IMG/VR virus record: IMGVR_UViG_3300037010_000365
Location: 1 to 64,000 of that record
Strand: one strand, 5' to 3'
DNA from: a virus
DNA length: 64,000 nucleotides
Within the stretch, counting starts at the first letter, position 1. Every line of letters begins with the position of its first letter. Both the position numbers and the translations under genes were made by a program. The notes below the pieces were generated by a model. The model ran no database searches and was not told the origin of the DNA. It was given only the letters and a program-made list of their open reading frames with translations. This document shows positions 1-64,000 of this stretch, in pieces.

Positions 1-2
1 TG

Positions 3-689
3 TATATGTGTGTTCAACCAAGAGAATATAGAACATCGCCATATCTGCAACAGGACGTTAAGAACCAAATCCTAAAAAGTATTTCTACCAATTACATCGT
101 TGGCGGTATTAGACCTGTATTGCTTGATCCAATTTATTTGAAAATTAATCATATCATAACTATTTTTTATGATAAAGATAAACTAGATAGCGATATGGGG
201 GTTGTCAAGACTAACATAGTTGCTAATATTAAAGCGCTTTACGACTCAGAAATTATTCGGTTCAATACATATCTACCTATTTCGAGGATTCAGTCAACCG
301 TAGATAGCAGTGATCGTAGTATTGTAAGCAGTAGCGTAGGATTTAGCGTAACGTTGGATACACAATACTTAGGCGATCCGCTGTCGAAGATTGATATGAT
401 TGGTAATCAAATAAATGCTAACAGTATTACGTTTTCTGCTAATTGTGGAACTGTGTCTGTATCAGTTATCGGTAATATAGTTGAGTGCGGTTCGTCTGTT
501 TACGGTAATGGTTTTTGCTTTATTGATTGTTTAATCGGTACTGTTACATACAGCATTATTTCATATCCATTAAATAGCGGAGTTATATCGTTAACATTTA
601 CGACGGTAAGCCCATTTATTAAAACCAGTAACGAGTTGCTATTAATTGACTCTGACACGTACAGCTGGATCGAAACTCCTGTTAACTAG
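3..689 (+). CDS. Baseplate wedge subunit, gp6-like, C-terminal part (5' end outside window)
   Basis: The frame is open to the left window edge (codon TAT at 3-5), so the ATG at 6 is probably internal and the gene is partial. The visible ~228 residues contain a GGIRPVLLDPIYLKI stretch followed by an alternating beta/alpha pattern typical of the C-terminal part of T4 gp6 and baseplate-J-like proteins, which form the wedge ring around the baseplate hub. A gp7-position gene follows after 10 bases, as expected for a wedge operon. The family call rests on motif memory, so it is moderate; another baseplate protein remains possible. Confidence 0.6.
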   Translation, partial: YMCVQPREYRTSPYLQQDVKNQILKSISTNYIVGGIRPVLLDPIYLKINHIITIFYDKDKLDSDMGVVKTNIVANIKALYDSEIIRFNTYLPISRIQSTVDSSDRSIVSSSVGFSVTLDTQYLGDPLSKIDMIGNQINANSITFSANCGTVSVSVIGNIVECGSSVYGNGFCFIDCLIGTVTYSIISYPLNSGVISLTFTTVSPFIKTSNELLLIDSDTYSWIETPVN

Positions 690-699
690 GTAGAAAATA

Positions 700-2262
700 G
701 TGAATTATTTGAATCAAATATCATCATTGGATCGGTTCATACCTGATTCGATAGTAGCGCAGTATCCAGAATTTACTGAGCTATTCAGACAGTATATCTT
801 GTTTATAAAGAGTACTTCTGCCTCTGACGTTATTTCACGTTTAGATTTAGATAATATCTCTGATCAATTCATTTATAACATAAAAAATGAAATTGCTTTT
901 GATATTCCAACAGCAAATCCAATTAAAACGTTATCTAAAGATGAAGTAGCTAATTTGTTGTTGACAGCTACTAACTTATATAAATCAAAAGGAACCATTC
1001 ATTCTATCAAGTACTTATTTCGTGTACTATACGGTTCTGAGTCTTTAGTTGAGTTAGGTAGATTAGGTGAATACATTGAATACAAACCAACAGCTCTTAG
1101 TATTGTTGAAATTGATTCAAGCGGTATCCATGTACCATCTCCAGATTATAACTTGTTTTCATATCAACAGTTCTATAAAGTTGGTACTACACATAGTATA
1201 ACAGCGCCGTATGTGATAGCTAGTTTTGAAGCTGTTTATAGCGGATCATGCGTAACATACTTTAATGACGGTGCAGATAAATTATGGGTTGAGATAACAA
1301 CGGATATAGCAATCGGTGATATTTTAATGTTCCCTGATATTGGTAGACGAGTTGTAGTATTGGGCTTTACCGGGCTTAGCCTTGACGGTTGGAATGCTAA
1401 AAATGAAAGATGGCGTGATCACGATGGGTTTTATATTCTTAATGAAATAAACCCACGAATTAATAATACATTTTATAAAGAAGTTAATGGTTTTAATATT
1501 ATAGAACCCGTCGATGCTGATAATATCAGATACACATTGGTTAATGGTGTTTTAAAGTTTATAAATCTATCAGGCGTTTCTTATGAGTTTATTAATATCC
1601 GTGTTTGTAGCACTGTAGGTGGTATTCAATATCGTACCGATATATGGTATACTATTGTTGATGGAGTATTAGTTTCCCTTACTGAAAATAACAATGACTT
1701 GCTTCCGCTATATAGCTCAACAGGCGTTATAATAGACGCATCAAGATTCTACGATATTAACGGTATTCAGTTAGTAACAGCAGCACGCCTTGAATCAACA
1801 AAGCAATTAATATCAATGTTTAGCATTTATTTTATGAATAATGTTAGGCCTGATATCTACATGGATACTATTAGAAAAACAGTTGTGCCTGCAGGATATA
1901 AAACTATTCATATTGATAGTAAACCCGAATTTGTTAGATACACAGGCGCGTTTTATGTTGTACCGCAAGGAACAAATAAAGTTAAATATGAATCAATAGT
2001 CAGATCAAATACTATTGTTACTCTAAATCAACTATTATCAAAAATTGATGATTTAGATAGTATTCATTATTATAAAGGCATGCTACCTATTATTGATAAC
2101 TTCAATATACTAGTGGACTACAATAATAATATTAATGCTGATAAATCATTCTATCTATCACTCGCTAATACTGTTGATTATAGCAGATCGTTATTATATG
2201 ACGGTGCTAAAACATACAATGGCTTAGTTAATTATAACTCGGTATCGCACATATTAGTATAA
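700..2262 (+). CDS. Baseplate/tail structural protein in gp7 position
   Basis: A 520-residue protein starting 10 bases after the gp6-like gene. Residues ~85-115 carry LYKSKGTIHSIKYLFRVLYG, a motif repeatedly seen in T4-like baseplate proteins that act beside gp6. The rest is beta-rich with many aromatic and Asn/Asp residues, consistent with a virion surface protein. It is only about half the length of T4 gp7 (1032 residues), so it may be a shorter analogue rather than a true orthologue. No signal peptide or membrane segment is seen. Its place in the wedge operon supports a structural role. Confidence 0.45.
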   Translation: MNYLNQISSLDRFIPDSIVAQYPEFTELFRQYILFIKSTSASDVISRLDLDNISDQFIYNIKNEIAFDIPTANPIKTLSKDEVANLLLTATNLYKSKGTIHSIKYLFRVLYGSESLVELGRLGEYIEYKPTALSIVEIDSSGIHVPSPDYNLFSYQQFYKVGTTHSITAPYVIASFEAVYSGSCVTYFNDGADKLWVEITTDIAIGDILMFPDIGRRVVVLGFTGLSLDGWNAKNERWRDHDGFYILNEINPRINNTFYKEVNGFNIIEPVDADNIRYTLVNGVLKFINLSGVSYEFINIRVCSTVGGIQYRTDIWYTIVDGVLVSLTENNNDLLPLYSSTGVIIDASRFYDINGIQLVTAARLESTKQLISMFSIYFMNNVRPDIYMDTIRKTVVPAGYKTIHIDSKPEFVRYTGAFYVVPQGTNKVKYESIVRSNTIVTLNQLLSKIDDLDSIHYYKGMLPIIDNFNILVDYNNNINADKSFYLSLANTVDYSRSLLYDGAKTYNGLVNYNSVSHILV

Positions 2263-2287
2263 TAATAAAATATAAAGGGTTTAAATA

Positions 2288-2758
2288 ATGGCTTATTTAC
2301 CAGAAACCGCTACCTACGAAGCAGGTATATATCAACTTGAAATAACTGATCCAGTTATAGGTGGAGCAGGCGGGAAATCGAACATCCAAGGTAACCAATT
2401 AGCTAATAGGACATCATATCTAAAGCAACAAGTTGAGTTGAAAGTTGATAAAGATTCTAATACTGGTGCAGCGTTATTACCTGCAGGTACGTCAACGCAA
2501 CGTCCTACGGCAAGTCCAGGTAAACTACGTTTTAATACTGATCTTGCTAAATTTGAAGGTTACAATGGTAGTGCTTGGGGTTCATTAGGCGGCGCAACTG
2601 GTGGTGCTGATGACACAGTGTTCTATACTAATAGTCAAACCGTAACAGCAAACTATACTATCCCTGTAGGTCAAAACGCTATGACAGTAGGACCTATTAC
2701 TGTTAATGAAAATGTAGAAATTGGTATATCTGTAGGTAGTGTATGGATCATATTTTAA
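2288..2758 (+). CDS. Small tail fibre/adhesin protein
   Basis: A 156-residue protein with an AAAGGG ribosome-binding site. Residues ~35-50 (ANRTSYLKQQVE) match the helix found near the base of many phage fibres. Residues ~70-100 hold RPTASPGKLRFNTDL followed by a GYNGSAWGSLGG loop, a common fibre-repeat signature. The C-terminus (QNAMTVGPITV...GSVWIIF) resembles the short beta-prism tips ending many phage adhesins. It is much shorter than a full fibre, so it may be a tip, a connector or a shortened fibre. Receptor unknown. Confidence 0.5.
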   Translation: MAYLPETATYEAGIYQLEITDPVIGGAGGKSNIQGNQLANRTSYLKQQVELKVDKDSNTGAALLPAGTSTQRPTASPGKLRFNTDLAKFEGYNGSAWGSLGGATGGADDTVFYTNSQTVTANYTIPVGQNAMTVGPITVNENVEIGISVGSVWIIF

Positions 2759-3170
2759 TTCAGGTTATAGAATTAGTAGATTAGAGTAAACATTAAACGG
2801 TCAACTAGTGTTTAGCAAGAATTTTGATGTGATGAATAATACTACATACTTTACTTAGAGTATTACTAAATTATACTATCAAGATATAGAATTAATAGTT
2901 GTTTCTAACTATTAAAATAGAAGAAATTATAGTAATCAATTGTTATTAACTACTTACCAAGTCTCAATTAGTCAGTATAGTAGTTACAATAATATTTGTA
3001 GTAGACAAGGAAGTATACTATTATCATAGTAAAGAGTCACGTACGTTATATGGCTTAGATCTGACAGTCATTATTGTTTATGCATTATTAACAATAAAGT
3101 TATATTAGTTGATATAAATAGTACAAGCAGTTATGATAATTAAAATTAAACCTTAAATAAGGATTGTGTA
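2759..3170 (+). other. Non-coding stretch between tail genes
   Basis: About 410 AT-rich bases with dense stop codons in all frames. The only element recognised is the late promoter at 3113-3120. No gene remnant was identified, although comparison with related phages could reveal one. Confidence 0.5.
3113..3120 (+). promoter_or_regulatory. T4-type late promoter
   Basis: Exact TATAAATA, the element read by gp55-type sigma factors, 51 bases before the tailspike gene. Confidence 0.75.
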
Positions 3171-5186
3171 ATGGCAAAGTTTAGAATTACAAATACTAAT
3201 GATAATTCGGTAGAGTTAGCGTTAGATAGTACAGTATTAGCCAATGTTAAGCAAGGCGAGTTCATTGCTAAGACAGTAGCTACAGTAGCAAATTTAATGA
3301 GTACACCAACAGTAGGCGCGTTGAATGTATTGAACTACTATTCAGGCAGTGAAGGTGGTGGGGTATTTTACTGGGATAGTAATAAGTTAAAAAGTGAACA
3401 TAACGGTGGTACTGTTATTGATCCTACTAAAGTATTTCCTAGTGACTGGAATGATCAAGTACAATTGACTAACTGGTTTACTTGTAATACTGCTGGTAGT
3501 GGTTGTTGGGTAAGGCAACATCAGAACAAATTAGACACAGCTTGGTTTGGTTTAACCAGCAGTACACCTGCTATTGCTGTAAAGATAGGGTTTGAAAAAA
3601 TGTTATCTGTTTGTGCACAGGATAATGGTATTTGGTATGACCCTAAATACAGTATATTTGTATCACAAAATCTGAATACAACAGGGGTTACTATTATATT
3701 ACCACCTATTGGTGCTAATAGAAATGGGTTGACAATTACAGGAAAAGGGTTTGGTGGGTTTAATAAATCCGATAATACTTTTATGTTCGATGCTCAACAG
3801 GATAATTCTGGAAACCTTACATTTGATAGTCTGACATTTAAGGGTGTTAACAATGCACCAGTAGCTAATAGACCTAAAATTTTTAATGGTAATAGAATTA
3901 TTAATACTTTAACGCAAAACTGTATATTTATGTTTGTAGGTAAAATATGGGAAGCATTACCACTTCCTCAAGAACTAACTACAAGTGGTTATTTGCAATC
4001 TATCACATCAATTAATGATTGGGTACTACAAAATTCTGACATAGCCATTCATGCTGGAGCGCTATATAATTGCGCTTGGACAAGATTGTCTATGGAAGAG
4101 GCTAGTAGTGCTGATTGTGCTTTTATGAAAATTGAAGGTGGTCCTTACTACAATAGTACAAATATGACAGTTATTAGAGATAGCTTGATAGAAGGACTTA
4201 ACTACCAAGGTTTACCTTTTAGTAATAGTGTAATCTATATTGGCTCAAATGGTGGAATGTTAAGTATTGAAAACTTATACACTGAAAAAAATACCTCTAA
4301 TGACATTACAATTGCTCATCCTACTCAAATTATAAAAATTTCGGGATTAAACTTTGGAAATGGAGATTTTGTTGCTGCTCCAAGAATACGTATACTTGGT
4401 AACCTCGGTAATATAAGTATTACAGGTTGCAGAGGTAATACAGCGCCTGTAGTTGATTTAACAGAGGTAACACAACCTGGTGACGCAGTCTACGAATGTA
4501 ATATTAAAAATAATTATTCGCTGACAAAATACATCAATATAGTAAGCATAAGCAATGATACTGTTAACGGTATTTTAACATTCAATCTTGACCCAACATC
4601 TGTAGATTTTATAGGTAACTTTAGGGTTGGCGAATATATTTCTGTAGATAGTTTGAACAACTTTGCATCAATTAACAATAGAGCTGTAATTGTTGATAGT
4701 GTAGGTGATACATTTTTTACAGCAAAGGTTATTACAACTGATGTTTACTCATCTGGTGGACGTGTTAGTAAGTTATTTCCGTGGGTAATATCCTATCAAA
4801 CACCGCCAGTAACTGCTGGGATGATGACAGGGTATTTCCCGTTTGAAGATAAAAATGCGGCTTCTGTTATAGTTTATAAAGATGTTAAATTTTACATGCA
4901 GCAATATAGGACTGGGTTTGTCTACACAAGCAACGCTTACTACAACTTACCTCCTGGGGCTGTTCAAACAGTTACATTTGTTATGCCGTTTGAAACATAC
5001 CAGAGTGACCAGTACGCTGCATATATAACTAACCCAAATAACAGAGAGATTATAAGCATTGATAATGTAGGGATTACTAACAGGGTTGCATCGGTTGTAC
5101 TTCGGAATACTTCTGCTTCTTTGACGGCAGGTGGTTCAATTACTACTTCTTTGACTAAAGAATCGGCTCTTACTATAACAGGTTAA
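3171..5186 (+). CDS. Tailspike / tail fibre protein with predicted beta-helix
   Basis: A 671-residue protein with an AAGGA ribosome-binding site and its own late promoter. Residues ~50-110 (ALNVLNYYSGSEGGGVFYW, then GGTVIDPTKVFPSDWN) form the short connector that in many phage spikes precedes a pectate-lyase-like right-handed beta-helix. Residues ~130-470 have the irregular Asn/Gly/Ile-rich repeats of such a helix, and the last ~200 residues look like beta-rich trimerisation or binding domains. It is likely to bind or degrade host surface polysaccharide. No catalytic residues can be assigned, and the substrate is unknown. Confidence 0.65.
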   Translation: MAKFRITNTNDNSVELALDSTVLANVKQGEFIAKTVATVANLMSTPTVGALNVLNYYSGSEGGGVFYWDSNKLKSEHNGGTVIDPTKVFPSDWNDQVQLTNWFTCNTAGSGCWVRQHQNKLDTAWFGLTSSTPAIAVKIGFEKMLSVCAQDNGIWYDPKYSIFVSQNLNTTGVTIILPPIGANRNGLTITGKGFGGFNKSDNTFMFDAQQDNSGNLTFDSLTFKGVNNAPVANRPKIFNGNRIINTLTQNCIFMFVGKIWEALPLPQELTTSGYLQSITSINDWVLQNSDIAIHAGALYNCAWTRLSMEEASSADCAFMKIEGGPYYNSTNMTVIRDSLIEGLNYQGLPFSNSVIYIGSNGGMLSIENLYTEKNTSNDITIAHPTQIIKISGLNFGNGDFVAAPRIRILGNLGNISITGCRGNTAPVVDLTEVTQPGDAVYECNIKNNYSLTKYINIVSISNDTVNGILTFNLDPTSVDFIGNFRVGEYISVDSLNNFASINNRAVIVDSVGDTFFTAKVITTDVYSSGGRVSKLFPWVISYQTPPVTAGMMTGYFPFEDKNAASVIVYKDVKFYMQQYRTGFVYTSNAYYNLPPGAVQTVTFVMPFETYQSDQYAAYITNPNNREIISIDNVGITNRVASVVLRNTSASLTAGGSITTSLTKESALTITG

Positions 5187-5235
5187 TTTATGATTTTTTA
5201 TCATTCATGCTATATACAAAGCTTATTTCACTTAT

Positions 5236-5331
5236 TAGCTGATTTTAACAATCCAGCTGCAAAGTATGCAGCTGGGAGCAGTTTCGTAAGTATGTATAAA
5301 ATCTTTACAAGATAAATTTGGTGGTTGAGAT
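5236..5331 (+). pseudogene. Remnant of a gene like the one at 9317-9628
   Basis: These bases align with the 3' end of the intact gene at about 9533-9628: both begin TTTAAC, share a CGTAAG..TGTA core, and run into a peptidase-like gene starting ATGAC. The translation here (LADFNNPAAKYAAGSSFVSMYK) matches FNHSATYVADERGYVSVYK of the intact copy but has lost its 5' part. The two-gene module was therefore duplicated and this upstream partner decayed. Confidence 0.6.
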
Positions 5332-5766
5332 ATGACATTTCCATATTTAACTATTTACACTGATAATCTACCTCCAAACGCAAATGGTAGTACCAATGCA
5401 TTTGTAGTAAGAATCCGATCTGCATATAAAGATGATATCGGTGTTCATAACCATGAGTACACACATGTTAAACAATGGTATAAAATGTTAACTATTTGGT
5501 TGATGTTTTCTGCGTTACTAGTTGCAAGTACCTATGAAAGCTTAGGCTATGCTTTAGCACCAGCAGCTGTTGCTGGTATTGGATTACATAGTTTATTATA
5601 TCTATTCATACGTAGTTATAGACTAGAAGCTGAAGCTCAGGCTTATGCTGAACAAGTTAAAGCAGGTGCTAGCTTAGATGATATGGCAAATGATCTTGCA
5701 GGGGATTCCTACAAACTTGGTATCACGCAAGAACAAGCCAAAGAGGAGATTCAACGATGGTTGTAA
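5332..5766 (+). CDS. HExxH putative membrane zinc metallopeptidase, copy 1
   Basis: A 144-residue protein. HEYTHVKQW at ~41-49 has the HExxH zinc signature, and EAEAQAYAEQ at ~98-107 could supply the third ligand (Glu). Residues ~55-95 hold two hydrophobic segments likely to span or dip into the membrane. The C-terminus (LGITQEQAKEEIQRWL) is almost identical to the paralogue at 9625-10065. Known zincin logic suggests a small membrane peptidase, but no substrate is indicated. Its position among fibre genes could mean a role in fibre maturation or in modifying the host envelope (inference). Confidence 0.6.
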   Translation: MTFPYLTIYTDNLPPNANGSTNAFVVRIRSAYKDDIGVHNHEYTHVKQWYKMLTIWLMFSALLVASTYESLGYALAPAAVAGIGLHSLLYLFIRSYRLEAEAQAYAEQVKAGASLDDMANDLAGDSYKLGITQEQAKEEIQRWL

Positions 5767-5828
5767 CATTGTTGGTTATGCCAGCAATTGCTGTATTAGT
5801 GTTTATACACAACGCAAACATGGCATAA
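5757..5828 (+). CDS. 23-residue hydrophobic peptide, possibly the remaining start of a decayed gene
   Basis: An ATG overlaps the end of the peptidase-like gene and lies 7 bases after AGAGGAG, a strong ribosome-binding site conserved at the same place in copy 2 (start 10053). The peptide (MVVTLLVMPAIAVLVFIHNA...) is one hydrophobic segment. A third gene evidently followed in the ancestral module. Here it stops after 24 codons, and coding-like sequence continues in other frames downstream. Confidence 0.35.
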   Translation: MVVTLLVMPAIAVLVFIHNANMA

Positions 5829-5832
5829 AGAA

Positions 5833-6019
5833 ATGTTTAATACTAAATATGCAGACGTAAGTCGCGCTTATGTCACTGATATTACAATTGATAAACTAGT
5901 ATTAGCCTCCATCGGGTACAGATGCAAAGCAGTTGTAGCTAGCTGCTTTGGCTTATGACGATTTATCGGCTGATGCCAATGTATACCAAAAGTTGCAAAA
6001 TGTGCTGATTATCCAATAA
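5833..6019 (+). pseudogene. Frameshifted remnant of a small phage gene
   Basis: Protein-like sequence is spread over frames: MFNTKYADVSRAYVTDI and TIDKLVLA in one frame, PPSGTDAKQ in a second, and LAALAYDDLSADANVYQKLQ in a third, ending at TAA 6017-6019. Together they read as one acidic protein broken by indels. The intact family was not recognised. Confidence 0.45.
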
Positions 6020-6364
6020 GGACAAAAGCGGATCTTTCATCAGTGAATCTGCGCAAATAGTCACGAGCGGTAACATACCCAACGTGTGTTTAAACGTCAG
6101 CGCAACAGTATTAATAGTGTTAAGCACACCCGTAATGACTACGATTGTCTAGTTTATTTCAATTACGGATAAGCAATCAATCGAACGTTTATAAAACATA
6201 ACATTAGCTTATGCAAATAATGGCGATCTATATGTTTGCGGTTATAGCGAGCGGGTAAGTCTGATATATATATAGTTATGATATGTCAGTTAGAGTATCG
6301 GTTCAAGCGGAAATACCAAAAGCTAAACTAATAAATACACAATAAGATAACATAAGGGATATTC
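6020..6364 (+). other. Non-coding stretch before the gp8-like gene
   Basis: No intact reading frame. Short coding-like patches are interrupted by many stops, so it is probably more decayed fibre-locus sequence. A weak late-promoter-like CTAATAAATAC lies near 6328-6339, about 30 bases before the next start. Confidence 0.4.
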
Positions 6365-7156
6365 ATGTCAGCAGTATTAACCAACGAATTCCAAGCTAAT
6401 ATTCTATCATCGTTTATTAGTACATACCTATCAGCAACAAGTGGTAACGTAACGTACTTATTTTTTGGTAAAGCCTCAAGCTGGCCTGCTGACGTTAACG
6501 GCAAAGCAGAAACCGATACTGGGTTTCTGCTTCCTATAGTAAACCCGTTAACAGCGCCTGCTGATTTTAGAGCAAATACACCAATTGCAGGCGTTAAGAT
6601 TAATAGCGCTGATGTTTCGCCTGCTATTCCTCGTGTTAACTGGGCAACAAACATGACGTATCCAAAAGGTCAAGTTGTTATTACGAATGAGTGGAATGTT
6701 TACTTAGCAACAACTAATATTGTGTCAAACACAATACCAACATCGACTGATTATACGCAAACTTTAAATGGATGGAAGTTTCAATATAAAATTGCAGATT
6801 CTGATTGGTTTACAAAATTCGTCACTAGTGCATGGATTCCTGTTCCGTTAACGCTCATATCTGTTCCAGATACAAACCCAAATCCGAATGCGTTATATGA
6901 ATGTAATGCATCTAGTATTATAATTTATAAAGTATTCAATGCTACTTCAGTTTCTCTTTCAACTTTGTCTACATACAGACAAATAGCGTTATGGGGATCT
7001 ATTAAATCACCATCAGCTGCAAATGTTACCGCTGATTTAGTAACATTGGCTGATATCAACCCGAGCACAGGTACAATTATATATTGTGATAATAGACATG
7101 AAACTGAGCGATATGAAGGTGTTGATGAAGAATTTAAAATTGTGATAGGTATCTAA
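6365..7156 (+). CDS. Baseplate wedge subunit, gp8-like
   Basis: A 263-residue protein with AAGGGA ahead of its ATG. As in T4 gp8, an N-terminal helix is followed by VTYLFFGKASSWP (gp8: IFITFGRSEPW) at ~30-42, an IPRVNW motif near 88, and a C-terminal block YRQIALWG...GTIIYCDNRHETER...EEFKIVI (gp8: FRQISII...GEMIYMENR...EEINILF). T4 gp8 (334 residues) dimerises and links wedge proteins gp6, gp7 and gp10. This copy is shorter. Its last bases are copied as a remnant near 10092. The call rests on motif order. Confidence 0.65.
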   Translation: MSAVLTNEFQANILSSFISTYLSATSGNVTYLFFGKASSWPADVNGKAETDTGFLLPIVNPLTAPADFRANTPIAGVKINSADVSPAIPRVNWATNMTYPKGQVVITNEWNVYLATTNIVSNTIPTSTDYTQTLNGWKFQYKIADSDWFTKFVTSAWIPVPLTLISVPDTNPNPNALYECNASSIIIYKVFNATSVSLSTLSTYRQIALWGSIKSPSAANVTADLVTLADINPSTGTIIYCDNRHETERYEGVDEEFKIVIGI

Positions 7157-7157
7157 T

Positions 7158-8828
7158 ATGGAATTTACTTTCGACAGAGCAGATTATCAAGTTGACGGGA
7201 CAGTTGAGTCTATTGTTGCTTGGAAGAATAAATACAACTCATTTTTAGATAAAATGGGAAATATTGTTGATGACACTGATATTACGTTTGTTAAACCAGT
7301 ATTAGCGCCTACGGCAGCCGCAGGCACAAATACAACTCAGTTAGCAACTACTGCTTTTGTAACAACTTCACCAGTATTCACTGGTACACCTACAGCGCCA
7401 ACTGCAGCTGCTGGTACTAGTACAACTCAGTTAGCAACAACTGCTTTTGTTACAGCAGCTGATAACCTATCTGTTAAAAAAGGTGATTTTTTACTTGGCG
7501 CAACCGCCCCTTACATTTCTGATGCCAATGTAATTACAACTACACAGTGGAACTCAGTTGGTGCCGTATGGAATGGTTCTCCATTTTCAGGAACAGTTGG
7601 TTCTAACCAAGGATACTTATTTACACAAGTGTGGGAAAACGTCAACTATAGGTTGCAGACATTCTACAATGTTAACTACAGCTTTGTATCAGCTTGGCGT
7701 AGAATGGATAACGGTGCGTGGTCTTCTTGGGTGTTTGACTGGACATATGGCACTTCAAACGGTCACGTCCTAATCGGCACTACTACAGATAATGGTGTTG
7801 ATAAGTTGCAGGTTAACGGTAGTATTAGTGCTGCAACAGCCTCTGCTGGGACAAACACTACACAGTTAGCCACAACTGCATTTGTTGTAGGTGAGAAAGG
7901 TGGTAGACGAAACTACTTAATCAATGGTAACTTCGATAAGTGGGATTATGGTGCAAGCCAGACTGTGACTGGGTACTATTCTGATAATAGATGGATGAGT
8001 TACTCTACAGGCTCAACAAAGACGCATTCACAAGTGGTATGCGGTGATACAGAAAGAGCATTATTTAATGCAGTGTACTTTAGTAGAACAATTGTCAATA
8101 GTGTAGCTGGTTCAAGTAATTATACTTGTAAAGTACAACGAATTGAGAACGTTGCGCTATTAGCTGGAAAAACTGTAACTTTATCGTTTTGGGCAAAAGC
8201 TGACGGTAATAAGAATATTGCTATCCAAATTGGTCAAGGGTTAGGATCAGGTGGAACCCCTTCTGGAGGTGGTGGTACTGCTATTTCGATAGTACCGTTA
8301 ACTACAACTTGGCAGAAGAATACTGTTACCATGACTCTTCCATCTATTGTAGGTAAAACGTTAGGTACTGACGGTATACAGACTACTTTTAGTATACTGT
8401 ATTTTTTCTTTGAGGCAGCGTTTATATCAACTCTTGGCCAACAATCAGGCATGTTCGATATCGCTCAAGTAAAACTTGAAGACGGTTCAGTTGCTACTAA
8501 TGGTTGGCATCCTTATGATGGTGAGTTTGGTGGAGAAGTTGAGGCTTGTGCGAGATACCTAAACAAGTTTACTGGTTTAAGTGGTAACTTTGGTGCTTAT
8601 GCTCAAGGTGCATACATGACTTATCAATTGAGTTACCCAACAATGAGGACAGTACCAAGTATAACTTCTAGTTTGTCTAATACTACTTACGCCAGTGCTG
8701 AGAATCTTCACTTGGATACGCAAACTACCAATACAGCCAGATTAGTCTTTGATGCAACAGCAGCAGCTACTAATGCAAACTTTGTTATGGGTTCAGGTGA
8801 CTACTTTATGCTTTCAGCAGAACTATAA
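7158..8828 (+). CDS. Tail fibre protein with TTQLATTAFV repeats and C-terminal carbohydrate-binding-like domain
   Basis: A 556-residue protein starting one base after the gp8-like gene. Repeats APTAAAGTNTTQLATTAFV occur near residues 50-70, 75-95 and ~230-245 and probably form the trimeric shaft. From ~250 on, GGRRNYLINGNFDKWDYG opens a beta-sandwich region (KTVTLSFWAKADGNKN..., then EDGSVATNGWHPYDGEFGGE) of the carbohydrate-binding type common at fibre tips. The same C-terminal domain recurs in the fibre at 13461-15476. Likely role: reversible host-receptor binding. Receptor not inferable. Confidence 0.75.
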   Translation: MEFTFDRADYQVDGTVESIVAWKNKYNSFLDKMGNIVDDTDITFVKPVLAPTAAAGTNTTQLATTAFVTTSPVFTGTPTAPTAAAGTSTTQLATTAFVTAADNLSVKKGDFLLGATAPYISDANVITTTQWNSVGAVWNGSPFSGTVGSNQGYLFTQVWENVNYRLQTFYNVNYSFVSAWRRMDNGAWSSWVFDWTYGTSNGHVLIGTTTDNGVDKLQVNGSISAATASAGTNTTQLATTAFVVGEKGGRRNYLINGNFDKWDYGASQTVTGYYSDNRWMSYSTGSTKTHSQVVCGDTERALFNAVYFSRTIVNSVAGSSNYTCKVQRIENVALLAGKTVTLSFWAKADGNKNIAIQIGQGLGSGGTPSGGGGTAISIVPLTTTWQKNTVTMTLPSIVGKTLGTDGIQTTFSILYFFFEAAFISTLGQQSGMFDIAQVKLEDGSVATNGWHPYDGEFGGEVEACARYLNKFTGLSGNFGAYAQGAYMTYQLSYPTMRTVPSITSSLSNTTYASAENLHLDTQTTNTARLVFDATAAATNANFVMGSGDYFMLSAEL

Positions 8829-8841
8829 AAAGGACTAAATA

Positions 8842-9258
8842 ATGTTAAATACAATTGAAATCATATCAGTTAAAATCCAACCTAAGGGTTGGATTCTGAA
8901 CGGAAGTACATTAGTTCCTGATGCTCCAGGTAATAGTGAAAGAGAAGCTATTCTAAATTGGATTAAAGAGGGTAATACACCTGAATCAGACGCGCCTACA
9001 CCAGTGCAACTTGCTCAACAGGCTAAGGCGGCTATTTACGGGCTACTCGATGAAACAGCGCAAAAGTACGACTACCGTACTTTTGCTGAAGTAGCGCAAT
9101 TCGTAGATAGTACAACGTGGAAAGCAGAAGCAGACGGCTTGCTAGTATGGCAAGACAGTGTCTGGCTTAAAGCTTATGAATTGTTAAAAGCACCTATCAC
9201 AAGCGTCGATGATTTTGTGGTACAACTACCTGAGTACATACCATCTAGTGGGTCTTAA
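8842..9258 (+). CDS. Fibre-associated protein, possible tail fibre assembly factor, copy 1
   Basis: A 138-residue protein starting 13 bases after the fibre gene with an AAAAGGA site. It begins MLNTIEIISVKIQPKGWILNG and has a helical, Trp-rich C-terminal half (DSTTWKAEADGLLVWQDSVW). A paralogue (15490-15918) follows the other fibre that shares the same tip domain, so fibre and partner move as a pair. By position it resembles fibre chaperones or cap proteins, but no known family was recognised. Confidence 0.5.
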   Translation: MLNTIEIISVKIQPKGWILNGSTLVPDAPGNSEREAILNWIKEGNTPESDAPTPVQLAQQAKAAIYGLLDETAQKYDYRTFAEVAQFVDSTTWKAEADGLLVWQDSVWLKAYELLKAPITSVDDFVVQLPEYIPSSGS

Positions 9259-9316
9259 AATTTAGTAGACCAATTCTCTAATTTTTATTAATGTTTAAGA
9301 CTAAGGAGTAAATAAT

Positions 9317-9628
9317 ATGTCTATTCAAACAACTTACAATTTATATAATGTACAAATTCCTAATGCAATCATTCATATTGATCGCTTATGGGGTTCATCG
9401 AAAGAGGGCTGGACCGCTTTAGTTGGTGTTTATACAACGGAAACTGTTCCTGCTGTAGCAGCAGTTGGTGAAGAAGGCGAAGAAGTCTATGTGCCAGCAG
9501 TGCCAGAAACAACTCGCATAAACAAGATCACTGAGTTTAACCACTCAGCGACATACGTTGCTGACGAACGCGGTTACGTAAGCGTGTACAAGTCGTTACA
9601 AGACAAATTCGATGGGGTCGAGGTATGA
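9317..9628 (+). CDS. Small tail-locus protein of unknown function
   Basis: A 103-residue protein with an AAGGAG site. It is beta-rich with a Val/Ala/Glu-rich loop (ETVPAVAAVGEEGEEVYV) near residues 40-60. It overlaps the next gene by ATGA, suggesting translational coupling with the HExxH protein. A decayed copy precedes the other HExxH gene (5236-5331), so the two genes form a module. No family recognised. Confidence 0.5.
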   Translation: MSIQTTYNLYNVQIPNAIIHIDRLWGSSKEGWTALVGVYTTETVPAVAAVGEEGEEVYVPAVPETTRINKITEFNHSATYVADERGYVSVYKSLQDKFDGVEV

Positions 9629-10065
9629 CCCTTCCACATTTAACTATTTACGCTGATAACCTGCCACCTAATGTTGGCGGTACGGCTCAAGGCCCCTTAG
9701 TCAAGATTCGACCTAAGTACAAAAACGATGAGAGTATTCATGCCCATGAGTATATGCATGTCAAGCAGTGGTACAAAGTATTAGCCGCTTGGGCATTGTT
9801 CTCTGTACTATTGGTTGTGGGAACTTATGATAGCTTAGGTTATTCCTTAGCTCCTTTAATTTTTGCTGGTATTGGTGTGGATGGATTACTTTATAAGTTT
9901 GTGCGTAGCTACCGATTAGAGATGGAAGCACAGGCATATGCTGAACAAGTTAAAGCAGGTGCTAGCTTAGATGATATGGCATATAGATTAATTGCAAATG
10001 ATTACTACAAACTAGGTATCACGCAAGAACAAGCCAAAGAGGAGATTCAACGATGGTTGAATTGA
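9625..10065 (+). CDS. HExxH putative membrane zinc metallopeptidase, copy 2
   Basis: A 146-residue paralogue of the protein at 5332-5766. HEYMHVKQW near residue 41 keeps the HExxH signature, two hydrophobic segments span ~55-95, and EMEAQAYAEQ could provide the third zinc ligand. The last ~45 residues are nearly identical to copy 1 at the DNA level (AAGTTAAAGCAGGTGCTAGC shared), indicating recent duplication or gene conversion. An AGAGGAG ribosome-binding site near its 3' end serves a short downstream frame. Confidence 0.6.
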   Translation: MTLPHLTIYADNLPPNVGGTAQGPLVKIRPKYKNDESIHAHEYMHVKQWYKVLAAWALFSVLLVVGTYDSLGYSLAPLIFAGIGVDGLLYKFVRSYRLEMEAQAYAEQVKAGASLDDMAYRLIANDYYKLGITQEQAKEEIQRWLN

Positions 10066-10124
10066 TGCGCCAAGCATTTGATGTAATCGAAATGAAGGTG
10101 TTGATGAAGAATTTAGAATTATAA
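10053..10124 (+). pseudogene. Truncated gene start fused to a duplicated gp8 3' fragment
   Basis: A good AGAGGAG site leads to an ATG at 10053 (MVELMRQAFDVIE...), but from about 10092 the DNA switches to a copy of the gp8-gene 3' end read in another frame and stops at 10124. This looks like a recombination junction that destroyed the third gene of the peptidase module. Confidence 0.5.
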
Positions 10125-10245
10125 TAGGTAAATATAATATACAAATTACTTTTGACAAAGCATATTATTAAGTATACTGGACCGTTGATTGGAAGAATAA
10201 ATACAATGAGTTTATTAGATAAAATGGAAAATATTATTGTTGTTA
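10092..10245 (+). repeat. Degenerate copy of the gp8 3' end / fibre 5' end (7118-7272)
   Basis: ATGAAGGTGTTGATGAAGAA at 10092 repeats the gp8-like gene end at 7119. This is followed by a decayed start of the fibre gene, including TGGAAGAATAAATACAA and TTAGATAAAATGG, both also present at 7220-7262. Stops and indels show that it is no longer coding. The 90 bases up to the next gene hold nothing recognised. Confidence 0.75.
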
Positions 10246-10335
10246 TTAATTACAATAATATTGCGCTTCCAAATGATAATGGTAGTTATGATTTAATGAT
10301 AACGCCTACTATACCAAACTAAACAGGTGCAATAA

Positions 10336-11316
10336 ATGAGTACTCAGATCATAACAAGAACAGATAAAGGCGCAGAGCTAACCTTTACTGAAATGGATAG
10401 CAATTTTTTAAATTTAAAAGATGCTATCGATAATATTAGTCCTAATACTATTTTATCTGCGATTAGAACAGTCGGCGGGGTTGGTAGCGGTTTAAACGCT
10501 GAGTTCTTAGATGGTGTGCCGTTAACAAGCCTTCAACCGCATACAGTATCAGGTAATAATGTTGTAATCACACAATTGAATAGCTCGAAATGGATGTTCA
10601 ATCAAGATGAAACATTAACTGGTTTAATCAAAATCAATATAGCTAGCTTGTATGCTAAGACTTTGTCTGGTGGTATGTGTGTGCGCATAACTCAAAATAG
10701 TACATCTGATGGGGTATACCCGGACTTTAACCTTTATATTTCAGGTAATTGGAGCAGCTCAGATCATGCTTGGCATAATACAGAAGCTATTAATCATAAC
10801 GCAGCAGGTCAAAGCTTAAGTGTTAGATTTGCAACTGACGGGTTAGACGCTTTTATTTTAATTGGTAATACTAATACTGTTTGGAATTATCCAAGAGTTG
10901 TTATTGAAAATATAACTTCGAATGCAATTATTGTTGATTATACTCCTGATTTTAGCATCTCAGCCATTACGGATCTTACTGGTATAACGACTAGTAGCTC
11001 AATTAACGTTGCATCTGTTACGTCGAGCGCACCTGTTACAGTTACTGTTAGCAAGTATGCTGTTGGCGCTTTTGATAAGTATATTATCAATAACAATACT
11101 GGTACTGTTACCGTTACATTACCAGACGCAACTAACCATTCTGGTAGAGAATTGCATTTTAAAAATGTGCAAGCGCAATCAATTGTATCTAACGCTTCGA
11201 ATGTTTGTAGTATTTCGTACATCACACCAGCTACTAGCATCTTGGCCGCTGTGTTAGGTAAGTGGGCAGTTATGGTTTCTGACGGTACTAACTGGATTAT
11301 TATGAATGCCAACTAA
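10336..11316 (+). CDS. Tail fibre / adhesin protein
   Basis: A 326-residue protein starting STQIITRTDKGAELTFTEMDSNFLNLKDAI, an N-terminal motif found in many phage fibres that attach to the baseplate or to a longer fibre. Residues ~40-65 (GGVGSGLNAEFLDGVPL) are a fibre shaft motif. The remainder is beta-rich with a TVTLPDATNHSGRELHFKN block near residue 265, typical of fibre tips. Likely a receptor-binding or accessory fibre. It follows the decayed duplication and may be the current occupant of that slot. Confidence 0.6.
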   Translation: MSTQIITRTDKGAELTFTEMDSNFLNLKDAIDNISPNTILSAIRTVGGVGSGLNAEFLDGVPLTSLQPHTVSGNNVVITQLNSSKWMFNQDETLTGLIKINIASLYAKTLSGGMCVRITQNSTSDGVYPDFNLYISGNWSSSDHAWHNTEAINHNAAGQSLSVRFATDGLDAFILIGNTNTVWNYPRVVIENITSNAIIVDYTPDFSISAITDLTGITTSSSINVASVTSSAPVTVTVSKYAVGAFDKYIINNNTGTVTVTLPDATNHSGRELHFKNVQAQSIVSNASNVCSISYITPATSILAAVLGKWAVMVSDGTNWIIMNAN

Positions 11317-11337
11317 TGAATATGATAAAGATGGTTA

Positions 11338-11553
11338 ATGAATAACCCTCAATGTAGATGGCATGATGCTGATACTATTGTTGGTGCTGAACATGAGATC
11401 AACACTGATGGCGCCTTAAAGTTAGATAGAAAAGCTGATTTAGTTAATAGTAACCATATTTTAAAGTATTACATGAATTACGATCAAGATAATACTCAAA
11501 TTATCGTGCAGAGATTCGAGTGGCGCAATGAAATAAGAGAATTAACTGATTAA
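11338..11553 (+). CDS. Small hypothetical protein in fibre locus
   Basis: A 71-residue protein beginning 21 bases after the fibre gene with only a weak GATGG site. It is charged, with no membrane segment; WHDADTIVGAEHEINTDG and QIIVQRFEWRNEIREL are its clearest features. No family recognised. Codon use and spacing fit a real gene, but expression support is weak. Confidence 0.35.
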   Translation: MNNPQCRWHDADTIVGAEHEINTDGALKLDRKADLVNSNHILKYYMNYDQDNTQIIVQRFEWRNEIRELTD

Positions 11554-11561
11554 ATAATTCT

Positions 11562-11569
11562 TATAAATA
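11562..11569 (+). promoter_or_regulatory. T4-type late promoter
   Basis: TATAAATA 46 bases before the gene at 11616. Confidence 0.7.
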
Positions 11570-11615
11570 CAAATGTAACATAACACAATAAACATAACAA
11601 ATAAAGGAAATTATA

Positions 11616-12014
11616 ATGGCAACTTCTAATGCGTTTAGCGATTATGCAGAAAATGCTGTACTAAATCACGTATTTGGTGCAACAGCGTTTGTGCAACCGG
11701 TTAGATACCTAGGTTTATTCACTGCGGCTCCAACTGATGCAGCTGGTTCTGGTACTGAGATTCTTACAGGTTCATGGTACGTTCGAAAGATTATCACTTT
11801 TGATCCTGCGGTAAATGGAACGGTATCTAACAGTGCGACTATTGATTATGGTCAAGTAACTGGTTCAGCTGTTACTATCACTAACTGGGCCATCTTTGAT
11901 GCAGTTACTGGTGGTAATATGATTGCTTACGGCGACTTCGGTGGCGGCCAAACGGCTTCTCCAGGTAACAACGTAGTTATTAAAAACAACACCATCTCTT
12001 TCACACTTAACTAA
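11616..12014 (+). CDS. Virion-associated protein of the fibre locus
   Basis: A 132-residue protein with AAAGGA and its own late promoter. It starts ATSNAFSDYAENAVLNHVFG and continues VRYLGLFTAAPTDAAGSG..EI, a pattern shared by many small phage tail proteins described only as structural. It is beta-rich and ends in an Asn/Thr-rich strand. A separate late promoter and the GLFTAAP motif support a virion role; the exact position in the particle is unknown. Confidence 0.55.
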   Translation: MATSNAFSDYAENAVLNHVFGATAFVQPVRYLGLFTAAPTDAAGSGTEILTGSWYVRKIITFDPAVNGTVSNSATIDYGQVTGSAVTITNWAIFDAVTGGNMIAYGDFGGGQTASPGNNVVIKNNTISFTLN

Positions 12015-12031
12015 AATAAGCTGTTAGTTAT

Positions 12032-13192
12032 ATGATACTCAACGGATCCACTCTAAACCAGGCAACACTTAACGGTTTGAGTGGGTCTTTTGTTTTAGAA
12101 TTAATATCTCAAAATACGTCAGCCGATTTAATATCTGAAGCTTCGTTGTATGTTGCGACAGTGTTACATGGAACCGCTCCAGCTACACTTTCATCTTCAG
12201 GTATATTATATATATCAACTAACTTGAGATCGTTAAGCCGTGCGACTCTTGTTTCATCAGGCGAATGGTCAACAGTATCAAGGCTATCAGGTAGTTCATC
12301 AGCGTCATTAACTTCTTATGGTTCATTGCGTGTTGAAGCTGCACTTTCTGGTTCGTCCTTAAGCAATCTATCGTCTACCGGTAAGTTGGAAGTTAATACA
12401 AGACTATCAAGCAGATCAACCGCGTCATTAACATCTTCAGCTTCATTGAAAGTCGGGGTGGAGTTGGTAGCTAGAGATGCTCAAGGATCATTAACTTCTT
12501 CGGGTTCGTTGAGAGTTGAATCAAGACTATCAGGCATAAGTTCTGCTAGATTAGATAGCAATGGTGCTATTATCACTGTTGCTTATCCACAAGCAACGGT
12601 GTCTTACGCTGAATTAGGCTCTTCTGGCGTTGTAACGATGAACGCTAACCTAATATCTAATCCAATAGCGTCTCTATCTAGTAGCGCATCTCTGAGTGTT
12701 GAATCAAGACTATCAGGTAGTTCAATATCTTCATTAACTTCTTCAAGTTTTATAACTATTGAAGAAAGATTGGTAGCTATCGATGTTCAAGGATCATTAA
12801 CTTCTTCGGGTTCGTTGAGAGTTGAAACTGCGCTTTCTGGTTCATCTTTCAGCAATATATCATCTACAGGTAAGTTAGCGGTTGAATCAAGACTATCAGG
12901 TGCGAGTTCATCTAGATTGGACAGTAATGGTATTGTATGCATAAAGGTTGCGTTATCAGGCCATTCTAGTTCTATCCTGGATTCAATCGGGGGTATTGGT
13001 GTTTACACTGTTTTGAATGCAACACCAACTAATATTAGCTTGGACAGTTCATGCGAATTATTAGTATATACAAATCTTGAAGCAGGATTATCTACATTAA
13101 ATATAACAAGTGAAGGTAGGTTCGGTGTGCTTAACCAATCATTATCTGATATCGTAATAATAGTTAATAAAAAAGAGGATATATATTGGTAA
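12032..13192 (+). CDS. Serine-rich repeat protein, probable fibre shaft
   Basis: A 386-residue protein built largely from repeats of about 24 residues of the form LSGSSxSxLTSSGSLRVExR, running from ~35 to ~340. At DNA level the units TCAAGACTATCAGG and TCATTAACTTCTTCGGGTTC recur, so units have been copied recently. The alternating Ser/hydrophobic pattern fits a beta-solenoid or triple beta-spiral shaft. It begins 17 bases after the previous gene without a strong ribosome-binding site, and its 3' end overlaps the next gene. Function by context: tail fibre or decoration. Confidence 0.5.
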   Translation: MILNGSTLNQATLNGLSGSFVLELISQNTSADLISEASLYVATVLHGTAPATLSSSGILYISTNLRSLSRATLVSSGEWSTVSRLSGSSSASLTSYGSLRVEAALSGSSLSNLSSTGKLEVNTRLSSRSTASLTSSASLKVGVELVARDAQGSLTSSGSLRVESRLSGISSARLDSNGAIITVAYPQATVSYAELGSSGVVTMNANLISNPIASLSSSASLSVESRLSGSSISSLTSSSFITIEERLVAIDVQGSLTSSGSLRVETALSGSSFSNISSTGKLAVESRLSGASSSRLDSNGIVCIKVALSGHSSSILDSIGGIGVYTVLNATPTNISLDSSCELLVYTNLEAGLSTLNITSEGRFGVLNQSLSDIVIIVNKKEDIYW

Positions 13193-13461
13193 TCGCAAAC
13201 ATAACTCAGCAACCTATAGAGAAGCAAGATTACGATGTTAACTACAAGCTGTGGTTAGCCCCAGGCGATGCTATACTTACAGCAACAGCTAATGTGAATG
13301 TTGCTGGTTTAACTATCGACATTCTACCTCTTGATTCAAGAGTCAAGTTATGGATATACGGTGGGGTGAATGGCGCAAAATATAAGATCGAGTTGACAGT
13401 TACTACGGTTGGTGGTAGAGTTAAGCAAGACGAAATTAATGTTAGGATTAGGGAAGTATAA
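13186..13461 (+). CDS. Small Ig-like-fold tail protein
   Basis: A 91-residue protein. Its start is TTG at 13186, preceded by AAGAGG at 13174-13178 inside the previous gene and overlapping that gene's stop. The sequence IANITQQPIEKQDYDVNYKLW...YGGVNGAKYKIELTVTT is a beta-sandwich pattern often placed just before fibre genes in phages. Its stop overlaps the ATG of the next fibre gene (TAATG), so the two are translationally coupled. It may be an adaptor or decoration protein of that fibre. Confidence 0.5.
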   Translation: MVIANITQQPIEKQDYDVNYKLWLAPGDAILTATANVNVAGLTIDILPLDSRVKLWIYGGVNGAKYKIELTVTTVGGRVKQDEINVRIREV

Positions 13462-15476
13462 TGAAATCACTTTTTACGAATAATGTATCAACTACACTAT
13501 TATCGCATATATCACAAACAGACACAACCATAGCTGTTTTAAATGCAGATAATATGCCTCAGCCTGGGTCGGATACTAATTTCTTCTTAACCATTGTTGA
13601 AGTTACCTATGGGTTGGAAACTAACTGGGAGATCGTTGAGGTTGTTTCGCGCTCTGGTGCAACTTTAACTGTAAATCGTGGTGTGGAAGGTACTTTAGCT
13701 AGAGCTTGGGATGCAGGCACTAAAGTTGAATTACGGCTGACTGCGGGTGTTGTTAATTACATTAATCAGCAGTTATTGTTAAAACAACCGGTTGAGTCTG
13801 GTTTAACAAGTATTTCTAGCTTACCTAACATAGTTGGTTTGGTAAAGAAAGCAACTGACGGTTCGTTTGTTCTAGATACAACTCTGTATACAGTAAATCA
13901 ATCGGATTCATACCTGTTGGCTAGAGAAAACCATACTGGTGTACAACCAATATCATCTGTTTCATCGCTACAAGGAGCGCTTGACACCTTAGCGGCTAAT
14001 GACAACTTAAAAGCCCCGCTGGCGTCACCTGCTTTAACAGGTACACCAACAGCGCCTACAGCTACAGCAGGTACAAATACAACTCAACTGGCTACTACTG
14101 AATTTGTGACTGCAGCAGATAACTTGCTATTATCAAACCACGTTAGCGCAGCAGACCCTCACCCGCAATACACCACTGCTGCGGAACTTGAGACTCGAAT
14201 AGCTGCGCTAGTAGCGTCTGCCCCAGCTGAGTTAGACACGCTTAACGAGATTGCAGTCGCAATTGGCAATGACCCTAATTTTGCAACAACTATGACTAAT
14301 GCCCTAGCTACAAAAGCGCCGCTGGCGTCACCTGCTTTAACAGGTACACCAACAGCGCCTACAGCTACAGCAGGTACAAATACAACTCAACTGGCTACTA
14401 CTGAATTTGTAACAACTGCTGACAACTTAAAAGCGCCGCTGGCGTCACCTGCTTTAACAGGTACGCCTACAGCGCCTACAGCTACAGCAGGTACAAGCAC
14501 CACACAACTAGCTACTACTGCTTTTGTTGTAGGCGAAAAAGGTGGTAGATTAAATTATTTAATTAACGGTAACTTTGATAAATGGGATTACGCTACAAGC
14601 CAGACTTCTACAGGATATAATTCGGATAATAGATGGCAAAACGGTCATAGTGGCTCAACAAAAACGCATTCGCAACAAACATGTGGTGATACAGAAAGAG
14701 CATTGTTCAATGCTATGTATTTTAGTAGAACATCAGTATCTAGTGTAGCAGGTACAGGGAATTGGGTTTCTAAGTGGCAAAGTATTGAGGACGTTAATAT
14801 ATTAGCGCGTAAAACTATAACGGTGTCATTCTGGGCTAAAGCAGACGCTAGTAGGAATATGGCTATTGAGTTTTTACAGGGATTTGGTACTGGAGGAAGT
14901 CCAAGTGCATCGGTTTTAAGTATTGGCTCTCAACTAGTAGCTTTAACTACAACGTGGCAGAAGAAAACCATTACAGTTGCTATTCCGTCTATTGTTGGTA
15001 AAACGATTGGAACAGCTGGTGTGCAAACTACAAATACCGGATTAGTATTTTGGTTTGATGCTGGTAGTGACCTTAATTCTCGTACAGCTAACTTGGGACA
15101 ACAGTCTGGCACATTCGATATTGCTCAAGTCAAGATTGAAGACGGTTCAGTTGCAACCAATGGTTGGCACCCATACGATGGTATATTTGGTGGAGAAATT
15201 ACAGCGTGTCAAAGATATTATGAAATAACACAAGTTGGTATTTTAGCAGCATTAACTGCGAACGGCTCTGCTTTTGGCGGAATTTGTAACTACACACGAA
15301 AAAGAATTGTACCGACAGTTACTTATTTAGCTGATGTAAATACATACAATTTCGCAACGGGCGCAGCAAATATTGATATTGTTGGAGTCACTTCATTAAG
15401 GGCATATAAGACAACGACTGCTGCTACCGGCCAGGGCTATTGGGAATCTAGTATATCTGTATCGGCAGAATTATAA
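13461..15476 (+). CDS. Long tail fibre protein with shaft repeats and shared tip domain
   Basis: A 671-residue protein. Residues 1-110 form an attachment domain (SLFTNNVSTTLLSHI...WEIVEVVSRSGATLTVNRG) common in phage fibres. ASPALTGTPTAPTATAGTNT occurs three times (near 190, 285 and 325), and SAADPHPQYTT near 230 is a classic fibre motif. From ~350 on, GGRLNYLINGNFDKWDYA opens the same tip domain as the fibre at 7158-8828, with divergence at the extreme C-terminus, where receptor specificity would lie. Start coupled to the upstream gene by TAATG. Confidence 0.75.
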   Translation: MKSLFTNNVSTTLLSHISQTDTTIAVLNADNMPQPGSDTNFFLTIVEVTYGLETNWEIVEVVSRSGATLTVNRGVEGTLARAWDAGTKVELRLTAGVVNYINQQLLLKQPVESGLTSISSLPNIVGLVKKATDGSFVLDTTLYTVNQSDSYLLARENHTGVQPISSVSSLQGALDTLAANDNLKAPLASPALTGTPTAPTATAGTNTTQLATTEFVTAADNLLLSNHVSAADPHPQYTTAAELETRIAALVASAPAELDTLNEIAVAIGNDPNFATTMTNALATKAPLASPALTGTPTAPTATAGTNTTQLATTEFVTTADNLKAPLASPALTGTPTAPTATAGTSTTQLATTAFVVGEKGGRLNYLINGNFDKWDYATSQTSTGYNSDNRWQNGHSGSTKTHSQQTCGDTERALFNAMYFSRTSVSSVAGTGNWVSKWQSIEDVNILARKTITVSFWAKADASRNMAIEFLQGFGTGGSPSASVLSIGSQLVALTTTWQKKTITVAIPSIVGKTIGTAGVQTTNTGLVFWFDAGSDLNSRTANLGQQSGTFDIAQVKIEDGSVATNGWHPYDGIFGGEITACQRYYEITQVGILAALTANGSAFGGICNYTRKRIVPTVTYLADVNTYNFATGAANIDIVGVTSLRAYKTTTAATGQGYWESSISVSAEL

Positions 15477-15489
15477 AAAGGATTAAACA

Positions 15490-15918
15490 ATGTTAAATGC
15501 AATTGAAATCACATCAGTTAAAATCCAACCTAACGGTTGGTTATTAAATGGGAATATGACAGTTCCTGACGTTGCTAGTAATAAAGAACGAGAAGCTATT
15601 ATGGTTTGGATTGCGGCAGGGAATACTCCTCTTCAGCCAGACGCGCCAACCCAAGACCAACTCATCCAACAAGCCAAGGGAGCTGTTTATGCTTTGCTTG
15701 ACAAAACTGCCAAGCAATACGACTACCGCGACTTCGCAGAGGTATCACAGTTTGTAAATAGTAATGTATGGAAAGCAGAAGCAGATGGATTACTAGCATG
15801 GCAAGATACGGTTTGGACTAACGCTTACAAGTTACTAAAAAAGCATATTACAAGTGTTGATGACTTTGTGGCACAGTTGCCGAAGTTTGTTTCTAAAGCA
15901 GCAAGTATCCAGCAGTAG
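15490..15918 (+). CDS. Fibre-associated protein, possible tail fibre assembly factor, copy 2
   Basis: A 142-residue paralogue of the protein at 8842-9258: it begins MLNAIEITSVKIQPNGWLLNG and keeps QYDYRDFAEVSQFV and WKAEADGLLAWQDTVW. It starts 13 bases after a fibre gene that also shares its tip domain with the first fibre, which supports a fibre chaperone, cap or specificity role. No catalytic motif. Function inferred only from gene pairing. Confidence 0.5.
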   Translation: MLNAIEITSVKIQPNGWLLNGNMTVPDVASNKEREAIMVWIAAGNTPLQPDAPTQDQLIQQAKGAVYALLDKTAKQYDYRDFAEVSQFVNSNVWKAEADGLLAWQDTVWTNAYKLLKKHITSVDDFVAQLPKFVSKAASIQQ

Positions 15919-16005
15919 CCATCCGCTATCATAGGGTAAAGACGAGCCACCTTGCTAAACAGGGTGGTAACTGAAACGACAATAATAGTTAATATCTAAA
16001 CGGTA

Positions 16006-16032
16006 AAGAATAGCCACGTATTGGCTATTCTT
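16006..16032 (+). terminator. Hairpin after the fibre operon, probable terminator or processing site
   Basis: AAGAATAGCCA (16006-16016) pairs perfectly with TGGCTATTCTT (16022-16032) around a 5-base loop. No long U-run follows, so Rho-independent termination is uncertain. A second hairpin, CCACCTTG...CAGGGTGG, lies at ~15950-15968. Both stems follow the same GGTAAAGA..AGCCAC core, suggesting a duplicated element. Confidence 0.5.
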
Positions 16033-16095
16033 ACATGTGGATGTTAATATTAATTTGCTTACTATATGAGTAAATTAATATTGAATCGATGTATC

Positions 16096-16103
16096 TATAA
16101 ATA
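16096..16103 (+). promoter_or_regulatory. T4-type late promoter
   Basis: TATAAATA 24 bases before the holin-like gene, giving the lysis genes their own late transcript. Confidence 0.75.
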
Positions 16104-16126
16104 ATAAAATTACACGGAGAATGTAA

Positions 16127-16402
16127 ATGGATAAAAGATTACTATTGTTGCTTATACCTGCTATCGCTATATTAGCGTTTGATTTGCCAATCTTGTTGAC
16201 TCTTGGGTATTCAATGGCTGCTATGTTGTTGATCGCAGCTGTATCACATCTTACAAGAAAAATAATTTTCCCTTATGTTGATATGGGCGTTTTTGCAGAG
16301 AAAGCGCTTCAGACCGCTAATGGAGCTGGCTTCGTGTTTGTGGGTGTAAGCTTTATAATTGGTATGATGATTTTAGGCTCTGCAATATGGCTGTCGCACT
16401 AA
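16127..16402 (+). CDS. Holin-like membrane protein
   Basis: A 91-residue protein with a GGAGA site. Hydrophobic segments span about 3-24, 26-44 and 66-88, separated by a short charged stretch (HLTRKIIFPYVDMGVF). This is the size and topology of many holins. It overlaps the next gene, an SLT-fold lysozyme, by 16 bases, the usual holin/endolysin pairing. It would form inner-membrane lesions that time lysis. Family not recognised by sequence, so the call rests on topology and neighbour. Confidence 0.55.
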   Translation: MDKRLLLLLIPAIAILAFDLPILLTLGYSMAAMLLIAAVSHLTRKIIFPYVDMGVFAEKALQTANGAGFVFVGVSFIIGMMILGSAIWLSH

Positions 16403-17022
16403 TACCATTGTTGGCTATTACTTATCTACCTATTCTACACGAAGAGCAGATTAAGCAATGGCCAACAGCGCCTTCAATTTCGTATCTAGCTGCGCAGATC
16501 GAGCAAGAAACTTGTGTATCCCTAAAGTCGTCAGGTTGTTGGAATCCTAGAACTGAGCTAAAGACTGATCGTGAATATGGGTTCGGTTTGAGCCAGATAA
16601 CAGTAACCAGTAAGTTTAATAACTTCCTTGAAGCTAAAAAGTGGGATAAAGCTCTTGCTGATTGGCAGTGGGAAGATAGATACAATCCGCATTATCAAAC
16701 AAGAGCTTTAGTTGTGTATATGAGAAACCTTAACAATCAAGTTAATGGAGCTTATGATATAAATAATCAATACGCATTTGCATTATCTGCTTATAATGGC
16801 GGTATGGGTGGTGTTATTAAAGATAGATCGCTCTGTAAAATGACGACTGGATGTGATTCTAGTTTATGGTGGGGTAACGTTGAGAATACTAGTCTGAAAG
16901 CAAAAATTGCGGTTAATGGGTATGGTCAAAGTTTCTTTCAGATAAATAGAGGATATGTTGTAAATATAATGAATGTACGCTATAAAAAGTACGATGAATA
17001 CCTAAATATTAAAATAGAATGA
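16387..17022 (+). CDS. SLT-type transglycosylase, probable endolysin
   Basis: A 211-residue protein with a hydrophobic N-terminus (AVALIPLLAITYLPIL) that could be a signal-anchor. Residues ~35-42 (AAQIEQET) carry the catalytic Glu of the soluble lytic transglycosylase fold, followed by EYGFGLSQIT (~63-72) and YAFALSAYNGGMGGV (~128-142), the conserved GLMQI- and AYNAG-type motifs. It would cleave peptidoglycan glycan strands. Four cysteines (CVSLKSSGC, CKMTTGC) suggest disulphides outside the cytoplasm, consistent with a signal-anchor-release endolysin. The start overlaps the holin-like gene. Confidence 0.75.
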   Translation: MAVALIPLLAITYLPILHEEQIKQWPTAPSISYLAAQIEQETCVSLKSSGCWNPRTELKTDREYGFGLSQITVTSKFNNFLEAKKWDKALADWQWEDRYNPHYQTRALVVYMRNLNNQVNGAYDINNQYAFALSAYNGGMGGVIKDRSLCKMTTGCDSSLWWGNVENTSLKAKIAVNGYGQSFFQINRGYVVNIMNVRYKKYDEYLNIKIE

Positions 17023-17038
17023 CGAGAATAATAACAAT

Positions 17039-17407
17039 ATGTCAGAAACATTAATATCTGATCGAAGAGTCGCTTCTGACCCTTACTTAGTTAATCGGTT
17101 ATCAGAGCTTGAACGCCGCATAGATAAAATCGACTTTACTCAATCTAACGCAGTTAGAGATCTTGATGAGCATGATAAAGAAATTAAAGCAGTTACTCAA
17201 GTCGCTGTTGAGCTGAAGCATGTAGTTGAGGCTTTTAAATTGTTTATAGATTCTCAGAAAGAAACTAATAAAATAGTAACTGAAGGCCTTAAGAAGTCAA
17301 CAGACTTTCAAAGCAGGTTTATCGTAGGTGGATCAATCATGTTTGTAATGTGGCAGATGTTTGGCGCTAAGTTATTCACCCTATTTACTGTGGCAGTGGC
17401 TCATTAA
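17039..17407 (+). CDS. Coiled-coil membrane protein, possible holin or antiholin
   Basis: A 122-residue protein: charged coiled-coil region at ~15-85 (SELERRIDKID..., VAVELKHVVEAFKLF) and a C-terminal hydrophobic segment ~95-120 (FIVGGSIMFVMWQMFGAKLFTLFTV). This N-in tail-anchored architecture is seen in some phage holins and lysis regulators. It lies in the lysis block between the lysozyme and another membrane protein. No family assigned. Confidence 0.5.
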   Translation: MSETLISDRRVASDPYLVNRLSELERRIDKIDFTQSNAVRDLDEHDKEIKAVTQVAVELKHVVEAFKLFIDSQKETNKIVTEGLKKSTDFQSRFIVGGSIMFVMWQMFGAKLFTLFTVAVAH

Positions 17408-17409
17408 TT

Positions 17410-17982
17410 ATGGAAGGATGTAAAATAGATCGTAGCGTCCACGACCTAGAAAGATCCATAAAAATACAAAAGTGGTTAGGCATTGTATTAACCTGGATGT
17501 TCTTAATATCGTTTACAACAGCTGTAGGAGTAGTTACTTATTGGAAACTTGAACCGGATCCATTGACAGTAACAGATACTGGTTCATGTTATAGTGTTTG
17601 CACAGAACGTCAATTCTCTTTCAGTAGACATGTTAAATCAACAAAAGACTTAAAGATATACATACAAAATAGATGGCATGATACCGATGGGTTCATGGAT
17701 TCAAATGACATTCCAGGTGAATTAGCACTTTCAAGTCCTGATTTTTATCCGTTGGGAGCTGGATTTGAAAATATAACGACTTTCGATAAACAAGTGCCAC
17801 ACACAATTCCAGTTGGGAATTACACGTACATTCCAAGTGCAACATATGAAGTCAATCCGCTTAAAACCATAACTAGACCTTTGCCTGCACAAAGTATACA
17901 AGTAGTGTGTGTGTTCAATGGGATGTTAAACCAAAATGATAATTACAGTAATATACGTTTGTTTACACATTATGGTGGGTAA
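17410..17982 (+). CDS. Membrane-anchored protein of unknown function in lysis block
   Basis: A 190-residue protein with one transmembrane segment at ~24-46 (LGIVLTWMFLISFTTAVGVV) and a ~140-residue domain probably exposed to the periplasm. CYSVC near residue 60 and a later cysteine could form disulphides. The start follows two bases after the previous stop, so it is probably co-translated. No enzyme motif seen. It may be a lysis regulator or superinfection-exclusion protein (inference from topology only). Confidence 0.4.
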   Translation: MEGCKIDRSVHDLERSIKIQKWLGIVLTWMFLISFTTAVGVVTYWKLEPDPLTVTDTGSCYSVCTERQFSFSRHVKSTKDLKIYIQNRWHDTDGFMDSNDIPGELALSSPDFYPLGAGFENITTFDKQVPHTIPVGNYTYIPSATYEVNPLKTITRPLPAQSIQVVCVFNGMLNQNDNYSNIRLFTHYGG

Positions 17983-18033
17983 ATTTACCTATTCAAATTG
18001 TTATTGATAATAACACTCAAGCTGAGGTATATA

Positions 18034-18168
18034 ATGCCTATTATGCAGTATGACAATAAACAATCAATTAATTTCATTGAGTATCAATACAACTCTTCGC
18101 TAGAGATGAATCCTGAGTGGTCTGGTAGTATTGCTGGGTGCATAATGCTATTGGCTATAAAACACTAA
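18034..18168 (+). CDS. Small hypothetical protein
   Basis: A 44-residue frame with a good GAGG site 7 bases before its ATG (MPIMQYDNKQSINFIEYQYN). Its TAA overlaps the ATG of the next frame (TAATG), suggesting translational coupling. Alternatively the two frames are one gene split by an indel, since the downstream frame is open back to a GTG at 18138. No family recognised. Confidence 0.4.
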   Translation: MPIMQYDNKQSINFIEYQYNSSLEMNPEWSGSIAGCIMLLAIKH

Positions 18169-18371
18169 TGGAAAAATACGCTGAAAATGCGTTAAGATGG
18201 GCTAGTCGGTTTAATGACATTGATCATAATAAAAATGATGAGTTGATGAACTATGACTGTTCTTATCCATTACGGTTAAAGTATAGAACTGCTAATGATT
18301 ACTATTGGCAATGTTCAGCTTATAGCGCTTGGCCGACATGTCAAGAGATCACCCTAACGTTGATTACATAA
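18168..18371 (+). CDS. Small hypothetical protein
   Basis: A 67-residue protein from the ATG that overlaps the previous stop (MEKYAENALRWASRFNDIDH); a GTG start at 18138 would add ten residues. No ribosome-binding site of its own, so expression would depend on coupling. Rich in Tyr/Trp/Asp, no membrane segment. May be the 3' part of a gene broken around 18135. Confidence 0.35.
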   Translation: MEKYAENALRWASRFNDIDHNKNDELMNYDCSYPLRLKYRTANDYYWQCSAYSAWPTCQEITLTLIT

Positions 18372-18423
18372 CGATCTTAGGCATGTCACTTCCATTTGTT
18401 TTCTACCCAAATAGGTAATTTAA

Positions 18424-19086
18424 ATGTCAAAGCTTTTTGCTCCTAGAAATAGATATATTGACCAAATTGGTACCAGTGATGAACAAGATTTATACTTAAG
18501 TTTATCAGGTGAGATCATATCTACCTTTGGGTTTGATATGGTTTACTTCCCTAGAGACGTATTTCATACCGATGATTTACTAGGTAGAACTGATGCTCAG
18601 TTTGGTAGAAACGCTACTTTGGTAATGTTGATTGAAGATCCTGGTAATGATGCTGATATATCAGGTCAAGCGGAAATGTATAATAAGTTTGGTGTAAAGT
18701 ACGAATACGATATTTCAGTGTCTGTAACTCAACAAGCGCTTTGGGAATGTTTTGGTGATGGATATACACCGACGAAGGGTGATGTGTTTCTAGTTAAGAA
18801 TCCAGATGACGTAAACAAAAACCTTAATATTCCGTTCACAGTAATGGATGTCGATTATATAAACTTAGAACAGTTCGGCGGTGTAAACGGTGTCTTTAAA
18901 CTCTCAGCAAAACCTTATGAATCAACTAATGAAGAGTTTGTGACCAATGATCCTCAATTACAAGAGCTGAAGAATTCATTCGATGCACAAGGCACATCAA
19001 GCTATAACGAATCTGATATTATTTCTGATTTAATGAAAGATATTAAGACGTTCAATCCAGATAATCCGTTTGCAAAAAGTTTTTAA
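18424..19086 (+). CDS. 14: Neck protein, gp14-like
   Basis: A 220-residue protein aligned by motif with T4 gp14 (256 residues), which with gp13 forms the neck joining head and tail. Shared features include the DMVYFPRDVF...DDLLGRT block (gp14: CYYVPREYV..DLILGED) at ~38-60, LVMLIEDPGNDAD (gp14: MAMYINNMEG) at ~70-84, and SGQAEMYNKFGVKYEYDISVSV (gp14: DFMSKFGVQVNDEVSFTL). It precedes the gp15 homologue as in T4; gp13 is not in this window. Confidence 0.8.
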   Translation: MSKLFAPRNRYIDQIGTSDEQDLYLSLSGEIISTFGFDMVYFPRDVFHTDDLLGRTDAQFGRNATLVMLIEDPGNDADISGQAEMYNKFGVKYEYDISVSVTQQALWECFGDGYTPTKGDVFLVKNPDDVNKNLNIPFTVMDVDYINLEQFGGVNGVFKLSAKPYESTNEEFVTNDPQLQELKNSFDAQGTSSYNESDIISDLMKDIKTFNPDNPFAKSF

Positions 19087-19097
19087 GGTAATAAATT

Positions 19098-19799
19098 ATG
19101 TTAGGTTTTGATTACTTCTATAATGAATCAATTAAGAATATGATTGTTACATTTGGATCGTTGTTTAATGAAGTATATATTTCAAGAGCAAGAAAAGATA
19201 CTAATTCAGTGTTGATTAAAGTTCCGTTGCACTACGGTGATCAATCTAAAGTATATATGTATAGTAAATCTGGTAACAACCCATTTAATTCAATTTGGCC
19301 TAGAATGGCGTTTGATTATGGTATCGGTGCAGTTGATGATCAACGTAAAACTAGCAGAACGATTATACATAACTTTGGCAAATCGGTTAATAACACTGGT
19401 GAATGGTCGTCACGAAACTTCATTCCGTATGATTTTACATTCAATTTGTATATTGGTGCAAGTGATATCCAGGACGGATTGCAAATTGTTGAGCAAGTAC
19501 TACCATTCTTTCAACCAGAATTAACTGTTAAGATCAGACCACTAAAAGATTTTCCAGATTTTATCGCAGATGTTCCTATTGAATTGCTAAGCGTTACTAC
19601 TGATTATGAAGCTGACGGTGAAATTGAAGCCAGGGAATATTATAACTGGACTCTTAGTTTTAATCTAAAGGGGTTCCTATTTAGTCCAGTCATTAAGGAT
19701 GCTTATAAAGTAATTGATGCTTATGACATTAACCTTAAAGACTTCAACTTACTACAACAGGATGCTAAGGATATGGTTGCTAAGAGTGGTATAATTTAA
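19098..19799 (+). CDS. 15: Tail sheath stabiliser / tail terminator, gp15-like
   Basis: A 233-residue protein with an AAGG site. It opens GFDYFYNESIKNMIVTFGSLF (T4 gp15: GYFYNSSFRRYATLMGDLF) and contains FTFNLYIGASDIQDGLQIVEQVLPFFQP (T4: YELSIFTRYEDDMFQIVEQ-ILPYFQP) at ~125-155, followed by WTLSFNLKGFLFSPV near 195-209. gp15 caps the finished tail tube and sheath and provides the head-binding surface. Gene order 14-15-16 is as in T4 apart from the inserted spanins. Confidence 0.88.
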   Translation: MLGFDYFYNESIKNMIVTFGSLFNEVYISRARKDTNSVLIKVPLHYGDQSKVYMYSKSGNNPFNSIWPRMAFDYGIGAVDDQRKTSRTIIHNFGKSVNNTGEWSSRNFIPYDFTFNLYIGASDIQDGLQIVEQVLPFFQPELTVKIRPLKDFPDFIADVPIELLSVTTDYEADGEIEAREYYNWTLSFNLKGFLFSPVIKDAYKVIDAYDINLKDFNLLQQDAKDMVAKSGII

Positions 19800-20182
19800 T
19801 GAATTTATTAATGTTTAGAATTCCGTTATGGATTGTTGGAGTTGTCTTTATAGCAATGTCGACACAGATAGTATCTCTTACATACGATCTAAACAGAGCA
19901 GCAGATAAATTAGATAAAGTCAATGAGATGTACACAACAGCTAAGAATAATAATGAGGTGTTAGTTGCTTCAATATCTGATCAAAATACTGCTATTGATA
20001 AGCTTAAGCAGTTGAGTGCGCTGCAACAAAAAGAATTAGATGCGAGAGTGCTAGAAGCTAATAGATTAATGGATCTTAATAACAAGGCCGTTAACACAAT
20101 TAATAATGTCAAGGTCGATACGACAGGTGAAGGGAGTATTAAATGGCTATCAGAACAGTCGCGTTCATTATCTCAATGGTAA
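19799..20182 (+). CDS. Inner-membrane spanin subunit (Rz-like)
   Basis: A 127-residue protein with an N-terminal transmembrane segment (~4-24, MFRIPLWIVGVVFIAMSTQIV) and a long periplasmic coiled coil (~30-105). Its last 40 bases overlap a lipoprotein gene in another frame, the classic Rz/Rz1 arrangement. i-spanins pair with the outer-membrane lipoprotein to fuse inner and outer membranes in the last step of lysis. Start overlaps the gp15 stop (TAATG). Confidence 0.78.
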   Translation: MNLLMFRIPLWIVGVVFIAMSTQIVSLTYDLNRAADKLDKVNEMYTTAKNNNEVLVASISDQNTAIDKLKQLSALQQKELDARVLEANRLMDLNNKAVNTINNVKVDTTGEGSIKWLSEQSRSLSQW

Positions 20183-20430
20183 TAGCATTGCTGCTTTTGT
20201 CTGGATGCACCACTCAGCGTGAACCAGTGATTCGGGGTGTTAGAGTTGATGTACCTATCGCTGTTGAATCTCCGAGTGTCCCTGACAGACCTCTACCAAC
20301 ATTGCCAATAAGTGATATAACAGATGGCTCACCGAATGATGTTGTTGTTAAAAAGTATGCAACTAGCATTGTTATCTTAAAGAATGAGATAAATTGGTAT
20401 AGGTCTGTGATCTACAAGGATAAGCATTAA
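20143..20430 (+). CDS. Outer-membrane spanin lipoprotein (Rz1-like)
   Basis: A 95-residue protein with a GGGAG site. It has a signal peptide with lipobox LLSGC (Cys at ~22), then a Pro-rich stretch (VESPSVPDRPLPTLP) typical of o-spanins. It overlaps the i-spanin gene by 40 bases in a different frame and is longer than lambda Rz1, closer to T4 PseT.2-type. The pair implies a Gram-negative host. Its stop overlaps the start of the small terminase gene. Confidence 0.8.
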   Translation: MAIRTVAFIISMVIALLLLSGCTTQREPVIRGVRVDVPIAVESPSVPDRPLPTLPISDITDGSPNDVVVKKYATSIVILKNEINWYRSVIYKDKH

Positions 20431-20804
20431 TGTTTGGATCCTTACAACAACGGTTTAACGCAGAACCTATGGAATACACAATATTACCAAGCAAAACTAG
20501 CAATAAAGTTGCAGTATCAACTGAAGTAGTTGATACTTATATTGAAGATGAGCTTAAAGATACAGTAACACAGATTAATGATGCAGCGGATAAAATACTA
20601 AACTTGGCAAAGACAAGTGAGCAACCTAAAGCCTATGAGGTTTATGGTACGCTACTAAAGACTAAAATTGACGCGTTAAAAGAACTAAATAATATCAGAA
20701 AAGGTACTGAAAAGCAGGTTGCTGGCGTTATTAATAATACGCAGATAAATGCGTCAGGTACCAATATCAACGAAATATTAAAGGCGATGCGAACACAACA
20801 ATGA
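20430..20804 (+). CDS. 16: Small terminase subunit, gp16-like
   Basis: A 124-residue, mostly helical protein with predicted coiled coil (ELKDTVTQINDAADKIL...TKIDALKELNNIRKGTEKQ), matching the oligomerising core of T4 gp16 (164 residues). It would recognise DNA and stimulate the large subunit. Called mainly by position: it overlaps the large terminase gene by ATGA and follows the gp15/spanin block. The N-terminal DNA-binding part is short. Confidence 0.7.
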   Translation: MFGSLQQRFNAEPMEYTILPSKTSNKVAVSTEVVDTYIEDELKDTVTQINDAADKILNLAKTSEQPKAYEVYGTLLKTKIDALKELNNIRKGTEKQVAGVINNTQINASGTNINEILKAMRTQQ

Positions 20805-21292
20805 GTAAAAAAGACATACCCTGGGGTAAATTTGATTTAGCATCAAAGCCAGATGATTCTGTGCTGAACATAGAACCTGATCAAGAAGGGTATTACCATG
20901 ACGCTGCAGGTGAACGGTTTTCATTCAATGGAAATAGAACGCTTAGACCTGCTCATGTTAGAATGCACTTAAATGAATATCATATACAGGAAATCGCTAA
21001 GTGCGCAGAAGATATGAGATATTTCATTTTTAATTATTGTAAAGTACTAACAAGTCGCGGATGGCGTACACCAGATCTCAGAGATTATCAAGAAACATAC
21101 CTAAAAACAGCGCTAACAGATAATAGAATTGTGCTACTCCAAGGCCGGCAATCAGGTAAATGCCAAAATTATAACACGATTATAAATATTCGTAATAAAC
21201 ACACCGGAGAAGTTGAAGCACTCTCTGTTGGTGAATTTCATGAACGAATAAGGAACAAAAATAGTGATCAAACTAAAGAAGTCGATTGTTAA
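20801..21292 (+). CDS. 17: Large terminase, N-terminal fragment fused to split-intein N half
   Basis: A 163-residue product. Residues 1-120 are the N-terminal part of the T4 gp17-type packaging ATPase, ending exactly inside the Walker A loop (LLQGRQSGK). From residue 121 an intein N half begins (CQNYNTIINIRNKHTGEV...), whose first Cys is the splicing nucleophile, followed by a block-A-like pattern. The frame stops after only 43 intein residues. The remaining intein and terminase lie in a separate downstream gene (21414-23522) in another frame. Trans-splicing would rejoin GRQSGK to TVATALYF, restoring a Walker A motif (GK-T). Confidence 0.88.
   Translation: MSKKDIPWGKFDLASKPDDSVLNIEPDQEGYYHDAAGERFSFNGNRTLRPAHVRMHLNEYHIQEIAKCAEDMRYFIFNYCKVLTSRGWRTPDLRDYQETYLKTALTDNRIVLLQGRQSGKCQNYNTIINIRNKHTGEVEALSVGEFHERIRNKNSDQTKEVDC
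21161..21289 (+). other. Split intein N half (IntN), 43 residues
   Basis: Codes for C1 QNYNTIINI, SVGEFHERI and the end KEVDC. Break lies between block A and block B, as in the AceL-TerL class of atypically split inteins, rather than at the usual endonuclease position. Only the first ~30 residues look intein-like; the tail may be acquired sequence. Confidence 0.85.
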
Positions 21293-21374
21293 AACATTTA
21301 AAATAATATCAGCACCGATTAAACCGTATGATATTATTCCACAAGAAGTTGATTATATATCGCTATGGGTTTAA
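21264..21374 (+). other. Intein-like C-terminal relic between the two terminase genes
   Basis: Starting at GTG 21264, a frame of 36 codons overlaps the end of the IntN gene and reads KTFKIISAPIKPYDIIPQEV then DYISLWV before a stop. IKPYDII..EVDYISLWV resembles the start of block F of contiguous inteins (compare IEPYNVESEYFDLINV of the second intein here). The HN-ending splice motif is absent. Probably debris from the event that split the intein; a functional role is not excluded. Confidence 0.4.
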
Positions 21375-21413
21375 TACTACAGATTGCGTTTGACATTAGT
21401 TCGAGTATAGTAA

Positions 21414-21773
21414 ATGAATTTATCTGATAACACTTACCGTAAATTCACTGAAGTATATGATGTTAGTGATTATGAAGTCCTATCTCATAACGGTTGGGTA
21501 GATATAACACAATCAAATCAGACTGTAGAGTATGAGGTGTACTTATTAGAATTAGAAAATGGTTTATCTCTAGAATGTGCTGATACCCATATTTTGATGA
21601 CTAATGATCTAACCGAAGTATATGCAAAAGACAGTTTGGGTTCGTTGATATACACTAAATCAGGTCCGTCTAAGGTAATATCGGTTAGCAACCTAGGCTA
21701 CTCTGAGCGTATGTATGACCTATCTGTAGGTGGTGATCATACGTATTTCACAAATGATATATTGTCACATAAT
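21414..21773 (+). other. Split intein C half (IntC), 120 residues
   Basis: Begins with its own ATG and a short leader, then YEVLSHNGWVDI, block B ECADTHILM with Thr-x-His order, and block F/G DLSVGGDHTYF...ILSHN. Asn120 is the cyclising residue and Thr121 the +1 nucleophile. Too short for a homing endonuclease. Confidence 0.87.
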
Positions 21774-23522
21774 ACAGTTGCGACTGCTCTTTATTTTGTT
21801 TGGGCTGCTACATTTCACAACGACGTTAAAATTGGTATCAGCTCAAACGTAGAGAAAGGTGCTATTGAAGTACTTGATAAAGTTAAAAAGATCTACGGAT
21901 CTTTACCTATTTGGTTGCAACAAGGCGTTGAAAAGTGGAACGTAAAGACCGTCATTTTAGAAAATAAATCCAGTATTATCACATCAGCTACTAACGGAGA
22001 TGCGTTTCGTGGATTCTCGTTTGTAGGCGGTGAAGGATATTCTACATTATATGTAGATGAGTGTGTTGAATATAATACTAAGATTAAAATTCTATCAAGT
22101 ACTACAAAAATATTCGAAGAAGTAAGTATCGGTGATTTATACCGAAGATTTAACACTGACAGTGTTGTGTATGTTTCTGATCTATCCGTGATGACGCAGA
22201 CCGGCATGAGATCTTTTGATGGGATTAAGCGAACTGTTAGATCTGACGGGATTAAGATTAAAACAGCTTCAGGTGAGTTGATCTGTACACCAGAACATTT
22301 ACTGAAAATCGAGAATGGCTTCATTGAAGCTAAAGATTCATTCAATAAATTCATTGATAGCAGTTCGGGCCTTGAATTGGTGACTAGCATAGAGCCGTAT
22401 AACGTTGAATCTGAATACTTCGACCTTATTAATGTTAAAGGCGGTCATACATACTTAACAAATAATATTGTTTCACACAACTGTGCATTTGTTCATGACT
22501 GGCAAGCATTTTCAGACTCGGTATTACCTACCGTATCATCTGACCCTAATGCAAATATTATTTTGACATCCACAGCAAATGGTATGAATCATTTTTATGA
22601 AATGGTTAAACTAGCAAGAGCTAAAATATCTGAATACACACTAATAGAAACGCCATGGAATTGTCTACCAGAGAGAAACGAAGAATGGAAGCAGAAGATA
22701 ATTGCAACTAACGGCATTCAATACTTTAATCAGAACTATGGTAATCAGTTTTTGGGTTCATCATATACGCTTATTAACAGCGAAGGTCTTGAAAAACTTA
22801 TTTCACGCACGCCAATCCAATCAAATGATAATCTTACAATTTATCAAAAACCAATAAAAGGTGCTAAGTATATCATATTAGGTGATCTTGCGTCTGGAGC
22901 TGGTGAAGATTTTTCAGTTTTACAAGTGATTAAACTGAGTAAGCGTAAATTTGAACAAGTTGCGATTTTTAGATCTAAAGATACTCCAGTTCTTAGTATG
23001 CCTTTGGTTATTCAAGAAATTGGTAAAAAATATAATGATGCGTTTGTGTTTATGGAAATCAACTTCGGTGAAGAAGCTGCTAGCAGACTATATCACGACT
23101 TAGAGTATGAAAATCTTTTAACAATTGCGGTTCATAATGGAAAACAAAAGCTACAAGGCTTCCGCGGTAAGATGCAAACAGGTCTTCGGGTTGATGTTAA
23201 AATTAAGCAGACACAACTTAGCTCATTAAAAACGTTAATTGAATCAAATAAGCTTGTAATTAATGACAATACTACTATCTCTGAATTTTATTCATTCGTT
23301 CAGCATGGCATTTCATTCGCTGCAGAAGCAAATAAGCATGATGATTGTGTTATGGCGTTGGCACTATTAGGATGGCTAGTAACTCAGCCTGTATTTTCTG
23401 AAATTATTGATTATGATTACATTGCTGACTATGAGAGTGAAAAATCTGAAGAATTATCAGATTTAATACCTGCCGCGTTTTTTGGGTATAACGACCCAGA
23501 TGAATGGGAAGTTTTTGAATAG
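21414..23522 (+). CDS. 17: Large terminase, intein C half plus ATPase/nuclease with a second, contiguous intein
   Basis: A 702-residue product. Residues 1-120 are the split-intein C half (LECADTH block B, MYDLSVGGDHTYF and ILSHN at the end); splicing joins at T121. Residues 121-216 continue the ATPase to the Walker B motif LYVDE. Residues 217-356 are a second mini-intein (C217 VEYNTKIKI ... NIVSHN), then CAFVHDW completes the DECAF-type Walker B. The rest holds the RNase-H-fold nuclease: ILGDLASG (Asp), FMEINFG (Glu) and KHDDCVMA (Asp). Joined exteins give about 562 residues (T4 gp17: 610). The ATG has no strong ribosome-binding site. Confidence 0.9.
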   Translation: MNLSDNTYRKFTEVYDVSDYEVLSHNGWVDITQSNQTVEYEVYLLELENGLSLECADTHILMTNDLTEVYAKDSLGSLIYTKSGPSKVISVSNLGYSERMYDLSVGGDHTYFTNDILSHNTVATALYFVWAATFHNDVKIGISSNVEKGAIEVLDKVKKIYGSLPIWLQQGVEKWNVKTVILENKSSIITSATNGDAFRGFSFVGGEGYSTLYVDECVEYNTKIKILSSTTKIFEEVSIGDLYRRFNTDSVVYVSDLSVMTQTGMRSFDGIKRTVRSDGIKIKTASGELICTPEHLLKIENGFIEAKDSFNKFIDSSSGLELVTSIEPYNVESEYFDLINVKGGHTYLTNNIVSHNCAFVHDWQAFSDSVLPTVSSDPNANIILTSTANGMNHFYEMVKLARAKISEYTLIETPWNCLPERNEEWKQKIIATNGIQYFNQNYGNQFLGSSYTLINSEGLEKLISRTPIQSNDNLTIYQKPIKGAKYIILGDLASGAGEDFSVLQVIKLSKRKFEQVAIFRSKDTPVLSMPLVIQEIGKKYNDAFVFMEINFGEEAASRLYHDLEYENLLTIAVHNGKQKLQGFRGKMQTGLRVDVKIKQTQLSSLKTLIESNKLVINDNTTISEFYSFVQHGISFAAEANKHDDCVMALALLGWLVTQPVFSEIIDYDYIADYESEKSEELSDLIPAAFFGYNDPDEWEVFE
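22062..22481 (+). other. Contiguous mini-intein in Walker B of terminase, 140 residues
   Basis: Cys1 (CVEYNTKIKI), block B TASGELICTPEHLLKI (T76-x-x-H79), block F YFDLINVKGGHTYL and terminal SHN, then Cys +1. No endonuclease domain. Inserted between Asp-Glu and Cys of the DECAF motif. Confidence 0.9.
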
Positions 23523-23530
23523 TATAAATA
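23523..23530 (+). promoter_or_regulatory. T4-type late promoter
   Basis: TATAAATA directly after the terminase stop and 33 bases before the portal gene. Confidence 0.75.
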
Positions 23531-23555
23531 CATAATACGTTAAAGATGGTAGAAT

Positions 23556-25019
23556 ATGAATCTTTTTAATTGGCTTGGTACAACCGAGAAAAAACAAAAA
23601 ATAAAGGATAATGTAGCTCCTGCTGCGTCTCCTGTTATGCCAGATGATCCAAGCGTCCAGGTTATGTCTGGTTTTGGTATGTTTCATACTGGGTATAATT
23701 TTGGTACAAGCAGTGCACAAAATATTGAGAAATCCGTATTATACCGTCGCGAAATGGCTAATCAACCAGAAGTTGAGTTTGCCATTGACGAAGTTGTGAA
23801 TGAAATGGTTGATTTTTCATTAGAGATCCCGTTTGAAATAAACTTTGCTGAAGAATCACAATTAAGCGCTGCAGTTAAAGATAAAATCGCTGAATCATTT
23901 AAGACAGTTAGTTCATTGTATAGCGCTAACCTTGGTGATGATATTCGCAGTTGGTATATCGATGGTATAAGAGCATGGTTTATTCAGCTATCAAAAGATA
24001 GAAAAAATATAATTGCGCTTAAACCTATTGAACCATGGATGATTAAAAAGGTAACACCAACCCGGATTGAACTAGTTGATGACGTTAATACTTATATTGA
24101 AGATGAACCTTACTACGCGTATTCCCAAGACGGTAATTTAGAAGGTTCAAAGATTGTTAAACTTGTATACGATTCTGTATTATACATAGACTCAGGTAAG
24201 TATGATGCTAATAATAATGCGGTATCTTATCTAGATGCAGCTATCAAACCGTTAAACGATTTACTATCTCTTGAAAATGCAACAATCATTTACAGATTGA
24301 CTCGTGCACCGGAAAAACGAGCATTCTATGTTGATACAGGTCAGTTACCTACCAATAAAGCTGAAGAATATGTAAATGCTTTGATGAAACGGTTTAAGAC
24401 TAAGCTAGACTATGATTCTAAAACTGGCGCGGTTAAAACATCGAACCAGAATACTATTTCAGCAACAGTTGACTATTGGTTGCCTCGTCGTGAAGGCTCA
24501 ACCAGTACAGAAATTAACCAGATCTCTGAGACAAGTAATGCGATCTCTAATATTTCAGAGGATATTAACTACTTTAAACGTAAAGCGTTTAGAGCATTAA
24601 AAATCCCTGAATCACGTGTTGGTGATAACCCTACGTTTAACTTAGGTCAGAGTGGTACCATCACAAGAGAAGAAGTTAAGTTTAGTCAGTTTATTGATAG
24701 ACTACATAACATATATGTAAGCCCTTTATTTCAATTAATTAAAGTTGATTTAATGATTAAAGGTATTATGTCTGCTCAAGAATTTGATGATATTGCTGAT
24801 GATATTAAAATCAAATTAATAAATAATGATTATTTTGCTGAGACAAAACGTATTGAGTTATTAACGGAGAAAATTGCGGTAATAGATGCAATTTCGCCTC
24901 ACATAGGTAAATACTTTACATCTGAATTTGTATTCAAGGATATTTTAGGATTATCTGATGAAAAAATTGAACAGATTAAAGCGAAGATAGATAAAGAGCC
25001 TAAGGTTCAAGAAGAGTAA
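23556..25019 (+). CDS. 20: Portal protein, gp20-like
   Basis: A 487-residue protein (T4 gp20: 524). Diagnostic stretches: VEFAIDEVVNEMVDF near 71-85, LIYRLTRAPEKRAFYVDTG (portal core helix and strand; here beginning IIYRLTRAPEKR) near 247-265, and the region EDINYFKRKAFRALKIPESR near 335-353. Twelve copies form the dodecameric DNA channel, nucleate the prohead and anchor the terminase. Has its own late promoter and stands between terminase and prohead core genes as in T4. Confidence 0.9.
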   Translation: MNLFNWLGTTEKKQKIKDNVAPAASPVMPDDPSVQVMSGFGMFHTGYNFGTSSAQNIEKSVLYRREMANQPEVEFAIDEVVNEMVDFSLEIPFEINFAEESQLSAAVKDKIAESFKTVSSLYSANLGDDIRSWYIDGIRAWFIQLSKDRKNIIALKPIEPWMIKKVTPTRIELVDDVNTYIEDEPYYAYSQDGNLEGSKIVKLVYDSVLYIDSGKYDANNNAVSYLDAAIKPLNDLLSLENATIIYRLTRAPEKRAFYVDTGQLPTNKAEEYVNALMKRFKTKLDYDSKTGAVKTSNQNTISATVDYWLPRREGSTSTEINQISETSNAISNISEDINYFKRKAFRALKIPESRVGDNPTFNLGQSGTITREEVKFSQFIDRLHNIYVSPLFQLIKVDLMIKGIMSAQEFDDIADDIKIKLINNDYFAETKRIELLTEKIAVIDAISPHIGKYFTSEFVFKDILGLSDEKIEQIKAKIDKEPKVQEE

Positions 25020-25029
25020 ATTGTGTTTT

Positions 25030-25037
25030 TATAAATA
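25030..25037 (+). promoter_or_regulatory. T4-type late promoter
   Basis: TATAAATA 47 bases before the prohead core gene at 25084. Confidence 0.75.
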
Positions 25038-25083
25038 CATAAATAGAATTGTGAACATTTAAAAAATAAATTGGAGACTTATA

Positions 25084-25269
25084 ATGAGTTTAAAAGACGA
25101 AATGTTGAAAGAGCTTAGCGGTAAACTTGAAGCAATTGCAGAATCATTTTCAGCTTATGTTGAATATGTATTGAACGAAAAGAAAGTAGAGCTTGATGAT
25201 GAAAAAACGGTTGGTGATGATCCTGAAGAGGACGACGTCAAGAAAGAAGATAAAGAAGATACTAAATAA
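25084..25269 (+). CDS. 67: Prohead core protein, gp67-like
   Basis: A 61-residue protein with a GGAGA site: helical N-terminal half and a strongly acidic C-terminal tail (DDPEEDDVKKEDKEDTK), the hallmark of T4 gp67 (80 residues). gp67 is an essential minor component of the scaffold core and is digested by the gp21 protease. It sits between portal and gp68-position genes as in T4. Sequence similarity is weak outside the acidic tail, so position carries much of the call. Confidence 0.65.
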   Translation: MSLKDEMLKELSGKLEAIAESFSAYVEYVLNEKKVELDDEKTVGDDPEEDDVKKEDKEDTK

Positions 25270-25288
25270 GTATTAATGGAGCCTTCTA

Positions 25289-25525
25289 ATGAAGAGAGTA
25301 ATACGTTTTAAAGCATCGGGGCAACGCGTTATTAAACGTAAATGTGCACCAGGACAAATCGTTAGAAATGGGTCGTGTACTGTTCAAACAGCTAGTGATG
25401 CGTTAAGGCGTAAGCGTTCAGCTAAGAAAATGGTTAAGACCAAAAATAGACAGCAAGCAAAAACATCTTTAGGTATCCGTGCCATGAAACGCGCGGTTGC
25501 TAAAAGACATGCAGCAGGTTACTAG
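25289..25525 (+). CDS. Basic prohead core protein in gp68 position
   Basis: A 78-residue, very basic protein (many Lys/Arg: RRKRSAKKMVKTKNRQQAK) with two cysteines in KRKCAPGQIVRNGSC. It occupies the T4 gene 68 slot between the gp67-like and gp21 genes, and the opposite charge to gp67 is suggestive of a core partner. No direct similarity to T4 gp68 could be judged by eye. Confidence 0.55.
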   Translation: MKRVIRFKASGQRVIKRKCAPGQIVRNGSCTVQTASDALRRKRSAKKMVKTKNRQQAKTSLGIRAMKRAVAKRHAAGY

Positions 25526-25534
25526 GAAATAATT

Positions 25535-26092
25535 ATGATTTTAATTGAACACCTACCTAAAACTGAAACGCTAACAGAGCAAACAGCTGAAGGTAAAAAT
25601 CTTTACATTGAAGGTATCTTTCTTCAAGCTGAAGTTAAGAATCGAAATGGTCGTGTTTACCCTAAAGGTATTCTTGAATCAGCATTAGATACTTATCAGA
25701 GAAACTTTATCAATGAGTGTCAAGCTATTGGTGAATTAAATCACCCGGAGAATAGAGCTCAACCAGATCCGGCTGAAGCATGTATTATCATTGAATCACT
25801 GTCTTGGCATGGTAATGATATTATTGGTAAAGCAAAAGTATTAAATACGCCAAAAGGCTTAGTCGTTAAAGGTTTGCTTGAAGGCGGATGGCGTGCTGGT
25901 GTATCTTCTCGTGCAACAGGTTCAGTTAAGTTGAGAGAGGGTACTAACTTTGTTCAGCCTGATCTTATGCTTTATGCTGTTGACGTGGTTAATAATCCAA
26001 GTGCGCCTGATGCATATGTTAAGTCGTTATATGAACAAAATCAGAATGTAACTAAATGCATTCTAGAATATATTAAATCATTAAAACTCTAA
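25535..26092 (+). CDS. 21: Prohead core protease, gp21-like
   Basis: A 185-residue serine protease (T4 gp21: 212). NLYIEGIFLQAEVKNRNGRVYPKGIL is split here as LYIEGIFLQAEVKNRNGR and VYPKGILESA, near 21-50, and is nearly the T4 sequence. Catalytic His is in GELNHPENR (~70), and the Ser in GWRAGVSSRATGS (~120); VDVVNNPSAPDAYV (~147) is also conserved. It cleaves scaffold, core and capsid-targeted proteins after (I/L)xE sites, which makes it the predicted processor of the MKTF.EFL proteins at 43-50 kb. Confidence 0.92.
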   Translation: MILIEHLPKTETLTEQTAEGKNLYIEGIFLQAEVKNRNGRVYPKGILESALDTYQRNFINECQAIGELNHPENRAQPDPAEACIIIESLSWHGNDIIGKAKVLNTPKGLVVKGLLEGGWRAGVSSRATGSVKLREGTNFVQPDLMLYAVDVVNNPSAPDAYVKSLYEQNQNVTKCILEYIKSLKL

Positions 26093-26104
26093 AGGAGAGC
26101 TACT

Positions 26105-27007
26105 TTGAATTTATTAGTAGAAAAGCTTAAAGAGTTTGGTGTTGCTGAAACTGATGTTGCTTTAGTTGAGGCTGCGTTTAAAGCGCAGGTTGATGAAGCA
26201 GCTGAAACTCGTGCACAAGAGTTGCTTGAGACAGAACGCCAAACAATGAAAGAGGGAGTTGATTCTGTTGTTTCAGAATTTGCTGCTAAATATGAAACGT
26301 TAAAAGAATCTATTGATACTCAGATTGATGCTAAGCTTAGCGCTTTAGTTAAAACTGAACGTGAAGTTACTGTAAACGCTATCGATGCATTTGTCGAAGA
26401 TCACACAGCAAAGCTTAGCGAATATGCTGCTACCGTTGTTGAATCAGTGGAAGCTAAGTACAAAGAAGCATTTGAATCAGAAGCAGCTGCAATCATCGAA
26501 AGCTTTACTGAAAAGCTTGATTCTTACTCTGGTTATGTTACTGAATCAATTAAGACTAAAGCTCAGTCACAGTCAGATTTGAAGGTTGCAATGGCTGAAG
26601 AATTGCTTGAATCAATTCGCAGCATTTATGCAGAATACAATGTAACTATGCCTGAATCAGTTGACTTTACTGCTCAGTTTGAAGATCACTTGAAAGAATC
26701 TGAAAAACTTGAAACAGAAAATAAGCGATTGAAAGCTAAATTAACTGAAAAGTCTAAAGCTGAAGTTATTACTCAAGTTACTGAAGGCATGACGTTAATA
26801 CAGAAAGAAGATTTTACTTCTTTAACTGAATCAGTTCTTTTTGTATCTGAAGAATTGTACACAAAACGTTTACATGAAATGAAGGATCGCTTCTTATCAG
26901 GTAAGCAAACAGCGCAAGAAGTCTCAAAACCAGCCGCAACTGCTATTGTAACTGAAGGCACTACTGTTCCAAAAGTTGATGTATCGAAGTACCTCGGTCG
27001 TCGTTAA
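26105..27007 (+). CDS. 22: Prohead scaffold protein, gp22-like
   Basis: A 300-residue protein, almost entirely acidic coiled coil (repeated ESxxxK/ExxVxExxxA patterns), as expected for the major scaffold. Initiation is at TTG 26105, fixed by GGAGAG 6 bases upstream; no ATG fits. Gene order 21-22-23 is as in T4. Many Glu residues in VxE/LxE contexts would allow digestion by gp21 during maturation. The short tail (VDVSKYLGRR) is more conserved-looking than the core. Confidence 0.82.
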   Translation: MNLLVEKLKEFGVAETDVALVEAAFKAQVDEAAETRAQELLETERQTMKEGVDSVVSEFAAKYETLKESIDTQIDAKLSALVKTEREVTVNAIDAFVEDHTAKLSEYAATVVESVEAKYKEAFESEAAAIIESFTEKLDSYSGYVTESIKTKAQSQSDLKVAMAEELLESIRSIYAEYNVTMPESVDFTAQFEDHLKESEKLETENKRLKAKLTEKSKAEVITQVTEGMTLIQKEDFTSLTESVLFVSEELYTKRLHEMKDRFLSGKQTAQEVSKPAATAIVTEGTTVPKVDVSKYLGRR

Positions 27008-27017
27008 TTTTAAAAAC

Positions 27018-27025
27018 TATAAATA
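27018..27025 (+). promoter_or_regulatory. T4-type late promoter, first of a pair
   Basis: TATAAATA upstream of the major capsid gene. Confidence 0.75.
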
Positions 27026-27035
27026 CATTTGAAAC

Positions 27036-27043
27036 TATAAATA
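27036..27043 (+). promoter_or_regulatory. T4-type late promoter, second of a pair
   Basis: TATAAATA 18 bases after the first copy and 30 bases before the capsid ATG. Two promoters in tandem fit the high demand for capsid protein. Confidence 0.75.
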
Positions 27044-27072
27044 TAGATGTATTATTAAGGAGATTACAATAA

Positions 27073-28359
27073 ATGTCTAATACTTTGTTAGAAACTTGGG
27101 GTGACGTGATCGAAGCTAAAGAATTAGGTTCTATCGCTCCACAACACAAATCAACTGTAGCAGTAATGCTAGAACAGCAAGCTAAACATATTAATGAAGA
27201 TCTTGCTAACGTTACTGGTGGTGTTGCTAAATGGGATCCAGTCTTGATTGGCATGGTTCGTCGTTCAATTCCAAAAATGTTAGCGTTTGATTTGGTTGGT
27301 GTACAGCCTATGACTATGCCTTCAGGCATCGTTTTCGCAATGCGTTCACGTTATACTGCCCAGTCTGGTACAGAAGCGTTATACCATGAAGCAAATGCAG
27401 CTTTCTCAGGTAACGGTGTAGCTGAAACTGGTTCTATCTTCTCTGGCGACTTTGGCGGTACTGGTGCAACCGATCCTGCGGCAATCACAGCTATGTTAAC
27501 AGCTATCGGTGAAAACTTGGGTGTTGCTGGTTCTGCTAAAGACTTCAATGAAATGGCGTTCTCTATCGAGAAGAGCTCAGTAATTGCTAAGACACGTGGT
27601 TTACGCGCTCAGTGGTCAACAGAATTAGAACAGGATTTGAAAGCAGTTCACGGCATGAATGCTGATGAAGAAATGATCAACATTCTTTCTATGGAAATCA
27701 CAAACGAAATCAACCGTGAATTGCTTCGTAAGATGTACTTCTTCGCTAAGTTAGGTGCTCAGAACTGTACAGTTCCTGGTGTGTTCGACTTGACAGCTGA
27801 TTCTAACGGTCGTTGGTTAGTAGAAACTTTCAAAGGTTTGTTATTCCAGATCGAAATGGAAGCTAACAAGATTGCAACTGATACTCGTATGGGTAAAGGC
27901 AACTTCGTAGTTTGTTCTAGCAACATCGCTTCTGCTTTGGCTATGACTGGTTTGTTGGACAACGTTCCTTCATCTAAGTTAGATACTGGTGCTCAAGTCG
28001 ATCCTACTAGCTCAACTTATGTTGGTACTATCTTGAACGGTATGGCAGTTTATGTTGATCCGTATGGTTATGAAGCTTCAGCTGGTGCTGAGTTTGTTCT
28101 AGTTGGCTACAAAGGTGCTAGTTCTACTCAAGCTGGTATGATCTATGCTCCATACCAACCGTTAACTCTTGCTAAGACTGTTAACCCAACAAGCTTCCAA
28201 CCAGCTGCTGGTTTCAAAACTCGCTACGGTCTAACAGTGAACCCGTTCGCTTATGCTACTCCATTGGCTAACGCCGATATGACTAGCACTGCAGACTTTA
28301 CAGCTGCTTATCGTGGTAACATGTTCTATCGCATCATGAAAGTAACTGGTTTGTTGTAA
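27073..28359 (+). CDS. 23: Major capsid protein, gp23-like
   Basis: A 428-residue HK97-fold protein (T4 gp23: 521). Typical gp23 stretches: WDPVLIGMVRRSIPKMLAFD near 55-75, GVQPMTMPSGIVFAMRSRY near 76-94, GLRAQWSTELEQDLKAVHG near 175-195, and the C-terminal TRYGLTVNPFAYA. It has AAGGAG and two late promoters, and codon use is smoother than in its neighbours, as for a highly expressed gene. T4 gp23 is cleaved near residue 65 by gp21; a comparable cut here is likely but the exact site is not certain. Confidence 0.93.
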   Translation: MSNTLLETWGDVIEAKELGSIAPQHKSTVAVMLEQQAKHINEDLANVTGGVAKWDPVLIGMVRRSIPKMLAFDLVGVQPMTMPSGIVFAMRSRYTAQSGTEALYHEANAAFSGNGVAETGSIFSGDFGGTGATDPAAITAMLTAIGENLGVAGSAKDFNEMAFSIEKSSVIAKTRGLRAQWSTELEQDLKAVHGMNADEEMINILSMEITNEINRELLRKMYFFAKLGAQNCTVPGVFDLTADSNGRWLVETFKGLLFQIEMEANKIATDTRMGKGNFVVCSSNIASALAMTGLLDNVPSSKLDTGAQVDPTSSTYVGTILNGMAVYVDPYGYEASAGAEFVLVGYKGASSTQAGMIYAPYQPLTLAKTVNPTSFQPAAGFKTRYGLTVNPFAYATPLANADMTSTADFTAAYRGNMFYRIMKVTGLL

Positions 28360-28379
28360 AACGATCAGTTAGTTTTAAT

Positions 28380-28404
28380 AAAAGGAGACTTCGGTCTCCT
28401 TTTT
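28380..28404 (+). terminator. Bidirectional Rho-independent terminator
   Basis: AAAAGGAGAC, loop TTCG, GTCTCCTTTTT. Ends the capsid transcript and, read on the other strand, also the converging minus-strand nuclease gene. Confidence 0.9.
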
Positions 28405-28409
28405 GTTTA

Positions 28410-28982
28410 TTAAGCAACTAATAATTTAAGTACTTCGCTATCGCTAATACCTGTTAATAATTCTTTTAATGCATTATGTTGTCTAAACGTGTTAATTTGA
28501 AATTCATATGATTTATCTATTTCATCCAGTGTAGTTAAGCAGTTAGATTTGCTTAACGATAATAACAGGTCATTATAAAGAATTAACCCTATTCTGTTGA
28601 AATTTATCGGTAGTACACAGCTTTGTTCAAGTGACCAAAATCCGCTCTTGTAATCAGTTTTGTGTTCTAATGAAACACCAAATAAAAATTGTATTGTTTC
28701 ATCGTTTAGCTGTATGAAGTATGGAACTCTAACTAATTTAATATCATTAACTGTGCAGTATTCGGATAACAATGTGTCTCGCAATTGTGTTTTTGCCGAT
28801 GTGTAGTGATGATACCCGTCAAATTCAATCAGAGTATCTATTTTACCATCAACTATCACAGCGTAATCAATTATCATCCGTTTATTCTTAAACTTAATAG
28901 AATATTGAGACTCAATAACGCATTGGCGGTATAGTTTAATAAGAATAAGCGCTAACGATTCCTCAGTAAGGTAATCTTTCAT
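28410..28982 (-). CDS. Vsr/PD-(D/E)XK-like nuclease, putative free-standing homing endonuclease
   Basis: A 190-residue protein and the only convincing minus-strand gene in the window. Residues ~36-75 carry MIIDYAVIVDG, LIEFDGYHHY and, further on, IKLVRVPYF, which fits the D-...-ExDGxxH core of Vsr-like/DUF559 nucleases. It has its own GAGGATGG site. A single-gene insertion of opposite orientation beside the highly conserved capsid gene, ending at a bidirectional terminator, is typical of phage homing endonucleases. The target site is not known; a repair or defence nuclease is the alternative. Confidence 0.6.
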   Translation of the reverse strand: MKDYLTEESLALILIKLYRQCVIESQYSIKFKNKRMIIDYAVIVDGKIDTLIEFDGYHHYTSAKTQLRDTLLSEYCTVNDIKLVRVPYFIQLNDETIQFLFGVSLEHKTDYKSGFWSLEQSCVLPINFNRIGLILYNDLLLSLSKSNCLTTLDEIDKSYEFQINTFRQHNALKELLTGISDSEVLKLLVA

Positions 28983-29018
28983 TTTACCATCCTCAATTTA
29001 TTATTCTTAATATGTAAT

Positions 29019-29047
29019 ATTATAACATATAACTTAAAATAAATAAA
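29019..29047 (-). promoter_or_regulatory. Possible promoter of the minus-strand nuclease gene
   Basis: On the minus strand TTTATT (29047-29042) and TATAAT (29024-29019) are 17 bases apart, 36 bases before the ATG. The -35 is weak. Confidence 0.4.
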
Positions 29048-29066
29048 CCAAAAGGAACTAACTATC

Positions 29067-29501
29067 ATGGATCTTACACTCGATCAAATCTTATCTGAGT
29101 CTGAAAAAGACTTATATGTCGATCACTTAGGTGACATCGGAAAACAAGTTGCTCAGCAGTCTAACATATTCTCTAAATGGCTAAGAATTACAAAAAAAGA
29201 AACCCTAAAGCTTAGAGCTCTTGATATTGAAATGGAAGCGCTAAAAGCTGAGTTGTGGTTGTATTATACAGGTAAGGCAGATCCTAGCGTGTATCGTGAC
29301 CATCCAATGGATACGAGATTCTTGAAGTCTGAATCAAAAGAAGCAATTAATGCAGATCCAAGATATAAAAAGCTAAACATTAAAATAACTGTTCAATCTG
29401 AAACAGTTGATACATTGGAAAAAATTCTAGATCGTGTTAAATCAAGAGACTTCCAATTAAAGAATATTATTGAATGGAAGCGTTTTGAGTCTGGCGTATA
29501 A
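29067..29501 (+). CDS. uvsY: Recombination mediator UvsY
   Basis: A 144-residue protein (T4 UvsY: 137) with AAAAGGA. Shared pattern: FSKWLRITKKETLKLRAL (T4: YSKWLNKHSSIKKEMLRI) near 34-50, LWLYYTGKADP (T4: LDYYSGRGD) near 65-75, and the C-terminal ILDRVKSRDFQLKNIIEWKRFE (beginning ILDRVKSRDF; T4: DAIKSRGFAIKHIQDMRAFE). UvsY loads UvsX recombinase on gp32-covered single-stranded DNA. Here it sits between capsid and tail tube genes, whereas uvsX is at 39275. Confidence 0.85.
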   Translation: MDLTLDQILSESEKDLYVDHLGDIGKQVAQQSNIFSKWLRITKKETLKLRALDIEMEALKAELWLYYTGKADPSVYRDHPMDTRFLKSESKEAINADPRYKKLNIKITVQSETVDTLEKILDRVKSRDFQLKNIIEWKRFESGV

Positions 29502-29504
29502 ATA
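29497..29504 (+). promoter_or_regulatory. T4-type late promoter
   Basis: TATAAATA overlapping the uvsY stop codon, 25 bases before the next gene. Confidence 0.7.
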
Positions 29505-29528
29505 TCGAACAACACTTAGGTAAAAATA

Positions 29529-30554
29529 ATGTTATTAATTAACTCAGCAAAAGAAATTAACTGGTTAGCTAGCTTTCAAGTTAGATCGCCAACGGGTAAG
29601 CACATTGATATATCACAGTATATTCAACAAGTTAACATTCCATCTATTTCGTTGATGCCGTTGGATACAGCTGCTCCTAGAGGTATTACTAAATTCTACG
29701 GGACACAGACTCAATACGGTTCTTTTGATGTTCAGTTTTTAATGGATGAAAACTGGGAAATCTATACGTTGCTTTTATCATTTCTATTTAACATGTCTAG
29801 ATCAAGCAAACCTAATGAAGTTTTTGGGTCAGTAACTGTTATTGCCGTTGATTCGTATCAGGTACCTAAATTTAGAATTGAGTTTGATAATCTAGTGCTT
29901 AGTTCTATAACAGATATTCAATTGCAGACGTCTAACACAAATCAGCCGTTAATTGTTAACTGTCAATTTGATTTTAGCATGATTAAGTTTAGAAAAATAT
30001 CAACTGCAGGTGATTTAGGTATTGGTGCAGGTATTAATACTAATGGATATTACCTTGAAGATGGTTCATGGACTGGGATTGATTCAAGTTTAATAAGAAA
30101 CAAATATTTAACATATGAAGGTAGATTAATTAACTCGGCTACAGGTGCTGCTCAATGGTCAGTTGATTTGTTAGAACAAGATAGCTATACGGTATTTATC
30201 CCAAAAAATACAGTTAAATTTGTAGAAGGTTTAACTGAAATTGAAATAGCTTGCGGAGTTGTTGTTACTGTCAATAATATACCTAAAAATAATGGATTGT
30301 TCAGTCGAACTGTTACTGTTCTTAAAGGCGGTGTAAAAGTTTTAACCAATAACTTCATATTAGAGTCATGTGTAGATATAAATACATTTAATAAAAAATA
30401 TTCATCCGCTGATGGTGTTATTATTGAATTCACTTACACATTAGATCCAGCTGGGTACTCGATTAGCTTCAATATACACGATCAGTTTAATCCTAATATG
30501 ACATCAGGCGCTGAATATATTCAAAGCAATATAATTGATGGTTGTGTTAAATAA
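29529..30554 (+). CDS. Tail-tube-fold virion protein with extra C-terminal domain
   Basis: A 341-residue protein. The first ~160 residues follow the tail-tube fold shared by gp19 and tube initiators: GSFDVQFLMDENWEIYTLLLSF near 67-88, then FRIEFDNLVLSSITDIQL and IVNCQFDFSMIKF near 120-155. Residues ~165-341 form an added beta-rich domain (TNGYYLEDGSWTGIDS..., KNTVKFVEGLTEIEIACG). It sits just before the true tail tube gene and has its own late promoter. It may be the tube initiator (gp54/gp48 role) or a decorated tube-like protein. Confidence 0.5.
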   Translation: MLLINSAKEINWLASFQVRSPTGKHIDISQYIQQVNIPSISLMPLDTAAPRGITKFYGTQTQYGSFDVQFLMDENWEIYTLLLSFLFNMSRSSKPNEVFGSVTVIAVDSYQVPKFRIEFDNLVLSSITDIQLQTSNTNQPLIVNCQFDFSMIKFRKISTAGDLGIGAGINTNGYYLEDGSWTGIDSSLIRNKYLTYEGRLINSATGAAQWSVDLLEQDSYTVFIPKNTVKFVEGLTEIEIACGVVVTVNNIPKNNGLFSRTVTVLKGGVKVLTNNFILESCVDINTFNKKYSSADGVIIEFTYTLDPAGYSISFNIHDQFNPNMTSGAEYIQSNIIDGCVK

Positions 30555-30560
30555 AAATTC

Positions 30561-30568
30561 TATAAATA
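30561..30568 (+). promoter_or_regulatory. T4-type late promoter
   Basis: TATAAATA 57 bases before the tail tube ATG. Confidence 0.75.
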
Positions 30569-30624
30569 CATTTAGGAGTTTGGGTTAATTCCTAAACACA
30601 TTAAACAATTAATTGGAGAAGAAT

Positions 30625-31140
30625 ATGGCAGATTTTGGCATAGATTCATTTATTGGTAGTATGACACATGGCGGGGCACGTGGTAACTTATATACGGTTA
30701 CGCTAAACTCGCCTTATGGTTCCACTGATGATCTTACATTTAGATGTAAAGCTGCAAGCTTACCAGCAGCTACTGTTGGCGTTATTGAAGTGCCGTATAT
30801 GGGCCAGATTAGTAAGTGGCCAGGTAACACGACATACGAAGAGTGGAATGTTACTATTTTGATGGATGAAGGTTTAGAATCGCGCGCCGCTATTGAAGTT
30901 TGGCAAGATGCTATCAACGGACGCGTATCAAATATCACTCAAGATAATACTACTCGTAATCATTTCATCGATGCAATTGTAACACAATATAACAAAGATG
31001 GTTCTGTTGGTGCAGAGTACACAATTCATGGCATGTGGCCTACCAGTTTAGGTGCAGTTGAAATGTCATGGGAAGCGGCTTCGGCTGTGTTAGAGTTTCA
31101 ATGTAGTTTTGCTGTGCAATACTGGACTCGTAACGTATAA
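30625..31140 (+). CDS. 19: Tail tube protein, gp19-like
   Basis: A 171-residue protein (T4 gp19: 163). Start taken at ATG 30625, because the upstream in-frame TTG (30613) lies inside the GGAGAA ribosome-binding site. FRCKAASLPAATVGVIEVPYMG near 33-52, WNVTILMDEGLESRAAIEVW near 67-87 and a beta-rich C-terminus (FQCSFAVQYWTRNV) are typical gp19 features. Hexamers stack to form the tube through which DNA passes. Next gene is the sheath. Confidence 0.88.
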   Translation: MADFGIDSFIGSMTHGGARGNLYTVTLNSPYGSTDDLTFRCKAASLPAATVGVIEVPYMGQISKWPGNTTYEEWNVTILMDEGLESRAAIEVWQDAINGRVSNITQDNTTRNHFIDAIVTQYNKDGSVGAEYTIHGMWPTSLGAVEMSWEAASAVLEFQCSFAVQYWTRNV

Positions 31141-31161
31141 TATTAAAATAAGGAAATTATA

Positions 31162-33081
31162 ATGGCATATTTAGATTCTCCTGGTATTGCTATAAAAGAA
31201 GTTGATAAATCTTCTTATGTTGGCGGTAACAGTTCTACTACTGGTGGTTATGCTGGTGCGTTTGGTTGGGGTCCTGTATTAGTACCTACCATCATATCAA
31301 ATCAAACAGATTTGATTCGCACATTTGGTGGCCCTGTTACTGGTTACAATCAGCAAGATTTTTACTCTGTTGCTTACTTTTTAAAGTATTCTAATGCTTG
31401 TTATGTTACTCGTGTAACAGGACCAGACGCTAAGAACGCGGTAGCAATGAAAGATAATTCAACAACTGTTGGTAAAGAAGTTGTGATTAACTCATCTCAA
31501 GCTTTTGAGACCACTTTCACTAACTCAACTAGCGTTGACTTTGCTGCTAGATACCCTGGCTCTTTAGGTAATGGTATTGAAATTATCATCATTGATTCAA
31601 TTTCATTTACATCATCCAAATACAAGAACTTGTTCACAGGTGCACCTACTGGTACTGAACTTCACGTATTATTATTGAAGAATGGTTCTGTTCTTGAAAA
31701 GTACGAATATTTGAATGCTTTACCTGGTACTAAAAAATCAGATGGCACAGTTGCATACTATGTTGAAGTAATTAATACCCAATCTAATTACATTTACGTC
31801 TTGAAAGAAACAGGCGCTTGTGATTGCATACTGTCTGGCGGTACGCTAGGTGCAACTTTTGCTACATATAAAATATCATCTGTTACATATGCGGCAAGTA
31901 TTTACCCCGGTATTGGTAATAACACTGTAATTTACTTAGTTGATAGTGCAAACTACGCTGCTTTGAGTACTGATGTTAAGTCACATTTGGTTGGCGCGCC
32001 TGCAGTTGATCAGTGCGCTGTGGTTGTTTATACTAATGGTTTCTTCACTGAAGTATTTGAAGCTTTGGACAAGTTATCTACATCTGCTAACTATTACGTA
32101 ACCCAGTTTAACGCTCAATCATCTACAGCGCATTTAATGTCACCTGTTGACTTCACAGTAGCTGCTCAAACAGTTATGACATTAACTGGCGCAGTTGGTG
32201 ATGTTCCAGTTGGTGATTCAGTTGTTAACGGTTATAACATTATGGCTGATGCTGATACTTATGATATTAGCTTGATGTTTGCTGGATCAAATACTACAGT
32301 GTGTCAAACTGCTGTTGTTTCTATTGCAGAATCTCGCAAGTTTACAGTTGGTTTTGTCAGCCCTCAGTTTAGTTCATGTAAGTTAGGCGGTTCTGCTGCT
32401 TTAACTGCAGTGTTAGCTGATCGTCAAGCAATTTACTCTTCAAGTTATGGATTCATGGATTCTAACTGGGGTAAGGTTTACGATCCAATCAATAAGAACT
32501 CTTTCTGGATGGCTATGAATCCTGTATCTGCTGGTCTTCAAGCACAGGTTGAAAATCAGCGTGAAGCTTGGTATGTTGGTATGGGTACCACTTATGGTAG
32601 AATCTCAGGCATTCAAGCGTTAGCATGGGAACAGAGTCAAGTTATTCGTGATGCTTTGTACAAGTCTCAAATCAATCCATTATGCACGTTTAAAAACGAA
32701 GGCATTTTGTTATTTGGTTCTAAGACATTACAAGTTAAGCCTAGCGCATTTGATCGTTTGAATGTACGTCGTTTATTCATTGTAATTGAAAAAGCTGTTG
32801 GTAAAACTGCTAGAGCTCTTATTGGTGAACTTAACACTGATCAAACTCAGCGTTCTGTAGTTAACTCGATTACACCGTTTATGCGTGATATCAAAGCTAA
32901 GCAAGGTTGTTATGATTTTGCTATTGTTTGTGATGCCACGAATAACACGCCACAAGTTATTAACACTAATGGTATTGCAATTGGTTTGTACATCAAGCCT
33001 ACTAAAAACATTGACTTTGTTTATGTTGATATGGTTGCAGTTAGCTCTGGTGTTTCTTTCCAAGAGATCATCGGCAAATAA
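31162..33081 (+). CDS. 18: Tail sheath protein, gp18-like
   Basis: A 639-residue protein (T4 gp18: 659) with AAGGAA. The N-terminus LDSPGIAIKEVDKSSYVGG and the GGYAGAFGWGPV...QTDLIRTFGGP block near 25-60 are sheath signatures. The conserved C-terminal domain includes KSQINPLCTFKNEGILLFG near 505-523, RLNVRRLFIVIEKA near 535-548 and GLYIKPTKNIDFVYVD near 610-625. It forms the contractile sheath. Gene order tube-sheath is reversed relative to T4 (18-19). A strong terminator follows. Confidence 0.93.
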   Translation: MAYLDSPGIAIKEVDKSSYVGGNSSTTGGYAGAFGWGPVLVPTIISNQTDLIRTFGGPVTGYNQQDFYSVAYFLKYSNACYVTRVTGPDAKNAVAMKDNSTTVGKEVVINSSQAFETTFTNSTSVDFAARYPGSLGNGIEIIIIDSISFTSSKYKNLFTGAPTGTELHVLLLKNGSVLEKYEYLNALPGTKKSDGTVAYYVEVINTQSNYIYVLKETGACDCILSGGTLGATFATYKISSVTYAASIYPGIGNNTVIYLVDSANYAALSTDVKSHLVGAPAVDQCAVVVYTNGFFTEVFEALDKLSTSANYYVTQFNAQSSTAHLMSPVDFTVAAQTVMTLTGAVGDVPVGDSVVNGYNIMADADTYDISLMFAGSNTTVCQTAVVSIAESRKFTVGFVSPQFSSCKLGGSAALTAVLADRQAIYSSSYGFMDSNWGKVYDPINKNSFWMAMNPVSAGLQAQVENQREAWYVGMGTTYGRISGIQALAWEQSQVIRDALYKSQINPLCTFKNEGILLFGSKTLQVKPSAFDRLNVRRLFIVIEKAVGKTARALIGELNTDQTQRSVVNSITPFMRDIKAKQGCYDFAIVCDATNNTPQVINTNGIAIGLYIKPTKNIDFVYVDMVAVSSGVSFQEIIGK

Positions 33082-33099
33082 ATCTATATTCGATTATGA

Positions 33100-33127
33100 A
33101 AAATGGGAGCATACGCTCCCATTTTTG
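33100..33127 (+). terminator. Rho-independent terminator after the sheath gene
   Basis: AAAAATGGGAGC, loop ATAC, GCTCCCATTTTT: 12-base-pair stem followed by T-run. Confidence 0.92.
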
Positions 33128-33175
33128 TTATTCGTTAACTAATCTATAGTGTTATAATTAGCTCTTGTGTATCTA

Positions 33176-33252
33176 GAAGTTCACTGGTTTAATTCAAAAA
33201 GAAAAGATATAGATTTTATCATATATTTTGTTTGGATTAAACCTGAGTGATT
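33176..33252 (+). ncRNA. Conserved hairpin element, copy 1 of 3
   Basis: GGTTTAATTCAAA pairs with TTTGGATTAAACC (13 pairs, one G-U) around a loop with AAGAAAAGATATAG and ATTTTATCAT. The arms and loop recur at 35674-35752 and, inverted, at 55632-55710, with a compensating T-A to C-G change in copy 3. A possible promoter (TTGTTA ... TATAAT near 33126-33156) lies just upstream. Confidence 0.6.
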
Positions 33253-33379
33253 CAGATAATTTTAACAGTTCGGCCATTATATACCGGTGTGGCCTTGCGA
33301 GAAAGTTTCAATGATGTTCTGTACATTGTCGGATTACGAATACATCTACTCCCTTTTCTTTCCGCTGGATAATGAACCG

Positions 33380-33775
33380 GTTATTAATTAAAGTAATAAT
33401 AAACAGATAACGCTGTTGAAAATTAATCTAATTAATAATTCGGTATTAATCCAGTTACCTCTAGTAAAAGGTAATCGCAGAAGCGAAGGAAATACTCAGT
33501 TTCTTTTAGTGATTAAACACTACCAGTTCATTCCCGTAGAACTGTCTTTCCTGATAACTTTTTAAGGCGTTATCACCAAATCAATATTAATTTCATGTAA
33601 GTCCATTACACTACTCATAACATCAACAGTAAAGAATACGTATACTCAATACATGAAACTACGACTATCTTAGGTATTCGTTTCATTGGGCTGTCTACCC
33701 GAACCATCCTGTCTTACTAGGATATCCATCGTCGCTGGGTGCAAAGGGGAGCAGTGCCAGCATTTTATTTTTAAG
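33380..33775 (+). ncRNA. Candidate structured non-coding RNA
   Basis: A ~1-kb stretch without genes (33128-34138). Nested complementary segments: GATAACGC near 33394 with GCGTTATC near 33566; AGGAAA near 33497 with TTTCCT near 33548; CAGTTC and GAACTG around a 9-base loop; TTACCT/AGGTAA; TCGC-AGAA-GCGA; then ATCCT/AGGAT and a GCTGG...CCAGC hairpin followed by ATTTTATTTTT near 33735-33775 that could end the transcript. Not matched to tmRNA, RNase P RNA or group I intron cores by eye. Confidence 0.4.
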
Positions 33776-33950
33776 TTTTGGTCTACAATAGAAGTATGTT
33801 TAATTTAGATAAAGGGATATAGAATCCTGCATTATCAGAGTTCTAGACGTATCATAGCATAGTCAGATAGTAACTCAACCGTATGGATTGGTGTTTAACG
33901 GTTCCTAATTTGCATTTAACTTGGGTATGTTGTTTGTATTTTCTATTTAT

Positions 33951-34016
33951 AGAATTCTATTTATAACACATATCAGTCTAAAAGTAAACAACTAAATGAT
34001 AAAAAGTTAAAATAAA
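33951..34016 (+). repeat. Direct repeat upstream of uvsW, copy A
   Basis: About 65 bases with core CTAAAAGTAAACAACTAAAT and TATAAAAAGTTAAAA-like end, repeated at 34063-34137 with few changes. Confidence 0.75.
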
Positions 34017-34062
34017 CTTGTTGTTCGGTTGACACAACTATAGAGTAATAAATAATTAATGA

Positions 34063-34137
34063 ATAGAATCTTATTTATACATTATAACATGAATTAGACT
34101 AAAAGTAAACAACTAAATTATAAAAAGTTAAAAATAA
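34063..34137 (+). repeat. Direct repeat upstream of uvsW, copy B
   Basis: Second copy, ending one base before the uvsW ATG. It occupies the place where a ribosome-binding site should be; none is visible. Confidence 0.75.
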
Positions 34138-34138
34138 A

Positions 34139-35653
34139 ATGCCAGACATCATAATACACTACTATGACTCAACCTACATAAAGCTGGAGTTTCCTAATCG
34201 GTATTCCATAGCAGATGAGGTGCATCAGAACTTTAGTTTTTTCGCAGAAGGATACAAGTTTCATCCAAAGTACAAGATGAAAGTATGGGACGGAAAGATA
34301 AAGTTGTTTGATAAAGGTAGATCTCTGTTGCCGTATGGATTGCTTAGCGATCTAGTTTCATTTGCTGCTAAACAAAATTATACGGTTAAAGTACCTAAAG
34401 AATTAACACTACAGTCTAAAGTAACAGTAGAAGTTCTTGAAGAATTCTGTAGGTCAATTCTAAAGCTACCATTTGAGCCTAGAGATTATCAGTTAGAAGC
34501 AGCAGTACAGTGTATCAGAAATGGAAGACGTTTAGTTGTAAGTCCTACCGGGTCTGGTAAGAGTGTGATTCAGTATATCATTATTCAATATCTAACATTA
34601 GTTGAAGGTTTTGATCGAATATTGCTTACTGTACCTACGACAGGGTTAGTAACTCAGATCTATAATGATTTTAAAGACTATGCTCAGAACGTAGAATTTA
34701 ATGAAGCTGATTATCTGACAATTCCAAACAAACAGAATATTAAGTTTAAAGCTGACGCTAAAGTTATTATATCTACCTGGCAATCAATACAAAAACAAGA
34801 TATCGAATATTTTGAAAATTTTGATGTACTGATGTGTGATGAAGTGCATACTATGGCAGCAGATGTTAGTCAACAAATATCGTTAAAATCAAAAAACGTA
34901 TCTGTAAAATTAGGTATGACAGCAACTTTGTCTAATACTAAGTTGGGTGAAATGCCGTTGATTGGTCTTTTTGGACCTATCTTCAAAACAACAACAACTG
35001 CAGACTTGATAGGACAAGGAATGTTAGCTAAGATAGAAATCAAAGCTATCCAGATGTCATTTCCTAATATATCTAATAGAGCTAGAATTATTGACTATGC
35101 TGAAGAGATCAGTATATTAACAAATTCAGTAGAACGAACCGAGTTTATTGCTAAATTAGCTGGAAAGTTAAAAGGAAATACATTAGTACTGTTTAATCAT
35201 ATTGAACATGGTACGTCTATATTCAATAACATTAAAAAGCTATATCCTGAAAAGAAAGTATTCTATATAGCCGGATCAAGTTCAAAACAAGAAAGAGAAG
35301 ATGTTAGAGTAGTTGCAGAAAAAAACGATGACGTGATAATTGTAGCTGGATATGCTGTATTCAGTACTGGTGTTAACATTAAAAATCTACATAACTTAAT
35401 GTTTGCAGCACCAAGCAAGTCTATGATTAGAATATTACAGTCAATCGGTCGAGTATTAAGATTACATAATGGTAAAGACTGCGCTGTTGTATATGACTTG
35501 TACGACATATTTGGCGATGATCAAGCTAAAGCTAAAAACTATGGGTTTAAACACTTTATTGAAAGATACAAAATTTATAATGATGTAAAAATGGAATGCT
35601 CTATCGTAGAAGGACCTAAGTTTATTACAACTGATCCAGGTATTAGCGACTAG
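34139..35653 (+). CDS. uvsW: UvsW-type SF2 DNA/RNA helicase
   Basis: A 504-residue protein (T4 UvsW: 503). The N-terminal ~95 residues match the UvsW DNA-binding domain (FFAEGYKFHPKYKMKVWDGKIK, opening FFAEGYKFHPKYK; T4: FFSFEADGYRFNPRFRYGNWDG). Helicase motifs: PTGSGKS (~136-142), DEVH (~234-237), GMTATLS (~258-264), and the C-terminal QSIGRVLR. UvsW unwinds R-loops and branched DNA and drives the switch from origin- to recombination-dependent replication. No ribosome-binding site is visible; a 65-base direct repeat abuts the start. Confidence 0.92.
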   Translation: MPDIIIHYYDSTYIKLEFPNRYSIADEVHQNFSFFAEGYKFHPKYKMKVWDGKIKLFDKGRSLLPYGLLSDLVSFAAKQNYTVKVPKELTLQSKVTVEVLEEFCRSILKLPFEPRDYQLEAAVQCIRNGRRLVVSPTGSGKSVIQYIIIQYLTLVEGFDRILLTVPTTGLVTQIYNDFKDYAQNVEFNEADYLTIPNKQNIKFKADAKVIISTWQSIQKQDIEYFENFDVLMCDEVHTMAADVSQQISLKSKNVSVKLGMTATLSNTKLGEMPLIGLFGPIFKTTTTADLIGQGMLAKIEIKAIQMSFPNISNRARIIDYAEEISILTNSVERTEFIAKLAGKLKGNTLVLFNHIEHGTSIFNNIKKLYPEKKVFYIAGSSSKQEREDVRVVAEKNDDVIIVAGYAVFSTGVNIKNLHNLMFAAPSKSMIRILQSIGRVLRLHNGKDCAVVYDLYDIFGDDQAKAKNYGFKHFIERYKIYNDVKMECSIVEGPKFITTDPGISD

Positions 35654-35673
35654 TAATACATCTGACAGTGTAC

Positions 35674-35752
35674 AGAAGTTCACAGGTTTAATCCAAAAAG
35701 AAAAGATATAGATTTTATCATCTAGTGTGATTATAATTAAACCTGAGTGATT
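35674..35752 (+). ncRNA. Conserved hairpin element, copy 2 of 3
   Basis: Shares AGAAGTTCAC and the loop AAGAAAAGATATAGATTTTA with copy 1. Arms GGTTTAAT and ATTAAACC pair, with CTGAGTGA after the stem in both. Lies between uvsW and the gp55 promoter. Confidence 0.6.
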
Positions 35753-35773
35753 TTAAAAAATAATGAAAACATG

Positions 35774-35802
35774 TTTACTTTTATATAAAACTATGTTATA
35801 AT
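35774..35802 (+). promoter_or_regulatory. Sigma-70-type promoter for gp55
   Basis: TTTACT (35774-35779) and TATAAT (35797-35802), 17-base spacer. Same class as the promoters at 43-55 kb. Confidence 0.8.
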
Positions 35803-35833
35803 AGAATAATTACACATGTAAGGAATAGATTTT

Positions 35834-36400
35834 ATGATTGAAATTACCGCGAAACCGTATGATGTTAGATTCGCAAAGCGTAAAGCTAGAAATAAAGATG
35901 CAGCCGATTATATCAATAATTCTTTGTTGTACGAAGAAATGGTAAGATGGAAGGAATCTGGAGAAGAGAAAGTATCTGCTGAACTTGGTAGAATGTTTTT
36001 ATTATTAGCAAAAAAAGTAACATCACATCGCCATTTTTCTAGATATCCAATTGAATTAAAAGAAGAAATGGTAAACGAAAGCGTTATAACCTTATTAAAA
36101 GGCGCTAGCAAGTTTAATCTTGAATTTAAAAATCCATTTGCATATTTTACACAATTCTGTTTCAACGCAAATATTGGTGTTATTAAAAAGTACTACGCTG
36201 AGAATGCTGGGACAATTCAATACTTTTTAGCAAACACACAAGAAATTGATGTCACTGATGGTCATACATTAGCAGTTATTGAGCAAGCAAAGATGTATTC
36301 AGATTCTAGAGCAAATTCTAGCAAAAAAACAAAATCAAATAAAGCAGTTAGACCAACATTATTTGATTTTGATGAATTCGTAAAAGAACTTGTTGATTAA
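35834..36400 (+). CDS. 55: Late-transcription sigma factor, gp55-like
   Basis: A 188-residue protein (T4 gp55: 185). ELKEEMVNESVITLLKGASKF and NPFAYFTQFCFNANIGVIKK at ~75-118 match T4 ([40 protein letters not shown]), the sigma region-2 core that reads TATAAATA. The C-terminus RPTLFDFDEFVKELVD is the counterpart of the T4 sliding-clamp-binding tail (SLDFLYE) that couples late transcription to replication. AAGGA ribosome-binding site and early-type promoter are visible. The PTLF motif recurs at the C-termini of two genes at 57-60 kb. Confidence 0.9.
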   Translation: MIEITAKPYDVRFAKRKARNKDAADYINNSLLYEEMVRWKESGEEKVSAELGRMFLLLAKKVTSHRHFSRYPIELKEEMVNESVITLLKGASKFNLEFKNPFAYFTQFCFNANIGVIKKYYAENAGTIQYFLANTQEIDVTDGHTLAVIEQAKMYSDSRANSSKKTKSNKAVRPTLFDFDEFVKELVD

Positions 36401-36438
36401 ATATTATCATATAATAGGAACAGGAATTATGAATTTTA

Positions 36439-37494
36439 ATGTATGCTTTAATTACAGACACTCACTTTGGGACACGTGGTGAATCCCAAATCTTCTTAGA
36501 TGCTCACACAGCACTTCTAAAATCATTCTTCGAGTTTATCGATAAAAATAAAATCAAAAAGATTATTCATACTGGTGATCTTTTTGATTCACGCAAAGCT
36601 GTATCTTCTAAATTACTGAATTGGGTTAGAGTCAATTGGATTGAACCAATAGTAAAAAGAAAGATAGAGTGTATTGTTATCGCAGGTAACCATGATACAC
36701 ATTTTAGATCGACTAATACTCCAAACTCAGTAAGAGAAGTTCTTTCTCCTTACTCAAAAAACTTTATAGTTGTCGATGAAGCACCGCTGTACTTGTCATC
36801 GGGTATTAATAGGTTTGCTCTATTTCCATGGATTAATCCAAACTTAGAACAAACAATAACCGAAGACCTCAGTAAAAATACGTATGATATTGTATTTGGC
36901 CACTTTGATATTATCGGTGCAATTATGCAAGGCAATCAACTGTCTGAGCATGGACTTACTATGGACATGTTAAAACATCATGGTAAGGTAATATCAGGAC
37001 ACTATCATAAAAGATCTATCACAAACAATATCCATTATCTTGGCAATCCAGTAGCTACTTCATGGATGGAGTATTTTGATCAACACGGATGGTATACTTT
37101 AGATTCTGATACTTTAGATCTTAAATTTTACGAATTTGATTACCCGCTATATGACAGGATCTATGTTAACAGTGAAACTGAAATATTGTACGAGTGGTCT
37201 GGCGCTAAATTTATTAAAATCGATATCGATCAAAAGTCTGAATTCTGGTTTCAAAAACTGCTAACCTATCTAAGATCAATCCCTGAGATCATCCAGATTC
37301 AAATAAATGATAATACAATAGAAACATTAGGTGATAGCGTAACTATTTCAGAGGATGAACTTAAAGATGATCTGGTCACCATTATGAATAGAGCTATTGA
37401 TGAATCTGCAGATTTAGCTAGCATATCAAATGAAATGAAGAAGTTAATTGCCGAATTACACGAAGAAATATCTGGAAAGGGAATAATTAAGTGA
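36439..37494 (+). CDS. 47: Recombination nuclease subunit gp47 (SbcD/Mre11-like)
   Basis: A 351-residue metallophosphoesterase (T4 gp47: 339). Motifs: DTHFG (7-11), HTGDLFDSRKA (~45-55), IVIAGNHDTHF (~83-93), GHFDIIGA (~155) and SGHYHKR (~180), giving the two-metal site. Partner of gp46 in end resection for recombination-dependent replication. The ATG at 36439 was chosen because MYALITDTHFG is the family N-terminus; another ATG at 36429 is out of frame. Its stop overlaps the gp46 start. Confidence 0.93.
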   Translation: MYALITDTHFGTRGESQIFLDAHTALLKSFFEFIDKNKIKKIIHTGDLFDSRKAVSSKLLNWVRVNWIEPIVKRKIECIVIAGNHDTHFRSTNTPNSVREVLSPYSKNFIVVDEAPLYLSSGINRFALFPWINPNLEQTITEDLSKNTYDIVFGHFDIIGAIMQGNQLSEHGLTMDMLKHHGKVISGHYHKRSITNNIHYLGNPVATSWMEYFDQHGWYTLDSDTLDLKFYEFDYPLYDRIYVNSETEILYEWSGAKFIKIDIDQKSEFWFQKLLTYLRSIPEIIQIQINDNTIETLGDSVTISEDELKDDLVTIMNRAIDESADLASISNEMKKLIAELHEEISGKGIIK

Positions 37495-39215
37495 AAATTA
37501 TTAAAATAACAGCTAAGAATTTCTTATCCTTTGGTAATAACACAGAAGAACTGAACATTGATCTTAACGAATTAGTTCTATTGCAAGGTCGTAATGGTGC
37601 AGGTAAGAGTAGCATTTCAGAGACTATTACCTATGCGCTGTACGGTAAAACGTTAAGAAACGTAAAGAAGTCAGATTTAGTTAATAAGGTAAACCGAAAA
37701 GAATGCATTGTTACTATTGAGTTCGAACAACACGGTTTTAACTATCTGGTTCGCCGAGGCATTTCACCCAACATTTTTGAAATCTTTAAGAACGGAGAAC
37801 TGGTTAATCAATCATCTTCTGTGTTAGACTATCAAACTATTTTAGAAACTGAAATACTTAAAATGTCTTATAACATGTTTAGACAGTTAGTTATTTTAAG
37901 TCCTAGCTCATTTACTTCGTTCTTTGAGATGAGCGCTTCAAATAGACGAGGTTTGTTAGAAGAGTTATTAGGGTTGACCGAAATCTCTATGATGCTAAAC
38001 GTGCTAAATGGTAAAATTGTAGATGTTAAATCTAAACAAAACACGACCAAAGCTACGTCAGACGAATTAACAAATACGATTAAAACGTTAAATGATAGTT
38101 TGAAAAAATCGCGTGAGTCATCTGATGAGTTATCTTCACAAATTCAATCAAAAATAGATAAGCTAAAATTAAACTTAGACCACGCTAGACAGGCAATGGA
38201 TGATAAGATTCAATGTTTAACTGAATTACAAGTTGAATCGGTAAAAGCAAGCGCATCAACAATAGATTCGACGATAAATCAGCTACAACATGGCATCACG
38301 GAAATTAATGCAATTATATCTCAGCTGAATAAGGAAGTTCAGTTTTTAGAATCTAACGATAACTGCCCTACCTGTCACCAAGACATCACACAAGAACACA
38401 AGACTGAACTAATTAATAAGAATAACACTAAAAAAGAATCGGTTGCGCCTAAGTTAGATACAGTGAGATCAAAGATTGAATCATTAAGCTTAGAAAAATC
38501 ATCGCTAACTGAGGTAATTGCCAAAGCGAATGAACTTACATCAGATATTAGAAATCTTTCTAACGTGATTAAACAAGTTCAAACGCAAATAGACGATAAT
38601 ACATCTATTATATTAGAGGTTAGCACTCGAGACGATATTCAATTTATTAGTGATAAGGTTAATGACACTAAGAATCGATTAATTGAGACACTTACATTAT
38701 TACAAGATATTGGGACACAGCTGAATTTATACACGTCGACTAAAATGTTTTTAAGCGATGATGGTATTAGAAAGCATATTATTCAAAAGTACATTCCGTT
38801 TATTGTTAATAAAGTTAACGAATGGTTAGAGCTGCTTGACTTTTTTGCTGTATTGGAAATCAATGATGATTTTGATGAAGTTATTAAAGTAAGAGGTTTT
38901 GATCCAACCAAGTACGGTAATCTTTCGTCAGGAGAACGTGCTAAATTAACTCTTGCATTAGTTATGACTTTTAGAGAACTATTATCTATTCGTAACAATT
39001 CAACCTGGAATTTATTATCATTGGATGAAATACTTGAAACCATCGACGCCGAGTCAAAAAACAAGTTATTCTGGAGTCTGCGCAATATATCAGAAAAAGA
39101 ACAAATGTCTATCATGGTTGTGAGTCATGGTACTAGCGTTACTGATCAATTTCATAAAGTTATGGAAGTTAACAAGATTGGTAATTTTACAAAGATAACA
39201 AACATGGAATTGTAA
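37491..39215 (+). CDS. 46: Recombination nuclease subunit gp46 (SbcC/Rad50-like)
   Basis: A 574-residue SMC-type ATPase (T4 gp46: 560). Starts at GTG 37491 inside the gp47 stop (GTGA), preceded by AAAGGG. Walker A GRNGAGKSS (~33-41), long coiled coil (~180-430) with the zinc-hook CPTC at ~291-294, ABC signature LSSGERAKLTLAL (~477-489), Walker B LLSLDEIL (~507). With gp47 it trims DNA ends to single strands for UvsX. Confidence 0.94.
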   Translation: MKIIKITAKNFLSFGNNTEELNIDLNELVLLQGRNGAGKSSISETITYALYGKTLRNVKKSDLVNKVNRKECIVTIEFEQHGFNYLVRRGISPNIFEIFKNGELVNQSSSVLDYQTILETEILKMSYNMFRQLVILSPSSFTSFFEMSASNRRGLLEELLGLTEISMMLNVLNGKIVDVKSKQNTTKATSDELTNTIKTLNDSLKKSRESSDELSSQIQSKIDKLKLNLDHARQAMDDKIQCLTELQVESVKASASTIDSTINQLQHGITEINAIISQLNKEVQFLESNDNCPTCHQDITQEHKTELINKNNTKKESVAPKLDTVRSKIESLSLEKSSLTEVIAKANELTSDIRNLSNVIKQVQTQIDDNTSIILEVSTRDDIQFISDKVNDTKNRLIETLTLLQDIGTQLNLYTSTKMFLSDDGIRKHIIQKYIPFIVNKVNEWLELLDFFAVLEINDDFDEVIKVRGFDPTKYGNLSSGERAKLTLALVMTFRELLSIRNNSTWNLLSLDEILETIDAESKNKLFWSLRNISEKEQMSIMVVSHGTSVTDQFHKVMEVNKIGNFTKITNMEL

Positions 39216-39274
39216 TTAGATTTTATATAATCTAAACTGAAATAAATAATACATTAATCAAAGGAACAATCTAT

Positions 39275-40324
39275 ATGAGTCTATTATCAAAATTCAAAGC
39301 AAACAAAAACATTTCAGAATTCATTCTTTCTGAAGAAAATCAAGTAGACAAAGGATTTATCTCAACCGGGTGTATGTCGTTAAACATTCTATTTTCTGGC
39401 AGATTGGATGGCGGTATTCCTATTGGTAAAATTAGCCAGGTTGCTGCTCCATCTGCCCTAGGTAAAAGCTTTATTGGGATGAAAGTAGCTAAGAACGCCC
39501 AAAAGAAAGGTCTGGAAGTAGTTTATATCGATACAGAGTTTGCGTTTGACTTTGGATTTGCTGAATCTATCGGTCTCGACAACGATAAGCTTATGGTTAT
39601 TCAAGATAATCAAATCGAAAGTGTACAGAAAACTATTATGCAAATGCTAGAAGGTATTGACAAGAAAGAACGTGATCGTTTGCTTATTCTTATCGATTCT
39701 TGGGGTGGTTTGGTAACGAGCAAGACTACTACAGACGCGCTAGATGGTAAAGACGTTAGCGATATGACTGTTAGTAAGAAAAAGAATATGCTGTCTCGAT
39801 TATTAATGGGCGGACCTACAGTGTTTGTCATCAACCAGGTGTACGATACATTTGACCAGTATAATCCTTTAGCAATTGCAGGCGGTCGCGGATTATATTT
39901 TGCTTCAAGCTCTATTGTATTAGGTTCGTCAAAAGCTAGAGAAAAAGATTCAGACGGCGATATTTCAGGCGCTATCGTAACAGCTGTAACAAAAAAATCA
40001 AGATCTTCAAAAGAAAATACGAAATTAAAGTACCTAATTCGATATGACGGTGGTATTCATCCAGTGTATGGTATTTTAGAAGATGCTATGGAGTGTGGTG
40101 TTGTTGAGAAGCCATCTATGGGTTGGTACACAAGACCTGACGTAGAAAATGATAGAAAATGGCGTGAGAAGGAAGTATGGAATACCTGGGAAGTGTTTTG
40201 GGCTCCTATTTTAAAATCAGCCAAGTTTAAAAAGTTCATTGAAGACAAATATAGCTTTAAGGAATCAAAGATTATTGATGAGAACTTTGATTTTGACGAT
40301 TCTTCAACTGATAGAGAAGAGTAA
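39275..40324 (+). CDS. uvsX: UvsX recombinase (RecA family)
   Basis: A 349-residue protein (T4 UvsX: 391) with AAAGGAAC. Walker A APSALGKSF (~58-66), Walker B LLILIDSWG (~128-136), and DNA-loop region NMLSRLLMGGPTVFVINQVYD (opening NMLSRLLMGG) near 170-190. RecA-fold strand-exchange enzyme, loaded by UvsY. C-terminal tail is acidic (DFDDSSTDREE) as in other recombinases. Followed by a strong terminator, so this closes the replication/recombination operon. Confidence 0.92.
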   Translation: MSLLSKFKANKNISEFILSEENQVDKGFISTGCMSLNILFSGRLDGGIPIGKISQVAAPSALGKSFIGMKVAKNAQKKGLEVVYIDTEFAFDFGFAESIGLDNDKLMVIQDNQIESVQKTIMQMLEGIDKKERDRLLILIDSWGGLVTSKTTTDALDGKDVSDMTVSKKKNMLSRLLMGGPTVFVINQVYDTFDQYNPLAIAGGRGLYFASSSIVLGSSKAREKDSDGDISGAIVTAVTKKSRSSKENTKLKYLIRYDGGIHPVYGILEDAMECGVVEKPSMGWYTRPDVENDRKWREKEVWNTWEVFWAPILKSAKFKKFIEDKYSFKESKIIDENFDFDDSSTDREE

Positions 40325-40351
40325 CGTTTGTTTATAAAACAAGTTTGAATG

Positions 40352-40373
40352 AAAAGGAGCTTCGGCTCCTTTT
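40352..40373 (+). terminator. Rho-independent terminator after uvsX
   Basis: AAAAGGAGC, loop TTCG, GCTCCTTTT. Confidence 0.9.
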
Positions 40374-40393
40374 AATTTATAAGGTTTATCATA

Positions 40394-41086
40394 TTGAAAA
40401 CGTTTAAATAATTCTTACCGGAAAATCCAATAAATTTTCCGGATTATAATCGAACAAATTATAAAAATTTATGGCAAGCAGAATATTCTACGTACTTTCA
40501 TACTAAGAAAGATAATAAACTTGTAAAACTTAGCGATGAATTTTATCGATTAGATATAGACCCTAATAGAAAACAGATTATGGTTTATTTCGTTCGTGGC
40601 GATAATCTTATTGGAATAGTTGGACTTGTGAAGGTCAATTTGCACACTGGTGCATACATGGAAAGATTAATTATTAAGAATCCAGAGTACTCTGAATTTA
40701 AAGGATTAGCCGAGAAAATGTATAAATTTATTAGCAGTTATATTGTTAACGGGCTAATACTGTCAGACGAAGAGCATTCAGATACTAATAAAGCAATTTG
40801 GTTGAAATGGTTTAAACAAGGAAAAGCTGTTGCCTTTAATTTGCAAACCAGAAGCATTGTATCAGACGAGAAAGAAATATATGGTAAAGATAAACGACAT
40901 ATTATTTTGGTATTGGACATTAACAAACAATTCGATAATTTAACTGAATGCTTCGCTAATGTGCACGAATATAATATAAGCGTTCAATCTATGTTAGATC
41001 AGAGTCTGAACTATGATAATAATATAGATAGCATTGGTAAGTCTACTGAAGAATTTATTTTAAAAATTAGACAAAATACGTTATGA
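40394..41086 (+). pseudogene. Capsid-targeting-sequence gene with in-frame TAA at codon 6
   Basis: From TTG 40394, preceded by AAGG, the frame reads MKTFK-stop-FLPENPINFPDYN and stays open to 41086. The first residues are those of a T4-type capsid targeting sequence (MKTFKEFL) with GAA changed to TAA. Downstream ATG 40580 would still give 168 residues (MVYFVRGDNLIGIVGLVK...), but coding quality is even upstream of it, so the original protein had ~230 residues. Function of the body unknown; mixed alpha/beta, no motif. Either an inactivated internal head protein or one expressed by readthrough or reinitiation. Confidence 0.55.
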
Positions 41087-41195
41087 TATACTAAACATAA
41101 ACCAAATGAACAATACCGTGCATATCTTTGAAACCGCTATGTCCCCTTCAATAAATAAAGATGTCATTTATAAAAAATATAAGGAACAAATCAAG

Positions 41196-41984
41196 ATGTA
41201 TACACCAGCTAAAACTAAGTTAATTTCACGCGCTGATGACTATGAAGAAAAGTCAATCACTGTAGCAGAAGATTCGTCTCGTGATATCTGTTTACTATAC
41301 ATCAGAGGACCTATTGAAGAGGTTGAGACTTATAGTAAAGAGCTAATTGAACTTGATCGTTTGTCAAGCAAGTATGATAGAATCGAGATTGTTATTAATA
41401 CGCCAGGCGGTGCGCTGACAACTACAATTGATCTTATTAATATAATTCGTAAATTCAAATATGTTACTACATTTGGCGTAGGCGAAATCTGCTCAGCTGG
41501 TTTTATTCTATGGGCTCTTGGTGATGTTAAGGTTGTTGCTCCTTACTCACTATACATGTCGCACAGGGAATCGTACGGGACATATGGTAAAACACTAGAA
41601 CATAAGCGTATGGCGTTAATCAACGAGCAGATTAACGGTAGGTTATATGATGAAATTGTTATCCCGTTACTAACATCAGAAGAGATTAGCGTTATTGGTT
41701 TAAGTGAATGCTGGATTGATGGGCAAAGTCTTGTTGATCGTGGTGTTGCTATCACAGAAGAAACATACAACAATCCAAAAACAGTAGCTAGAGTAGATAT
41801 ATATAGTATTGACGGCCAAATGTTTGTATGGAATGAAGAAAGCAAAGTATTCTTTGAAGTTGACACAATTTCCATCACAAATCGATATGTTGAAGATTTA
41901 AACCAGTACGCTCTTGGTTTATCTGATGTACTATGTGATATTGATGATAGTCAAGAAGGAGATGATACCGGACCTCATTACTAA
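41196..41984 (+). CDS. ClpP-like serine protease
   Basis: A 262-residue protein from ATG 41196, chosen because AAGGAAC stands 8 bases upstream; an in-frame ATG at 41106 would add 30 residues but lacks a site. ClpP/crotonase-fold features: LLYIRGPI, VINTPGGAL, and GVGEICSAGFILWALG with nucleophile Ser100; His123 follows in YMSHRESYG. An aspartate in the SECWIDGQ region could complete the triad. A phage ClpP homologue might process structural proteins or redirect host ClpX/A. The C-terminal ~60 residues are phage-specific. Confidence 0.8.
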   Translation: MYTPAKTKLISRADDYEEKSITVAEDSSRDICLLYIRGPIEEVETYSKELIELDRLSSKYDRIEIVINTPGGALTTTIDLINIIRKFKYVTTFGVGEICSAGFILWALGDVKVVAPYSLYMSHRESYGTYGKTLEHKRMALINEQINGRLYDEIVIPLLTSEEISVIGLSECWIDGQSLVDRGVAITEETYNNPKTVARVDIYSIDGQMFVWNEESKVFFEVDTISITNRYVEDLNQYALGLSDVLCDIDDSQEGDDTGPHY

Positions 41985-42032
41985 CGAATAACGTATGCGA
42001 CTGAACATTAAAAATAAAAATAAAGGATTATA

Positions 42033-43418
42033 ATGTCTAATAAAATTTACTGTCTGGATACTAATGTTTTATTATCTGATCCAACGGCGATTTACAACTT
42101 CGATGAACACCAAGTCTATATTCCTTTTATAGTTTTAAGCGAATTGGATAGTAAGAAAGTAGGACATACCGATTTAAACCGTAATGCTCGTGAAGCTACT
42201 CGGCAGTTAGAAATTATAATGCAGACTGAGGTTTCCAATAATCTCTATAAAATAAACGAAGCTGGTGGAACATTATCTTTCACCACTCAAGATCTAAAAA
42301 CATCCATCAGCGGTGAAATGACAAATGACGATATTATCATTGCAGAAGTTAGCAAATTAAGCGAAACTATTAAAGACAAGCAGGTTATTCTAGTTTCAGC
42401 TGATATTAACATGAGAGTTAAGGCCAAGTCACTATTGCTATTAGTAGAAGCTTATAAACACAATCAAGTTAACATAGCTGATTCTGACGTCGTAGGCCTT
42501 GGTTATAAGCTTGCTCACGATCATTTTTCTCAAAACACTATTGATCGTTTAGTTCAAGTATTTCATTCTAGTAAGGACACGATTACAGTACCTTACACTG
42601 GTGATGAACTAGAGCCTTTTACTATCAATGGTTACATTGCTGTATCTGATAATGTTCAATTTGCTGTGATTGATCAAGATGAGCTAAAAGTAACTCTAGC
42701 CCCTGTTACACAATACAATGGTAGAGCTAATGTTTGGGGTATTAGAGCTAAGAACGCTGAACAGAATATTGCGTTAAACATGTTAATGGATAAGAATAAG
42801 CACCTGGTTGTAGTCGGTGGGCAAGCAGGGTCAGGTAAAACTATTATCGCATTGGCAGCTGCGTTAGAATTAGTAATTGAGCAGAAGCTTTACGAACGAA
42901 TTGTTTTCATGCGGGAGACTGTAGTTGCAGCTGGTGCTGAGGAGATTGGTTTCTTACCAGGTACGTTAGATGATAAGATGATTCCATATTTAGGCGCGCT
43001 AACAGAAAACCTAAAGCAACTGACTGGTTTTGCTGAACAACCTAAAACTTCAAAGAAACAAACAACTCCTGAAAAAATTACTAGCCCTTTAGGTCAGTTT
43101 GAAGATATAATTGAGATTAATAGTATCGGACTCATGCGCGGCACAAGCATTCCTAATGCTATTATCATTATTGATGAGTCACAAAACTTGACTAAAGATA
43201 TGGTAAAGATGTTACTCACACGAGCAGGTGAAGGTACTAAAATCATAATGCTAGGTAACATGAATCAGATTGATAATGTATATTTGTCAAAGAACAATAA
43301 TGGTATGGCGATTGTTGTAGACAAGTTCAAAGATTGTGATATTTTTGGATATACTATTCTTCAGCAGACTGTTAGATCTAAGCTTGCTGAAGAAGCAGTA
43401 AATAGACTAGTTGGTTGA
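42033..43418 (+). CDS. phoH: PIN-PhoH ATPase/RNase
   Basis: A 461-residue protein with AAGGA. Residues 1-130 form a PIN nuclease domain (IYCLDTNVLLSDP; acidic VLSELDSKK and a later Asp in SADINMRVKA). Residues ~235-461 are a PhoH ATPase: VVVGGQAGSGKT (~262-270), FMRETVVAAGAEEIGFLPG, and IIIIDESQNLTKDMVK (~380). Such PIN-PhoH fusions act as RNA helicase/RNases in bacteria. PhoH genes are widespread in aquatic phages; the benefit is unresolved. Confidence 0.9.
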   Translation: MSNKIYCLDTNVLLSDPTAIYNFDEHQVYIPFIVLSELDSKKVGHTDLNRNAREATRQLEIIMQTEVSNNLYKINEAGGTLSFTTQDLKTSISGEMTNDDIIIAEVSKLSETIKDKQVILVSADINMRVKAKSLLLLVEAYKHNQVNIADSDVVGLGYKLAHDHFSQNTIDRLVQVFHSSKDTITVPYTGDELEPFTINGYIAVSDNVQFAVIDQDELKVTLAPVTQYNGRANVWGIRAKNAEQNIALNMLMDKNKHLVVVGGQAGSGKTIIALAAALELVIEQKLYERIVFMRETVVAAGAEEIGFLPGTLDDKMIPYLGALTENLKQLTGFAEQPKTSKKQTTPEKITSPLGQFEDIIEINSIGLMRGTSIPNAIIIIDESQNLTKDMVKMLLTRAGEGTKIIMLGNMNQIDNVYLSKNNNGMAIVVDKFKDCDIFGYTILQQTVRSKLAEEAVNRLVG

Positions 43419-43475
43419 TTTTAAATGATATTCATACTTATTTTGATTTATTTTGAAATAAGTATGAAATAACAG

Positions 43476-43505
43476 TTTACTTCTTAGCAAGATGTAGTAT
43501 ATAAT
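43476..43505 (+). promoter_or_regulatory. Sigma-70-type promoter cassette a
   Basis: TTTACT, 18-base spacer, TATAAT, then the leader ATTATCACAAGTTAAGAAGT, like the cassettes at 44431, 45490 and 46884. Confidence 0.8.
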
Positions 43506-43557
43506 TATCACAAGTTAAGAAGTTAACGATTTTAAATAAATGTAATAGGCGAATATC

Positions 43558-43737
43558 ATGGATCAGAAAGAATTTGTAACAATCAACGGTACAATTGTTG
43601 AAGCGGAAATGACTTTTGAAGAGATTGCTAAAGAATTAGGTATCACCGTTCAAGGCGCTCGCGCATTATATTGTCGCGCCATTATCAAGTTGCAAAAACA
43701 AGCTAAGCGCTTAGGGTTAGACGTATATCTATCGTAA
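43558..43737 (+). CDS. Small helix-turn-helix protein resembling sigma region 4
   Basis: A 59-residue protein under its own early-type promoter. Residues ~19-50 (MTFEEIAKELGITVQGARAL then YCRAIIKLQKQ) match the sigma-70 region-4/LuxR-type helix-turn-helix, including the EIAxxLGIT core. It could bind -35 DNA or host sigma/RNA polymerase and alter promoter choice. Too short for a full sigma factor. Start at ATG 43558; no strong ribosome-binding site (AGGCGAATATC). Confidence 0.6.
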   Translation: MDQKEFVTINGTIVEAEMTFEEIAKELGITVQGARALYCRAIIKLQKQAKRLGLDVYLS

Positions 43738-43766
43738 TAATTTTTACATCATTTGAGTATACAGAC

Positions 43767-44423
43767 ATGCAAACATTTAATGAGTATCTATTTGAAATGT
43801 CTATAGCTATGTTAGGCGATTGGAAAGATGGGTATGCGAATCTAACGCCAATTAGTAAACTAGTAACAGATAAAAACTGGGAACTAATTACAACTATAGA
43901 AATATCAGGCGATGTATACGAACTAAGAAAACTCAAAGAAAAAGAAGTATATATCTTGGGTAAATTTGTTGAAGCTGAAGACTTGGAATTAACTACCAAT
44001 GAATTAGTTACTAAATTCAACGTCGTATTTCAAATCAACCTAGGTAGAGATTATAAAGTCGAATCACAATTATCGCGTATTGGTGGTAATTATACACGCA
44101 TTGCTAATGTAAATGGTGTTGTTGTTGACACATCTATGCAAGGTAAGGGAATTGCTCTAACAATTTATAAATGGTTAGTAAATGATCAGGGTTTTGTAAT
44201 AATGGGTGATTCTAAACAATACTTTGGCGCAAGAAAACTATGGTCAAAACTAAGTAAGCAACATGATATAGTTGTTGATTTGGTTGATATTAAGCGAGGA
44301 AAGCTAATAGAATCTCATGTTAAACTACATCAAGGCGATCATGAAACTGACTTTGACGCTCGCTTATGGTCATTAGGTAAAGAAAAGAAAAACATTAGAC
44401 CTGTTCTACGAAAAATATTGTAA
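43767..44423 (+). CDS. Capsid-targeted GNAT-like acetyltransferase
   Basis: A 218-residue protein starting MQTFNEYLFEMSIA, a capsid-targeting-like N-terminus with a possible gp21 cleavage after LFE. Residues ~125-185 read VVVDTSMQGKGIALTIYKWL, then a YFGARKLWSKLSKQ helix, the QxxGxG/A acetyl-CoA loop and following helix of GNAT enzymes. If packed in the head it would be injected with DNA and could modify a host target at once. The acetyl-CoA site is inferred; N-terminal half not recognised. Confidence 0.55.
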   Translation: MQTFNEYLFEMSIAMLGDWKDGYANLTPISKLVTDKNWELITTIEISGDVYELRKLKEKEVYILGKFVEAEDLELTTNELVTKFNVVFQINLGRDYKVESQLSRIGGNYTRIANVNGVVVDTSMQGKGIALTIYKWLVNDQGFVIMGDSKQYFGARKLWSKLSKQHDIVVDLVDIKRGKLIESHVKLHQGDHETDFDARLWSLGKEKKNIRPVLRKIL

Positions 44424-44430
44424 ATAATTG

Positions 44431-44458
44431 TTTACTTTCTAATAAGATAGTATATAAT
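44431..44458 (+). promoter_or_regulatory. Sigma-70-type promoter cassette b
   Basis: TTTACT and TATAAT, 16-base spacer. The leader (to ~44525) has TTAAGGAAGC pairing with GCTTCCTGTTAA across an AT-rich inner hairpin. Same layout in cassettes c and d, each followed by tRNA-like sequence. Confidence 0.8.
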
Positions 44459-44530
44459 TATTACAAGTTAAGGAAGCTAACCGCATAAATTAAAATACTT
44501 TGATTTAATTAAATGCTTCCTGTTAAACTT

Positions 44531-44575
44531 AGGACTGTAGCTCAGTTGGTGAGCAACAGTTTGTCATCATTGATA
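44531..44575 (+). pseudogene. 5' half of a broken tRNA gene, possibly tRNA-Asp(GTC)
   Basis: AGGACTG (acceptor), TA, D arm GCTCAGTTGGTGAGC, then AACAGTTTGTCATCATTG, where a GTC anticodon may lie. No T arm follows. The matching acceptor strand CAGTCCT occurs at 45646 beside a T arm, 1.1 kb downstream. The bases between here and 44654 hold nothing recognised. Confidence 0.5.
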
Positions 44576-44654
44576 AGCCTTTACGCGGCGATGATATAAG
44601 TAAACATTTATTTGTTGAAACTAATTATCAAAAAATTAGCGACTAGCTAAAACT

Positions 44655-44730
44655 CCTCCGGTAGCTCAACTAGTAGAGCAGTTCTCTCATAAAGGACCGG
44701 TTGCAGGGGCAGAGCCTGCCTGGAGGACCA
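44655..44730 (+). tRNA. tRNA with CAT anticodon, probably tRNA-Ile2
   Basis: CCTCCGG/CTGGAGG acceptor, D arm GCTCAACTAGTAGAGC, anticodon arm GTTCT-CTCATAA-AGGAC (anticodon CAT), T arm GCAGG-GGCAGAG-CCTGC, then ACCA encoded. The C4-G69 and C5-G68 pairs and CTCATAA loop match features that tRNA-lysidine synthase reads in tRNA-Ile2. A TilS gene follows 140 bases later. The T loop GGCAGAG is unusual (normally TTCRANY). Confidence 0.75.
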
Positions 44731-44870
44731 ATTATGTGTTATGATGCATTGTACGAATATATTGATATTCTCCTGTCGATAGAAAGCAATACATTCAGCT
44801 ACCAATCGTTTAGCTGTTTACCTGACTGCTGATCAGAATTTGGTTTATATAAAATTCAAAGGACTGTATA

Positions 44871-45476
44871 ATGAGACTAGCTTGCAAACTACCTCATGAT
44901 TGTTATATTGCGTTTAGCGGGGGTTCTGATTCATCTGCTCTAACACATTTCGCTTTATCACATCCTAAGCGCAAAGTTGCGTTAGTATATGTTGTTTATC
45001 AAGACTTCAACCACGTAGATTCTGAACTGGCGTATGTAACAACTGCAGCTAAAGAATATAATCTAGATTTGATTTTATACTATGCTGAATTAAATCCAGG
45101 TAACCTAACAAAAGAGCAGCATTGGTCTATTCAACGCAACAAGTTCTTTAACACTCTTGATAAACCAGTATTAACCGGTCATAATTTAGATGATGCGTTA
45201 GAGTGGTTTATGATGACATCAACAAGAGGGAATATGATTGGTAAGTTAATGCCAATTATTAACAAAAATGTTCAGCGACCTTTGTTATTCACTAACAAAC
45301 AAACTGTAATGAAATATATCGATAAACACGATATTAAATACTTTTACGATATAACTAATAGCGACACCAGCATTGCTCGCAATGAGATTAGGCACAACGT
45401 AATTCCTAGTCTGGTTAAGATTAACCCTGGAGTTTACAGGTCACTTATTAGACGGTACGGTAACATACCGGGCTAA
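44871..45476 (+). CDS. tilS: tRNA(Ile)-lysidine synthase, TilS-like
   Basis: A 201-residue protein with AAAGGA. The PP-loop SGGSDSS at 16-22 binds ATP; LTGHNLDDALEWFMM (~103-117) corresponds to the GHHxDDQxET motif; RNEIRHNVIPSL (~176-187) is the conserved RN.IR...iP element of TilS. The enzyme converts C34 of the CAU anticodon to lysidine so that the tRNA reads AUA. Shorter than E. coli TilS (432) and lacks its C-terminal domains, like the minimal Aquifex type. Partner tRNA lies immediately upstream. Confidence 0.88.
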   Translation: MRLACKLPHDCYIAFSGGSDSSALTHFALSHPKRKVALVYVVYQDFNHVDSELAYVTTAAKEYNLDLILYYAELNPGNLTKEQHWSIQRNKFFNTLDKPVLTGHNLDDALEWFMMTSTRGNMIGKLMPIINKNVQRPLLFTNKQTVMKYIDKHDIKYFYDITNSDTSIARNEIRHNVIPSLVKINPGVYRSLIRRYGNIPG

Positions 45477-45489
45477 GTTGAAATAATTG

Positions 45490-45518
45490 TTTACTTTCAA
45501 TCAATATAAGTATATAAT
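45490..45518 (+). promoter_or_regulatory. Sigma-70-type promoter cassette c
   Basis: TTTACT and TATAAT, 17-base spacer, then the same GGAAGC...GCTTCC leader as cassette b, leading into tRNA-like sequence at 45588. Confidence 0.8.
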
Positions 45519-45587
45519 TATTACAAGTTAAGGAAGCTAACAGCATAAATTAGAAATTGCTTTAATTTAATGCTTCCTGTTAAATTT

Positions 45588-45674
45588 GGTACTGTATCTT
45601 AGTTGGTCAGAGTGGTAGATACATGGTCGTTGGTTCAAGCCCAACCAGTCCTACCAGTCCTACCAGTCCTACCA
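45588..45674 (+). pseudogene. Degenerate tRNA with tripled 3' end
   Basis: GGTACTG TATCTTAGTTGGTCAGAG resembles an acceptor/D-arm start, but the anticodon arm is deleted or scrambled. A good T arm GTTGG-TTCAAGC-CCAAC follows, then CAGTCCTAC three times (45646-45672) and CA. The acceptor strand CAGTCCT fits the AGGACTG at 44531, not this 5' end. Confidence 0.55.
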
Positions 45675-45682
45675 TATAAATA
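45675..45682 (+). promoter_or_regulatory. T4-type late promoter
   Basis: TATAAATA directly at the end of the tRNA remnant, 31 bases before the capsid-targeted gene. Confidence 0.8.
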
Positions 45683-45712
45683 TAATTTTATTAATAAATT
45701 GAGGTAACCGAT

Positions 45713-46072
45713 ATGAAAACGTTTTTAGAGTTCTTAAATGAAAGTAATAACAAATTAACTAGTAACCCTTCTAAGAAATTCATCGATATGATGCCGACGA
45801 TCATAGATTCGATTTTCGATAGCTGGTTCAAAGCTAATGGGGTGAATATATTGAGTTCGAAAGTTGTTAACGGTAATCGTGCATATTTTGGTTCAAAGGG
45901 TGATAAATATTATAAGTTCTCTTTCTATTTAGGTCGTTCTTTCTCTACTGTTAAATTTTCAATGTTGAGTGAAGATAATATTAAAATTCTAACAAAAAGA
46001 CCTGATACTGATCCAGCAGAAATTATGGACGTTAGTCAATTTAAGTTTATCGATGATATTTTAACTTTGTAA
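45713..46072 (+). CDS. Capsid-targeted internal head protein candidate
   Basis: A 119-residue protein with GAGGTAA and a late promoter. It begins MKTFLEFLNESNNK, closely matching T4 internal-protein targeting sequences (MKTYQEFIAE); cleavage by gp21 after LNE is expected. The mature part (~108 residues) has charged helices and a beta-rich centre, no known motif. A late promoter inside an otherwise early/tRNA region agrees with packaging into the head. Function after injection unknown. Confidence 0.65.
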   Translation: MKTFLEFLNESNNKLTSNPSKKFIDMMPTIIDSIFDSWFKANGVNILSSKVVNGNRAYFGSKGDKYYKFSFYLGRSFSTVKFSMLSEDNIKILTKRPDTDPAEIMDVSQFKFIDDILTL

Positions 46073-46108
46073 TCAGCTATAAAGGCAAAAGATTAACAAT
46101 AAACAGTC

Positions 46109-46192
46109 GATTCGATTGATATTATATTATTAATCAAATCGACACTCTCGAGATAATGCAACCTTTACGAGGTTCGAGAGATAAAGTAGCAC
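46109..46192 (+). ncRNA. Structured RNA element, copy 1 (three-stem motif)
   Basis: A 15-pair hairpin (GTCGATTCGATTGAT with ATTAATCAAATCGAC, one mismatch) is followed by CTCTCGA, then GATAATGC, hairpin AACCT-TTACG-AGGTT, and TCGAGAG closing the outer stem, then ATAAAGTAG. The last part recurs at 51270-51318 with compensating changes. No name assigned. Confidence 0.5.
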
Positions 46193-46657
46193 AATCCATG
46201 ACGTGTCTTATGGTATAGTAGAAGAGTTTAATTCTCTTTCTAGTTTCGGTGACAGACATAATGACAAACGTTTCAAGCCTGGAGTTGCGCGAAAACTAAT
46301 AGCATAGAGTTTGGATGCCTCGATAGGTGCTCGTAACACCGGTTACGTGAAAATTGTGATACTCCGACCCGAAGTATATCTAATCTATGATGTTTATTTG
46401 TTTTTCAGGGAAATCCAGAAAAACATTAAATGGCGCAAGGAAATAACAGCTACTGCTGTCGCCGAATAAACTTCTTATCAGATATATAGATACTAGTGAA
46501 GATGGATTTGATCACCATCAACGCCGGAAGGGTGCATAGTTCAAAATCGCGAGATTACGAAAAAACTTGTTGTATAGTAAATGCTGTATAGAAACGTTAG
46601 ACCCACAGTCTAAAAGTCTGCTTTAGCAACAGTTTCATGGCGACGGTTATGAAATAG
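46193..46657 (+). other. Non-coding, probably decayed sequence
   Basis: No gene, tRNA or repeat recognised. Short open patches are broken by stops in all frames. Confidence 0.4.
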
Positions 46658-46880
46658 TTTAACCAAAATACAACAGTCAACTGGAAAGACTTAGAAAATA
46701 GTACCAGCGTGAAATGCGAATGTTGCAGACGAAACGTGCAAGCTGGAGACATAACCAGCATCAACATGAAAGAGTAGGACATGAGGTATACTCATGAGAT
46801 ACGCATAAATTAATGAAGATAGCGCTAAAGCGTTCTTCGAGTATGTTTGTAATAACTTCAAAACCAATAACATAAAATAA
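46658..46880 (+). pseudogene. Decayed gene with zinc-ribbon-like CxCC motif
   Basis: 46658-46777 reads FNQNTTVNWKDLENSTSVK and CECCRRNVQAGDITSIN before a stop; a second patch in another frame (NEDSAKAFFEYVCNNFK) ends at TAA 46880. Together they look like the 3' part of a small protein broken by stop and frameshift. Family not recognised. Confidence 0.4.
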
Positions 46881-46883
46881 TTG

Positions 46884-46912
46884 TTTACTTTTCCATCAAG
46901 ATAGTATATAAT
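46884..46912 (+). promoter_or_regulatory. Sigma-70-type promoter cassette d
   Basis: TTTACT and TATAAT, 17-base spacer, with the GGAAGC...GCTTCC leader, leading to the tRNA-like RNA at 46985. Confidence 0.8.
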
Positions 46913-46984
46913 TATTACAAGTTAAGGAAGCTAACAGCATAAATTAGAAATTATTTTGGTTTAATTAAATGCTTCCTGTATAAG

Positions 46985-47082
46985 TTAACTTTGTCGGCTA
47001 GTATCTCAACCGCCTTCTAAGCGGTCGTTAATCGAGTAATTGGAGTATGTAGGTTCGAACCCTATCTAGCCGACAAAGTTAA
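46985..47082 (+). tRNA. tRNA-like RNA, anticodon TCT (Arg-type), no D arm, 17-pair acceptor
   Basis: TTAACTTTGTCGGCTAG pairs perfectly with CTAGCCGACAAAGTTAA. Inside are an anticodon arm ACCGC-CTTCTAA-GCGGT (TCT), a long variable region with TTAAT/ATTGG, and a good T arm GTAGG-TTCGAAC-CCTAT. Only seven bases stand where the D arm should be, and no CCA is encoded. Either a degenerate tRNA-Arg or a specialised tRNA mimic. Confidence 0.55.
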
Positions 47083-47164
47083 TTTGAAATGAAAATATGA
47101 GAATTATACGGGATATTGTGGCTATATTAGCGATAGATAACCGAATATTATTTCATAAACCCAT

Positions 47165-47192
47165 TTGATTCTCACACAACTCTAGTTATAAT
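47165..47192 (+). promoter_or_regulatory. Sigma-70-type promoter
   Basis: TTGATT and TATAAT, 16-base spacer, about 57 bases before the TROVE/vWA-type gene. Confidence 0.65.
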
Positions 47193-47248
47193 GATTACAC
47201 ACTGCGGTGCCACTCGAAAATCTACTAATCCTGAAAGGAACCTATATC

Positions 47249-48692
47249 ATGACAACATTTACACAAGCGGTTGAATCAGCAAACAAGAAAGGTCACACAA
47301 AGACAGAAAATGGAATGAAGACCCGTAAATCTTCATTAAGTTCGGTTGTAGACTTTTTCTATGGAGTTGGTGGTAATCGAGCTAATCCAGAAAATTCATT
47401 GAAACTTTTTACAGCAGCATTACAAGAAGATGTTGATTTGGCAATTCGTGTGTTATTGTGGTCTCGCGATGTTCGTGCTGGTGCAGGGGAACGTAACCAA
47501 TTTCGAATCATGTTGCAATATTTGGCGATGAATGAATTCGATCTAGGTAAGCGGGTTTTAACAAAAATTCCTGAACTCGGGCGGTGGGATGACATTCTAA
47601 CTTTAATCGGAACACCATTAGAACATGAAGCATTGGAAATGATTTCTTCTGCTCTGAATGCTGGTAATGGATTGTGTGCTAAGCGGATGCCTAGAGAGAA
47701 GTCTGCTCATAAATCTACAGCATTGAAGATTATGAAGTATATGGATCTAAAACCAACTCAATATCGTAAATTATTGTCACAAAATACGGAAGTTGTTGAA
47801 CAATTAATGTGTGCTAACGAATGGCCGGTAATTAACTATTCTCATGTTCCATCTATAGCAGCTAAGATGTATTCTAAAGCATTTGCGAAACGAGATTCAT
47901 TACGATACGAAGAATACTTGACAAAGTTGATAAAGGGTGATACTGATGTCAAGATTAACGCTGGTGCGATTTTCCCCCACGATGTTATTTCTTCAATTTG
48001 GGATCATACGACTAAATCAGAAGAAATGCGAGTTCAGGCTCAGCGGGATGCGTTACCAAACTTTATGGAAGGTAAGGAATATACTATATTACCCCTGGTT
48101 GATGTTTCTGGTTCGATGGGATTCAACCTCAGTAAATCGAATACAACTGCGCTACAGGTTGCCGTGTCGCTTGGGCTGTATATTTCAACGAAAATCAGGG
48201 TGCCTTCAATGGTTTAATTTGTACATTTAGCACAGCTCCGAAGTTACATAAGATTTATTCTAACGGTATTAAGCAACAGTTGGAAGAAGTCAAACGTTTG
48301 GATTGGGGATGGAGACGAATATTGAAGCTGCATTTTCAGAAATACTGAAAGTTGCTACTAAAAATTCTGTACCACCATCAGAAATGCCAAACGTTATTTT
48401 GATTTTGTCTGATATGCAGTTCGATGAATGTATTAACAGCGGAGATTCGCTGAGCGCAAATTCAATGATTCGTGAAAAATACAAAGAAGCAGGATATGAA
48501 GTTCCAAATATTGTTTTCTGGAATCTGAAGACTTCTAACGGTGTACCTGTTAAGATGGGTACGAGCGGCACCGCTTTGGTGTTAGGGTTCAGTCCATCTA
48601 TTCTGAAATCGGTATTAACATCTATAGAAGATATGACACCAGTTGGTGTGATGATGAAGACTATTATGAAAGATTGTTATTCAATTGTTTGA
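47249..48692 (+). pseudogene. DUF2828-type (TROVE/vWA-like) gene with two frameshifts
   Basis: ATG 47249 (TTFTQAVESANK) with AAAGGAAC. The first frame gives ~320 residues including WSRDVRAGAGERNQFR and LPLVDVSGSMG, the metal-binding DxSxS of a vWA domain. Coding then moves to a second frame (ENQGAFNGLICTFSTAPKL, ~48190-48300) and a third (METNIEAAFSEILKVA to 48692, with ILILSDMQFDEC). Each step is one base, at AAAA and GGGG runs, so sequencing error is possible. DUF2828 proteins resemble Ro60-like TROVE-vWA RNA-binding proteins; location amid tRNAs is suggestive. Confidence 0.65.
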
Positions 48693-48715
48693 AATAAAAT
48701 AATATAAAATAATCA

Positions 48716-48744
48716 TTTACTTTTATCGGTCGAATGATTATAAT
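48716..48744 (+). promoter_or_regulatory. Sigma-70-type promoter e
   Basis: TTTACT and TATAAT, 17-base spacer, followed by an AAGGAAACTAACAG leader related to cassettes b-d. Confidence 0.75.
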
Positions 48745-48865
48745 GAACACGTTAAGGAAACTAACAGTAATAACATCCAACGTGTTATCTAGGTTGAGCC
48801 TTTATGAGTCGATTATATAAGTATTTGGTTAAATTGAAACTACTTCAAATCAACTAAGCACACTA

Positions 48866-48873
48866 TATAAATA
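48866..48873 (+). promoter_or_regulatory. T4-type late promoter
   Basis: TATAAATA 30 bases before the capsid-targeting pseudogene. Confidence 0.75.
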
Positions 48874-48902
48874 TAGTTTTAATAAACTTTAGGATATGCT
48901 AA

Positions 48903-49348
48903 ATGAAAACAGTTAAAGAATACTGGTAAACAAGCTCAGAAACCCAACTCATAGAAGCGGTTGTTGTAAATGAGGGAACCCTTGGATCGTGTTTAATGAT
49001 GTTGCGAAATGACCAAAAGGTTGTTGACTATTGTGAAAGCATCGCACGACAGAAGTTTAATCCAAAGTTACTAGAATTTAATTTTATGACTAATGGTTAT
49101 GACCCACAACACCGCCCCCAATTCCATATACTCCTTCTGATACTAATTCAGTAACTCGGTATGATATGTTGATTGAGAGTGGAAATATTGGAACAGTAGA
49201 AGTCCATTATGGCGATACCACATTAATTGATAGAAAAGAATTAAGAAGAATTTTCACTTATTATGATGGTACGTTTCAATTCATATCGAAAGAATTGTCT
49301 ATGATAGGAAATATTGAAAAATACTTCTTTACATTTCTGATGTGTTAG
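48903..49348 (+). pseudogene. Broken capsid-targeting-sequence gene
   Basis: ATG 48903 reads MKTVKEYW-stop-TSSETQLIEAVVVNE and stays open to about 49120, where a CCCCC run marks a shift into the frame IPYTPSDTNSVTRYDMLIES ... ending FFTFLMC at 49348. So one TAA at codon 9 and one indel have broken a ~148-residue protein with a capsid-targeting start and a possible cut after LIEA. Its last 83 bases are part of a 100-base direct repeat. Confidence 0.6.
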
Positions 49349-49365
49349 TTTATAATGAACTAAAT
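49266..49365 (+). repeat. 100-base direct repeat, left copy
   Basis: Identical but for about one base to 50101-50200. Includes the end of the broken gene and promoter f. The two copies flank the capsid-targeted gene at 49426-50091. Confidence 0.9.
49328..49356 (+). promoter_or_regulatory. Sigma-70-type promoter f
   Basis: TTTACA and TATAAT, 17-base spacer, within the left direct repeat. Confidence 0.75.
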
Positions 49366-49384
49366 GAGGTTAAGAATCTCAACA

Positions 49385-49392
49385 TATAAATA
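49385..49392 (+). promoter_or_regulatory. T4-type late promoter
   Basis: TATAAATA 34 bases before the capsid-targeted gene, so this gene has an early- and a late-type promoter. Confidence 0.78.
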
Positions 49393-49425
49393 TAATTTTA
49401 ACAATTAATGAAGAGCGCGGGTAGT

Positions 49426-50091
49426 ATGAAATCATTTAAAGAATTCTTGAAAGTTGATAGTGAACCACAGTTAACTAATTTAGTTGAAGGGTTTAACTAT
49501 AAAAATCCATTATTTCATCCTGATAATAGTTTATTAGGGAATGCTTGCTTTTACAGAGATAATTTCTATCTTATTATTGAAGCGAATAGAACTCCTGATG
49601 ACCTGTTATTTTGTATGGTGGATAGCGATAATAACTTTAAACCGTTTATATCACCGACAATTGAAAAAGCCAGAGACTCCGATAGTGTCGGTCCAATTGT
49701 ATCAGCAACAGGTGGTAGAACTATTGTAGCGTTTGATACAAACGGAATGGTTGGTGGAGTTATTGGGTCAATAGTTGAAAAATCCATTAACGGATATGGT
49801 GTGAAGGGATTTACCTTTGATGACATGATATATTCTAATCGCAACATGAAAGACGGCGATTTTAGATATACTTGGGATTCAATTGCATTTTCGATTGAAT
49901 CTTTTAAAGGAAAAGATGTTCTTTTGAAACAAAAAGAATTTACAGACTTTGAAGTGAATCTAATTAAAAAATTAGCGTTTGCCTCATCGAAAAAGGTGAA
50001 ATTTGGTAAAGTTAAATCAGATGAAATAGTTTATTTCTCAAAAAATAAACTAGAAGCAAGTCCAACACTATATTACGTACAGTTTTCGTAA
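49426..50091 (+). CDS. Capsid-targeted internal head protein candidate
   Basis: A 221-residue protein from ATG 49426; an in-frame ATG six codons earlier is possible, but MKSFKEFLKVDSEPQL is the family-type N-terminus. gp21 could cut after VDSE. The body is beta-rich with Gly-rich FDTNGMVGGVIGS near residue 110 and a C-terminal charged region; no family recognised. It is flanked by 100-base direct repeats and is immediately preceded by a late promoter, so promoter and gene look like a single cassette. Confidence 0.6.
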   Translation: MKSFKEFLKVDSEPQLTNLVEGFNYKNPLFHPDNSLLGNACFYRDNFYLIIEANRTPDDLLFCMVDSDNNFKPFISPTIEKARDSDSVGPIVSATGGRTIVAFDTNGMVGGVIGSIVEKSINGYGVKGFTFDDMIYSNRNMKDGDFRYTWDSIAFSIESFKGKDVLLKQKEFTDFEVNLIKKLAFASSKKVKFGKVKSDEIVYFSKNKLEASPTLYYVQFS

Positions 50092-50100
50092 TATATATAT

Positions 50101-50200
50101 ATGGTACGTTTCAATTCATATCGAAAGAATTGTCTATGATAGGAAATATTGAAAAATACTTCTTTACTTTTCTGATGTGTTAGTTTATAATGAACTAAAT
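50101..50200 (+). repeat. 100-base direct repeat, right copy
   Basis: Copy of 49266-49365. The 3' end of the broken gene is repeated here outside any gene, showing that the segment was copied as DNA. Confidence 0.9.
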
Positions 50201-50262
50201 AAAGGTTGAGGATCTCAACTTCATATAAATTTTAGGTAATAACGTGACGTTGGTTCGAATCC
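50154..50262 (+). repeat. 109-base repeat with promoter, hairpin and tRNA fragment, copy 1
   Basis: Contains promoter g, the perfect hairpin GTTGAG-GAT-CTCAAC and a T-arm fragment GTTGGTTCGAATCC. Repeated at 50791-50899. Confidence 0.9.
50163..50191 (+). promoter_or_regulatory. Sigma-70-type promoter g
   Basis: TTTACT and TATAAT, 17-base spacer; drives the tRNAs at 50282-50544. Confidence 0.78.
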
Positions 50263-50275
50263 GATATTACGATCC
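50233..50275 (+). pseudogene. 3' fragment of a tRNA gene
   Basis: GGTAATAACGTGACGTTGG, loop TTCGAAT, CCGAT, then ATTACGATCCA. Only the T arm and 3' end remain. Another copy of this fragment lies at 50872-50903. Confidence 0.5.
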
Positions 50276-50281
50276 AAATTT

Positions 50282-50358
50282 GGTGATTTAGCTCAGTTGG
50301 TTAGAGCGTCGGATTCATAACCCGAAGGTCGATAGTTCAATTCTATCATTCACCACCA
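50282..50358 (+). tRNA. tRNA-Met (anticodon CAT)
   Basis: GGTGATT/ATTCACC acceptor with one mismatch, D arm GCTCAGTTGGTTAGAGC, anticodon loop TTCATAA, T arm GATAG-TTCAATT-CTATC, ACCA encoded. Lacks the C4/C5 pairs of the tRNA-Ile2 at 44655, so it probably reads AUG. Confidence 0.85.
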
Positions 50359-50459
50359 GACGTGTTGTCCGCTTGTAGAAATCTGATAATTTCTACACAG
50401 ACACCTTTCAGTCATGATTGAATGGCTACGTTGGTGATCTATACGTTAATCACTTTAAT

Positions 50460-50544
50460 GCGAGTGTAGGAAAATTGGTAACCCCAGTGGATTGTAAATC
50501 CGTCGCCCATGGCACTGTTAGTTCGACTCTAACCACTCGCACCA
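50460..50544 (+). tRNA. tRNA-Tyr (anticodon GTA)
   Basis: GCGAGTG/CACTCGC acceptor, anticodon arm GTGGA-TTGTAAA-TCCGT, long variable arm typical of bacterial tRNA-Tyr, T arm GTTAG-TTCGACT-CTAAC, ACCA encoded. Confidence 0.88.
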
Positions 50545-50650
50545 CTTTGGAAATATAGTATTTGCCTTGACGTGGCGCCAAAGCTGAGTAGTTCTTTGAA
50601 CGAAACTAAATGATACTCTTTAGATCTTTAACAGTTAGATTGAAAAATCA

Positions 50651-50717
50651 CGTTATGTAGTATTACGGTAGAGGCTGATATCCGATTAATAGAAGTTCAA
50701 TTCTTCTTGGAACGACA
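50651..50717 (+). pseudogene. Degenerate tRNA, possibly Ile(GAT)
   Basis: CGTTATG and TGGAACG give only a partial acceptor; T arm AGAAG-TTCAATT-CTTCT is good. GGCTGATATCC in the middle may be a broken anticodon arm. Too short (67) and poorly paired for an active tRNA. Confidence 0.4.
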
Positions 50718-50790
50718 GAATTTAAGAGAACATATAATGTGAATGTTAATACGACAAAACTGTTCCCCTGTTTATTTTAGGAAAAAGTGA

Positions 50791-50899
50791 AAATACTTCT
50801 TTACTTTTCTGATGTGTTAGTTTATAATGAACTAAATAAAGGTTGAGGATCTCAACTTCATATAAATTTTAGGTAATAACGTGACGTTGGTTCGAATCC
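50791..50899 (+). repeat. 109-base repeat with promoter, hairpin and tRNA fragment, copy 2
   Basis: Second copy of 50154-50262, leading into tRNA-Asn instead of tRNA-Met. Confidence 0.9.
50800..50828 (+). promoter_or_regulatory. Sigma-70-type promoter h
   Basis: TTTACT and TATAAT, 17-base spacer; drives tRNA-Asn and tRNA-Glu. Confidence 0.78.
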
Positions 50900-50915
50900 A
50901 ACTCAGTCATTTATT

Positions 50916-50990
50916 TGGCAAGTAGCTCAGTGGTAGAGCAGTTGGCTGTTAACCAATTGGTCGCAGGTTCGAATCCTGCCTTGCCAGCCA
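50916..50990 (+). tRNA. tRNA-Asn (anticodon GTT)
   Basis: TGGCAAG/CTTGCCA acceptor, D arm GCTCAGTGGTAGAGC, anticodon arm GTTGG-CTGTTAA-CCAAT, T arm GCAGG-TTCGAAT-CCTGC, GCCA end. Fully canonical. Confidence 0.95.
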
Positions 50991-50995
50991 ATTAT

Positions 50996-51070
50996 GCACC
51001 TATCGTCTAGCGGTTGGGACTCATGGTTTTCATCCATGCAACAGCAGTTCGATTCTGCTTAGGTGTACCA
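50996..51070 (+). tRNA. tRNA-Glu (anticodon TTC)
   Basis: GCACCTA/TAGGTGT acceptor, anticodon arm CATGG-TTTTCAT-CCATG, T arm AGCAG-TTCGATT-CTGCT, ACCA end. Five bases after tRNA-Asn. Confidence 0.93.
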
Positions 51071-51269
51071 AACATCGGTATCAGCTACCTACAGCTGCGA
51101 GACCTGACTTGAGACTCAGGGTAGGGAGTAGTCTCCGAATAGATTACCTGATTGTGGAACAGTTATCACCATACGCTGTAGTATGCAAGCGTTACCAAGT
51201 ATACCAAGAGACTGCTCTTGTTAATAAGAGTCTCATGTTAGATACATTGGTGATGCTTTGTAGTCTAAC

Positions 51270-51318
51270 TTTCTCGAGAGATAGTGATATACCTTTTCGT
51301 GGTGCTCGAGATAAGTAG
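51270..51318 (+). ncRNA. Structured RNA element, copy 2 (three-stem motif)
   Basis: TCTCGAG, then AGATAGTGAT, inner stem ACC-TTTTCGT-GGT, closing CTCGAGA, then TAAGTAGG. Same layout as 46147-46192 with different but still pairing stems. Confidence 0.5.
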
Positions 51319-51347
51319 GAAATTTCCGAAACTAAATATCATTCAAA

Positions 51348-51421
51348 CGGTCTGTAGTATAGAGGTAATACCCTAGTTTTGGGAACTAGAATCGAATGTT
51401 CAATTCATTCCAGACCGACCA
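51348..51421 (+). tRNA. tRNA-Pro (anticodon TGG)
   Basis: CGGTCTG/CAGACCG acceptor, D arm GTATAGAGGTAATAC, anticodon arm CTAGT-TTTGGGA-ACTAG, T arm GAATG-TTCAATT-CATTC, ACCA end. Confidence 0.93.
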
Positions 51422-51432
51422 AATTTAATCAT

Positions 51433-51510
51433 GCAATGTTAGCTTTTGTAGTTGTTTGCTAAACAGTCGAGGTAACATCTACACTGGTTCGAATCCAGTA
51501 CATTTCGTCA
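51433..51510 (+). tRNA. tRNA-Ser-like (anticodon GCT) with reduced D arm
   Basis: GCAATGT/ACATTTC acceptor (one mismatch), anticodon arm GTTGT-TTGCTAA-ACAGT, long variable arm, T arm ACTGG-TTCGAAT-CCAGT. Only about 11 bases lie between acceptor and anticodon arm and the 3' end is GTCA, so the gene is degenerate or atypical. Confidence 0.45.
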
Positions 51511-51518
51511 AATTACAG

Positions 51519-51585
51519 GACTTAGCTAAGTTAGCAGAGTACCTTGCTTTACGCTAATGAGGTAAACTCTCCTAGTTTCCACAAA
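51519..51585 (+). pseudogene. Degenerate tRNA, possibly Val(TAC)
   Basis: GGACTTAGCTAAGTTAGCAG resembles a 5' end and D arm, CTTTACG could be an anticodon loop, but the T arm and acceptor do not pair. Confidence 0.3.
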
Positions 51586-51607
51586 ATAAAGTGATAATCA
51601 TAATATT

Positions 51608-51630
51608 AAGGGAGCCGCAGCTCCCTTTTT
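51608..51630 (+). terminator. Rho-independent terminator ending the tRNA cluster
   Basis: AAGGGAGC, loop CGCA, GCTCCCTTTTT. Confidence 0.9.
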
Positions 51631-51651
51631 CATTTATTTTTCATAAAACGT

Positions 51652-51680
51652 TTTACTTTTATCACGACTTAGGTTATAAT
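51652..51680 (+). promoter_or_regulatory. Sigma-70-type promoter i with repeated leader
   Basis: TTTACT and TATAAT, 17-base spacer. The leader AATTACAAGTTGATGGAAAC ... CTACTAATCCTGATGAGG up to the ATG is almost the same as the one at 53674-53759. Confidence 0.85.
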
Positions 51681-51739
51681 AATTACAAGTTGATGGAAAC
51701 CTAAAATTTTTAACTACTAATCCTGATGAGGAAACCAAA

Positions 51740-52084
51740 ATGAATACATGTCTTGTAAAATCTGGCAGCTTGTGTGTATCAACTACAGCTATCATTGAAG
51801 TGAAAATGTCTCATATCCATGGTAAGAGTAAGTTCCATCGCGAAAATGCAGCAAAACATGGACCAAAGAAACTCCGCAGATCGTTTGTTAAGGATGAAGG
51901 TGATATTCCAACTGCGTGTACCTTATTAGTTAATGGCACTCAGCAAGTTTCTGGTTGGGTATCTCCTGAAGCAGTAGTCCTACCCGTCGTTAACACCCGT
52001 GGTATGGGGTATGCTCATCGTAATGCAAAGCGTTATCGTGTAGGCAAGTTATTAGCTAAAAAGTATTCTTGGGTGTTGATATGA
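51740..52084 (+). CDS. Small basic hypothetical protein
   Basis: A 114-residue protein with GAGGAAAC before its ATG. Basic and His-rich in the first half (SHIHGKSKFHRENAAKHGPKK), ending YRVGKLLAKKYSWVLI. No family recognised; first gene of a small early operon with two translationally coupled followers. May bind nucleic acid (charge only). Confidence 0.5.
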   Translation: MNTCLVKSGSLCVSTTAIIEVKMSHIHGKSKFHRENAAKHGPKKLRRSFVKDEGDIPTACTLLVNGTQQVSGWVSPEAVVLPVVNTRGMGYAHRNAKRYRVGKLLAKKYSWVLI

Positions 52085-52239
52085 TGTTGTTACAACTTTT
52101 CTCCACGGTTATCATGATATTTGCTGTTGCTGGAGCTTCGATTTGGTTGCTACAATCTGACATCGTGGCTATGCAAAATAACGCTAGTTCTAACGAACCT
52201 CTAATCGATATCCACCTTCGAGAGAATGTCTATAAATGA
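52081..52239 (+). CDS. Small single-pass membrane protein
   Basis: A 52-residue protein whose ATG overlaps the previous stop (ATGA). Hydrophobic segment at ~3-24 (LLQLFSTVIMIFAVAGASIW), then a short polar tail. Its stop overlaps the next ATG, so three genes are translationally chained. Function unknown; superinfection exclusion or lysis control are options for such peptides. Confidence 0.5.
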   Translation: MMLLQLFSTVIMIFAVAGASIWLLQSDIVAMQNNASSNEPLIDIHLRENVYK

Positions 52240-53030
52240 AAACAGCAATCATATATGATAGCGCATACGACGTAGAATCACAGCGCGAGGTTTATCTAAT
52301 CGAAAATCTTGATGACTTAATTGAGTACCAAACATATATTCAAGCGGAAGGAGCTCATGCTGCTAATAAAATGTTGAAAGACATTGCAGACGGATATCCG
52401 ACAAGTAGACTAATTCATTACTGCTATGGGCTAGACTTAATCGATTCGCTAGTCGTCTTAGCAGTTAGTATGGGTAGGAATCCTTTTTGGTCGATTGGTG
52501 AAGAAATTAATGGTATGCTCAAAATATTCTATGATCATGTTGTTAATGAAAATCAGACAATCATCCTAAACAAGAATTTATCTTGGAGAATATTCTGTGT
52601 TGGTGAAGATGAGATTGTAGAAAAATACGATTCACTACTCGGAGAAAAACTCGAGATTGTTGATGGCTGTAGTAATGTTATTCAATTAGAGAATGATTCA
52701 GAGTTAGATGTTGGCTGGATTGACGCATTCTCAGCTAGACATAATTGTTTATACCCAACCGTTATACCAAAGTTACGATCTTGGAGCCATTCGGAATTAT
52801 TGTCAACATTAACTAATTGGGTGAAATCAACGCCAGAAGAAAAGATTCTTTGCCAATATACTACTGGGACAGACGTACCGCAAATGCACCAATATCTTGA
52901 AATTTGTATAAAAGCTGGTATTAAGAAGGCGGAGTTCATGTTCGGCGCAGGTTATAGTTCAGAGTTACGAATTTTCATAGATTCTTATCATGTAAACGAT
53001 AAAATTAAAGTCACTTGCATCAACTCATAG
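52236..53030 (+). CDS. Hypothetical protein
   Basis: A 264-residue protein starting MKTAIIYDSAYDVESQ, coupled by ATGA to the upstream membrane peptide gene. Mixed alpha/beta; no membrane segment. WKxx-type or nuclease motifs are not evident. The opening beta strand and DSAYD could suggest a Rossmann-like or hydrolase fold, but this is weak. No family assigned. Confidence 0.5.
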   Translation: MKTAIIYDSAYDVESQREVYLIENLDDLIEYQTYIQAEGAHAANKMLKDIADGYPTSRLIHYCYGLDLIDSLVVLAVSMGRNPFWSIGEEINGMLKIFYDHVVNENQTIILNKNLSWRIFCVGEDEIVEKYDSLLGEKLEIVDGCSNVIQLENDSELDVGWIDAFSARHNCLYPTVIPKLRSWSHSELLSTLTNWVKSTPEEKILCQYTTGTDVPQMHQYLEICIKAGIKKAEFMFGAGYSSELRIFIDSYHVNDKIKVTCINS

Positions 53031-53047
53031 CATATTGGAGATTAACA

Positions 53048-53243
53048 ATGTATAAATTAGACAACTCAATGATAAGCATATCGTCCGACACTGGTAGATT
53101 CATGAACTTTAACATTTCTAGAAAACAGAGTGATGACCTAGAACAGTACGACCAATGGTGAAACCTGGACATTAGAAGAAGCCAAGCAAGCCGAAGCTGG
53201 GATTCTTTTGGTTGTTAATAAAATCTTAAACACAGGACAGTGA
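53048..53243 (+). pseudogene. Small gene with one frameshift
   Basis: GGAG site and ATG 53048 give MYKLDNSMISISSDTGRFMN...LEQYDQW and a stop at 53161. In another frame, TNGETWTLEEAKQAEAGILL continues to a stop at 53243. A single extra base near 53150 explains both, so the gene once had about 64 residues. Sequence error or true inactivation cannot be told apart here. Confidence 0.5.
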
Positions 53244-53247
53244 TATT

Positions 53248-53646
53248 ATGAACGTTGGTTATATGAAAGAACAGAATCCGAATGACATTGATGTCATTCT
53301 CGCTAGACTGAAATGTATCAGCATCGGGGTTCAATTTAGTTTGTGCAATGGTACTGGTGAAATTAAACGAAGTGAAATTAATCGTGAGCTTGCAGAGATA
53401 GACGAATTAGTTTCAGACGTTGAGAAAATGAGGGATGAAGAAATTAACCAAACATACAACATCGATCAAGAAAGAATTGATTCTTGTTCTTACTTACCAG
53501 TTGCATACCAAAGTAGAATGCGGATGGATGAAGATGGCTATGTTTTCGGTGACTGGTATGATGTCAGCAAGGGAACGCACGAAGATCACCTACGAGTTCC
53601 GATCAATTCTGGTTGGGAATATGAAACTCGCGCTCTATATACATAA
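53248..53646 (+). CDS. Hypothetical protein
   Basis: A 132-residue acidic protein with AGGACAG before the ATG. Helical N-terminal half (SEINRELAEIDELVSDVEKM) and a C-terminal part rich in Trp/Tyr (VFGDWYDVSKGTHEDH, a WYDxSKG motif that also appears in the protein at 58769-60076 as SWYDSSKGF). No family recognised; last gene of this small early operon. Confidence 0.5.
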   Translation: MNVGYMKEQNPNDIDVILARLKCISIGVQFSLCNGTGEIKRSEINRELAEIDELVSDVEKMRDEEINQTYNIDQERIDSCSYLPVAYQSRMRMDEDGYVFGDWYDVSKGTHEDHLRVPINSGWEYETRALYT

Positions 53647-53673
53647 AGCAAGTAAAATATTTTCATAAATCCA

Positions 53674-53702
53674 TTTACTTTTCTCCTGACTTTAGTTATA
53701 AT
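53674..53702 (+). promoter_or_regulatory. Sigma-70-type promoter j with repeated leader
   Basis: TTTACT and TATAAT, 17-base spacer; leader to 53759 nearly identical to that of promoter i but in front of a different gene. Confidence 0.85.
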
Positions 53703-53759
53703 AATTACAAGTTGATGGAAACATTAAATTTAACTACTAATCCTGATAAGGAAACCAAA

Positions 53760-54287
53760 ATGAAAATCGAAAATCCTATCATCGCAGCCTTAAACGCTAA
53801 TCTTGAATCGGTGTTGCATGTTGTGGATACCAACTACAGATCTTATCTACAAACGATTATATATCGTGTTGCTGAGTGCACTGGTAATATCGATAAAGCG
53901 TTTCCATCTCCTTCAGCAAATTTAAGTCATAATGAATATCACGCTAAATCTGTTCTGCGTCATTTAGCTAGAGAAATTCACATTTTACCTCCAGTTTATC
54001 TGTCAGACTTACATTTACTTTCTGAGGGAGTTGATCAAAATGGGGTAGACTTCTTGGTTAAACGTCATCAGAAAGATACGATAGAAAGATACGAACAATA
54101 TGTCAATAAATTGATCAATAAAGTTGGCGATTGTGACTCTGTTACTGTCGCTGGTGACCTATGGAACTATAGTATTTTAACTATCACCAATGGCGCTGTT
54201 GTAGAACGTTGGAAAACTTCCATGATTCTAAATGTTAGTAAAAATGGTAAAGTCTTCAACCAATTCCCAACTCGTAAGATTATGTGA
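53760..54287 (+). CDS. Hypothetical protein
   Basis: A 175-residue protein. ATG 53760 chosen: it follows AAGGAAACCAAA at the same place as in the gene at 51740; upstream in-frame ATGs lie in the leader. Mostly helical (NANLESVLHVVDTNYRSYLQ) with a C-terminal beta part (TNGAVVERWKTSMILNV). No motif. Early-type promoter suggests expression just after infection. Confidence 0.5.
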   Translation: MKIENPIIAALNANLESVLHVVDTNYRSYLQTIIYRVAECTGNIDKAFPSPSANLSHNEYHAKSVLRHLAREIHILPPVYLSDLHLLSEGVDQNGVDFLVKRHQKDTIERYEQYVNKLINKVGDCDSVTVAGDLWNYSILTITNGAVVERWKTSMILNVSKNGKVFNQFPTRKIM

Positions 54288-54297
54288 GAGCGAGTTT

Positions 54298-54570
54298 ATG
54301 AGCACCGATGGGTTACACCGTAGAATGATGGACACACTTTCAGATTATGTGGAAACTCTACAACATATAGGAAAGTCTTCTGGTTATACCGAGTACTATT
54401 ACACGATTGACTCTAGATATATGTCGAAATATACTTGGTTGTGTTTTATCGTGTATGCCCCAAATATTCAAATAGCGACGCACATAGCAAGTCGACGGTT
54501 CTTAGAGTTAATATCATACGGAGAAAGGAGTCTTAGAAAAATTCAATTAGTTGATACTTTGTGTAAATAA
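54298..54570 (+). CDS. Small hypothetical protein
   Basis: A 90-residue protein; ATG 54298 has GAGAGCGAG just upstream and begins 10 bases after the previous stop. STDGLHRRMMDTLSDYVETL and a hydrophobic stretch WLCFIVYAPNIQIATHIA near residue 45-62. No family recognised. Confidence 0.45.
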   Translation: MSTDGLHRRMMDTLSDYVETLQHIGKSSGYTEYYYTIDSRYMSKYTWLCFIVYAPNIQIATHIASRRFLELISYGERSLRKIQLVDTLCK

Positions 54571-54583
54571 TTTATCAAACTCA

Positions 54584-54612
54584 TTTACTTTTTAGATAAC
54601 TTAGATTATAAT
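54584..54612 (+). promoter_or_regulatory. Sigma-70-type promoter k
   Basis: TTTACT and TATAAT, 17-base spacer, 75 bases before tRNA-Cys. Confidence 0.78.
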
Positions 54613-54687
54613 AATTATAAATTGATCCTAACAAAATTTGTTGTAATACTTACATTTAGGAACATTTTATTAGTGCTACCAAATAAC

Positions 54688-54765
54688 GCATCAGTGGCGG
54701 AGAGGTCCATCGCACCGGATTGCAAATCCGAACAACCGCCAGTTCGAATCTGGCCTGATGCTCCA
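54688..54765 (+). tRNA. tRNA-Cys (anticodon GCA)
   Basis: GCATCAG/CTGATGC acceptor, anticodon arm with TTGCAAA loop (GCA), T arm GCCAG-TTCGAAT-CTGGC, TCCA end. Transcribed with the following small gene, so probably processed from an mRNA. Confidence 0.9.
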
Positions 54766-54778
54766 AATTAGGATTTAT

Positions 54779-55033
54779 ATGAATTTTGATATAAATAAAC
54801 ATGTTCAAGAAGCTAGAACCCGATATTATGACATGATGATTTTGTTTCAGAATAAAGAATACAAATTAATAAAATCTAAATGCAAACAAATCGCAAGCTT
54901 ACATGGTATTGATTTTGCCGACGAAACTATTTTAGATGAATACAAAAGTAGAATTAGTCATGAATATACTATTAAAGATTTAAGTTTCAATCAACGTAGC
55001 ATTATCGGACCATTAATTAAACCATTAGTATAG
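54779..55033 (+). CDS. Small hypothetical protein
   Basis: An 84-residue protein. ATG 54779 chosen because AGGA precedes it and an earlier in-frame TTG would lie inside the tRNA. Helical and charged (NFDINKHVQEARTRYYDMM; KSKCKQIASLHGIDFADE). No family recognised. It sits 13 bases after tRNA-Cys on the same predicted transcript. Confidence 0.45.
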   Translation: MNFDINKHVQEARTRYYDMMILFQNKEYKLIKSKCKQIASLHGIDFADETILDEYKSRISHEYTIKDLSFNQRSIIGPLIKPLV

Positions 55034-55208
55034 AAACCTGCGATATTTTGGATTATCAGTTCAATCGCTACAAGGATCATTTAGCATGGTCGATATTTCA
55101 GCTATGGACACGATGGCTGTCTTAGACTACTCTATATCAATTTTGTTTTGATGGTTGCAATCTCAATCCACAAATGCCGTATCTTCCAAACAGCTTCAAA
55201 AATACATG

Positions 55209-55237
55209 TTTACTTTCATAATAATCTAGTGTATAAT
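55209..55237 (+). promoter_or_regulatory. Sigma-70-type promoter l
   Basis: TTTACT and TATAAT, 17-base spacer, 26 bases before the gene at 55264. Confidence 0.8.
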
Positions 55238-55263
55238 AATTCTATCTTAAATGGAGTTATTAT

Positions 55264-55503
55264 ATGATTGTCTATCACGTAACGTGCTTAAGCAAATTAA
55301 ACAAATATCTTGAATCAGGTCATATTCGACCTCCAGTACGCGCTTGGGAAAACATTGAACAAGCTAAAAGAATGAGTTTGTCTACAGGACGTAGAATCAT
55401 CCTTAGACTTAAGTTCCCAGATAATGCCGATAAGTTAGAAGGGCATTTTAATCAAGCACTGGTGTTACAAACACCATATAAAATGGAACCAGGTCATTAC
55501 TAA
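55264..55503 (+). CDS. Small hypothetical protein
   Basis: A 79-residue protein with GGAG. MIVYHVTCLSKLNKYLESGHIRPPVRAW begins like many ADP-ribosyltransferase-fold or DUF952-like small proteins (YHVT...L..I..G.I.P; written here in parts: YHVTCLSKLNKYL, ESGHIRPPVRAW), but it is too short to be sure. Coding-like sequence in another frame (VITNIAGVFEAILDRAVKY) continues to 55630, so the gene may have lost its 3' part by a frameshift. Confidence 0.45.
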   Translation: MIVYHVTCLSKLNKYLESGHIRPPVRAWENIEQAKRMSLSTGRRIILRLKFPDNADKLEGHFNQALVLQTPYKMEPGHY

Positions 55504-55631
55504 TATAGCTGGAGTATTTGAAGCTATTTTAGACCGTGCAGTCAAGTACAAAGTACCAGAAGTAGACGTGTCTAAAGTTCTATTGATTTTAATCGATATG
55601 ACTATTATCAGGATTATCATTACTAAATAAC

Positions 55632-55710
55632 CAGCAATCCCGGCTTAATCCAATCAAATTAGATAATAGAATCTATATCTTTTCTTTTTTGGTTAAGCCA
55701 GAGTGCTAGA
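55632..55710 (-). ncRNA. Conserved hairpin element, copy 3 of 3 (inverted)
   Basis: Read on the minus strand: GGCTTAACCAAAAAAG, then AAAAGATATAGATTCTAT, and closing TTGGATTAAGCC. The stem changes T-A to C-G relative to copies 1 and 2 and stays paired. Lies in a 366-base gap before ino1. Rest of the gap holds a weak promoter (TTGTTT ... TATTAT, ~55725-55756) and a GCAGT/ACTGC hairpin near 55798. Confidence 0.55.
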
Positions 55711-55869
55711 AATGAATTAAAATGTTGTTTATAATATTTCAATAATGTGATATTATGATTATTAGAAGTTAAATCTTCTACATCGCAGTGATTTTACTGC
55801 TTAACCTTGTCCTAATCTCAGCATTAACCTGCCGAGCCAATGACAAAAAACTGAAATAAGGGAGACTAT

Positions 55870-57159
55870 ATGTCTAAAATTAAAGTAGCTATTGTAGGTG
55901 TTGGTAACTGTGCCAAATCATTAGTAGAAGGAATTCAATACTATAACGAAAATCCAAATGATACTGTCGGATTAATGTATCCTGATATTGGCGGCTATAA
56001 ATCTAGCGATATCGAATTTGTTGCTGGTTTTGACGTTGATATTCGTAAAGTTAATAAACCTCTAATTGAAGCTTTGCGAGCTAGTCCAAATTGTGCTATG
56101 GATCACGTTATTGAAATTACTGATAGCGAAATGACATCTTGTGTAACAAAGGGCGCCATGGTTTATTCAGGTCCAACCATGGATGGCGTTGCTCCATACA
56201 TGCTAGACTTTCCAGAAGAAGTATCTTTTCGTATCGGCGCTATTCCAGCAGAACCATTCGATCGAGTTGTCGAATTATTGAAATACCACAAAGTCGATGT
56301 AGTTATTAATTATCTACCAGTCGGGTCTGAAGAAGCTTCTAAGTTTTATATTGACGCAGCTATTAAAGCAAAATGCCACGTTGTTAACTGTATTCCTACA
56401 TTAATTTCAACAGCTGATACTATGGAATATGAACAAAAGTTTATTGATGCTGGGTTGACTATTGTTGGTTCTGATATGCGTTCTGCTTGGGGTGCTAGCC
56501 GATTATCTGAAGTGCTACAGGGTGCTATGCTAGATGCTGGTCTGCTAGTAACACAACATATCCAAATGAATATGGCAGCAGGCACTACGCAAGGTCAAGA
56601 AACCATTAGAACTGGCCGTACGGCAAACACTGATTTTTTAAACATGATTAGCAAGGATCGTTTACACAGCAAACATGTGTCGAAGGAAAATGTCTTGCGT
56701 GGCCAAAATTCCGTTCGAGACGTTGACACTGCTGGCATGACATTATATGCAGGTCCTTCGTTAACGGTTTTACAAAAGCCAGGTGGCCAATACGTTGGTT
56801 CAGATAATAAAATTGCTAATTTGGATCTAGTTGCTTACGGTTTCGGTGGAGCTCGATACGAATTAACTGCACGATTATCTGTACAAGACAGTCCTAATTC
56901 TGGCGGTGTAGTTGTATCAGCTATTCGTTTCTGTAAAGTAGCTAGTGAAATGGGTATTGTTGGATTTTTACGTGGACCTAGCGCTTATACCCAAAAGACA
57001 CCGCCATTACAGCTAAGCTCATCTGATTCAAAATTTGAATGTGACGCTTTGTCTCGTCGTGTGTTAACATCGTTAACAGAACCTCAACTTAAGATTAATA
57101 ACCCAGTCGCAACGGATTTGCCATATACGTTCCAATCAAGTAAAACTGATTATGAATAA
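55870..57159 (+). CDS. ino1: Myo-inositol-1-phosphate synthase
   Basis: A 429-residue protein with AAGGGAG. IVGVGNCAKSLVEGIQYY at ~8-25 is the family's NAD-binding start, close to actinobacterial/archaeal-type synthases. NYLPVGSEEASKFYIDAA (~142-160), GSDMRSAWGASRLSE (~198-212), and late SPNSGGVVVSAIR and LRGPSAYTQKTPP are further family blocks with the catalytic Lys/Asp region. It converts glucose-6-phosphate to inositol-3-phosphate. Rare in phages. It is followed by an HAD phosphatase and the DNA-modification genes, so inositol may be a substrate there. Confidence 0.9.
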   Translation: MSKIKVAIVGVGNCAKSLVEGIQYYNENPNDTVGLMYPDIGGYKSSDIEFVAGFDVDIRKVNKPLIEALRASPNCAMDHVIEITDSEMTSCVTKGAMVYSGPTMDGVAPYMLDFPEEVSFRIGAIPAEPFDRVVELLKYHKVDVVINYLPVGSEEASKFYIDAAIKAKCHVVNCIPTLISTADTMEYEQKFIDAGLTIVGSDMRSAWGASRLSEVLQGAMLDAGLLVTQHIQMNMAAGTTQGQETIRTGRTANTDFLNMISKDRLHSKHVSKENVLRGQNSVRDVDTAGMTLYAGPSLTVLQKPGGQYVGSDNKIANLDLVAYGFGGARYELTARLSVQDSPNSGGVVVSAIRFCKVASEMGIVGFLRGPSAYTQKTPPLQLSSSDSKFECDALSRRVLTSLTEPQLKINNPVATDLPYTFQSSKTDYE

Positions 57160-57178
57160 TTGAAGTGGTTTAACAATA

Positions 57179-57568
57179 ATGAATCAAATTTATTCATACG
57201 ACATTGATGGAGTTATTAATTTAGATACTGGACGAATTGGTATTCGTCCAGGGTCTGTTAATGACGTTATTATTTCTGGTAGGTCTACTGACGAACTTAC
57301 TGACACTATAAAGTTTCTTCGAGATAACGGCATTGGTAACTACGTTTATCTTAATCCTATTCCATTCGAAGAAAAGACACGTGTTTTATCAGGTATTCAT
57401 AAAGGTAATACTATTTTAGCTTTGCGTGAATTAGGGTTGAATATCGTGACACATTATGAAGATGATGTAGTTCAAATTGAGCAGATAATGAAGATTGTCC
57501 CAGATTTAATAATTATTCACGTCAATCATAATGGAATTGTAAATTATGAAAACGTTAAAAGAGGTTAA
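57179..57568 (+). CDS. HAD-like phosphatase
   Basis: A 129-residue protein starting MNQIYSYDIDGVINLDTG: DIDGV is HAD motif I with the nucleophilic and acid/base Asp. IISGRSTD (~32-39) fits motif II, KTRVLSG...KGNTILALREL the Lys motif and THYEDDVVQIE (~91-101) motif IV. It is small, like phage nucleotidases. Starts 19 bases after ino1. One option is removal of phosphate from inositol phosphate; nucleotide or DNA-end phosphatase are alternatives. Confidence 0.7.
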   Translation: MNQIYSYDIDGVINLDTGRIGIRPGSVNDVIISGRSTDELTDTIKFLRDNGIGNYVYLNPIPFEEKTRVLSGIHKGNTILALRELGLNIVTHYEDDVVQIEQIMKIVPDLIIIHVNHNGIVNYENVKRG

Positions 57569-57571
57569 ATA

Positions 57572-58624
57572 ATGAATTACGTATATGGAATCTTAGGTTC
57601 TATACCTAAACTTAAATTCTCTCATAATTCAGCTTATGCAAAAATATGGGCAAACGTTAGTAAATCTTGTATTACTGATGATTTAGATTCTGTTACATCT
57701 TCAGACAATGTTTTGCTGTATTTTGGTGTAGGGTTTAATGGTAAATTATTAAACCTTTTTGACGGTGCTAATTCTAAGTTGTTTAACAGACTTAATGCTT
57801 TCTTATCTTGTCAAGCTGAATTTACTAGTATTGATTTTGATATGCCAGACATTGGAGCTATGCTAACAATTAGAATTGGTAATAATACTACTGATCCGAG
57901 ATTTACTAAAGAGTTTCTTGATAAAATTAGTGATAAGTGTAAAACTGTTAAGCAAATTAACATGAAAGATTTTATTAATGACACTATTGTTATCGGTGAT
58001 TCACATAGTCTTTCAATGACTCCGCTAAATGCACCAGTAATTTATATGACAGGCAAAACAATGTTTGGTATTACTAAATCTGGATTATCAGAAATCGTTG
58101 ATTTGAATAATATCAATAAATTAACTTTATCGTTTGGTAGTATCGATATTCGACATCATTTATTCAGACAGACAAATCCTAATGTAGCTGCTACTAAACT
58201 GGTTACAGATTATCTGAATATGATTACTTTACTGTTAGACTCGCATCTGCAGATTAATATTGAATTATGTTCTACTGTTCCTGTTGAATTCGAAGGTAGA
58301 AAATTGCCAAAAACTGGCTATTATAAAGGTACCCCATTTGCTGGTAACAGACAACAGCGATTAGATGTAACGTTGATGATTAATAACATGCTTAGCGAAT
58401 TTGCAAATATGACAAATAGAGTTTCGTACATGTCATTTCCATTGGAATGGTATGAAATGGATCCTAAACTGTTTGCTGATACTATCATGGAAAGACCTAA
58501 ATCTGTTCATATCGGTTACCCGTTTTATAGACTAAATGATTTTGGTAAAGTAGAGCAGTTCAACGATGAAGAACCAGAGAATAATACAGAAAAACCTATG
58601 TTTTCTGGTCCTACTTTATTCTGA
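57572..58624 (+). CDS. SGNH-hydrolase-like protein with SGPTLF C-terminus
   Basis: A 350-residue protein three bases after the HAD gene. TIVIGDSHSLSMTPL (~141-155) is an SGNH block-I motif (GDSH) and LTLSFGSIDIRHHL (~188-201) may hold a later block. The final catalytic Asp-x-x-His is not clear. The first ~120 residues are not recognised. It ends EKPMFSGPTLF, the same C-terminal hexapeptide as the next protein, pointing to a common binding partner. Could transfer or remove an acyl group in the modification pathway. Confidence 0.5.
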   Translation: MNYVYGILGSIPKLKFSHNSAYAKIWANVSKSCITDDLDSVTSSDNVLLYFGVGFNGKLLNLFDGANSKLFNRLNAFLSCQAEFTSIDFDMPDIGAMLTIRIGNNTTDPRFTKEFLDKISDKCKTVKQINMKDFINDTIVIGDSHSLSMTPLNAPVIYMTGKTMFGITKSGLSEIVDLNNINKLTLSFGSIDIRHHLFRQTNPNVAATKLVTDYLNMITLLLDSHLQINIELCSTVPVEFEGRKLPKTGYYKGTPFAGNRQQRLDVTLMINNMLSEFANMTNRVSYMSFPLEWYEMDPKLFADTIMERPKSVHIGYPFYRLNDFGKVEQFNDEEPENNTEKPMFSGPTLF

Positions 58625-58768
58625 TACTTATTATGGAAATACCATCGAATACACCGTTGAATTTAACCCATGTTAATACTTAATAATTTTGGATTGCTAT
58701 CATCAAGCGCTCCAAAATTATTCTAAACGGTTACAAAATTCTATTAACTAAAATGAGGGGGATATTAA

Positions 58769-60076
58769 ATCATTAAAACACCAAATATTATTTCACATCC
58801 AGATTTTCCAATTATGATGGACCATTGTTTTGTTGGCAAACCTCAAGAACCTGATTTTGATTATACACCAGATTCTTGGTATGATTCTTCTAAAGGGTTC
58901 GATAAAAATATCAATTATTCAAAATTAAGAGTGATTACACCAAAAGTTTCTAAAATATTATGGGAATCCGTTGACAAGGATTTTCTGCATGAAATGCGTA
59001 TGTTTACACATAATGTTCAAAGAACATGGGAAATCCATTATGGTGTAAGACCAGTTGAACATTATATTGCACCAAATCCTGCTCTTGCCCTTGACGTTGA
59101 ATATTTCGGGTTTTGGGTAACCGCAGACGACCGTTTAAGATATATTGCTGAAAATATAACAACTAATCCAGACTTACCATTAATAGACCAGATTGGCAAT
59201 GGTTTAGCATCACATTTTTACGGAGCAAGAAACGTACATAAAGCTATGAATGGCATTGATGATCCTAAAACAGCGTTAGTAAACTACAGTAAATTAGCAG
59301 AAGAACAAATTGAGTTTAAGACGTCTGGTATTATTGGGGAATACACCTTGCATATGAGATCCTTTCTTGAAGAACAGAAGAAGAAAGGTGAAAAACTCTG
59401 GGGAACTACTGAGCTACACACGTCTATCCAAACTGCTGGGCGTCGCTGGTTAAACGAGTGGTATAACGATGATAGACTACATCAAAATAAAGGTTCATCA
59501 AATAACGTTAATGAATGGATTGCTTCGTTTAAGAATTCTGGTTTGCTAGATAAAATGGTAGCTAATTCTGGATTAAAGTCAATGTGTGATATTCTTGGGT
59601 CTGAATGGGGTATCGGCGATTATTACCGGTTTCACGGTGGTTCTGATTTATCATTATGTCCTGAATTAAACGCATATATTGATGAACGATATGTGGTACC
59701 TGGTCCTGGAGCAACATGGACATTAAAAAATCTATATCCAGATTTATCAACTAAAGACGTTTCTCTTGCTGATAGAGTTATTTGGTTTAGAGAAAACCAA
59801 TCATATTTGCTAGGTCTTCCTGAGATTAATCCGTTTTTTCATAAACTGGAAGTCAATGGCATTAACATTTTTCCTGAACCGATTAATGAAATCAAAACAA
59901 CTCAAGCTGAAGTATGTCATTGCCAGTTCGGAATTTATGTAGATTTGCGAGACAATCCACATAAAATCGATAAACGAAAAGTAGCAAGAAACGATAATGC
60001 TACTTGCGCGATTGATAGCGTGCAATCACCGAATAAACGAAAAGCAGAAATTTATTCTGGACCTACTCTATTTTAA
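58769..60076 (+). CDS. Thymine pyrophosphorylase-like (glycosylase-fold) DNA-modification protein
   Basis: About 435 residues. A GAGGGGG site (58755-58761) points to a non-ATG start (ATC 58769 or ATT 58772); the first ATG (58814) has no site. C-terminal half: LGSEWGIGDYYRFHGGSDLS, then YVVPGPGATWTLKNLYP (~310-326) and CHCQFGIYVDLR (~385-397), resembling the GPF.AYQ...DFVVPGPGAL...CEFDKY pattern of alpha-glutamyl/putrescinyl-thymine pyrophosphorylases. These act on 5-hydroxymethylated bases in hypermodified phage DNA. N-terminal half has a helical domain with GRRWLNEWYND. Ends YSGPTLF. Moderately sure. Confidence 0.6.
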   Translation: MIKTPNIISHPDFPIMMDHCFVGKPQEPDFDYTPDSWYDSSKGFDKNINYSKLRVITPKVSKILWESVDKDFLHEMRMFTHNVQRTWEIHYGVRPVEHYIAPNPALALDVEYFGFWVTADDRLRYIAENITTNPDLPLIDQIGNGLASHFYGARNVHKAMNGIDDPKTALVNYSKLAEEQIEFKTSGIIGEYTLHMRSFLEEQKKKGEKLWGTTELHTSIQTAGRRWLNEWYNDDRLHQNKGSSNNVNEWIASFKNSGLLDKMVANSGLKSMCDILGSEWGIGDYYRFHGGSDLSLCPELNAYIDERYVVPGPGATWTLKNLYPDLSTKDVSLADRVIWFRENQSYLLGLPEINPFFHKLEVNGINIFPEPINEIKTTQAEVCHCQFGIYVDLRDNPHKIDKRKVARNDNATCAIDSVQSPNKRKAEIYSGPTLF

Positions 60077-60089
60077 TAAAAGGAATTAA

Positions 60090-60584
60090 ATGATAGTTAT
60101 TATTGAAGGACCTGATCGGGTCGGTAAAGATTCACTATTATCTCAAGGGGTTTTTACAGAGTACGAACAGATTCATTGCGGATCACCAAAGCTAAAAACC
60201 AAAGATTATTACTATGGATATTATACTGGTTTATATCAATCATTAAATCAATTGAATACCCGTGTTGTATTAAATCGAAGTTCAATAGGTGAATATGTTT
60301 ATGGACATTTATATCGCAACAACGAATATGAATTGTTAGATATAGTAGATCCTCATCAAATTATTGCAAATCATGAAGTTAGAATAATCACATTAATCGA
60401 TTCAGCTGAAACTTTATTGTCTAGAGAAGACGGTGAATCATTTGGAAAAACGTTACAAGCAAAAAAAGATGAAATTGACCGGTTTATTAAAGTCACCGAA
60501 TTTTTTAATGGGTCAGTTATTAATTGCGCAGGTAAAACTTCTAATGAAGTATACGAAGAAGTTGTAGGAGTTATGTATGGATAG
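60090..60584 (+). CDS. Deoxynucleotide kinase, thymidylate-kinase-like
   Basis: A 164-residue protein with AAAAGGA. MIVIIEGPDRVGKDSLL carries the P-loop (GPDRVGKDS) of the thymidylate-kinase fold, and VVLNRSSIGEYVYGHLY (~66-82) the substrate DR-like helix. Placed directly before the hydroxymethylase, so it is likely to phosphorylate a 5-hydroxymethyl-dNMP, the job of gp1 in T4, or to phosphorylate hydroxymethylated bases within DNA as in hypermodifying phages. Substrate not decided by sequence. Confidence 0.75.
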   Translation: MIVIIEGPDRVGKDSLLSQGVFTEYEQIHCGSPKLKTKDYYYGYYTGLYQSLNQLNTRVVLNRSSIGEYVYGHLYRNNEYELLDIVDPHQIIANHEVRIITLIDSAETLLSREDGESFGKTLQAKKDEIDRFIKVTEFFNGSVINCAGKTSNEVYEEVVGVMYG

Positions 60585-61269
60585 AGTAAGCGATATTAGA
60601 AATCAGTTGGTAAACCAATATAACACAGGCGATTTTGTTATTGATAAGACTGGTGCAAAAATGGTAGAACTTATCGGCGCTACATTTATCGCTGATGAAG
60701 ATTGGATTATTAGAAAACCAAATATGGAATATGTTAAGCATGAGTTAGATTGGTACGAATCACAAAGCTTGAATGTTTATGATATACCTGGAGTTGTTCC
60801 AGAAATTTGGAAACAGATCGCAGACATGTATGGTAACATTAACTCTAATTATGGTTGGTGTATCTATTCTGATGAAAATTCAGCTCAATTCCAGAAATGC
60901 TTAAACGAATTACTAGCTAATAAATTTAGTCGACGATCAACTATGATTTATAATAGACCGTCTATGCATGAAGACTATAAAGAAAATGGTAAAAATGATT
61001 TTATTTGCACCTACGCTAATCAGTTTTTTATTAGAGACAACAAATTAGTTTCTCATTACATAATGCGGTCAAATGACTCGGTATTTGGGTATTGTAATGA
61101 TTATCAGTGGGCTAAATATGTACAGCAACATATGCTTTCTGAATTGCTATTAGACTATCCAGGTCTTGAGTTAGGCGATATCATATGGACAGCATCAAGT
61201 CTTCATGTATATGAACGACATTTTAAATTTATTGAAGAATATAAAGGAACACAAAATGGCAGTATTTAA
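60577..61269 (+). CDS. 42: dCMP (or dUMP) hydroxymethylase, gp42-like
   Basis: A 230-residue thymidylate-synthase-fold enzyme (T4 gp42: 246). SQSLNVYDIPGVVPEIW (~62-78), INSNYGWCIYS (~88-98), SRRSTMIYNRPSM (~118-130), catalytic Cys144 in DFICTYANQF, and MRSNDSVFGYCNDYQW (~163-178). Asp175 stands where thymidylate synthase has the uracil-selecting Asn, as in T4 gp42, favouring dCMP. It adds a hydroxymethyl group to C5. The ATG at 60577 overlaps the kinase gene; the gp56 start overlaps its end. Confidence 0.9.
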   Translation: MDRVSDIRNQLVNQYNTGDFVIDKTGAKMVELIGATFIADEDWIIRKPNMEYVKHELDWYESQSLNVYDIPGVVPEIWKQIADMYGNINSNYGWCIYSDENSAQFQKCLNELLANKFSRRSTMIYNRPSMHEDYKENGKNDFICTYANQFFIRDNKLVSHYIMRSNDSVFGYCNDYQWAKYVQQHMLSELLLDYPGLELGDIIWTASSLHVYERHFKFIEEYKGTQNGSI

Positions 61270-61792
61270 TCAATGCTCACACTTAGTAAATGAAGAATCA
61301 TTAGCGCAAGTTCGTAACGCGGTGAACTTGTCTAAACATGTAGGTAATAACCCATTTCAATTAGTGCTAGACACTCAATTGAAATTGCAAAAAGAATTAG
61401 CTGCTAAGTTACCAGAAAATGGTAACATTGATCCTGAAAATATGGCCGATTGGGCTACTTGCGGTCAGATGGTAGATTATATGCGTGAACAGAAAGATTC
61501 ACTAGACGACGAGTTCCGTGAATTGCTTACATCATTCGGTGGGATGTCTAACGGTGAAAAATCAGCTACATCAGTCTGGAAGAAGTGGAAAAAAGATAAC
61601 CAGTCTAGACGTAACACTTTATTTTCTGAATTGTCAGAAGAAGATAAATTAGAAGTTTATATGGAATTAATCGATGCTGTTCATTTCTTTGCTAATAAAA
61701 TCAATGCATTAGGTTTAACAGCTGACGATGTTTGTGAGTTGTATCTCATTAAAAATGCTGAAAATTTTAATAGGTATAACGCTGGTTATTAA
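61256..61792 (+). CDS. 56: dCTPase/dUTPase, gp56-like
   Basis: A 178-residue all-alpha NTP pyrophosphatase (T4 gp56: 171). ATG 61256 chosen: AAAGGAAC precedes it and MAVFNQCSHLV matches T4 MAHFNECAHLI. MVDYMREQKDSLDDEFRELL and GEKSATSVWKKWK (~75-110), ELIDAVHFFANKI and YLIKNAENFNRYNAGY (C-terminus) are all near-identical in pattern to T4. It destroys dCTP and dUTP so that only the modified nucleotide is used. The strongest sign that this phage replaces a normal pyrimidine. Confidence 0.94.
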   Translation: MAVFNQCSHLVNEESLAQVRNAVNLSKHVGNNPFQLVLDTQLKLQKELAAKLPENGNIDPENMADWATCGQMVDYMREQKDSLDDEFRELLTSFGGMSNGEKSATSVWKKWKKDNQSRRNTLFSELSEEDKLEVYMELIDAVHFFANKINALGLTADDVCELYLIKNAENFNRYNAGY

Positions 61793-61801
61793 TTTTATAC
61801 A

Positions 61802-61831
61802 AAACCGTTTAGTTTTACATCTAAACGGTTT
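61802..61831 (+). terminator. Hairpin after the modification operon
   Basis: AAACCGTTTAG pairs with CTAAACGGTTT around an 8-base loop. The descending arm overlaps the -35 of the next promoter. Confidence 0.65.
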
Positions 61832-61857
61832 ACAAATCATTCGTGATGTAATATAAT
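61829..61857 (+). promoter_or_regulatory. Sigma-70-type promoter
   Basis: TTTACA and TATAAT, 17-base spacer, 20 bases before ATG 61877. The terminator hairpin covers part of the -35, so read-through and initiation may compete. Confidence 0.75.
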
Positions 61858-61876
61858 AATCAAAAAGGAGTACACC

Positions 61877-62510
61877 ATGCAAGATCATACACTGTCAGCT
61901 ATCTATAAAATCATTACAGGTAAAGACGAAGACTTAAAAGTAGACAACTCAGAATTAAACCAGATTGGTACTTAGCACTTTTGATTTAAATCAACTCACT
62001 GTAAACTTGCTCGCAAGCGATGGTAATCTTTATCCGTTTACATACAATTTAAGCAAGGTGGTAAACGGCGATGTTCTGGCATCAGCAACGACTAATATGC
62101 TAATCAAACGCAAATCAAAACAATCGCCAACCAGTATTCGATTTAACGATGTTGCTGTTTGGAATGCACGTGCAAAGATTAACGAAAAGCTTAATACGCT
62201 ACGACGTGAACTAACTAAGAAGTATATTGAACTAAAGCAACAGAAGAATATTCAAGATTATACTCACGAGCAAAAACAATTATATCTGAAGCTTTTAGAG
62301 TTCGAACAGCTTAGCGAAAAGGCTAAAGTTGAGTACGCATCCACATACTTTAAGAATAGCGGTATTAATTTAGATAGCTCTAATGATTATCAGGTTTCAA
62401 TTAACGGTTATACCCAGACATGGAAACACGGCAACCATCAAGAAGTATCTGTAGCTAAATTCGATTGGCATAATATGACCACCCATAATATTCACGGATA
62501 CTCGAATTAA
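61877..62510 (+). pseudogene. Early gene apparently split by one frameshift
   Basis: AAGGAG and ATG 61877 give MQDHTLSAIYKIITGKDEDL...NQIGT and a stop at 61975. In another frame coding continues from about 61965 (LSTFDLNQLTVNLLASDGN) to 62510, ~180 residues with a charged helical middle (KINEKLNTLRRELTKKYIEL) and no start codon of its own except a TTG without ribosome-binding site. One indel near 61965 or a programmed shift would join them into ~210 residues. Function unknown. Confidence 0.5.
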
Positions 62511-62737
62511 TGGGAAGAGTAGTACACAAATTTTACAGTCTATCCCACACTGATGCTGTCAAGATTATTAAAAAAATTAAAATGCGTAAGAATAAAACGT
62601 TATTTCCTAACGCTTCTTTTGTGTATGAAGAGCTGTCGTCTCTAGATTATGAAAGAACTAGTAATGGATCGACAAATTTGGTACGACCAAATAAAAAAGA
62701 TAGATGCGCTTTGACTGTTGAGTGGGATAAACTATGA
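62510..62737 (+). CDS. Small basic hypothetical protein
   Basis: A 75-residue basic protein (VKIIKKIKMRKNKTLFPNA) whose ATG overlaps the previous stop (TAATG). It ends with ATGA overlap into the next gene, so the three are one translational chain. No family recognised. Confidence 0.45.
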   Translation: MGRVVHKFYSLSHTDAVKIIKKIKMRKNKTLFPNASFVYEELSSLDYERTSNGSTNLVRPNKKDRCALTVEWDKL

Positions 62738-63018
62738 AATTAACTGGAATTGTAACAACTCAGAAAGAGTTTGATGTTAGTTTTAATAGTGTTTTACAGT
62801 CAATAAGCAAAGAGTTAACGGGCAGCACAGATTGGCGTGTAGATTATAATGAAGCAACAGGTCAACATCAATACCGTGTATACGAACGTGTATCATGGGA
62901 TGAGTATGATTACGTAACCAAAAGACTAGCAACAGATGAAGAGCAGAAAATCTTTTATGCTATTAACACACTGAAGGAGGTTTATCTTGCAAGAGAGTCT
63001 AACAAAGCACTTAGATGA
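62734..63018 (+). CDS. Small hypothetical protein
   Basis: A 94-residue protein, start overlapping the previous stop by ATGA. KLTGIVTTQKEFDVSFNSVL and a Trp/Tyr-rich middle (DWRVDYNEATGQHQYRVYER). Its 3' end contains the AAGGAGG site and TTG start of the next gene. No family recognised. Confidence 0.45.
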   Translation: MKLTGIVTTQKEFDVSFNSVLQSISKELTGSTDWRVDYNEATGQHQYRVYERVSWDEYDYVTKRLATDEEQKIFYAINTLKEVYLARESNKALR

Positions 63019-63451
63019 TGTTGAAATTCCAACATCTTGCAGTTTTGAATATTCAATGTCAAACGGTAATGACCGGCACTACAAGGTAACACTTGGCTGG
63101 TTTGGGTATACAGACAATAAACCTTATTTAAAACGTAAGCTAGTTTACGATATTGTTATTCATATAAAGAGTTTTAACGAGTATTTTGTTTATATTATCG
63201 ATAGCTCGTTTACTGCAACTACATTAATACGAGTTCATATCACCGACGATTATTTTGGCGATGTTAGCGACTTAACTGAAGATGAAAAGATTCAGGTTAA
63301 AGGTTCTATAGGGATGGACATAGTTAAGACTAAAACTATTGCAATGTTAGGGCGGTGTAACATCAAGTACGCGCATATGCTATATGAGATTCATAAATCT
63401 GTTGAAGATCTTGAACAATCAGAACGCCAACAAAATAAAATAATTCATTAA
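62987..63451 (+). CDS. Hypothetical early protein
   Basis: A 154-residue protein starting at TTG 62987, fixed by a full AAGGAGG (62974-62980) six bases upstream, within the previous gene. Beta-rich first half (TSCSFEYSMSNGNDRHYKV) and helical, charged C-terminus ending in EDLEQSERQQNKIIH. No motif recognised. Confidence 0.5.
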   Translation: MQESLTKHLDDVEIPTSCSFEYSMSNGNDRHYKVTLGWFGYTDNKPYLKRKLVYDIVIHIKSFNEYFVYIIDSSFTATTLIRVHITDDYFGDVSDLTEDEKIQVKGSIGMDIVKTKTIAMLGRCNIKYAHMLYEIHKSVEDLEQSERQQNKIIH

Positions 63452-63483
63452 ACGGTTTACAAATTAACAAAGGTGTGGTTACA

Positions 63484-63681
63484 ATGGAAAATAATCAAGA
63501 TAGATTAACACTAGATTGCATTTGTAATCTGTTTATTGATAATTCAGTAGTGTTTATTGATAAGTTTGATATCAAAACCAAAGAGGATGTCTTAACTCTT
63601 GTGTTAAGACATCCAGATATCGCAACAAATTATATCTGGTGCGGATTAAAACATATAGTAAACGGAATACAAGATGTGTAA
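63484..63681 (+). CDS. Small hypothetical protein
   Basis: A 65-residue protein; ATG 63484 chosen over GTG 63475 because AAAGG lies 10 bases before it. Hydrophobic-acidic mix (DCICNLFIDNSVVFIDKFD). Overlaps the phosphatase gene by 8 bases. No family recognised. Confidence 0.45.
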   Translation: MENNQDRLTLDCICNLFIDNSVVFIDKFDIKTKEDVLTLVLRHPDIATNYIWCGLKHIVNGIQDV

Positions 63682-64000
63682 TATTCAAAACTTATCAATG
63701 CTTCAATACTTAGAACGGAAATACACAGCTGATCGTTGTGTTATGATTCGTATCTTCGACAATACGTTTGATAAAGATTTATACCCAACTGCTGTATTCG
63801 ATGGTAGAGATGAGTTAGTTCGAGTGTATACGTTTGACGATGCTGACCGCGGTGAACCGAATACTCTTACTTTGGAAACGGCCAGCGATATTATCGCTGA
63901 TTTAAAATATGCGAAGGAATTGAACAAAGACGTTCGTGTTCATTGCCTAGCAGGCTTATCAAGATCGGGCGCAGTTACTCAGTTTGCAATAGACTATCTT
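63674..64000 (+). CDS. Dual-specificity-type protein phosphatase (3' end outside window)
   Basis: The first 109 residues of a gene running off the window. VHCLAGLSRSGAV at ~89-101 is the HCxxGxxRS phosphatase signature with catalytic Cys91 and Arg97; FDDADRGEP (~58-66) can provide the general-acid Asp. Small phosphatases of this kind occur in T4-like phages and could act on host or phage phosphoproteins or RNA 5' ends. Start at ATG 63674, coupled to the gene before. Confidence 0.75.
   Translation, partial: MCNIQNLSMLQYLERKYTADRCVMIRIFDNTFDKDLYPTAVFDGRDELVRVYTFDDADRGEPNTLTLETASDIIADLKYAKELNKDVRVHCLAGLSRSGAVTQFAIDYL

What the first reader, a model, noticed from the sequence alone, without database searches (positions are those of the whole stretch)
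20801..23522. Naturally split intein in the terminase Walker A loop plus a second intein in Walker B
The P-loop of the packaging ATPase is cut between GRQSGK and TVATALYF. The N half ends in a 43-residue IntN, the C half starts with a 120-residue IntC in another gene and frame 121 bases downstream. The break lies between intein blocks A and B, as in the rare AceL-TerL type, not at the usual site. A second, 140-residue contiguous intein splits the DECAF Walker B of the same protein. Both catalytic motifs are therefore non-functional until two splicing reactions, one in trans, are complete. This would make packaging start only once both precursors accumulate.
Basis: partly seen in the sequence, partly recalled or inferred. 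Interest (0 to 1): 0.93.

Follow-up and report, generated by a model that had tools for sequence, protein, structure and literature searches.

The report
Phage packaging motor with two inteins
The DNA-packaging motor of this phage is encoded in two separate genes whose protein halves would have to be stitched together by a split self-splicing element, while a second self-splicing element cuts itself out; it is a real new example of a known kind of arrangement that turns out to be common in phages.

Summary
A T4-type terminase (TerL) is cut inside Walker A (GRQSGK|T): a 43-aa IntN ends gene 1, a 120-aa IntC starts gene 2 after a 121-bp gap; a 140-aa contiguous intein sits in Walker B (DE|CAF). 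A 91-92% identical contig (L001) has an empty Walker A site, so the 613-bp insert is a discrete element. No other TerL was found in the 82-kb record. The class is not rare: of 113 related loci, 53 are split with an ORF in the break, 21 split without (one an artefact), 15 contiguous. Two cultured phages carry TerL halves 77 and 26 kb apart, which would need trans-splicing. Splits without an ORF are scattered over the tree, suggesting that the split can outlive its endonuclease. New lead: a T4-type late promoter core (TATAAATA) is written inside IntN of many ORF-bearing relatives; this window keeps it without the ORF. Best reading: functional trans- plus cis-splicing of selfish origin (0.9). The claim that splicing times packaging has no support. 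Splicing is untested. Real; new member of a known kind; interest 0.52.

The parts
20430..20804 (+). terminase small subunit, directly upstream
   Evidence: phrog_445 E 7.5e-11
20801..21160 (+). TerL N-extein, 120 aa, ends in Walker A ...GRQSGK
   Evidence: phrog_5989 E 1.1e-21; coordinates
21161..21289 (+). IntN, 43 aa, Cys1; stop codon 21290-21292
   Evidence: empty site in L001; homologous IntN in relatives
21181..21188 (+). TATAAATA, T4-type late-promoter core written inside the IntN coding sequence
   Evidence: that this is the T4 late-promoter core is recalled
21293..21413 (+). 121-bp break between the two genes; longest stop-to-stop stretch 40 codons; no Rfam match
21414..21773 (+). IntC, 120 aa, own ATG, ends LSHN; +1 residue Thr
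   Evidence: coordinates
21774..22061 (+). TerL middle part, 96 aa, TVATALYF...YVDE
   Evidence: phrog_5989 E 4.5e-28 over residues 116-248 of the second gene
22062..22481 (+). contiguous Walker B intein, 140 aa, Cys1, ...SHN, +1 Cys
   Evidence: intein_Nterm within the whole gene, profile match to CatC 6.8e-22, dN/dS 0.139 against L001
22482..23522 (+). rest of TerL (CAFVHDW... nuclease domain) and stop
   Evidence: gp17 3ezk/3cpe, Terminase_6C
35834..36400 (+). late sigma factor, relevant to the TATAAATA sites
   Evidence: phrog_234 E 1.7e-23

Best explanation
A T4-type terminase large subunit carries two mobile inteins. The first, in Walker A between K and T, is naturally split after its first helix into a 43-residue IntN and a 120-residue IntC encoded by two adjacent genes. 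The two precursors associate, rebuild a Hint domain and splice in trans (Cys1, block B His, HN, Thr+1: class 1 chemistry, inferred). The second, in Walker B between DE and CAF, splices in cis. Only the doubly spliced 562-aa protein would have intact Walker A and Walker B motifs. The first intein most likely passed through a fractured-gene stage with a free-standing homing endonuclease in the break; here that gene is absent and the host gene has stayed in two pieces. Shown: sequence anatomy, homology, empty site, purifying selection on the Walker B intein, no second TerL found in the record, isolated phages with far-separated halves. Inferred: splicing itself, and loss of an endonuclease.
For: Anatomy. 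Intein families and PDB profile matches. A contiguous homologue (L065) models at pLDDT 78.9 and has 61 PDB matches at E <= 0.001; the 50 listed are intein or Hint structures; the break falls in its disordered loop. Empty site in L001. Walker B intein under purifying selection, dN/dS 0.139; exteins 0.03-0.05. No second TerL found. Same intein split around a free-standing ORF: L003 (ORF with a T5orf172 nuclease-type domain above cut-off), L034 and L035 (ORFs without a Pfam match). Contiguous: Kuja, VAP7, PhaxI. Isolated Vibrio phage vB_VmeM-32 has the same two sites occupied, with its TerL halves 76.7 kb apart on opposite strands, in a one-contig long-read assembly (PMC6483233, passages). Campylobacter phage NCTC12673 has split Walker B intein halves about 26 kb apart on opposite strands.
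Against: No splicing was measured. Block B Thr is Ala (CADTH), though the aligned relatives mostly share this. Gene 1 with IntN alone has no intein family match. This exact allele is seen in one contig. The ATG of IntC has only a weak ribosome-binding match (GAG). The Walker B intein model failed (pLDDT 41.6 from two sequences). A relic of an endonuclease in the gap could not be shown. The record is a fragment, so another TerL outside it is possible.
Confidence: 0.9

Rival explanations
1. The split is a decaying, non-functional intein, and the phage packages with another TerL or is a dead lineage.
For: Only one contig shows this exact allele; the record is a fragment (82 kb), so a second TerL could lie outside it; block B Thr is lost.
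Against: No second TerL found in 82 kb; both genes open and conserved to the catalytic ends; isolated phages have split TerL genes.
Confidence: 0.05
2. Sequencing or assembly error broke a contiguous intein.
For: Contiguous homologues exist (15 of 113 loci).
Against: 613-bp insert with stops in all frames of the break; same break region with an own start codon in many relatives.
Confidence: 0.02
3. The halves are joined at RNA or translation level (intron or ribosomal bypass) rather than by protein splicing.
For: A spliced TerL transcript is reported for phage ICP1 (PMC10448857, passages).
Against: No Rfam match in 20700-22700; both sides of the break are intein sequence; halves 77 kb apart on opposite strands in a relative.
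Confidence: 0.01
4. The arrangement is kept as a timing device: packaging starts only once both precursors accumulate.
For: Both Walker motifs are interrupted; TATAAATA inside IntN could set separate expression of the second gene.
Against: No timing evidence; close relative L001 lacks the Walker A intein; the state (ORF in break, bare, contiguous) changes at least 19 times on a tree with 59 labelled rows, as expected of an element that comes and goes.
Confidence: 0.06

Closest known systems
AceL-TerL and GOS-TerL split inteins
   Same: Terminase inteins split after the first helix with a short IntN (25 and 37 aa; here 43) and long IntC (104 and 115; here 120); PMC11766414 and PMC13014065, passages seen
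   Different: They have Cys+1; this has Thr+1 and sits at Walker A K|T. By profile E-value, CatC (the engineered AceL/GOS consensus) is nearer to the Walker B intein family (6.8e-22) than to the Walker A family (3.3e-11). Their exact insertion sites were not read.
Fractured genes (Dassa 2009; paper not held, content recalled)
   Same: Essential phage gene broken by a split intein into two genes; 53 of 113 related loci have an ORF of 90 aa or more in the break
   Different: No such ORF in the break here; atypical split site.
Vibrio phage vB_VmeM-32 TerL (KU160494)
   Same: Split Walker A intein plus contiguous Walker B intein
   Different: Halves 76.7 kb apart; the main text of its paper holds no occurrence of 'intein'
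Contiguous TerL intein of Salmonella phage Maynard (PMC3868846, passages); membership of Maynard in Ackermannviridae is recalled
   Same: Intein in a T4-like TerL; the Ackermannviridae read here (Kuja, VAP7, PhaxI) have theirs at Walker A
   Different: Contiguous; Walker B motif whole in those three

Membership tests
Intein (class 1, Hint fold) | Cys/Ser1 at start and His-Asn at end | tested here: met
   C...SHN for both inteins
Intein (class 1, Hint fold) | +1 Cys, Ser or Thr | tested here: met
   Thr+1 (Walker A), Cys+1 (Walker B)
Intein (class 1, Hint fold) | block B TxxH | tested here: inconclusive
   His kept in both; Thr present in the Walker B intein (TPEH), Ala in the Walker A intein (ADTH)
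Intein (class 1, Hint fold) | Hint fold | tested here: inconclusive
   Met for a contiguous homologue of the Walker A intein (L065): pLDDT 78.9, Foldseek to inteins. The window's own inteins were not modelled with confidence (Walker B: pLDDT 41.6; IntN and IntC not modelled).
Intein (class 1, Hint fold) | protein splicing activity | not testable with these tools
   needs expression
Atypically split TerL intein (AceL/GOS type) | break after the first helix, IntN shorter than IntC | tested here: met
   43 + 120 aa; helix 22-33, then residues 40-48 and 50-55 under pLDDT 50 in the modelled homologue
Atypically split TerL intein (AceL/GOS type) | Cys+1 and the same insertion site | tested here: not met
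   Thr+1 here; Cys+1 in the review table. The site itself was not compared.
Fractured gene with split intein | gene in two ORFs, each with its intein part | tested here: met
Fractured gene with split intein | free-standing endonuclease gene in the break | tested here: not met
   longest stop-to-stop stretch in the break 40 codons; no GIY-YIG match in the record at E 0.01
T4-type terminase large subunit | ATPase and nuclease domains, next to small terminase, portal, protease and capsid genes | tested here: met
   (Terminase_6N itself at 19.7 bits stays below its cut-off of 22)

The most novel reading that the evidence does not exclude
The IntN coding sequence of this terminase intein doubles as a T4-type late promoter. 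It originally served the gene in the break; in this phage, after that gene was lost, it drives the second half of the host's own packaging gene. A selfish element thus leaves behind a gene in two independently expressed pieces, and once each piece can be expressed on its own the pieces are free to drift tens of kilobases apart, as in vB_VmeM-32 (which has TATAAATA 24 nt before its IntC gene).
Probability: 0.4. Interest if true: 0.72.

Novelty: new member of a known kind. Interest (0 to 1): 0.52.

Why it matters
It gives a naturally split, short-IntN intein with Thr+1, possibly useful for protein labelling, with a natural empty-site control. The comparison set (empty, contiguous, split with an ORF, split without, far-separated) makes the question of how split inteins arise and persist testable in one gene family. 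It also shows how annotation can miss the N-terminal half of a terminase (PhiW-14) or leave it as hypothetical (vB_VmeM-32). The promoter written inside IntN, if real, is a concrete reason why such breaks could persist after the endonuclease is lost.

Tried and rejected
Endonuclease relic in the 121-bp gap: one frame (VIKLKKSIVKTFKIISAPIKPYDIIPQEVDYISLWV) looked like the ends of GIY-YIG-like ORFs from relatives. Smith-Waterman against 11 such ORFs, with dinucleotide shuffles: best score reached by 99 of 500 (gap alone) and 249 of 500 (gap plus overlap) shuffles; mean score by 44 and 7 of 500. For a 6-member subfamily: best 192 and 148 of 500, mean 31 and 42 of 500. For 41 ORFs: best 91 and 159 of 200, mean 77 and 77 of 200. 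Not established.

Structure of the window's Walker B intein: pLDDT 41.6 with two rows, not used. A first P-loop regex was too strict. A second gave, for 85 rows, 35 split with ORF, 21 split without, 12 contiguous, 17 N half not found, with 4 more loci lacking an A site; the profile-based count replaced it. Sigma-70 promoter scan: fewer sites than in shuffles (1 against 6.1), uninformative. Relatives of the Walker B intein in viral contigs by single sequence: only the L001 contig. Papers not held: Dassa 2009, Bachmann 2015, Aranko 2014, Stevens 2018. Paper searches with no result.

Rows dropped: before, 19 loci were left out: six pieces of the own record (L015-L020), three further pieces of KU160494 (L013, L014, L033), the two empty-site loci L001 and L002, and eight second copies of contigs already present (L040, L115-L117, L126-L128, L134). 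L021 and L065 are the same phage and both count among the 15 contiguous. L027 (run of N inside the gene) is wrongly among the 21 split without ORF and was dropped before the tree. L074/L075 (1872-nt break, no ORF of 90 aa) are also among the 21. Promoter positions: a first count (11 of 16) used 65 starts that I picked by hand; the mechanical recount is 10 of 16.
Full report
Observation. The window is part of an 81,961-base virus record. Proteins tested between 18.4 and 33 kb are T4-type structural and packaging proteins: head closure, tail-sheath stabiliser, small terminase, TerL, portal, head protease, major head protein, tail sheath. TerL is encoded by two ORFs, 20801-21292 and 21414-23522. 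The first ends in GRQSGK followed by 43 residues of IntN; the second begins with a 120-residue IntC ending LSHN, then TVATALYF. A second, 140-residue intein lies between YVDE and CAFVHDW. The TerL parts add up to 562 aa.

Is it an intein? Pfam Intein_splicing scores 40.1 bits on the second gene (cut-off 35.8); NCBIfam intein_Nterm 27.8 (cut-off 24.5) and intein_Cterm 17.3 (cut-off 15.6). The pieces alone mostly fall below the cut-offs, and gene 1 with IntN matches neither library. Profiles built from relatives find gp41-1, CatC and VidaL inteins in the PDB. A contiguous homologue of the Walker A intein (L065, the IMG/VR copy of Vibrio phage Kuja) models at mean pLDDT 78.9 and matches mini-inteins. 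In the alignment with the same intein (L021) the window's break falls after the helix at 22-33, where residues 40-48 and 50-55 are under pLDDT 50: the S2 position described for AceL and GOS TerL (PMC13014065, passages).

Empty site. L001, 91.2% identical over 3,012 aligned bases upstream and 92.2% over 894 downstream, reads straight through GRQSGK-TVTTALYF; the window has exactly 613 extra bases there. L001 keeps the Walker B intein. Between the two, dN/dS is 0.05, 0.042 and 0.03 for three TerL parts and 0.139 for the Walker B intein, so that intein is under purifying selection, less strict than the extein. For the Walker A insert no relative close enough for this test was found; the nearest IntC is 59% identical.

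Is it functional? Not tested directly. No other TerL was found in the record, which is a fragment. The best biological evidence is in isolated phages. In vB_VmeM-32 the IntC-TerL gene lies at 1102-3216 (+) and the N half with IntN (annotated hypothetical, noted as similar to terminase) at 79947-80624 (-), 76,730 bases apart; its paper says that each phage assembled from long reads as one contig (PMC6483233, passages). It has the same contiguous Walker B intein position. In Campylobacter phage NCTC12673, Walker A is whole and the Walker B intein is split, with halves about 26 kb apart on opposite strands. Seven records with no N half beside the C half were searched for one: four had it (NCTC12673; the 735-kb uncultured phage LR756501, about 12 kb away; G001, about 15 kb away, with a TAG inside the IntN part; G005, nearby, with a TAG inside), three short contigs did not. 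If such TerL proteins work, they must be joined in trans.

How common? One scan of IMG/VR with an IntC alignment gave 517 stretches encoding a relative, of which the best 80 were kept; only those were looked at, and 4 of the 80 were not at the A site by regex. A second scan with the window IntC gave 43 loci. In 113 loci classified with profile searches (window included, some near-identical), 53 are split with an ORF of 90 aa or more in the break, 21 split without, 15 contiguous, 23 had no N half in the fetched stretch, and 1 lacked a clear end. At 90% identity, 109 loci reduce to 73: 32, 17, 11 and 13. One of the 21/17 (L027) is a run of N and does not count. PhiW-14, an isolated phage, is split with a 48-nt gap and its N half is not annotated. 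Campylobacter phages CP21 (contiguous) and F379 (split around an ORF annotated as endonuclease) belong to one genus; their intein sits three residues earlier (RQ|S).

What is in the breaks? Of ten ORFs from breaks given to Pfam (three of them in L035's second and third breaks, one in L034's second break, one in NrdA), three pass a nuclease-family cut-off (T5orf172 in L003, GIY-YIG in L035, HNH in the NrdA break), one passes DUF559, one (F379) hits T5orf172 below cut-off, one has a weak CapR match and four match nothing, among them the A-site ORFs of L034, L035 and L114. So 'endonuclease' is established for some breaks and inferred for others.

Tree. On a tree of 72 rows, the 16 split rows without an ORF need 13 changes of state, 9 forced by well supported branches; shuffled labels need 14.1 on average and as few in 132 of 500, so these rows are hardly clustered. 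All three states need 19 changes (shuffled 23.5; as low in 3 of 200). The window's own place is not well supported. The simplest reading is repeated loss of the ORF with the gene left in pieces; gain into an already bare break is not excluded.

Both Walker motifs at once. Of 112 A-site loci checked, only the window and vB_VmeM-32 show an intein start directly after DE in Walker B; 64 have the motif whole by the regex, 16 have other residues after DE, 30 were cut or not matched. I read 26 loci by eye, these two among them: 23 carry another intein just before or at the start of Walker B, often at RG.S|C, and one (PhiW-14) is whole. L035 has TerL in at least four genes, with split inteins at three sites and free ORFs in each break. 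So multiple interruption is common in this gene family; this exact pair of sites is not.

Promoter inside IntN. TATAAATA, the core of T4 late promoters (recalled), occurs at 21181-21188 within IntN. The window encodes a late sigma factor. Of its 16 plus-strand TATAAATA sites, 10 lie 15-70 nt before the start of an ORF of 80 aa or more, although such positions make up 6.0% of the window; their total number is not above chance (19 on both strands against 13.2, 10 of 100 shuffles as many). Among 47 non-redundant IntN sequences (those matching a P-loop regex), 14 have the motif in their first 60 nt, against 2.8 expected when codons are redrawn from each locus's own usage (0 of 1,000 draws as many); control windows have it in 0 of 207 (N-extein) and 2 of 404 (IntC and C-extein). 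By excess it ranks first of all 256 A/T octamers there. It is found in 12 of 23 with an ORF in the break and in 2 of 21 bare or contiguous ones (Fisher p 0.003; against the 13 bare ones alone, of which only the window has it, p 0.011); 3 of the 47 had no state. In 12 of the 14 the motif lies 27-63 nt before an ORF of more than 300 aa; for L045 no start was found, and in the window the next ORF is IntC at 225 nt. The test was thought of after seeing the motif and the rows are related, so this is a strong lead, not proof. In one close pair, L049 (ORF present) has TATAAATA and L039 (absent) TATAAGTA; another pair, L003 (present) and L043 (absent), shows no such difference, both reading AATAAATA.

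Comparison. The architecture is that of fractured genes with a split intein (Dassa 2009, recalled; not held), minus the endonuclease, and its split site is that of the AceL and GOS TerL inteins. It differs from those in the +1 residue (Thr). TerL inteins are in print for Salmonella phage Maynard (PMC3868846) and Campylobacter phage IBB_35, whose authors describe an intein plus an endonuclease-bearing intron (PMC3322345) (passages seen). The searches listed no paper that by title, abstract start or the passages I saw describes a split Walker A TerL intein; most subscription papers are not held.

Conclusion. The finding is real and nearly exactly as described. Its mechanism, trans-splicing plus cis-splicing of one terminase, is very likely. 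Its proposed role in timing packaging is unsupported, and the type is widespread in phages rather than rare.

Noticed in passing
own record G000 about 72.8-75.4 kb (outside the window; L015): NrdA (ribonucleotide reductase, by eye) is also split by an intein, with a longer IntN and short IntC, and an ORF with an HNH domain between the halves.
   Followed up: partly
L035 1830-8618: Terminase apparently in at least four genes, with split inteins at three sites and free ORFs in each break.
   Followed up: partly
window 21181-21188 and relatives: TATAAATA inside IntN, associated with an ORF in the break.
   Followed up: yes
KU160494 80621-81091 (L033): 161-aa ORF between small terminase and TerL N half looks like a degenerate TerL ATPase domain (RQLGLTT, LLVID), by eye.
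   Followed up: no
window 19799-20182 and 20143-20430: Overlapping pair that looks like Rz/Rz1 spanins (second one with a lipoprotein-like signal), just before the terminase genes, by eye.
   Followed up: no
L004 5743-8391: Split TerL intein with an ORF in the break at a further site, before CEFLGS; the related locus L002 has that site empty.
   Followed up: no
records G001 and G005 (L163, L164, L162): TerL N halves with an in-frame TAG; possibly TAG read as a residue in these phages.
   Followed up: no
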